From the NCBI GenBank assembly GCA_031275465.1, contig JAISOT010000058.1:1-33100 (forward strand): a stretch of DNA of 33,100 bases, in the 5' to 3' direction. The notes beneath the pieces are model-generated. The model saw only the letters and a list, made by a program, of their open reading frames with translations. It was not told the origin of the DNA and searched no databases. Shown piece by piece: positions 1 to 33,100 of the stretch. This DNA comes from Desulfovibrio sp. (lineage in GTDB: Bacteria > Desulfobacterota > Desulfovibrionia > Desulfovibrionales > Desulfovibrionaceae). Numbering within the stretch: the stretch's first letter is position 1; every line of letters starts with the position of its first letter. The translations under genes were made by a program, and so were the position numbers.

Positions 1-1373
1 TTGAGCAGGATTTGCCTGATGCGGCCCGCGTCGCCTATCAGGTTGCCGGGGATGTCGGGCGAGGCGTCGACGATCAGTTCAAGCGGCGTTTCCGCCATGC
101 GGATGCGGATAACGGACAACACGTCATTCAGGAGCGAGGCCGTTTCGTAAGGGGCGGGGCTGATCGCCAGACTGCCGGATTCGATTTTGGAAAAATCCAG
201 AATATCGTTAATGATGGAAAGCAGACTCGTTCCGGCGTTCCTGATGCCCGTGATGTACTCCAGCGCCTTCAGCCCGCCGTATTCCCGATGCGCCAGCTCG
301 CTCATGCCGATGATTGCGTTCATCGGGGTGCGAATCTCGTGGGACATGCGCGCCAGGAAATCGCTCTTGGCCCGGTTGGCCTCCTCGGCTATTTCCTTCA
401 TCTTGGTCAGAGACACGTTCTGTTCCCTGATTTGCTGGAAGGGTTTCGCGATGGTGTTCGCTGAAAAGAAAGCGGCCAGGACGCCAAAGCTGAAAAAGAG
501 CATCCCGGACAACAATAAAAGATGACGAATCTGCGCATAGGGGCTTTCACTGACGATGGCCACCACGCACATCGCCCATCCGTCCGTTCCGCGGATCGGC
601 AAGTAGGCGCAGACGCGGCTGCTGTTTTTGAAATGATACTCCCCCACGCCTGATCCTCCCTGGGTCACCAGGCTGAAAAATTCGCTCCGTTCCCTGGCGT
701 CCGCGCCGGCGTCCGGCTTGCCGCCTTCCCGGATAAAGTTATACCGATCCGCTACCATCTGGGGACGATAGTAGGAGATCATGGTTCCCTCCCGATCCAC
801 GATGAAGATATTTCCCGATGTCCATATCCTGAACTCGGAGATAGCGTTGTTGAAATAAAATCCCTCCAGCGTGGCGACCAGAATGCGCGACCCCATCGGG
901 ACACAGACGCGGATGACGAGCTTTCCGTCGTCGGCGATTTCCGTGGTGGAAACCACCCGCTCCCCGATGAACGCGCGCCGCATGTAAGGGCTTCGGACAA
1001 ATGCGTCGGATGGGGCCGATGAGCCGTAAGAAGCGATAACACCCATTGAATCCATAACCGTCAGGGCAAGATACCCGCGCTTCAACGTCTCTTCTTCCAG
1101 CAAGTCGGTCAAGCTGCGCGAGGGATTCAAGCCCTCGAGGCCACGCACGATGGTAAGCAGACAATCCGCCGCGATGGTGTCGACCGCCGTTTTCAACAGC
1201 TGGATATTGGCGGAGACCATCTTGGCCGCGATCTCGCCGATCACCATCGCCTCGTCCGCGATCGCCGTCCTGAAATGCGTCCGGCTGAAATATACTGAAA
1301 CCCCCGTGCTGGAAGCCGTGAGTAAAGTCACAATGGAAATAACGATGATGATCACTTTCGCTTTTATCGACAT
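1..1373 (-). CDS. Membrane sensor histidine kinase with periplasmic Cache-like sensor (C-terminal part runs off the left edge)
   Basis: Reading the reverse strand from the ATG at 1373 gives [38 protein letters not shown]..., a ~290-residue extracytoplasmic region, a second TM, then [20 protein letters not shown] (H-box) and [12 protein letters not shown]. His codon 339-341 is in frame with the start. Frame stays open to base 1, so it is absent from the complete-ORF list. Confidence 0.88.
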
Positions 1374-1427
1374 GGCAACTCTCTACTTCAAATCTGCGAG
1401 AACAGACTCCCCCTCGCCGCCTCGGAG

Positions 1428-2504
1428 TCAAAACTGAGCGGCGTATTTCATGATGTTGGCTCTGTCGTAGCGCATGATGGGCTGGCTCACAATTTGCCCA
1501 TTGGGCTGGATCGTGTACCTGCCAAGTTTTCTGGCCCTGAATGTCGCCCCCGGAACGATGGAGAAGCCCTCCCGCGCTTCGGCCCACACCATATAAACGC
1601 CCAAATATCCCAGGTAGTGGGGATCCCAGAGCTGAAAGCTTTCACAGGTCCCGTCCAGAACAAATTCCGCCATTTCGGACGGGAGCCCGAAGCCCGTCAC
1701 CTTGACCTTGCCTGACATGCCGCTCTCCCGAACGGCGCGGCACGCCGCGGCAACGCCCACTGTCGTGGGGGAGAGAATCCCTTCCAGCCTTGGATATTTT
1801 GAGAGGAGATCCTTCGTCACTGCCATGGACCTATCCACCTGGTCGTCGCCGTAGACAACCTCCACAAGCTTCATTCTCGCATATTTGGGGTTCTCCTTTA
1901 CTTCTCTTTGCATGCGGTTGACCCATGAACTCTGGTCCGGGGCGTCCTCGGTGGCGGACACAATGGCGAACTGCCCATCGTAACCGATTTGCTCGCCCAT
2001 CAGATCCAACTGCGCATTGGGGATTATTTTAAAGTCCGCCGGTATGATCGCCGCGTCCCTATGGCTCTCGCTGCCCGGGATGTCCTGGTTGATGCTGATG
2101 ATGCGCGTTCCCCCCTTGCGGGCCTCATCAAACACGTCGTTGAGGGCGGTGTTGGAATTCGACGCGATGAATACGGCGTCGGCTTTGTCCTGAATTGCCC
2201 TTTTCACAAATTCGATCTGGTTTTCAGGCTCCGCGATCTGCGGTCCAATATAGACGTACCTGAAATGTTCCTCGCCCAACTCGGAGATCGCCTCGAACAA
2301 ACCCGTGCTCATCGCCTCAAAATAGGGGTTATTCAAGTTTTTGGGGATGAAATAGATCGTGATTTTCTTGCTCTCCGCGGGCACTCTCACCGTCTCGACA
2401 ATGCGCGTGTCGGGGGTTTTCCAGCCGAACGAAAAGAAAACGGCAAACAGTCCAGCGAGCGCCGCAATGAACGTGGTCATGACAAAAATGTTCTTCTTCA
2501 TCAA
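1428..2504 (-). CDS. Periplasmic substrate-binding protein, sugar/AI-2 type (Peripla_BP_4-like)
   Basis: 358 aa with N-terminal hydrophobic segment, then ITIYFIPKNLNNPYFEAMSTGLFEAISELGEE...DAVFIASNSNTALNDVFDEARKGGTRIISINQDIPGSESHRDAAI, typical of RhaS/LsrB/LuxP-like binding proteins. Confidence 0.85.
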   Translation of the reverse strand: MMKKNIFVMTTFIAALAGLFAVFFSFGWKTPDTRIVETVRVPAESKKITIYFIPKNLNNPYFEAMSTGLFEAISELGEEHFRYVYIGPQIAEPENQIEFVKRAIQDKADAVFIASNSNTALNDVFDEARKGGTRIISINQDIPGSESHRDAAIIPADFKIIPNAQLDLMGEQIGYDGQFAIVSATEDAPDQSSWVNRMQREVKENPKYARMKLVEVVYGDDQVDRSMAVTKDLLSKYPRLEGILSPTTVGVAAACRAVRESGMSGKVKVTGFGLPSEMAEFVLDGTCESFQLWDPHYLGYLGVYMVWAEAREGFSIVPGATFRARKLGRYTIQPNGQIVSQPIMRYDRANIMKYAAQF

Positions 2505-2936
2505 TTTTTCACTCCAGTCTTTCTTCGATACCGTTCACACGATCTCTCTGCATCCGCCGCCGAGCGAAACGGGCCGATCTCACTTGTGCAGGTATTCGCA
2601 CAATATGGACAGTCGTTCCTTTAACAGAGAGATACGCGAATTGGAAGTAGCTGAAACGTTGCCTGGATATCCGGATTGGCCCGGAATAAGACGCATTTTT
2701 CGTATTCATCGGACCAGGATAGAAAAAATAAAACCACCGGTGAAAGTATATGCGGAATTACAAGTTTGTGCAAAGATAAGACGGAGTATTGGGTTATGCC
2801 TCCTCTTGACAAGGCATGCGTTTTTGTGTTTGGTTCTGGCAGCTAACCAAATTCCATGTTGATTCACTCTAGCAATCAATAATTATTGTATATTTTTATT
2901 GAGGCAGACTTTCTGACCTTTTCCTGCGAGGGCATA

Positions 2937-4619
2937 ATGGGCAATGAGCCGGATAAAGTCATCTATTCCATGATCCGCGTTTCCAAACGCCACGGGCAGA
3001 AGGAAGTGCTCAAGGATATTTCCCTCTCCTATTTTTATGGGGCGAAAATCGGCGTTCTGGGCATGAACGGCGCAGGAAAATCATCGCTCTTAAAGATACT
3101 TGCCGGCGTGGATCAGACCTTTGACGGAAAAACCGTTCTAGCGCCAGGGTACAGTATCGGCTACCTGGAGCAGGAACCCCTCGCCTCTGAAAAACGCACC
3201 GTGCGCGAGATTGTTGAGGAAGGCGTTAAAGAGCTCACGGCTATCGCCAAGGATTTCGAAGCCATCAATGCCCGCTTCGCCGAACCTTTGGAGCCTGGGG
3301 AAATGGACGCGCTGATAGCCAGGCAGGCCGCAGTGCAGGAATTGATGGACGCCAAAAACATCTGGGATTTGGACGCGCGTCTGGAAATGGCCATGGATGC
3401 CCTGCGTTGCCCGCCCGCGGACATGCCCGTTGACAGCGTCTCCGGCGGCGAACGGCGCCGTGTGGCCCTGTGCCGGCTTTTGTTGCTGAATCCGGATATA
3501 CTGCTGCTGGACGAGCCGACCAACCATCTTGACGCCGAGTCCGTGGCTTGGCTTGAACGCTATCTCTCCTCCTTCCCCGGTACCGTCATTGCCGTAACCC
3601 ACGACAGGTATTTTCTGGACGATGTCGCCGGCTGGATACTGGAACTGGACAGAGGCAGGGGAATCCCCTGGAAGGGCAACTATTCCTCCTGGCTGGAGCA
3701 GAAACAAAAACGCCTTGCCGGTGAAGAAAAGACAGAAGCCCAGCGTCAGAAAACGCTGGCCCGCGAACTGGAGTGGATACGCATGTCGCCCAAGGGCCGC
3801 CACGCCAAAGGCAAGGCGAGACTCAACGCCTATGAGGCCATGCTTTCCCACGAGAGCGAAAAAAGGGCATCTGATCTGGAAATTTATATCCCGCCGGGAC
3901 CGCGCCTGGGGAAAAGCGTCATCGAATTATCCGGCGTAAGCAAGAGTCTTGGCGAAAAGCTTCTTATGGAAAACGTCAACGCTCTGATCCCCCCGGGAGC
4001 CATTGTCGGCATTATCGGCCCCAACGGAGCAGGCAAGACGACTCTCTTCAAGCTGCTGACCGGCGACGAGAAACCGGACTCCGGTTCGCTGAAGGTGGGA
4101 GAGACCGTGCGTTTCGCCTACGTTGATCAGAACCGCGCATCCCTGACGCCGGGCAAGACGGTATACGAACTCGTCAGCGGCGGGCAGGAAAGCGTCAGGC
4201 TTGGCAACAGGGAAATGAACGCGCGGGCCTATTGCGCGCGCTTCAATTTTCACGGCGCCGATCAGCAGAAAAAGGCGGAAATTCTTTCAGGAGGGGAGCG
4301 AAACCGTCTGCATCTGGCCCTCATGCTCAAATCAGGCGCCAACGTTCTGCTGCTCGACGAGCCTACCAACGATATTGACGTCAACACTGTACGCGCCCTT
4401 GAAGACGCGTTGGACAACTTCGCCGGATGCGCCCTCGTCATCAGCCATGACCGATGGTTTCTGGATCGCGTGGCAAGCCACATCCTGGCTTTTGAGGGGG
4501 ACTCCGACGTGGTTTACTTTGAGGGCAATTATTCCGACTACGAGGAAGAGAGGAAAAAACGCCTGGGTAAGGCGGCGGACACGCCGCGCAGAATCAAATT
4601 CCGCAAGCTGACGCGTTGA
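2937..4619 (+). CDS. ettA: ABC-F ATPase, EttA-type energy-dependent translational throttle protein
   Basis: Two ABC domains (GMNGAGKSSLLK / SVSGGERRRVALCRLLL / LLLDEPTNHLD and GPNGAGKTTLFK / LSGGERNRLHLALML / LLLDEPTNDID), YIPPGPRLG linker and C-terminal RRIKFRKL as in EttA. ATG at 2937 preceded by GCGAGG is preferred over the 2886 start. Confidence 0.93.
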   Translation: MGNEPDKVIYSMIRVSKRHGQKEVLKDISLSYFYGAKIGVLGMNGAGKSSLLKILAGVDQTFDGKTVLAPGYSIGYLEQEPLASEKRTVREIVEEGVKELTAIAKDFEAINARFAEPLEPGEMDALIARQAAVQELMDAKNIWDLDARLEMAMDALRCPPADMPVDSVSGGERRRVALCRLLLLNPDILLLDEPTNHLDAESVAWLERYLSSFPGTVIAVTHDRYFLDDVAGWILELDRGRGIPWKGNYSSWLEQKQKRLAGEEKTEAQRQKTLARELEWIRMSPKGRHAKGKARLNAYEAMLSHESEKRASDLEIYIPPGPRLGKSVIELSGVSKSLGEKLLMENVNALIPPGAIVGIIGPNGAGKTTLFKLLTGDEKPDSGSLKVGETVRFAYVDQNRASLTPGKTVYELVSGGQESVRLGNREMNARAYCARFNFHGADQQKKAEILSGGERNRLHLALMLKSGANVLLLDEPTNDIDVNTVRALEDALDNFAGCALVISHDRWFLDRVASHILAFEGDSDVVYFEGNYSDYEEERKKRLGKAADTPRRIKFRKLTR

Positions 4620-4631
4620 GCCCGAACCGAG

Positions 4632-6185
4632 GTGAAAACCATGTTCCTTCACAACAAAGGGAAACCCTGCTGCCTGGCCGCGCTGGCCTGCCTGTGTTTT
4701 TCCCAGGTTGTTGCCGTCTCCGCATCGGATATCGGCGCCGCTCCGGCGCAACCCAAAACGGTTGTGCTCTCGCCGGACGCCGGACGATTTTTTGTTGAAG
4801 AACGGGGCAAAGTCGTCGCAAAAGACGGCGTAAGCCTTGTCGTTTTTGACATCCCCAACGGCGCTGACGGCCTGCGGATTGAAATTCCCGGACAGCAGGC
4901 GGCGCATTGGACAAGCGCGGCATTGCGCCGTGACGCCGGGGGCGAAGCGGCGCGGTCCCGCGAGGCCCTGCTGGCGGAAAAGGCGCGACTCATCGGACAA
5001 CGCGAGGCCGCACGCGCGCGTACCGCCCTGTGGAAGCATATTCCGGAACAGGGAATTCCCGTTCAGGATCTGGAAAGTCACGGCACGCGCATGACGGAAG
5101 CGATCGTCGCGTCGGTTGCCGATGAAGCCCGGATACAGGGCGATCTTGAGGCGCTGGAACAGGTTCTTGCTCTCCTGCCGGAAAGTTCCCCGGTCTGGCG
5201 GCGCGTGACCGTGACGTTGCGAAAATCCGTTTCGGGCGTCGACGACCTGCCGGTGCACTACAGCTACACCCTTCACAATTGCGGCTGGCGGCCGGTATAT
5301 GCCTTTGACGCCATTTCGGAAAAGGACGAAATCGCGGTGCGCCTGCTGGCTGAAATCCGCCAGTTCACAGGCATGGACTGGAGTGATGTGAAATTGGTTC
5401 TCGCCTCCCGCGGGCCGGGAATGCTGGAGCCGGCAAGCCTGCCCCGCTGGGAGGTGGGATCTTCCGCTGGTCTGGCGCCGCAACAGACGCGGCTGCAAAG
5501 GCCGCCGCCCGCCGATGCGCGACCTAAGCCGGCCAGAATGGCGGCTCCCGCAAATATGCCGGCGCAGGCGGACGCTTCAGGCGCGTATGCCTCCTGGAGT
5601 TTGGCGACGCGCGCCCTGCCGGAAGGGGTTTCGCGTCTTGTCATTGATGAGGATGTCTGGAAAACACCCTTGCGGTGGCTCGCGCGCCCCCTGCAGGGAG
5701 ACAGCCGCGTCTGGCTGACGGCGAAATGTGCGCCGCGAGGGAATAAAATCTGGCCTTCAGGCGGCGCGGAATACAATGTGGACGGCCAGTTTCTGGGCCA
5801 GGGCGTTTTCAGGCCGCAGGGCGGTTCAGCCGATCTCTTTTTCGGAGCGGACCCCAGAGTGAGCGTCGTCACCACGGCGGACGACAAAAAACGGGGGGAA
5901 AGCGGTTTTATAGGCAAAAACCGCACCTGGTTCTGGTCGTGGACGTTTACTCTGCACAATGACCACGACCGGCCGGTGAATGTGCGTCTGGAACACCCGG
6001 AACCCCTGATCGTGGAGCAGTCGGTTGAAGTGAAATACCAGGACAGCCTCCCCGCCAAAAGAGACGAAAAAAATCACGCGCTGTTCTGGGATATCGCGGT
6101 GCCCGCAAAAGGCAAGGCCAACCTCAGCCACGCCATAACCATTACAGCGCCCAAAGATTTGCCCCTCTCGCCGGTGGCTCCCTGA
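4632..6185 (+). CDS. DUF4139 domain-containing secreted protein
   Basis: Signal peptide-like N terminus, VHYSYTLHNCGWRPVYAFDA, and C-terminal KNRTWFWSWTFTLHNDHDRPVNVRLEHPEP...VKYQ...LFWDIAVPAKGKANLSHAITITAP, consistent with the DUF4139/MuiA-like family. Confidence 0.7.
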   Translation: MKTMFLHNKGKPCCLAALACLCFSQVVAVSASDIGAAPAQPKTVVLSPDAGRFFVEERGKVVAKDGVSLVVFDIPNGADGLRIEIPGQQAAHWTSAALRRDAGGEAARSREALLAEKARLIGQREAARARTALWKHIPEQGIPVQDLESHGTRMTEAIVASVADEARIQGDLEALEQVLALLPESSPVWRRVTVTLRKSVSGVDDLPVHYSYTLHNCGWRPVYAFDAISEKDEIAVRLLAEIRQFTGMDWSDVKLVLASRGPGMLEPASLPRWEVGSSAGLAPQQTRLQRPPPADARPKPARMAAPANMPAQADASGAYASWSLATRALPEGVSRLVIDEDVWKTPLRWLARPLQGDSRVWLTAKCAPRGNKIWPSGGAEYNVDGQFLGQGVFRPQGGSADLFFGADPRVSVVTTADDKKRGESGFIGKNRTWFWSWTFTLHNDHDRPVNVRLEHPEPLIVEQSVEVKYQDSLPAKRDEKNHALFWDIAVPAKGKANLSHAITITAPKDLPLSPVAP

Positions 6186-6259
6186 CGGCCGGGCGCGAAA
6201 AACAGGAAATCCCGTCTTGCGCAATAAGGCGGCGCGGCAAAAAATTGCGGTTCAACCCT

Positions 6260-6694
6260 TCAGGTTTCCCGGCATGTTGCGCGCAGCAACTCGCCGGCCA
6301 CGAAAATACCGTTTACTCCAGCCTCGCAGGCAATACGCGCAAGTTCATCCAGCTTTTCAGTCCGCAGCTTGAAAACTTTCAACAGCATCGGCAGATTGAC
6401 GCCTGTCACCACCTCCAGCTGAACATGGTTGCCGAGCAGGGAAAGAGCAATGTTGGCGGGCGTGCCGCCGAACATATCGGTGAGAATAATCACTCCGGCC
6501 CCTTTGTTGAGACGGGTTACGGCGTCATCCAGACGGCGGACAATTTCGGAGACTTCGTTCTCCATGGTCACGCTCATGGAAGTGCAGTCGCTGAGCGGGC
6601 CAAGAACGGCTTCCGCGGCGCGCAGCATGGCCGAACCGTAATCGGCGTAAGAAACGATGACAATTCCTACTTCTGTCGTGTCTTTCTCAGCCAT
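6260..6694 (-). CDS. Orphan PTS EIIA, mannose/fructose family, with the expected active-site His replaced by Tyr
   Basis: VGIVIVSYADYGSAMLRAAEAVLGP...GAGVIILTDMFGGTPANIALSLL...VTGVNLPMLLKVF is diagnostic of EIIA-Man. The T-H-(G/A) motif reads S-Y-A. Confidence 0.87.
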   Translation of the reverse strand: MAEKDTTEVGIVIVSYADYGSAMLRAAEAVLGPLSDCTSMSVTMENEVSEIVRRLDDAVTRLNKGAGVIILTDMFGGTPANIALSLLGNHVQLEVVTGVNLPMLLKVFKLRTEKLDELARIACEAGVNGIFVAGELLRATCRET

Positions 6695-6730
6695 GGAAAA
6701 TCCGCGCTGTTTATACGGTGCTTGGCAATC

Positions 6731-7675
6731 TCAGCCCAGTTCAAGATGTCTGTGCTCCAGCGAAACAGGATAATCCGCCTGACGAAGCGTCTGCGCGATT
6801 TCCTCGGCCATGGCCACGGAGCGATGCCGCCCGCCGGTGCAGCCTACAGCAACGGCAACGCGGTAGCGGCCTTCCGCTTCCATCATGGGAAGCATGAAGC
6901 AAAGCAGATCATTCAACTTTCTGGAAAATTCCACCGCTTTCTCCGTGGCGAAAACATAGTCGGAAACAGCTTTATCCTTGCCGCAAAGCGGGCGTAATTC
7001 CTCAATAAAATATGGATTTGGAAGAAAGCGCAAGTCAAAGACAATGTCCGCCTCGCGAGGGACGCCGTATTTGAAGCCAAAAGATATCACGTTGACGCGC
7101 ACGGCGCGCAGTTTGCTGTGATGGCCGCTCCAACGTTTCTGTATGGCTCTGCGCAAATCATGTACGGAAAATTTTGTGGTATCAATGATTATATCCGCCA
7201 GCTCCCGCAGAGGAGTCAAACTTTCACGCTCAAGCATGAGCGCGGCCTCCAGGCCCATGCCTTTGCGCTCCAGGGGATGGGGTCTGCGCGTTGTGGCGTA
7301 GCGGCGGATAAGCTCCGGCGTCAGGGCCTCCAGAAAGATCAGCCAGGACCGGATGCCCCGCTCGCTCAAAACGGACAAGGCTTCATTTATTTCGCCGAGA
7401 AAATTGCTTTGCCGCATGTCCATGCCCAAAGCAATGCCCTTGAAATGCGACATGGGATGGAGCTTCATCATATCCGCCATTTCAGGGGCAAGGTTGGCCG
7501 GCAGGCCGTCCACGGTAAAATAATTCAAATCTTCAAAGACTTGCAGAGCCGTACTTTTGCCGGCCCCGGAGAGCCCGGTGACGATGCATGCCCGCATCCC
7601 GGTCTGCTCCGCGCCCGCTTCCCGACAACCATCATCAGGCTTTGCGGAGCGGGAAGATCCGGATGAAACTTCCAT
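6731..7675 (-). CDS. rapZ: RNase adapter protein RapZ / P-loop nucleotide-binding protein (start could be 7597)
   Basis: Walker A CIVTGLSGAGKSTALQVFEDLNYFTVDGLP, YATTRRPHPL, FGFKYGVPREADIVFDLRFLPNPY, C-terminal VGCTGGRHRSVAMAEEIA. Confidence 0.95.
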   Translation of the reverse strand: MEVSSGSSRSAKPDDGCREAGAEQTGMRACIVTGLSGAGKSTALQVFEDLNYFTVDGLPANLAPEMADMMKLHPMSHFKGIALGMDMRQSNFLGEINEALSVLSERGIRSWLIFLEALTPELIRRYATTRRPHPLERKGMGLEAALMLERESLTPLRELADIIIDTTKFSVHDLRRAIQKRWSGHHSKLRAVRVNVISFGFKYGVPREADIVFDLRFLPNPYFIEELRPLCGKDKAVSDYVFATEKAVEFSRKLNDLLCFMLPMMEAEGRYRVAVAVGCTGGRHRSVAMAEEIAQTLRQADYPVSLEHRHLELG

Positions 7676-7686
7676 ACGGTCGACGG

Positions 7687-8226
7687 CTACAACACGGGAT
7701 CAATCAGGGCGTAACCGCCCGCCCGTCTGCGGTAGACGACATTGACGCGGCTGCTTTCCGCGTTGAAAAAGACGAAAAATTCGCTGCCTATCGCGTCAAG
7801 CTGCATAATGGCTTCGTCAACATGCATGGGTTTGGAAGCGAAACGATCAGTGCCCTGAACGGACGCGCCTTCTTCCGCCTGCACGTCAAGATTCCAGGTA
7901 AAGACGTCAATGTCGGCTCTGGCCGTTTTGCGCCTGTGCTCCTTGACGCGTGAAACCTGGCGTTTGATTTGGGATTCCACCTTGTCGGAGACCAAATCTA
8001 TGGCCGCATACATGTCGTTGCTCTGCTCGGAAGCGTTGATGTGCAGCCCCTCGCCTGTAACCGTCACTTCACAGCGATGGCGGAATTTGTCCACTATAAG
8101 AACGACGCTCATATCAAGCCCGGAGGATTTTCCATAAAAACGCTCCAGTTTTTCCATACGGCGGCGCGCATATCTTTTAAGGTGTTCGGACGGTTCAAAA
8201 TTTTTAAAGGCAAAAGAGATGTTCAT
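7687..8226 (-). CDS. hpf: Ribosome hibernation promoting factor, long form
   Basis: MNISFAFKNFEPSEHLKRYARRRMEKLERFYG...DMYAAIDLVSDKVESQIKRQ plus C-terminal domain PMHVDEAIMQLDAIGSEFFVFFNAESSRVNVVYRRRAGGYALIDP. ATG at 8226 preferred over 8295. Confidence 0.93.
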   Translation of the reverse strand: MNISFAFKNFEPSEHLKRYARRRMEKLERFYGKSSGLDMSVVLIVDKFRHRCEVTVTGEGLHINASEQSNDMYAAIDLVSDKVESQIKRQVSRVKEHRRKTARADIDVFTWNLDVQAEEGASVQGTDRFASKPMHVDEAIMQLDAIGSEFFVFFNAESSRVNVVYRRRAGGYALIDPVL

Positions 8227-8254
8227 ACAATTCTCCTTGAGCATTTCCTGATTC

Positions 8255-9685
8255 TCAAAAATGTTTCTTGCGTTTTGATGAAGACGGGATATCAAGCGCT
8301 GTCCGGTATTTTGCCACGGTACGGCGGGCGATGTTCACCTGAAGGGCTTCCTTGAGCATCTCGGCGAGCCGTTCGTCACTCAGGGGCGTACAGGGATTTT
8401 CCTCCGAAATAAAATTTTTTATCAGAGCTTTTACACTTTCGGAGGCGACCTGATTGCCGTCTTCCAATTCAAGGCCGCTGTTAAAGAAGAACTTTAATTC
8501 AAACATGCCGTGGGGCGTTGCCGCGTACTTGTTTGTGGTTATGCGGCTGATTGTGGACTCATGCATGTCGATGTCGTCCGCGATATCTTTAAGGATCAAA
8601 GGAACAAGCTTTGTAATGCCGTGCTCAAAAAATTCCCGCTGCTGCCGGACAATGCTCTCCATAACTTTGTAGAGCGTGCGCTGTCGTTGTTGAAGGCTTT
8701 TAATCAGCCACGAAGCCGCGCGTATTTTTTCGTTGCAGTATTCTTTTTCCTTTTCCGAGGAATAGTTGATTTTTGCATCACACAGCGAGGAAAGGCGCAA
8801 CTGCGGCAAATCTTCATCATTCAGCAGAATTGCAAATTCATCATCAATCTTGTAAACATATACGTCGGGGCTGATATACACGGGATCGCCGCCGCCGAAA
8901 CTCGCTCCCGGCAGAGGATCAAGGCTTTGTATAATGCTCAGATACTCCTTCAAATCTTCAAAATCCAGCCTGAATTTTCGTAAAAGCGGCTTGTAGCGCC
9001 TGGCTTCCAAGTCCCCCAGATGCGACTGGACAAGTTCAACGAGAACAGGATCGCGATCATATCCGAGGTTTTTAATCTGGATGAGCAAACATTCTTTCGC
9101 GTCATGCGCGGCAACGCCAACCGGATCAAACAGCTGAACGCGCTCAAGCACGTGGAGCGCTTCTTCAGGCGTTGAAGATGTCAACTCGGCGATTTCTTTG
9201 AGGGAGGCCTGCAAATAGCCGGAAGAGGAAAGATTGCCTATAATCGCCTCGCCAATGCCTTTCTGTGTCTCGTTCATGGCGGAAAGACGCAATTGCCAGA
9301 GCAGATGGCTTTCCAGCGTCGGCTTTGCGGCATATCTGGTTTCAAGAGGGGCAATGTCGTCAGGAAGTTCCGTTTCGTGCCTCTGGGAAAGACGGGGGGT
9401 GCTCGCAAATTCGCCGAGGTAATCCTCCCAGTCGGCGTTGCGGTTCAGCTCCCTGCCATACGCATCATCATCCGTGCCGTCACGGCGGAGATCTTCAACA
9501 GTTTCACTGTCAACGCCGTCTTCCGGGGGGCCTTCTTCCAGAAAGGGGTTTTCCTGGAGTTCCTGCTGCATTGTTTCCAGAAGCTCCAGACGGGAAAGCT
9601 GCAGCAATCTGATGGCCTGTTGCAACTGCGGCGTCATGAAAAGCTGCTGATTGAGTTTTAATTGCTGACGAAGTTCCAGTGCCAT
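8255..9685 (-). CDS. rpoN: RNA polymerase sigma-54 factor
   Basis: MALELRQQLKLNQQLFMTPQLQQAIRLLQLSRLEL N terminus and RpoN box ARRTVAKYR near the C terminus. Confidence 0.96.
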   Translation of the reverse strand: MALELRQQLKLNQQLFMTPQLQQAIRLLQLSRLELLETMQQELQENPFLEEGPPEDGVDSETVEDLRRDGTDDDAYGRELNRNADWEDYLGEFASTPRLSQRHETELPDDIAPLETRYAAKPTLESHLLWQLRLSAMNETQKGIGEAIIGNLSSSGYLQASLKEIAELTSSTPEEALHVLERVQLFDPVGVAAHDAKECLLIQIKNLGYDRDPVLVELVQSHLGDLEARRYKPLLRKFRLDFEDLKEYLSIIQSLDPLPGASFGGGDPVYISPDVYVYKIDDEFAILLNDEDLPQLRLSSLCDAKINYSSEKEKEYCNEKIRAASWLIKSLQQRQRTLYKVMESIVRQQREFFEHGITKLVPLILKDIADDIDMHESTISRITTNKYAATPHGMFELKFFFNSGLELEDGNQVASESVKALIKNFISEENPCTPLSDERLAEMLKEALQVNIARRTVAKYRTALDIPSSSKRKKHF

Positions 9686-9780
9686 ATTGATTTTGTCGCA
9701 ACAAAGATGCCCGCAGGCGGCATATTGAATTTACATGTGACTATTTCACTTTTTATGGCGGAAGCCGGTTTTGGACATTG

Positions 9781-9798
9781 ATTTCAAATATTGTGCCA
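9781..9798 (-). promoter_or_regulatory. Candidate -24/-12 (sigma-54-like) promoter upstream of rpoN
   Basis: Minus strand reads TGGCACAATATTTGAAAT. TGGCAC and TTG have the consensus -24/-12 spacing, but the invariant C of the -12 GC is A. Confidence 0.25.
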
Positions 9799-9827
9799 TA
9801 TTTCGAAAATTACGCAACAGATCATTG

Positions 9828-11261
9828 TTAACAGAGTTTTTTATTGAGAAGCTCGTTGACGAGGGAAGGGTTGGCTTTGCCTTTTGTGGCCCGCATGACC
9901 TGCCCTACAAAAAAACTGAGCAATTTTGTCTTCCCTCCCCTGAACGCTGACGCCTCAGCCGGATTTGCCGCTATGGCGGCATCCACAGCCTCTTCCAGCG
10001 CGGCGGCGTCGGAAATCTGGCCAATCCCTTTTTCCGCGATGTACGCTTCCGGCATACAACCGCTGCTGAAAAGATCGCCAAAAACGTCATTGGCGATCTT
10101 GGCGCTTATGATTCCCTTATCCACGAGTTGCACAAGCTCTGCCAACGCCTCCGGCTTCATCGCCCAACATGATGGTTCAAAGGGGATACCGCGCGCATGG
10201 CACTCGCGCAGCAAAGGGCCAATCATGTAATGGGCCACCTTTCGCGCTCCGGACACGGCGGCGGCTTTTTCAAAAAAATCAGCTAGATCGGCGCGCTGCA
10301 CCAGCACTTCAATATCCGTTTCCGGCAGCCCCGTCATGCTCCTGAAACGGGCAAGCCGGTCTTTGGGCAATTCCGGCAGTCCGGCTTTCCATGCGGCAAG
10401 GTTTTCCTCCGCTATTTCTATCGGCAGAAGGTCCGGATCCGGAAAATAGCGGTAGTCATGGGCCTCTTCCTTGTTGCGCATGGCTTGGGTAACATTTTTG
10501 ACCGCGTCATAGAGGCGCGTCTCCTGCCGCACGGCGCCGCCGTCGTCAAGAACATCCTGCTGACGCGCTATTTCATATTCTACGGCGCGCTGAACGTTCC
10601 TGAATGAATTGAGGTTCTTCAGCTCTGCCCGCGTGCCCAAAGCGACAGAGCCCACCGTACGCAGGGAAACATTGACGTCGCAGCGAAAGCTGCCTTCCTC
10701 CATATTGCCGTCGCATACTCCCAAATAGGTCACTATGCCGTAAAGCGTTTTCAGGTACGCCGCCGCCTCGGCCGGAGAACGCATGTCAGGCTCGGAAACA
10801 ATTTCCACAAGAGGGGTTCCGGCCCTGTTCAGATCCACATAGCTGGCATTTTCATTTTGGGCGTGTATGTTTTTGCCCGCGTCGTTTTCCAGATGGATAC
10901 GGGTAATGCCGATATTTTTTTCTTTGCCTTCCGCCTTGACAGGTAAAAATCCGCGCTCGCAGATCGGCAGTTCGTACTGGGAGATCTGATAACCCGCCGG
11001 GAGATCCGGATAAAAATAATTTTTACGGGCAAATATCGAGCGGAGATTCACCGCGCAGTTTGTCGCCAGGCCCACCAGCGCGGCATAACGAACGGCGTCG
11101 CGGTTGACGGTCGGCAATGCCCCGGGCATGCCGAGACATACCTCACAAACATTTGTATTCGGCGGGCATCCAAACGCCGTCGAACATGAACAAAAGAGTT
11201 TGGAGGCAGTAGCAAGCTGAACATGCACTTCAAGGCCGATAACGGCTTCATAGCGGGCCAT
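9828..11261 (-). CDS. gatB: Asp-tRNA(Asn)/Glu-tRNA(Gln) amidotransferase subunit B
   Basis: [26 protein letters not shown]...[61 protein letters not shown]-track start at 11363 is judged too far upstream. Confidence 0.96.
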
Positions 11262-11372
11262 AGACATCTTCCGTCTTGTCGTTGCCGGGGGGATATGTTT
11301 CCCGGAATTTCTCCACAACAGCCAGAATTCAAAGCGTTCCGTTATGCCCTCAGGGCGTTTCAACCACGGGCA

Positions 11373-13133
11373 TCAACTTTGTTTACGGGGCGCGGTACGG
11401 CTGAAAGCGGCATCAAAATACTTGCCTATTCCGTATTCACTGCGGCGAACAAAAAGCCGCGGCTCAGGACCTATGATCTGCATCTCGCGGTTTTTTGCCT
11501 GCATTTCCAAGGCAATGCGCATTTCCTTGGTACATCCGGTTGAATATGTGGAATCCATCCCCTGCCACAAAGTCGGAACCTTGGAGTTGAGCAGGGCAAA
11601 GCTTTCCTCAATATCTTCCACGGTCTGAAAACGCCAAATGTCTATATACCCGCTGCGCTGTACCCGTTCCCACATGAACATGAGATCATCACCGTCCATC
11701 CCCTCCACAAAATGCTCAGCAGGATTGATTATGTACATATTATCCATTTTTTTTCTCAAATTGTCCACAAAGACGCGGGCCAGGGAAATTGCCGTGGCCG
11801 TCTGGCCGGGGATGCTGCCGATGATGCAACTGTAAAACATTACTGATTGTGAGTTCAGGCGAGCTTTGCGCATTTTTTCAACAATGGCGTCAGACTGCAT
11901 TATTATGTCGTTTTCATTGAATTTACGCGCGGCGGCAACGTGTTCGCGAAGCTGAACGTGAAAACCTCTCTCATCATGCCAGTAACATATGATGTCTCTG
12001 GTAAATTCATGACTCGTCCCGAGCAGGATATCCGCCGCGCGCCAGCCTTTGCACAAAATAATGTCCGCCTCTTTCCAGGCTCTGGAAAACGTGACGGAAA
12101 CACGGGTAAGATTCAGTCGTTCACGTGTTCCGTCTGAAACAACCATGAGGCGGTATTCACGCAGATAACGCAATAGTTCGTTTTTACTCAAATTCTTTTC
12201 CTGCAGAACAATGCCGTTGCGCAGCCACCGCATCAGGGTTTCATCTGTTGCCATGTCCGTTATGGTGGGCGCGAAAAAATAAAACCCGGCCTTCACAGCG
12301 CAAATTACCCTGTGCCCCATGCGTATGAGCTTCTGAAGCATGGCGAGATCAAAAACAATTCCCCCGTCGGCATCAACGAGAAAAAGAACCGTGGCCGGAC
12401 GGCTGATGCGGCTTTCCACATCTTCCCTGATCCGAAGCACGGCTTTTTCCGCGGTCAACATCGTGCTGCGTATTTCGTGCGCTGGAGGAAGACGTTTCTG
12501 CCATTCCCTCGCCATGGCGGACAGGCATAAAAAACGCGTCAGTTCAAGGTAATCCAGCAGATGACGGGCCTGGTTCATGCCACACGGCAATTTCCAGCGG
12601 GGCATGCGCTCAAGGTTGCTTTTGATGTCGGGAAGCTCCAGTATCTCCTGCTGACGCAGACAGGAGGCGGAGCGCCGGTCCTGCCAGGGATCATCCAGAC
12701 CGCTCTGGGCCAGCACAAGATTGGTCATGCGTTTGACGAGACGCGAGGGGATGAGCGTACGCTGCGCGATGTGCTGGGCAAACCGATACCGACAAAAATG
12801 CAACACGCGTATGCGGTCCCGACGATCCGGGATGAAGGAACGAACCAGGCGGACGACAATCCGCCAGGCGCGGTTGTACTGTTTTTGCAGTTCGCCGTGC
12901 AGGCGTTCCGTGTGCAGCATGGCGAACGTGGCGTCGGAACAGGGCAGATAAACCTGGGGATCCTCCAATTGGAGCATAAAGGCCATCTGTTCCGGGCTGG
13001 CAATGAATTCAGGATTCATTTTCCAGGCCAGATTGTTATCCATCATCATGCTGTAGAGCCAGGCGTCAAAATACACGTCCTCGCCCAAACGGATGTCAGC
13101 CGCGCGGAGGGGAGGCAGGAATCTTTTTTTCAT
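11373..13133 (-). CDS. Diverged DUF89 / ARMT1-like domain protein
   Basis: LFLVDADGGIVFDLAMLQKLIRMGHRVICAVKAGFYFFAPTITD...ADIILCKGWRAADILLG resembles the DUF89 core (lDNaGEivfD ... adliisKGqgN), with altered motif residues. Confidence 0.55.
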   Translation of the reverse strand: MKKRFLPPLRAADIRLGEDVYFDAWLYSMMMDNNLAWKMNPEFIASPEQMAFMLQLEDPQVYLPCSDATFAMLHTERLHGELQKQYNRAWRIVVRLVRSFIPDRRDRIRVLHFCRYRFAQHIAQRTLIPSRLVKRMTNLVLAQSGLDDPWQDRRSASCLRQQEILELPDIKSNLERMPRWKLPCGMNQARHLLDYLELTRFLCLSAMAREWQKRLPPAHEIRSTMLTAEKAVLRIREDVESRISRPATVLFLVDADGGIVFDLAMLQKLIRMGHRVICAVKAGFYFFAPTITDMATDETLMRWLRNGIVLQEKNLSKNELLRYLREYRLMVVSDGTRERLNLTRVSVTFSRAWKEADIILCKGWRAADILLGTSHEFTRDIICYWHDERGFHVQLREHVAAARKFNENDIIMQSDAIVEKMRKARLNSQSVMFYSCIIGSIPGQTATAISLARVFVDNLRKKMDNMYIINPAEHFVEGMDGDDLMFMWERVQRSGYIDIWRFQTVEDIEESFALLNSKVPTLWQGMDSTYSTGCTKEMRIALEMQAKNREMQIIGPEPRLFVRRSEYGIGKYFDAAFSRTAPRKQS

Positions 13134-13149
13134 CGGAATTTACCCGCCA

Positions 13150-14010
13150 TCAGGCAGTGGTGTTCAGAGCTATAAAGCCACGCGAATGCAGCCGGTCCAG
13201 AAAGGAAGTTTCTCTTCCCATCAGGCGCACAGCGCCGGGCAAACCGCTTACCTGAAGCAGATCTCCGGTCCGCAGGGCCTGCCCTTCCTGCCCGTCCGCA
13301 GTGAGATAGCATTCCGTGGAACCTTGCAGTATGCGTATGTCAAAAACAGCGCTTCCGTGAAAAACAATAGGGGGCATTGTATGCAGAAAAGGGCAAACCG
13401 GCGTCAAAATAAAAGCGTCAATACCGGGCTGGATCAAAGGCCCTCCGGCCGAAACGCAGTACCCGGAACTGCCCAGGGGAGTGGACAAAACAAGCCCGTC
13501 GCCGCGAAACCCGCCCACACTCTGTCCGTTGACGGAAATATCCACACTTATCAGACGGGCCAACAGGCCATGACTCAACACCACATCGTTTACAGCCAGA
13601 CCGCCGGCCTCTGCGCTTCCCGAACGCACAACGGACCAGCGCAAGGCCATATGGGAGCGGACAGCGCCGTTCCCTTCAAGACAGGCTTTTATGTGCGGCT
13701 GACAGTTCTCGGGCTGAACATCCGTCAGAAAGCCGACCCGGCCGAAATTGACGCCCAGCAGGGGCACGGCCTGGCCGGCCAGACGTCTTGCCACACTGAG
13801 CATGGTTCCGTCACCGCCAAGCACAATTACCAGAAACAAATCAGGCGCGTAATAGAGATCGTTGTCAGCCCCGGAAGCAATCATTTCAGCGGGATGCCCC
13901 TGGCAGCGCAGCCACGAGAGCAAATCGCGGGCGCAGGAAAAGGCTCGTTCATGCCCGGCTTTACAGACAAGAAGTACGCGACGTGAAGTTTTTGCCAACG
14001 TGTTGGACAT
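13150..14010 (-). CDS. nadK: NAD(+) kinase
   Basis: LVIVLGGDGTMLSVARRL, LLGVNFGRVGFLTD, LAVNDVVLSHG, STPLGSSGYCVSAGGPLIQPG. Start at 14010 (MSNTLAK) chosen because the upstream extension overlaps clpA. Confidence 0.92.
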   Translation of the reverse strand: MSNTLAKTSRRVLLVCKAGHERAFSCARDLLSWLRCQGHPAEMIASGADNDLYYAPDLFLVIVLGGDGTMLSVARRLAGQAVPLLGVNFGRVGFLTDVQPENCQPHIKACLEGNGAVRSHMALRWSVVRSGSAEAGGLAVNDVVLSHGLLARLISVDISVNGQSVGGFRGDGLVLSTPLGSSGYCVSAGGPLIQPGIDAFILTPVCPFLHTMPPIVFHGSAVFDIRILQGSTECYLTADGQEGQALRTGDLLQVSGLPGAVRLMGRETSFLDRLHSRGFIALNTTA

Positions 14011-14074
14011 ACCGGCAATTATGGAACAGACGTGCGAGAGCGCAAAATGTCCGGCAAACAGTAACCCATTGGAA

Positions 14075-16336
14075 TTATCCGGGAGAGGCAAGCAGGGAAA
14101 AGCTGTCGTCTTTCCACGTCAGCGAGGCTTTCCCGCCTTTTTTCAACGCCCCGAACAACAGTTCGCTGGCCAGGCGGTCCTCCAGTTCACCGCGCAGAAG
14201 ACGGCGTAACGGGCGCGCGCCCATGGCGGGGTCAAACCCCCTCAAGGCCAGATGCTCTCTGGCTCTGCCTGTCACGGACAGCCGAACATTGCGCCCCGCA
14301 AGCCTCTCGCGCAGTTCGCCGAGGAATTTTTCGACAATGCGCGACATCATCTCCCGGGTGAGGCTTTTGAACGGCACAAGCGCGTCCAGCCGGTTGTGGA
14401 ATTCCGGCGAAAAAGTATTTTCCACAACGCTCAACGCCTTGTGCGCCGCATCCTGTGGGCTTGACTCCCCAAAGCCTATGCTGGCTTTCGACATTTCAAA
14501 AGCGCCGGCATTGGAGGTCATGATCAGAATGATATGGGAAAAGTCCGTCTTCCGGCCGGAACTGTCCGTAAGCGTGGCATAGTCCATAACTTGCAGGAGC
14601 ACATTAAAAATATCCGGATGGGCCTTTTCCAGCTCGTCCAACAAAACCACAGAGTAAGGGGCCTTCCGCACCGCCTCCGTCAAAAGCCCGCCTTCGCCGA
14701 AACCCACATAACCGGGCGGCGCGCCGATAAGCCTTGCCACCGAGTGCTTTTCCATATATTCGCTCATGTCGTAGCGCAAAAACTCCACCCCCAGAAGACG
14801 CGCCAGACTACGGGCCACTTCTGTTTTCCCCACGCCTGTCGGCCCGTAGAACAAAAAATTTCCCGCCGGACGCCGCTCCTCGCCAAGCCCCGCACGGGAA
14901 CGAAGAATAGCGCGCACGGTGATTTCTATGGCATCATCCTGCCCAAAGACAAAATTCTTCAAATCCCTTTCCAGCGTCGCCAGACGCACCCGCTCCTTTC
15001 CTGACACGGATTGCTGGGGAATACCAGCCATACGGGCCACAACGCGTTCAACATCTCCCAGGGAAACAGAGGCAGGAGGACAGTTGCCGTCCGCATTTTG
15101 CGGAAATTTTCCCATCTGCCGGAGATGCACCGCCGCGCCGGCCTCATCCATCACATCTATGCCTTTGTCCGGCAACAGCCGGTCCCGTATGTGCCGCGCG
15201 GAAAGATCCACAATGGCCTTGAGAACGGAAGGGGCATAGCGCACGCAGTGGTGCGCCGCGTAGCGGCCGGAAAGCCCCTGGAGAATGGCAAGACAGTCGG
15301 CAACGTTCGGCTCATGCAGATCAATGCGCTGAAATCGCCGCGCCAGCGCCCTGTCTTTTTCAAAATAATTGCGGAATTCCTCATATGTCGTGGAACCGAT
15401 GCAGCGTATGTCGCCATTCGCCAATGCCGGCTTCAGAAGATTGGAGGCGTCCATTGAACCGCCGGATGTGGCTCCGGCGCCCACCAGGGTATGTATTTCA
15501 TCAATAAACAAAATGGCGGCGGGAGTGTTTTTCAGGGACTGAATGACGGCTTTGAGACGGTTTTCAAAATCGCCGCGATAACGTGTGCCCGCAAGAACAA
15601 GTCCCATATCCAGCGCAAAAATTTTCGACCCGGCAAAAACTTGCGGGACGCGCCCCTCCGCAATCCAGAGAGCCAGCCCCTCAGCCAGGGCAGTTTTGCC
15701 GACACCCGGATCCCCCACAAAAAGAGGATTGTTTTTTCTGCGCCTGCAGAGCACTTCAATAGCCCGCTGAAGCTCATCGCGCCGGCCTATCAAAGGGTCA
15801 ATCCTGCCTTTTCTCGCCAGGGCGGTGAGTTCCACCGTAAATTTGGCCAACGGTTCGTCTTCGGTTTTCGTCTCCGCCTTTTCCGTATTTATTCCAAGGG
15901 AGCCATTGCCGTCTTCCAGCCCATGGGAAACGAAAGTCAGCACATCAAGCCGTTCCACCCCCTGCTTGTGCAGATAAAAGGTGGCGTAGCTCTCCTCCTC
16001 GTCAATAATCGCGACAAGCAGGTCGCCGATCTCCACAGTCTTGCGGCCTGCGGAGCGGATATGATGAAACGCTCTGCCCAGCACGCGTTGTACGCCAAGC
16101 GTTTGCGCAATTTCCACTTCGGCCTTTTCCACGGAAATCATCTCCGTACGGAAAAAGCCTTCAAGCTGCTCACGCAGCACAGCCACACTCGCTCCGCTCC
16201 CCTCCAGAATCATTCTGCCTTTTATACTGTTTGTCAAAGCATACAGCAGATGTTCCACAGTGAGGAGATCGTGTTTGCGCCTGTGCACTTCCATAAGCGC
16301 GTCACGCAATATATTTTGAACGTCGTTGCTCAGCAT
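14075..16336 (-). CDS. clpA: ATP-dependent Clp protease ATP-binding subunit ClpA
   Basis: Clp_N domain, Walker A motifs [15 protein letters not shown] and [15 protein letters not shown], and an IGF loop ([11 protein letters not shown]). Adjacent to clpS. Confidence 0.95.
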
Positions 16337-16382
16337 GACACTATCTTGCCGCTCTGCGGCGTTTTCCCGTCCATGATTATTT

Positions 16383-16715
16383 TCAGACCTTTTCCATGGT
16401 GCATTTCAACGGAAAACCGGCTTCCTGCGCCTTGTAACGCACCTGTTGCACCTTGGCTTCCGCAATTTCGCGCGTGAATATGCCGCACTGTCCGATGCCT
16501 TGTCTGTGAACGCTCATCATAATGGCTCTCGCCTGCCCAGGCGTCTTGTGAAACACGGAACAGATAACGCCGACGACAAAATCCATGCTTGTATAATCGT
16601 CATTGTGCAACAGCACAGCATATCTGCCCGGATCCTTAAGTTTTTTGGCAACGGTCACGCTGCCGGCTTCCTCATGGCTAAATCCGTCGTTCGGGTACGA
16701 GCCCATCTCAAACAT
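16383..16715 (-). CDS. clpS: ATP-dependent Clp protease adaptor ClpS (start at 16715 or 16706)
   Basis: YAVLLHNDDYTSMDFVVGVICSVFHKTPGQARAIMMSVHRQGIGQCGIFTREIAEAKVQQV...PLKCTMEKV is ClpS. Confidence 0.94.
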   Translation of the reverse strand: MFEMGSYPNDGFSHEEAGSVTVAKKLKDPGRYAVLLHNDDYTSMDFVVGVICSVFHKTPGQARAIMMSVHRQGIGQCGIFTREIAEAKVQQVRYKAQEAGFPLKCTMEKV

Positions 16716-17319
16716 CCCGCGCAAAACCAAGTTTTTTCCGCCAGAAACAGCGCTGTTTCTCGCTGAAAACAAAAGATCTCTCAAACGGCATGGTATGCTG
16801 CCGCCGCCAGTCCTGATGCAGATCATGATAATTTTTTATACTTGCCATACAATTGTCAAGCCCCAGCAATGCCGCCGTCTGCGACAGGCGGGCGGGTTCG
16901 CCTTCCAATTCGACAGCCGTCACAAAAGGCAGCACATCCAGACATACTTCCACGGCATTCAGTCGCCAGATCTCGCGGATTTTTTCATAACGCGCCGTTA
17001 CCGCATACCCCAACCCTTCCAGTATCGCGCTCACGGAAGCGCCGTCTGCGACTTCCACCTCCCGCTCGTCACAAATTTTACAACCATTTTGCGATATCCG
17101 GGGTAATTTCAGCGCAAGCAAATACCTCTTTTTATCCGGCCACTCCTGTACGCGCAGACGCAAAAGACGTTTGCTCAGAAACAGTTCGGCGCCGGCAGTA
17201 TCAAAAAGCACATTACGTTCAAAATGCGCGCAGATGTGCCGCGCCCCGTGCGTTTCCAACGCCGGCCGCAGGGCATCGAAATCGACATTCAGATATTTGC
17301 GTTCAATTTCCAGCGTCAT
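16708..17319 (-). CDS. CYTH-domain protein (class IV adenylate cyclase / triphosphate tunnel superfamily)
   Basis: LEIERKYL (ExExK) at the N terminus, LRLRVQE, LALKLPR, EREVEV, VCLDVLPFVTAVELEGEP. Overlaps the clpS start by 8 nt. Confidence 0.85.
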   Translation of the reverse strand: MTLEIERKYLNVDFDALRPALETHGARHICAHFERNVLFDTAGAELFLSKRLLRLRVQEWPDKKRYLLALKLPRISQNGCKICDEREVEVADGASVSAILEGLGYAVTARYEKIREIWRLNAVEVCLDVLPFVTAVELEGEPARLSQTAALLGLDNCMASIKNYHDLHQDWRRQHTMPFERSFVFSEKQRCFWRKKLGFARDV

Positions 17320-17419
17320 TCAGAGCATGGCAAGTTTGAGATTGGGCATTCAGTTTCTCCCTGGACTACGCCCGCTTCGGCGTTTGCCAACGCAAAGGAA
17401 TCGCGCCCGCGCAGCCGCC

Positions 17420-17446
17420 AGAGCAACGTCATTCTGAAATTGCTCT
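17420..17446 (-). other. Inverted repeat / hairpin just downstream of radA
   Basis: AGAGCAA (17420-17426) and TTGCTCT (17440-17446) form a perfect 7-bp stem with a 13-nt loop. Confidence 0.4.
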
Positions 17447-17453
17447 AGCACAT

Positions 17454-18800
17454 TCACTTCCCGCTGAAAAGAAGGCGTTGCAAGGCAGCCACTGTGGCAA
17501 CGCCGCCTTTGGAGCCATCCGGGTGCACAACAGGACTGTAGCCGAGTCTCCGCGCTTGCGCAAAACGCAGATCCTGGGCTGTTACCGTCCGCACCTGGCC
17601 GTTCAGATCCACTTCTCCCCACAGGACGCATTTTTCAGGCAAGGGGACGTCATAATAAGAAGACAGCACTGCCGTCACCAGGGCCAGATCCATGCCCGGT
17701 TCCTGCAAACGGATGCCGCCGCCAATTTTGGCGTAAATATCCACCTGCCCAAAGTTGAGTTTAAGATGCTTCTCAAGCACTGCCAACAGCAGATGCAGGC
17801 GGTTGACATCAAAACCGAGCGCCGTGCGGCGCGGAATACTCAAAAACGTACGTGCAACCAGAGCCTGCACCTCCACAGCCAGCGGACGCTGGCCGTCCAC
17901 CGCCATCACGACCGCTGCGCCCGGCAGCGATGCGTCGCGCGCTTCCAGAAAAAATGTAGAGGGGTCATCCACCACCTGCATGCCCCCGGCGCTCATACGA
18001 AAGACAAGCAATTCCTCGTTGGGGCCAAAACGGTTTTTCAATACGCGCAGAAGACGAAAAGCGTTCCTCCTGTCGCCCTCCAGAGCGATAACCGTATCCA
18101 CAGCGTGCTCCAGAAGGCGAGGCCCCGCCAGAACACCGTCCTTGGTGACATGCCCGACCAATATCAGCGTGGTGGCGGTACGGCGACAAGATTCCAGCAG
18201 AGCCGTCGCGACGGCGCGCACCTGGCTTACGTTGCCGGGAAGACCGTCGGCCGCCGGGCTCGCCAGTGTCTGGACGGAATCAAGCACAAGCAGTGAGGGA
18301 GATTCCGCGTCAAGCGCGCCCAGAACATCTTCCAGTTGTGAAGTCGCCAGGGCCTTGAGGCCGGGCGCAAGCACCCCAAGACGCTCCGCCCTGGCCCGGA
18401 TTTGTTGCAGGGATTCCTCGCCGGTCGCGTAAAGCACGGATTTTCCCTGTCCGGCGACAAAACCCGCCACCTGCATCAAAAGGGTGGATTTGCCTATGCC
18501 CGGCTCTCCCCCCACAAGTATGGCCGCGCCGGGCGCAAGCCCCTTGCCGAGTGCCCGATCCAGAGCCGGCAGACCGCTGGCATAGGGATGGAAGCCGGCA
18601 TTCTGAACGTCCCGCAACGGTATCGGACGATTCCCTTCCGTCGAATGACCTGAAATCCTTCTCTGACCCGCATGCGAAACCGGGGGCAGCGTCACAGCCT
18701 CAAGAGTGTTCCAGGCATGACATTGCGGGCACTGGCCGCGCCACTGCAGCGTTCTGGACTTGCATGCCGAGCAGACGTAGGCTTCGCGGGCCTTGCTCAT
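17454..18800 (-). CDS. radA: DNA repair protein RadA
   Basis: CSACKSRTLQWRGQCPQCHAWNT zinc finger, VGGEPGIGKSTLLMQVA, LKNRFGPNEEL (KNRFG motif), Lon-like C-terminal domain. Confidence 0.96.
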   Translation of the reverse strand: MSKAREAYVCSACKSRTLQWRGQCPQCHAWNTLEAVTLPPVSHAGQRRISGHSTEGNRPIPLRDVQNAGFHPYASGLPALDRALGKGLAPGAAILVGGEPGIGKSTLLMQVAGFVAGQGKSVLYATGEESLQQIRARAERLGVLAPGLKALATSQLEDVLGALDAESPSLLVLDSVQTLASPAADGLPGNVSQVRAVATALLESCRRTATTLILVGHVTKDGVLAGPRLLEHAVDTVIALEGDRRNAFRLLRVLKNRFGPNEELLVFRMSAGGMQVVDDPSTFFLEARDASLPGAAVVMAVDGQRPLAVEVQALVARTFLSIPRRTALGFDVNRLHLLLAVLEKHLKLNFGQVDIYAKIGGGIRLQEPGMDLALVTAVLSSYYDVPLPEKCVLWGEVDLNGQVRTVTAQDLRFAQARRLGYSPVVHPDGSKGGVATVAALQRLLFSGK

Positions 18801-19957
18801 TTGAAGTCCTCCATCGTTTCAGGAGGATCCTGAACATGCAAAACCTCCCCATTGGCCAGCCCCATACTGCGCCAACTTGCTGAACAGGCAATTTGGCCGG
18901 CGCTCAAAACACGCTGCGCAAGCGGATCCCGGAGGTCAAATTCAACGGTCCAATGCCGGACATAATCCTCTCCCGGTTTGACGGGCTGGGCGCTGTTCAG
19001 ATGCCGCCGCAGCAACTTCCCGCCGTCTTCGCCGCTGAAAACCGCCTCAAGATTTGTGTTGTTCACAGTCAGCGATGCGACATTCCTGCCGAGCACATCT
19101 GCCACCAACAAAAGGGTGCTGCCGTCGGAGAGCGTTGTCAACCCTGCGGAGCACGATTGCAGAGGCACGATTGCGTTCATGCGCTTTGAAATCTCTTGCC
19201 TCTTGTAAAGCAATTCATCGTGGCGGGCAGCCATACGTTTCAGCTGGGCCTCACGGAATTTCCCCACAAGCTCGTCGGCATTGGCGATGTCGCGGATTAT
19301 CCAGCTTCCGCCGTTGTTCTCCATGCGCAATACCACCGGAAACGTCTGGTTCAGCATGGGATGCGCAACCCTTGTGTCGAGCATGACGGCACGCGCTCCG
19401 GAATCGTCGCGCGTCGTTCTGACAACGAGATTTTTCGAGAACTGCGTCAAAAAATCAGCGGGCAATACCGCGAGAGGCATCTGCAGAAGTTTCTCTGCAT
19501 CCTGTTTTTCCGCAACGGGTTCCTCCTTGGTCATTACCCGCCGCAGCAGTTGCATCTGTATCATGTCTTTCAGATCCTGCAGTTGATTCGGTCCCTGTTT
19601 GAGGAACGTATACTTGCGGGCAATGGCTCGGGCCAAATGCTCTGAAAGCGTATTGAAATCAACAAGTTTCGCCAATTGCTCCGCATTTGGAGGCTGCAGG
19701 GCCGAAGAAAAGCTGTTGAAAGCGAAAACGTCCGATTGGCGGTATTGGTAATAACGCCATCCCAGATAACCGCCGATGACAAGTAGAACCACAAGCGACG
19801 CCGATACCAGGGCCGCAAGATGCCTGCGTAAAAATGTCAACAGGCCGAAAATAAAATGTTCCCTCAACTCTCCGGCCGACATCCTGATGTATTGCCTCTC
19901 CGGGGAGGCGGACGCCTTCTTGTCCATAGCTTTTACCATTGCAGAGCGTTTCGGCAT
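18797..19957 (-). CDS. Single-pass membrane protein of unknown function, translationally coupled to radA
   Basis: 386-aa ORF with TM LAALVSASLVVLLVIGGYLGW near the N terminus. Its stop overlaps the radA start (ATGA). Confidence 0.7.
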   Translation of the reverse strand: MPKRSAMVKAMDKKASASPERQYIRMSAGELREHFIFGLLTFLRRHLAALVSASLVVLLVIGGYLGWRYYQYRQSDVFAFNSFSSALQPPNAEQLAKLVDFNTLSEHLARAIARKYTFLKQGPNQLQDLKDMIQMQLLRRVMTKEEPVAEKQDAEKLLQMPLAVLPADFLTQFSKNLVVRTTRDDSGARAVMLDTRVAHPMLNQTFPVVLRMENNGGSWIIRDIANADELVGKFREAQLKRMAARHDELLYKRQEISKRMNAIVPLQSCSAGLTTLSDGSTLLLVADVLGRNVASLTVNNTNLEAVFSGEDGGKLLRRHLNSAQPVKPGEDYVRHWTVEFDLRDPLAQRVLSAGQIACSASWRSMGLANGEVLHVQDPPETMEDFK

Positions 19958-20012
19958 CAGACATGCACCGTCTGAGCGCAGGGCGTTACAGCAAAATCAA
20001 AGCATCTTCAAT

Positions 20013-20777
20013 TCAATCCGCTTGTTCTTTATCATTGGAGGCTTCACCAATCCGGTGACATTCCAGCACAGCCGCCGGGGATGCGAACCGGGCGCCACGC
20101 AGCCGGAGGGGCAGCGGGGTCACAAAACCGGGCGGCGCGATATCCATGCGAATAATACACCACGCGCCAAGCGGCAAGACGTGCGTTACCGCCTGGCGAA
20201 GAATTCCGCCGTGAGGCCTGTTCCATGTGCGAACCGGACCCGACAGCGCGCTCAGCGAAGTCTGACTGCCCATGCCGTGCTGTTTCAGCCTGCGCCACAC
20301 GCTGAAACAGTTATACCGCGGCCAGGGCCAAAATCCACTGTTACCCAGCCTGGATAACGTATAGGACAAAGAAGCCGAATTCCAGAAAGCGACGGCGATC
20401 CCGCCTGTCGCCACGCGCAACGCCTCGGCCAGGCTGTTTTCAAAAGCCGGCCAGTTCTTTGCCGCGGCGTGCAAAACCACCCAGTCAAAGGCGTCGTCTT
20501 CAAACGGCAGATGCTCGTCGGATGAGGCCATAATTTCCGCCCGAAAACCAACATGGTGCAGAGCCCGGCTTCGCAAGCCGGGTTCGCGTTCCGTCGCGGT
20601 CACGTCAAAGCCGCATTCCCAGAGGACAGGCAAAAAAAAGCCCTCGCCGCAATTTATTTCCAGAAGTCTTTTGCCCCGACGCGGCCAAGCCGCCAGACAA
20701 TTCTGCAACAAATCCGCGCGCGCCTTCAAACCCAGACGGCCCGACACTTTCCGACAGCGGTTTTCATTTTGTATCAT
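20013..20777 (-). CDS. SAM-dependent class I methyltransferase
   Basis: RLLEINCGEGFFLPVLWECGFDVTATEREPGLR (motif I), LPFEDDAFDWVVLHAAAKNW, EALRVATGGIAVAFWN. Start chosen at MIQNENR; 20879 is an alternative. Confidence 0.75.
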   Translation of the reverse strand: MIQNENRCRKVSGRLGLKARADLLQNCLAAWPRRGKRLLEINCGEGFFLPVLWECGFDVTATEREPGLRSRALHHVGFRAEIMASSDEHLPFEDDAFDWVVLHAAAKNWPAFENSLAEALRVATGGIAVAFWNSASLSYTLSRLGNSGFWPWPRYNCFSVWRRLKQHGMGSQTSLSALSGPVRTWNRPHGGILRQAVTHVLPLGAWCIIRMDIAPPGFVTPLPLRLRGARFASPAAVLECHRIGEASNDKEQAD

Positions 20778-21024
20778 GCCCTGCCCCGCATATGACAGGA
20801 TTAAAGCAGAATCCGCGATCTTATGCAATATTCCGCAACAATACGCTGATGTTAATGTTTTTATATCCGGCAAGGACATATCAAAATTTTTGCATTACCA
20901 CCTCAAATATCGTAAAAGAACCGGACTGGACACAGTGTAGGGCCCGCGAGGCGACAACGCCGTTTGAAACGTTTCATTAGGCGGCGCAACTTGCCATCGC
21001 GCTTTTGAGGGGGTATGTTTGAGC

Positions 21025-22455
21025 ATGTCCAAACAAGTTCTTCTGCGGCGCACTCAAGTACTGCTTGTTCTGATTGCGATATGCTGCGCATGCGGAGCCG
21101 CCGCATCCTCCGGCATGGCGCTTGCGGCCTCAAAAAAAACGCCGCCCTCGCCGCTGTATGGCGGCGAACGGCCGCTGGATCCCCAAAACGAACGGCATGG
21201 GCGGCCCCAGGCCTTTACCATGAGCGAGGCCGTATTTCGCGCCCTGAAATTCAACCCTTCCCTCGGTTCCCATGAATCACAGAGCCGATCTTCGGAAGAG
21301 GGGCGCAAGGCCACCCGCGGAGCCTTTGGCCCCCGGCTCGGCATGAGTTATGCCGCCGTGAAGCAGGAGCGGGAATCTTCCCCTGTCACCACTCGTCCTC
21401 CGGAAATGGGTGTGTACAATTTCGGCGTGGAGATTTCCCAGCCTGTTTTCCAGGGATTCAGGCTTCTGGCGGATTACCAGAAAGCCGCCTTGCAGGCGGA
21501 CAGCGACAAGGCCGCGTTGCGCAAGGCCGAACTGGACATGGCTGAACAGGTGCAGCGCTATTTTCTGGATTATCTGAGGCGTGAAGAAAATGTCATAAGC
21601 GAGCGCGACTCCCTTGCCAGACTGCGCGACCAGCTTAACATAACCAAGGCCTTCCATGATGTCGGCCTCAGACCGCGCCTTGACGTTTTACAGGCAGAAG
21701 TCAACGTCAGCCAGGCGGAAAACTTGCTGGTTCAAGCTGAAAACAGCCGCGACACATGTCTGGCCATGCTCAACACCCTGCTTGGGCTGCCGGCAACGGC
21801 AAAAACCGCCTACACAGGCAAATTGGCCTATATCCCCTTCAAGCGTTCGCTGGAGATGTGTCTCGGAATGGCTTACCGCCAGCGGGTTGACCTCTATATA
21901 GCGGCCAAAGCGGTGGAAATCGCCGGGAAAAATCAACTCGCCGTGCAAAGCGATTATTATCCGCAGATAGAGGCCTACTACAATATCGCCAATACCGGCA
22001 ATACCCTTGATCTGCAGCGCGCCGGCGAAGGCGGTTCACGCGGCACAACCTGGGAAATCGGCACCCGGGCCACCTGGAATGTATTTCAGTGGGGGACCAC
22101 TTGGTATGCCGACAAGCAGGCAGGGTGGCTCGTGACCAAAATGCGTTATGAAGAGGAAGACCTGAAACTCAGCGTGGGCTATGATGTCAAATCGAAACTC
22201 CTTGCCGTGCGCGAAGCCGAAAAGCGTATCGCCCTTGCGGAAAAGAGCGTTGAACAGGCGACGGAAGCCTTTAACGCCGCTTTGGCCCGTTACAGGGAAC
22301 AAGTGGGCACCAATTTTGAGGTATTGGACGCATCCACAAAACTCACCACGGCCCAGGCCTCTCTCACCGGCGCCAAGGCTGACTATCTGACGGCTCTGGC
22401 CCAGATATACGTCGCCATGGGCGAATTTCACGCCGATCTTTTGCAGGCGCAATAG
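21025..22455 (+). CDS. TolC-family outer membrane efflux/secretion protein
   Basis: Signal sequence, AFTMSEAVFRALKFNPSL, VGLRPRLDVLQAEVNVSQAENLLVQAENSRDTCLAMLNTLLGL, YREQVGTNFEVLDASTKLTTAQASLTGAKADYLTALAQIYVAMG. Confidence 0.92.
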   Translation: MSKQVLLRRTQVLLVLIAICCACGAAASSGMALAASKKTPPSPLYGGERPLDPQNERHGRPQAFTMSEAVFRALKFNPSLGSHESQSRSSEEGRKATRGAFGPRLGMSYAAVKQERESSPVTTRPPEMGVYNFGVEISQPVFQGFRLLADYQKAALQADSDKAALRKAELDMAEQVQRYFLDYLRREENVISERDSLARLRDQLNITKAFHDVGLRPRLDVLQAEVNVSQAENLLVQAENSRDTCLAMLNTLLGLPATAKTAYTGKLAYIPFKRSLEMCLGMAYRQRVDLYIAAKAVEIAGKNQLAVQSDYYPQIEAYYNIANTGNTLDLQRAGEGGSRGTTWEIGTRATWNVFQWGTTWYADKQAGWLVTKMRYEEEDLKLSVGYDVKSKLLAVREAEKRIALAEKSVEQATEAFNAALARYREQVGTNFEVLDASTKLTTAQASLTGAKADYLTALAQIYVAMGEFHADLLQAQ

Positions 22456-22472
22456 ACCGCCGAACGCGCGAT

Positions 22473-24131
22473 ATGGATTTCCAGACGCTTACCATCACCC
22501 CGCTTGGAGGGCTTGGGGAAATAGGACTCAACTGCCAGCTTTGGGAGACGGCTCATGGCGCTGTCATGCTGGACTGCGGCCTGATGTTTCCCGACGACGA
22601 GCATCTTGGAGTGGATGTCATCATTCCTTCGTTCGATGCCGTCAGCCATATAAAAGACAAACTTTCCGGCATCGTGCTGACGCATGGACATGAGGATCAT
22701 ATCGGCGCCCTTCCCTGGCTCGTCCGGGAACTTAACAAAGGCACCCGCGTTTACGGTTCGCCCCTGACCCTGGCTCTTGTGGAGCAGAAACTGCGCGAGC
22801 GCGAAATTCTGCCCTGGGTACGACTCTGTCCAATCACTGCCGATACCGTGCTGAGACTGGCGGACATGGATTTTCACTTCTTTCCGGTTTGTCACTCCAT
22901 CCCCGAAGGCTTCGGGCTTGGCGTAGAAACCCCTGTCGGCCGGATTGTGCACAGTGGGGACTTCAAAATCGACCCCCACCCGTTAAGCGGCCCCGGCACG
23001 GATGTACAAATTTTCAAAAATTTCGCCGGGCCTCAGGGCGCCCGCCTGCTCCTTTCCGACTCAACCAATGTCATGCGTCCCGGCCGGTCACTTACCGAAC
23101 GTGAAGTCAAACAATCTCTCGGCAGGCTTTTCGCCGCCGCTGCCGGACGCATTATTATCACGCTCTTTTCCAGCCATATTCAGCGGATACAGGAAGTATT
23201 CGATCTTGCTGAAGATCATGGGCGAACCGTGGTGATAAGCGGCAAATCTTTGGCCAACAACATAGAAACTGCCTGTGAACTCAAACTGTTAAAAACTCCT
23301 CCCGCTTTCTTCAACGCATACAACGGCGTGCCGGACCTGCCGGACAACAAGCTCGTGCTTCTTGTCACCGGGGCGCAGGGAGAGCCGCTTTCTTCCCTCT
23401 CCCGCATGGTGCTGGGCGGGCACCGCCAGCTTGACATACGGCAGGGCGATACCGTTGTTATGAGTTCGCGCATGATACCGGGCAATGCCAAGGCAATTTC
23501 GCGCCTTGTCAATGAAATGTACCGCCTCGGCGCAGAAGTGCTCCACGAAGACATTGACGCCGTTCACGCATCGGGACACGCCCACAGCGAAGAGTTGCGC
23601 GACATGCTCCTGGCCGTCAGGCCCCGGCTTTTCGTACCCGTGCACGGCGAGTACCAACATCTTGTAAAACATGGCCGCCTCGCCCGGACCTGCGGTGTCG
23701 CCCCGGAAAATATCGTGCTTCTGGAGGACGGCAGGCCGCTGACTCTCACGCGAACGTCTTTCCGGATTGAGCCGCGCGTGGCTGTTGAACCTACCCTGGT
23801 AGACGGCAAGGGCGTCGGAGATGTCGGTGTCGCCGTACTCAGGGAACGCCGTATTCTGGGCGGCGAAGGAATGGTCATTGTAGTGCTGGTGATGGATTCC
23901 GCGACAGGCAGCATACTCCACGGACCTGAAATCACTTCAAAGGGTTTCGTCTTTGAACAACACTACAGTTATGTTCTGGAAGACGCAAAATGTCTTGTAT
24001 TGGATGAAGTTGAAACAGGGCAAAGGGATACGCGACGTATACGCGAGAATATTCGTTCCTCGCTGCGCAAATTCTTCAAGCGCATTTTGGAACGCGATCC
24101 GGTGGTTGTGGCAATAATCAGTGAAATCTGA
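22473..24131 (+). CDS. rnj: Ribonuclease J
   Basis: PLGGLGEIGLN, VLTHGHEDHIGALP, LLLSDSTNVMRPG, IITLFSSHIQRIQ, SGHAHSEELRDMLLAVRPRLFVPVHGEYQHL. Confidence 0.95.
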   Translation: MDFQTLTITPLGGLGEIGLNCQLWETAHGAVMLDCGLMFPDDEHLGVDVIIPSFDAVSHIKDKLSGIVLTHGHEDHIGALPWLVRELNKGTRVYGSPLTLALVEQKLREREILPWVRLCPITADTVLRLADMDFHFFPVCHSIPEGFGLGVETPVGRIVHSGDFKIDPHPLSGPGTDVQIFKNFAGPQGARLLLSDSTNVMRPGRSLTEREVKQSLGRLFAAAAGRIIITLFSSHIQRIQEVFDLAEDHGRTVVISGKSLANNIETACELKLLKTPPAFFNAYNGVPDLPDNKLVLLVTGAQGEPLSSLSRMVLGGHRQLDIRQGDTVVMSSRMIPGNAKAISRLVNEMYRLGAEVLHEDIDAVHASGHAHSEELRDMLLAVRPRLFVPVHGEYQHLVKHGRLARTCGVAPENIVLLEDGRPLTLTRTSFRIEPRVAVEPTLVDGKGVGDVGVAVLRERRILGGEGMVIVVLVMDSATGSILHGPEITSKGFVFEQHYSYVLEDAKCLVLDEVETGQRDTRRIRENIRSSLRKFFKRILERDPVVVAIISEI

Positions 24132-24141
24132 AGTGGCGGCC

Positions 24142-25392
24142 TCACCCGGACGATATTCCGCATTTTTTTGAGACGCCTTCACGCAAGGGAGCAATAAGGC
24201 GCTCCGCCTGCAGCGCGGCATTGTACTCCTGCGTCACTATCTGCCTGGCCTCTTTACGTATGAAGGCCAGTTTCGGTGCCAGTTCAAGCACGCCGGTTAC
24301 GGTTTTGGCTATGGAATCAGGCTCCATGTAATCACACAAAAAACCGTTTTTTCCGTGCTCCAGAACTTCCTTTACCGGGGCCGTGTCCGAACCGACCACA
24401 AAAGCGCCGCAGGCCATGGCTTCCAAAAAACCTGTGGACAAGGCATGGGGGGCCGTCAGGTATACGTGAACGGTTGAGGCCCGCAACATCTGACGATACT
24501 TGACGAGCGAACGCACGCCGAGCAGATGTACGCGCGAACGCGCTTTACCGGACAGGGGAATGCCCGCGAGCAACTGACTGTGCTTCTCCGTTTCCTCCCG
24601 GCCTGCGGTGCCGCCGCTCTGGCGCGATTTGCTGCGACGGTCCGGCCAGAGCATGAGAATATGGCACTTTGGCCTCGCTGCCAATATTTGGGGGACAGCC
24701 TGCAAAAATTGGGAGAAACCCCGTGACGGATCCCAGTACGGGCCGGAAAAACTGACAATCTCGGCAACTTTCGCGAGATTGAGACGGGTTTCTTCATCAA
24801 CAAAAGCCTCATGCGGCGTGGATGAAAAAAAGGCGGTATTGATCCCATGATGGATCACGTGAAGTTTTTGGGACAAAAAATCCGGATAGTGTGACTTTTG
24901 CCATGCTGAGGAGGTAAAAGCGAAATCGCAGTCCCCCAGTGCGTTATATTCCCAGAGATTGCGTATTCTGGCCGGCGCGAACCCGGCGGGGGCAATATCA
25001 TGATTGAAAAACGTCTGTTGGCCGCGCGTGTAAAACCAGTCCGCCTCTATGGCGTAAAAAGCATCCGGAAAAACATCCCGGACAAAAAGGGAGCCGGACG
25101 CGGAAGAGGAAGCGCAAATCAGGTCAGGCGCGTAGCCGTCCCTGCTCAGGAGCAGCAGGGCATTGCCGGCTCTGGCGGCGCGCCTGTACCGCAGAAGCAG
25201 ATCATTCTCAACCGGATCATGCGATGTGTGCTTCAGCGGCGGCGCGAGACGCAGATGGCGGACATTCGCCCGCGTTGATTTCTGGCCGGTTTCCGAAAGG
25301 AAAAGAATGGTGTTTTCGGGTTGCGTGCCGAAGGCATGAACCAAAAGTCGAAAAGATCCCGGAAAGGTTTTGTGCAGAAAAAGAATGCGCAT
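24142..25392 (-). CDS. Glycosyltransferase family 4 protein
   Basis: MRILFLHKTFPGSF, VIHHGINTAFFSS, VSFSGPYWDPSRGFSQFLQAVPQI, ALSTGFLEAMACGAFVVGSDTAPVKEVLEHGKNGFLCD. Confidence 0.88.
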   Translation of the reverse strand: MRILFLHKTFPGSFRLLVHAFGTQPENTILFLSETGQKSTRANVRHLRLAPPLKHTSHDPVENDLLLRYRRAARAGNALLLLSRDGYAPDLICASSSASGSLFVRDVFPDAFYAIEADWFYTRGQQTFFNHDIAPAGFAPARIRNLWEYNALGDCDFAFTSSAWQKSHYPDFLSQKLHVIHHGINTAFFSSTPHEAFVDEETRLNLAKVAEIVSFSGPYWDPSRGFSQFLQAVPQILAARPKCHILMLWPDRRSKSRQSGGTAGREETEKHSQLLAGIPLSGKARSRVHLLGVRSLVKYRQMLRASTVHVYLTAPHALSTGFLEAMACGAFVVGSDTAPVKEVLEHGKNGFLCDYMEPDSIAKTVTGVLELAPKLAFIRKEARQIVTQEYNAALQAERLIAPLREGVSKKCGISSG

Positions 25393-25410
25393 GTTTCCTC
25401 CAACAACAGG

Positions 25411-27582
25411 CTATGATGTCGAGTCCGTCAATTCGCCGGAAAGAAGCCTCTTCAGGAAAACGCCTCCCTGTTCTGACTTGAGAAAATCAACAAGCGCCTG
25501 CACCACCTTGAGATCATATTTATACGGCTTTGCGGTAAATATGTTTATTGCCTGTTGCGTGTCCAGGGCCGAACGGTAGGAACGAGGCCGCATCAGGGCG
25601 CAAAACGTGTTCGCCACCGCGAGAATTTTCGCGTTCAGGGATATTTGCTCATCCTTCAAGCCGGCGGGATAGCCTGAACCGTCTATGCGCTCATACATCT
25701 GGACGATGGCTTCCAGCACGGGAATGCCAAACTCTATTCCTTCAAGAGCATTGCGGGCATATTCCACATGCTTTTTCAACAGGGCGCGTTCTTCGTCATT
25801 CAGTTTGTCGGATTTGGTCAGCAGCTCCCTCGGCAACTGAATCATGCCAATCTGTGAAAGACTCGCCGCTGTGCGCAATGTCACCAGCGTTACATCGTCG
25901 TTTTTGTCCAAATGATGCGCCAGGGCCACGGCCAGTCTGGCGGTGAACGAGGACTGTCCGCACAGATAGGGATCTACCGCCTCAATGGCGCGCACAAAAA
26001 CGGCCACAGTCTGGGTAATCATGTGCTGCGCGCGCCGTTGCGCCATAACCAGGTCCATGATGTCGTTATAGACGGACACAACGCCCAGAATTACGCCGCT
26101 TTCACTGCAGAAAGGCGAGCAGGAAGTAAGAAAATGCCGTTGCACTCCTTTAATGGGCAGCACTTCCGTAAAACTCGCCATTTTTTTCGACTGATATACG
26201 GCCTGGGTATGCGTAACAAGACTTCTGGCCATGTCCGGAGTCAGATTTCTGTAAGAAAGGCCGGTCAAATCCGGCTGGTTCAATCCCGTCATTTGCACAT
26301 AGCTCTGGTTTGCGTAATAGATGACGCCATTCAGGTCATTGAGAATAATGCCGGCGGAAAGGGCGGAATTTACGCCGTCCATGATCTGTTTTTGCTGGTT
26401 GACCAACTGGTAGAGGTGGCGCATTTCATCGGCAATGGCGCGCTCGCGGCGGCCCAAAGCCCACCACCAGAAGGCCACAAGAATAATGGCGGCAAGGGCT
26501 ACCAAAAGAACGCCGATAATAATCACATTGCGGCGAAAATCGGCATAGTCCTTCTCAATTCTGCCGGCGTCAATCATTTCCGCCGCATACCAGGTCAAGC
26601 CCGGAACAGGCAGGGCAATGGAATACGTCTGGAACTCCTTGCCTGACGCGTCCGGCATGTTACGCAAGCCGAGAGGCAAACCGCGGTCGGCGTCAAGGCG
26701 CCAATCGGGCGGCAGGGTTATCAGTTGCGATTCGCCGGCCGTTTCGGCGACTATCTGCAGATTTTTGTCATGCATCTGCATGACGCACGAATTGAAACGC
26801 CCTTTCTCCCCTCCAGGCCGGGTGACGCTTCTGACTATCTCCGTGACATCGCAGGTGACAAGCAAGGCGGCAACGACGCGCTCGTCGGAGGCAAGGTACA
26901 ACGGCGCCCGCACAGGAAAAACCATATCCATCAGCAAGACGCCGTCCTGCAGGCGCGCGGGCAAAAACACGGGCGTTTTGTTGTCAACTACAGGCGACAA
27001 CAGCCCTTTCTGTTCCTTTGACAAATTTGTCGCGCCGGAAACAGAGATGTACGCTTCCATCTTCCTGTTCAGCAAGCCGACATTCAGATAGGCGTTTTTG
27101 GCCGCAAAGTCCTTCAACTGGCTGAGCATTACGGGCAAACGCGGCAGAATGCGCTCCGTCGCGCCCGGTCCGTGCCCGGCGGAAACTCCGTCAGAGGAAT
27201 TCTCTTCAGAAGGTGATGGGGAATCTGCCTTCTGCTCCGCGGCCAAACGGCGCAATTCCTCGGCGGGGATATTCGCATTGTCGGCCTCGGCGGCAAAAAG
27301 GCGCAACATGTCGAGGGAAGTGAATATTTCCACCTGACCTTTCAACCGCCCGGACCATACGGTGAGATTCGCCACAGCGCTCGCGGCGCGAGAACTCAGA
27401 CCTTGTTCGGTTTCTCTGTAAATGCCTTCCCTGCGCGCGTCCAGAAAAAAATTCGCTCCTGTGACCACGCCCGCCACAATCAGGGCCAGCAGCGCGAGAA
27501 GCGCATAGGCGGCGCGGCTGCGCCTGGAATGTTTTTTATATGTGGAATCCTGTGCCATACAATTTCCTTGCGGTCTGTTCAA
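25411..27582 (-). CDS. Membrane sensor: periplasmic Cache-like domain, PAS domain, degenerate HD-GYP domain
   Basis: Two TM segments flanking a ~270-aa periplasmic region; PAS (SALSAGIILNDLNGVIYYANQSYVQMTGL); C-terminal AASLSQIGMIQLPRELLTKSDKLNDEERALLKKHVEYARNAL...IVQMYERIDGSGYPAGLKDEQISLNAKILAVANTFCALM, an HD-GYP fold with HDIGK read as SQIGM. Confidence 0.88.
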   Translation of the reverse strand: MNRPQGNCMAQDSTYKKHSRRSRAAYALLALLALIVAGVVTGANFFLDARREGIYRETEQGLSSRAASAVANLTVWSGRLKGQVEIFTSLDMLRLFAAEADNANIPAEELRRLAAEQKADSPSPSEENSSDGVSAGHGPGATERILPRLPVMLSQLKDFAAKNAYLNVGLLNRKMEAYISVSGATNLSKEQKGLLSPVVDNKTPVFLPARLQDGVLLMDMVFPVRAPLYLASDERVVAALLVTCDVTEIVRSVTRPGGEKGRFNSCVMQMHDKNLQIVAETAGESQLITLPPDWRLDADRGLPLGLRNMPDASGKEFQTYSIALPVPGLTWYAAEMIDAGRIEKDYADFRRNVIIIGVLLVALAAIILVAFWWWALGRRERAIADEMRHLYQLVNQQKQIMDGVNSALSAGIILNDLNGVIYYANQSYVQMTGLNQPDLTGLSYRNLTPDMARSLVTHTQAVYQSKKMASFTEVLPIKGVQRHFLTSCSPFCSESGVILGVVSVYNDIMDLVMAQRRAQHMITQTVAVFVRAIEAVDPYLCGQSSFTARLAVALAHHLDKNDDVTLVTLRTAASLSQIGMIQLPRELLTKSDKLNDEERALLKKHVEYARNALEGIEFGIPVLEAIVQMYERIDGSGYPAGLKDEQISLNAKILAVANTFCALMRPRSYRSALDTQQAINIFTAKPYKYDLKVVQALVDFLKSEQGGVFLKRLLSGELTDSTS

Positions 27583-29441
27583 CGTTCCCTGAGGGCATTT
27601 TGCTTGGCTTTAAGGATGGGCTTGAGCAAATAGTCAAGCACTGTCTTCTTGCCGATCATAATATCCGTAGTCACCATCATGCCGGGAATGATGGGCAGCA
27701 CTTCGTTGTGGTAAACGATGGATGTTTTTTGCGTGCGCACTTTTACCAGATAATGATAGTTGCCTCTCTTGTCTTCAATGGTGTCCGCGCTGATGGATTC
27801 AAGTTTTCCTTCAAGGCCGCCGTAGATGGAAAAATCATAGGCGGAAATTTTAACCATCACATCCTGCCCTGGACGCAAGAAGGCCACATCCTTGGGAATC
27901 ACCCTGGCTTCCACGAGCAGTGTGTCGTCAAGAGGCACAATATCCATAATGGGTTCGCCGGGTTTCACAACGCCGCCAACCGTATTGATGTATATCTGCT
28001 TTACCGTGCCGCGCACGGGAGTGCGCAGTTCGGTTCGCGTAACGCGATCGCTGCCCGCTGAAAGCGTTTCGCGCAGGGAGTTCAGTTCCTGGCGGCGCTT
28101 GTTTATTTCATCGGTAATGGCTGTATTCTGCTCCGCCCTGCGGGAAGCGATGCGCTGCACAAACTCGTCCGCGGCCGCCTGGGCTTTGGGGATGCTTGCC
28201 GCAAGCATGTCTATCTGCCCCTGCAACTCCACAACCTTTTGCTGCAACCCCAGATATTCCATGCGGGAGAAATTGTTGCGCAAAAGAAGCGAATAGGCCG
28301 TGTCGCGCTGCTCAATGGAAATGGCAAGGCTGCGGTCAAGCTGGTTCTTCCTTGCGATCTGCTCTCCCAGGTCATGTTGCCGCTGCTCATACTGCGCCTT
28401 CAGCACGTCAAGTTCCGCATTGAGCTTTTCCTGACGCGAGCGCCAGGCGTTTTCCTGGTCGCCCACAATCTGGCGCGCCCGCTCTACGGTATTTGCGTCC
28501 ACGGGTTGTCCGATAAGCTGGCCGACCCATGCCCCCAGATCCGCGGGAAAAAGCGGTTGCTGATTTTTGAGTTCGCTTTCGAGGCGCATGATGGCAAGGC
28601 TGTTTTCCATGGCCTTGCTCATGGCGTCACGGTAGGAGCTTTCCGCCATTTCGTTGTCAAGCTGGGCCAGGATATCGCCCTTCTCCACAATCTGCCCTTC
28701 ACGCACAAGCACCGCGCGCAGAATGCCGCCTTCCAGATTCTGTATGGTCTGCGTGCGTTGCGAACCCACCACCTGTCCTTCCGCATGGGTAACTTCATCT
28801 ATGTCTGCCAGCGCCGCCCAGATGATCAACAGCAACAACATGGCTGCCACTGTCACGGAAAGGGCGCGCACCCCGAAACGCGGGCGGCGCGCAAGGGCCG
28901 CGTCCACCTCGTTGGCGAACTGAATGTCGTCAGGCGTAAGACCGCGCAGCGGCGCGTCCATGGCCGCGAACAAGCCCGCGTTGCCCTGGGGCGGCCCGCC
29001 GCCGGGGGCGGCTGGCGCCTGCCCGCGCTGGCCGAGGGAGTTTTCCACAGACTGCAGGAAATTTCTGTCCGGTTTTTGCTCAAGCTCGCCGCCCAAAAAC
29101 AGATCCCGCAGAAAACGCCAGGGCCCGCTGCCCTCTTTTTTTTCCTTGACAGATGCCTCGCCGAGAGGGCGCATAGCGGCCGGGCCGAGCGTCTGGCCTG
29201 AAGAAGCAGACGCGTCCCCGTCATCGGCATAGCGCTTTTTGTCCAGCATGGCCGCAAAAAACTGGTTTACGCCATCCCCCGGCATGCCCGGCATATTGGG
29301 CAATTCATTGTCATTCTTGGCGGAATCGGAGCGCTTTGCGCCAGTCAAGGCCGATTGCGGGTCGGAAGGCGGCGCTGCCCCCTGGCCCGGCACGGACACG
29401 GCGGAAGACCGGGATGCGCTTTTTCTGGAAGTCAGATCCAT
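27579..29441 (-). CDS. HlyD-family T1SS periplasmic adaptor with long N-terminal cytoplasmic extension
   Basis: TM VRALSVTVAAMLLLLIIWAALADIDEVTHAEGQVVGSQRTQTIQNLEGGILRAVLVREGQIVEKGDILAQLD; RTPVRGTVKQIYINTVGGVVKPGEPIMDIVP; GMMVTTDIMIGKKTVLDYLLKPI. Confidence 0.94.
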   Translation of the reverse strand: MDLTSRKSASRSSAVSVPGQGAAPPSDPQSALTGAKRSDSAKNDNELPNMPGMPGDGVNQFFAAMLDKKRYADDGDASASSGQTLGPAAMRPLGEASVKEKKEGSGPWRFLRDLFLGGELEQKPDRNFLQSVENSLGQRGQAPAAPGGGPPQGNAGLFAAMDAPLRGLTPDDIQFANEVDAALARRPRFGVRALSVTVAAMLLLLIIWAALADIDEVTHAEGQVVGSQRTQTIQNLEGGILRAVLVREGQIVEKGDILAQLDNEMAESSYRDAMSKAMENSLAIMRLESELKNQQPLFPADLGAWVGQLIGQPVDANTVERARQIVGDQENAWRSRQEKLNAELDVLKAQYEQRQHDLGEQIARKNQLDRSLAISIEQRDTAYSLLLRNNFSRMEYLGLQQKVVELQGQIDMLAASIPKAQAAADEFVQRIASRRAEQNTAITDEINKRRQELNSLRETLSAGSDRVTRTELRTPVRGTVKQIYINTVGGVVKPGEPIMDIVPLDDTLLVEARVIPKDVAFLRPGQDVMVKISAYDFSIYGGLEGKLESISADTIEDKRGNYHYLVKVRTQKTSIVYHNEVLPIIPGMMVTTDIMIGKKTVLDYLLKPILKAKQNALRER

Positions 29442-29444
29442 ATA

Positions 29445-31802
29445 TCACTTCCCCGAGGGTTTCGGGGCCGCGGGCGCTGCGCCTACAGCGGCCATGCTTT
29501 GCCTGGAGCGCTCGCGAAGGCGTTGCAAAACCTTGTCGCGCGGCCCGTCCATTTTGATCTGTCCGTTCTCCATAACGATCAGGCGTTCCACGATGCGCAG
29601 CATGGAAAGCCGGTGGGTGACAAGCACGACGGTTCTGCCTTCCATAATGGTCTGCAGGCGCTTTTGCAGCATGAGTTCCGAATCGGTATCCATATTGCTG
29701 GTGGGCTCGTCCAGAATCAATACCTCAGGGTCACGCACCAGCGCGCGGGCCAGAGCCACCGATTGCCGCTGCCCTCCGGAAAGCGCTTTGCCCTGCTCGC
29801 CGACCTGCGCGGCAAAACCGGCCGGGTTGTTGCGCAAAAAATCGGTAACCCCGGCCAGCGCCGCGGCGCGCAGAACCAGATGATCGTTGATGGTGGGATC
29901 CCCAAGAGCGATGTTGTCCCGGATACTGCCGTAAAACAGGGTGATATCCTGCGGCAGAACGCCAACGCGCCCGCGCAAATCAGAGCTGGGAATCTGGCGA
30001 ATGTCCACATCGCCGAATTTGACGGCCCCTTCCTTGGGTTGATAAAGACCTATCAGCAGCCTGGAGAGAGTGCTTTTTCCGGAACCCATGGGGCCGATCA
30101 CGCCGACGCGCTCACCCTGCTCAATGTGCAGTGAAACGCGGTCAAGCGCCAGCCTCTCGGAACCCGGATAGGCAAAGGAAACTTCTTCCAGGGTAAACGA
30201 CGGACGCAGCATTCCAAAATCCATGCAGCTCCGTTCCACCTGGTTTTCCGAAGGCAGTTCCATAAGCATGTCGAGCGCTTGCAGCGTCACCCGGGAATTC
30301 TGTATGCGCGTGAGAAGGGAAGCCATCTGCAGGAGCGGGGCCATGGTCCGGCCGACAAGAATGTTGGCGCCGATAAGGGCGCCCATCGTCATCTCGCCGT
30401 CATTGATGCGGTATACGCCCCACACGATCATGGCCACGGTTACGATTTGCGTTATAAGCATGGATGCCGTGATGGCCATGTTGTTGTATTTGCGCGCCTC
30501 GCTGTTTGACTTTGCCGAAAGACCCACCACCGATTCCCAGAGGCGCTGCATACGGCTTTCGGCCATGCAGGATTTCAGCGTCTCCAGGCCGGCGACGATT
30601 TCGACAAGCAGAGCGTTTTTTTGCATATTCTGCTTGTAACTTGTCTCGGCGCACTGTTTGGACCGATACTGCAAAAAGACCCCCACCCCCACAAGCAGGG
30701 GAATGGCGCCGAGCGGCAGAAATACCAGCGGGCCGCCGATGAAGACGATAAGCAGAAGAAAGATAACCAGGAAAGGCAGGTCGATACACGCGAGCAGGCT
30801 GGATGAGCTGAAAAATTCACGCAGTTGCTCAAACTCGCGAAGGTTGTTGACAAGCGCTCCGGTAGATTCAGGCTTGGCGTCAAGACGCATGGAAAGAACT
30901 TTTTCGACCAGGGTGCTGGAAAGCACAATATCCGCGTTGCGTCCCGCAAGATCGACAAAATGGGTACGTAGCGACGAGAGCAAAAAATTGAACAGGTAGA
31001 TAATGGCTATGCCCGTGGCCAGCACCCACAATGAATCAAGCGCGGCAGGTCCGTTGGGCACGACGCGGTCATACACGTTCATGGTAAAAAGCGGGCTGGC
31101 CACGGCAATCAGGTTGATCACCACGCTGGCCAGAGCCACGTGCCGGTAAATGGGGGCGTAATAACGCAACACATCCCAGAACCAGCGCTTTCCCCTGGAA
31201 AGCACAAGTTTTTCCGCGCGATCGTCAGGAGCGGCCTGTACGGCGGCAAAGAGCGCATAGCCGGAATAATCGGCCCTGATGGTTTCAAGCGGCACAACCT
31301 GCGCCGTCTCGTTCGTTTCCGGGAAAATGACTTCCGCCGAATCCCCCCTTATGGAGGTAAGCACGCAGCAGCGGTCCCTGGTGAGCAACAAAATGCAGGG
31401 CAGAACCGGCTCAGGTATGTCCTCCAGAGCGGGCTTGTAAACAATCCGGCCGGACAGACCCGCTTTTCGCGCCGCGCGCAGGCATGCCTGGGGCGTGACA
31501 TTGCTGCCGGTAAGGCCCGCCATAAGGTACTGCGGCGAAACGATCTTGCCGCGCAAGCGCAGCAGGACAGCCAGACTTCGCAACAGGCCGGGCATGAAAT
31601 CCACGTCTGAAGGTCGCAACGGCCCTGTGGATTTGCCCGCTCCAGCCGGAGGAGAAGAAGACGACGGCGCGACAGGCCCCGCGGCAGCGCCGCTGAGGGC
31701 GGGAACCTTCTCATTTCCCTCTGCCGTTGTTTCCCGGGCGGATGACGCCTGACTCGCGTCGGGAAAAGCACCATCGGGAGATATCGGGCTGATCTTTTCC
31801 AT
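29445..31802 (-). CDS. Type I secretion system permease/ATPase, LapB-type with C39-like domain lacking the catalytic Cys
   Basis: GPMGSGKSTLSRLLIGLY, KALSGGQRQSVALARALVRDPEVLILDEPTSNMD, ABC TM domain, N-terminal SPQYLMAGLTGSNVTPQACLRAARKAGLSGRIVYKP (C39-like). ATG at 31802 (MEKISPISPDG) preferred over 31934. Confidence 0.94.
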   Translation of the reverse strand: MEKISPISPDGAFPDASQASSARETTAEGNEKVPALSGAAAGPVAPSSSSPPAGAGKSTGPLRPSDVDFMPGLLRSLAVLLRLRGKIVSPQYLMAGLTGSNVTPQACLRAARKAGLSGRIVYKPALEDIPEPVLPCILLLTRDRCCVLTSIRGDSAEVIFPETNETAQVVPLETIRADYSGYALFAAVQAAPDDRAEKLVLSRGKRWFWDVLRYYAPIYRHVALASVVINLIAVASPLFTMNVYDRVVPNGPAALDSLWVLATGIAIIYLFNFLLSSLRTHFVDLAGRNADIVLSSTLVEKVLSMRLDAKPESTGALVNNLREFEQLREFFSSSSLLACIDLPFLVIFLLLIVFIGGPLVFLPLGAIPLLVGVGVFLQYRSKQCAETSYKQNMQKNALLVEIVAGLETLKSCMAESRMQRLWESVVGLSAKSNSEARKYNNMAITASMLITQIVTVAMIVWGVYRINDGEMTMGALIGANILVGRTMAPLLQMASLLTRIQNSRVTLQALDMLMELPSENQVERSCMDFGMLRPSFTLEEVSFAYPGSERLALDRVSLHIEQGERVGVIGPMGSGKSTLSRLLIGLYQPKEGAVKFGDVDIRQIPSSDLRGRVGVLPQDITLFYGSIRDNIALGDPTINDHLVLRAAALAGVTDFLRNNPAGFAAQVGEQGKALSGGQRQSVALARALVRDPEVLILDEPTSNMDTDSELMLQKRLQTIMEGRTVVLVTHRLSMLRIVERLIVMENGQIKMDGPRDKVLQRLRERSRQSMAAVGAAPAAPKPSGK

Positions 31803-31899
31803 GTAATTTCCAGCAAATAAGTATATAAACCTTTCGCAAGGCACGGGGTTGCCGGTATGCCGGACAGCTCCGGGCGTTGCCGCAATGACGCGGCTCTCA

Positions 31900-31929
31900 G
31901 TTATACTGTTATACCAATAAAAAAAACAA
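31900..31929 (-). promoter_or_regulatory. Candidate sigma-70 promoter of the T1SS operon
   Basis: Minus strand TTGTTT (31929-31924), 18-nt spacer, TATAAC (31905-31900). A second TATAAC lies at 31913-31908 and an 8-T tract at 31926-31919. Confidence 0.4.
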
Positions 31930-31944
31930 TTCAAGTCATTTCAA

Positions 31945-31965
31945 GCGGCGCGCATTCCGCGCCGC
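31945..31965 (-). terminator. Strong GC hairpin at the end of small ORF 31941-32216, possibly a terminator
   Basis: GCGGCGCG-CATTC-CGCGCCGC, perfect 8-bp stem. On the minus strand a T8 tract follows only after ~18 nt, so it is an atypical terminator. Confidence 0.3.
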
Positions 31966-32204
31966 GCGTTCTTCGCCGGGAGCGACAGTCGCGCCAGGAA
32001 CGCTTGCGGGCCAGGTCGATTCGCTGTGAACGCGGCAACCTTCATACGGCATGCCTGGAGCATCTGAATATCCTGCAGGACGGTCTGGTCTGCCCGCGCG
32101 GCCCGCGCCACTTCTTCACGGCGATTTGCCGAGTCGGGCATACGCATCCCGCAGCTTGGGCGCGATGCCGGGAACGTGTCTGATGCCTTGAGGATTCCAG
32201 GCGA

Positions 32205-32232
32205 TTGACTTGACATTCAATTCCATTAAAAT
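32205..32232 (+). promoter_or_regulatory. Candidate sigma-70 promoter for tssA
   Basis: TTGACT (32205-32210), 16-nt spacer, TAAAAT (32227-32232), ~50 nt before the tssA ATG. Confidence 0.5.
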
Positions 32233-32284
32233 CACACTGGTAAGACAGTTCGTAGGGCTTATCAACAGGGTATATTTGCGGGGT

Positions 32285-33100
32285 ATGTCTGTGGACGCGA
32301 CATTTGTTGACCTGTGCATGCATCCCATAACCGGCGAAAAACCGGCCGGCGAAGACGCGCGCTATGCTCCCGAATACGCCGGCGTCCTTGCCGAGATAGA
32401 AAAACTCAGCTTTTCCGGCCAGGGGGACACCCCGTCCTGGCCCGTTGTCGAGAAACTGGGCATCTCCATTCTCACCGCCAAATCCAAAGATATACTGATT
32501 GCCTCCTATCTGGCCGTGGCCCTGTGGCACAACAAAGGGCTGGAAGGCATGCTGGCGGGGATACGCCTGCTTTCAGGGCTGCTCGACGCTTTCTGGGAGA
32601 CGGCCTGGCCCTCGCTCAAGCGCATGCGCGCCCGCGTGAACGCTTTTGACTGGTGGCACGAACGCACCCATGCCTTTATTCAGGAACAGGCCGCGGAAAA
32701 CGTGATCATTGCCGCCGAGATGCAACAAGACCTGCTGGATGCCCTTGCCGCGCTGAATGCGCGCGTAAGCTCCCTCTTGCCGGACGCCGCGCCGATGCAG
32801 GATCTGATAGTCGGCGTCCGGCGTCTGTCCGCGCAGTCTCCGCAAGAGCAGCACTCGCCGGAGGCCGCGCCGCCTTCCGGACAAAACCGGATTTCCGCCG
32901 CGCGGCCAGCGCCTCCCCATTCCCCAACGCCGGACAAGGCGGCCTCCGATGACCCCTCCGTCCTGCGCCGGCGATTTACGGCAGCGGCGCAGAGCTATCT
33001 GGCTGTCGCCAGGCGCGCCGGACCGACGGACGCCAACCTGTGGCGGCTTAACCGCCTCATCCTGTGGGGGGGCATCAACGCCCCGCCCGAAGCGGAAAAC
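32285..33100 (+). CDS. tssA: Type VI secretion system protein TssA (ImpA_N domain; truncated by right edge)
   Basis: ATG at 32285 opens a frame to the end of the window: MSVDATFVDLCMHPITGEKPAGEDARYAPEYAGVLAEIEKL...SKDILIASYLAVALWHNKGLEGMLAGIRLLSGLLDAFWETAWPSLKRMRARVNAFDWWHERTH, characteristic of TssA/ImpA N termini. Confidence 0.88.
   Translation, partial: MSVDATFVDLCMHPITGEKPAGEDARYAPEYAGVLAEIEKLSFSGQGDTPSWPVVEKLGISILTAKSKDILIASYLAVALWHNKGLEGMLAGIRLLSGLLDAFWETAWPSLKRMRARVNAFDWWHERTHAFIQEQAAENVIIAAEMQQDLLDALAALNARVSSLLPDAAPMQDLIVGVRRLSAQSPQEQHSPEAAPPSGQNRISAARPAPPHSPTPDKAASDDPSVLRRRFTAAAQSYLAVARRAGPTDANLWRLNRLILWGGINAPPEAEN

Follow-up and report, generated by a model that had tools for sequence, protein, structure and literature searches.

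Gene organization of the EIIA-Man locus

The window, the whole 33,100-nucleotide stretch of a Desulfovibrio sp. contig that was analysed, contains a gene for an EIIA-Man protein, which is the last gene of an rpoN-hpf-rapZ cluster on the same strand and is located 36 bp behind rapZ. The features of this locus are as follows.

6186..6259, minus strand: site at which relatives carry EIIB (PF03830) and EIIC (PF03609-like) genes, both of which are gone here
6260..6694, minus strand: orphan EIIA-Man gene (PF03610) with Tyr16 replacing the phosphorylated His (evidence: ORF, Pfam, alignment, AlphaFold2, and Foldseek)
6647..6649, minus strand: Tyr16 codon, TAC (in relatives, the His codon CAT or CAC)
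6731..7675, minus strand: rapZ, directly upstream of the EIIA gene
7687..8295, minus strand: hpf/raiA, ribosome hibernation factor of the same cluster
8255..9685, minus strand: rpoN (sigma-54), the first gene of the conserved cluster

Beyond the EIIA gene, a convergent DUF4139 gene ends at position 6185. The order found in relatives is rpoN-hpf-rapZ-EIIA-EIIB-EIIC, which is the ancestral order. The original prediction described the gene as standing alone without EIIB, EIIC, or EIID; none of these three adjoins it, but the gene is not isolated, because it terminates the rpoN-hpf-rapZ cluster. Elsewhere in the window (11373-13133, minus strand), a large protein whose N-terminal 230 residues match nothing shows a weak partial match, just above the cut-off, to PF01937 (ARMT1-like damage-control phosphatase).

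The EIIA-Man ORF starts with an ATG at position 6694, runs to 6260 on the minus strand, and encodes a single-domain protein of 144 amino acids (144 codons) that matches PF03610 with a score of 76.2 bits (curated cut-off, 21.4 bits). Its AlphaFold2 model (mean pLDDT, 90.4) displays the EIIA-Man fold, and the best Foldseek matches among solved structures were 3lfh (E, 1e-11), 1vsq, and 1pdo (TM, 0.80/0.89). In the alignment to solved EIIA-Man proteins, the segment VIVSYADYG corresponds to the VIxxHG motif, and Tyr16 occupies the position of the phospho-acceptor His10 of Escherichia coli. The remainder of the active site, namely Asp73, the GGTP motif, Asn81, and Asn100, is retained, as are all fold residues that, the His position apart, are invariant across 96 sequences. 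Asp73, Thr78, Asn81, and Asn100 are equivalent to E. coli Asp67, Ser72, Asn75, and Asn96, the functional roles of which have been described (PMC7587183). The replacement of the phosphorylatable His by Tyr and the otherwise intact EIIA fold signature were thus both predicted correctly.

A relocated active-site His was ruled out, as the alignment shows no other His near the site. A sequencing or assembly error was also ruled out as the source of Tyr16, because three more genomes (G122, G002, and G027) carry the same Tyr with differing silent changes around its codon and two others (G008 and G137) carry Thr. HPr-to-EIIA-Man phosphotransfer is impossible without His10. Because the phospho-acceptor His has been lost and no EIIB/C/D adjoins the gene, canonical phosphorylation of the window protein, which had been predicted to be impossible, almost certainly does not occur.

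Distribution of the active-site substitution

The comparison set consisted of 68 genomes of the genus Desulfovibrio with an orthologous EIIA gene, and the window protein is 57-85% identical to the native orthologues. At residue 16, His was found in 62 of the 68 genomes, Tyr in four (G000, which is the window's genome, G122, G002, and G027), and Thr in two (G008 and G137). His is kept in 91 of 96 rows of diverse EIIA-Man proteins. All orthologues with Tyr or Thr are confined to one clade of seven genomes (G000, G122, G121, G002, G027, G008, and G137; support, 100/99-100) in a tree built on RpoN, RapZ, and HPF, in which G122 is the closest relative of the window's genome and G009 and G035 together form the sister group of the clade.

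The clade comprises gut-associated Desulfovibrio related to termite-protist symbionts, including Desulfovibrio sp. Pc512_bin104 (G121), Md513_bin41 (G027), and Hs463_bin8 (G008), with shrinking genomes of 1.4-2.6 Mb. G137 is a single contig of 1,410,056 bases that probably represents Candidatus D. trichonymphae, and G035 in the sister pair is Candidatus D. kirbyi ZnDsv-02. G121 keeps His and sits among the Tyr genomes at a poorly resolved branch position, and a single His-to-Tyr event was neither rejected nor supported (p-AU, 0.153). With His in 62 of the 68 genus orthologues, the change to Tyr or Thr is derived and specific to this lineage. A further residue of the pocket has changed throughout the clade: residue 29 is Ser or Ala in all seven genomes, whereas 52 of 53 other orthologues have Phe, as does the sister pair. 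Its equivalent in E. coli, Met23, is a pocket-lining residue in contact with HPr (PMC7587183).

Stepwise loss of the native PTS

No man-type EIIB (PF03830) was found in the whole assembly of the window's genome, and EIIB is absent from all seven clade genomes and from the sister pair. Six of the seven clade genomes lack both native HPr and the EI N-domain; four of these six are 93-99% complete. The genome search proposed along with the original prediction did detect HPr and EI in the window's genome, but only one copy of each, both non-orthologous to the native proteins and encoded in a galactitol-type cluster. The PTS was dismantled in the order EIIB/EIIC, then HPr/EI, and then the active site, and the His substitution is the last step of this stepwise loss.

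Several other genomes present partial sets of these components. In G035 (L214), HPr is present and the EI N-domain was not found, and this genome is possibly an intermediate stage of the loss. In G009, G006, G108, G109, G110, G111, and G135, HPr and EI are present, EIIB and EIIC are absent, and the His is kept; by analogy with alphaproteobacteria, their EIIA-Man would be a terminal phospho-acceptor.

The galactitol-type cluster of the window's genome (contig C200; L005 and L220) contains its own EIIA-2, EIIB, and EIIC genes in addition to those for HPr and EI. Its EI and HPr are 37 and 31% identical, respectively, to one native Desulfovibrio pair, while native Desulfovibrio EIs are 53-77% identical among themselves. 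No close relative of its EIIC was found among 287 other genomes of the family, and the cluster is present in no sister genome. Misbinning of the contig is unlikely, because C200 also encodes a DsrK-like Fe-S/CCG-domain protein, HslU, and a manganese pyrophosphatase that are 76-88% identical to Desulfovibrionaceae proteins, and the cluster is therefore more likely to be an import. The EIIA-2 of this galactitol PTS is the sole PTS_EIIA_2 protein in the genus, being confined to the window's genome; therefore, ptsN is not part of the rpoN cluster here.

A second clade with a different active-site change

HPr, the EI N-domain, and EIIB are also missing from a second, separate clade (G114, G115, G116, G118, and G023; L159-L163), two members of which are listed as 100% complete. 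Their EIIA proteins keep the His but carry Asn instead of Thr78, the position of E. coli Ser72. Asn78 was found nowhere else in the 96 diverse sequences, in which Thr or Ser is otherwise invariant at this position. In E. coli, Ser72 positions the phosphoryl group, and a Ser72Cys protein has less than 6% of its activity left (PMC7587183).

Residue 16 or 78 is changed in 11 of the 13 genomes without native HPr and EI and in none of the 55 genomes scored as PTS-bearing (including G010, a 63% complete genome in which EIIB is present and HPr and EI were undetected). The two exceptions that retain both His and Thr are G121, from the first clade, and G032, another genome without HPr and EI. This correlation between PTS loss and active-site change is suggestive and does not amount to statistical proof, because just two independent HPr/EI losses lie behind it; a phylogenetic sign test, having two independent pairs only, had no power.

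Selection on the EIIA gene

The dN/dS (omega) values of the EIIA gene between His-less genomes are 0.10-0.19, similar to those of rapZ in the same genomes, and amino-acid changes are far fewer than expected under neutrality (P, 2e-6 to 2e-73). The values are nevertheless higher than those in most PTS-bearing pairs (0.007-0.07), and the ratio of EIIA to RapZ p-distances is 1.16 here versus 0.64 in PTS-bearing genomes. The constraint on EIIA is thus relaxed but not gone, i.e. purifying selection is weaker than in PTS-bearing relatives. The non-transport part of the predicted non-transport regulatory role is sustained by this purifying selection without a native PTS; the regulatory part is a matter of probability and is taken up below.

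The chief rival explanation is slow decay, in which EIIA, its relay gone, would persist in the rpoN operon as a functionless passenger still awaiting deletion, with the Tyr as the first visible damage. Both measures of relaxed constraint, as well as the shrinkage of the clade genomes, are what such decay would produce, but the reading frame is open in all seven clade genomes at pairwise dS values of up to 1.4, and only 24 amino-acid-changing differences separate the genes of G000 and G122, for which approximately 102 would be expected if they were neutral. Moreover, the 1.4-Mb genomes have shed much else and yet retain EIIA, and every other invariant fold residue is in place. Decay therefore appears unlikely, and EIIA has very probably been retained for a function that is independent of phosphorylation.

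Association with rapZ

Gene neighbourhood and co-occurrence suggest RapZ or sigma-54 as a candidate binding partner. In GTDB genomes, rapZ is directly upstream of the EIIA-Man gene in 53 of 80 loci, and this arrangement is found in Acidobacteriota, Alphaproteobacteria, and Myxococcota as well as within the genus Desulfovibrio; in several phyla, the two genes are paired without rpoN or hpf nearby (within the DNA retrieved around the loci). Of the genomes compared, 67 encode EIIA along with the RapZ C-domain, 10 encode neither, one has EIIA alone, and one has RapZ alone, although the physical linkage of the two genes weakens this co-occurrence, as the co-absences may partly reflect single deletions or missing contigs. 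Of the discordant genomes, G032 has EIIA without RapZ at a contig end, while G031 (L219) has kept rpoN-hpf-rapZ and lacks EIIA-Man, and is the one clear exception to co-occurrence in the genus.

Known systems provide a precedent for such an association. In enterobacteria, the EIIA-Ntr (PtsN) encoded in the rpoN operon binds GlmS, and RapZ controls glmS (PMC5024086); unphosphorylated EIIA-Ntr binds several targets (PMC5024086, PMC13104625). RapZ is the first candidate partner because EIIA-Ntr and RapZ of one operon both act on GlmS.

It is probable, in our judgement, that EIIA-Man has been kept after the loss of the relay as a regulator that is never phosphorylated and is linked to RapZ or to the rpoN operon. 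The window protein is the orthologue of the EIIA-Man of the Desulfovibrio rpoN operon; EIIB and EIIC, and then native HPr and EI, were lost in the ancestry of the clade; and the phospho-acceptor His was replaced afterwards. The protein may then act through binding in its permanently unphosphorylated state, most likely in the pathway of its neighbour RapZ, i.e. in the control of the supply of glucosamine-6-phosphate and envelope precursors. The assignment to the RapZ pathway, which draws on the analogy with EIIA-Ntr, is plausible but falls somewhat short of probable. A wider possibility, which we advance tentatively and with greater doubt, is that the rapZ-linked EIIA-Man of many phyla is primarily a subunit or regulator of RapZ with a phosphorylation-independent basic function that the PTS only modulates, because the PTS-less clades retained the protein after losing the relay and disabling the phosphorylation site on two occasions by different changes.

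Alternatively, the pocket may have been re-used, with the Tyr or Thr (or Asn78) creating a site for a ligand or protein in a function unrelated to RapZ, e.g. with HPF or sigma-54. Different residues of the same pocket have changed in the two clades, and rpoN and hpf are also members of the cluster, but rapZ is the gene most strongly linked to EIIA, by co-occurrence as well as by direct adjacency, and it also pairs with EIIA where rpoN and hpf are not nearby; we therefore consider this explanation rather unlikely.

Two further explanations involve the imported HPr. In the first, the protein is still a phospho-switch, with Tyr16 phosphorylated by a tyrosine kinase or another residue phosphorylated by the HPr of the galactitol PTS. 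The window's genome does encode HPr and EI, and Asp73 is kept, but G122, G002, and G027 have the Tyr without HPr or EI, so the Tyr either arose before the import or has nothing to do with it; Thr in G008 and G137 indicates that the replacement need not be a Tyr, and the HPr-contact residue Phe29 has been lost. Such a switch is very unlikely. In the second, a non-phosphorylatable EIIA was selected because it avoids cross-talk with the HPr of the incoming PTS; the restriction of that PTS to the window's genome would agree with this, but three HPr-less genomes (including the closest relative) already carry Tyr, and this succession of events on the tree makes it highly improbable.

Comparison with known EIIA systems

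The EIIA-Man domains of sugar PTSs (the A domain of E. coli ManX, 1pdo/1vsq, and the Streptococcus pneumoniae protein, 6FMG) share the fold and the equivalents of Asp67, Ser72, Asn75, and Asn96 with the window protein, which differs in having Tyr for His10, in its location in the rpoN-hpf-rapZ cluster, and in the lack of adjacent EIIB and EIIC genes. ManX of the alphaproteobacterial PTS-Ntr is a terminal phospho-acceptor without EIIB and EIIC (PMC13104625). It resembles the window protein in being a stand-alone EIIA-Man, it has a regulatory rather than a transport role, as is probable for the window protein, and rapZ or HPr genes are often adjacent to it; however, it keeps the His and is phosphorylated by NPr/PtsO, whereas the window's genome has neither the His nor native HPr and EI. 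EIIA-Ntr keeps the same operon company (rpoN, hpf, and rapZ) and binds proteins, mostly in the unphosphorylated state, but belongs to the PTS_EIIA_2 family and has a working phosphorelay, and its phosphorylation raises GlmS binding. The native Desulfovibrio rpoN-hpf-rapZ-EIIA-EIIB-EIIC module contains the direct orthologue, with the same upstream order, and differs from the window's genome in possessing the His, EIIB, EIIC, and native HPr and EI.

EIIA-Man without EIIB and EIIC is therefore already known from alphaproteobacteria. What appears to be new is the retention of an rpoN/rapZ-linked EIIA-Man with a disabled active site after the full loss of native HPr and EI; a literature search of limited coverage, which is weak evidence, yielded no report of an EIIA without a phosphorylatable His and, for RapZ together with EIIA-Man, one review. 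In genomes that retain EIIA without EI, HPr, and EIIB and with a changed phosphorylation site, a role independent of phosphorylation can be told apart from the relay, and the clade reveals the sequence of steps by which a PTS was taken apart. The Tyr, Thr, and Asn78 proteins are natural unphosphorylatable variants that can be used in binding assays.
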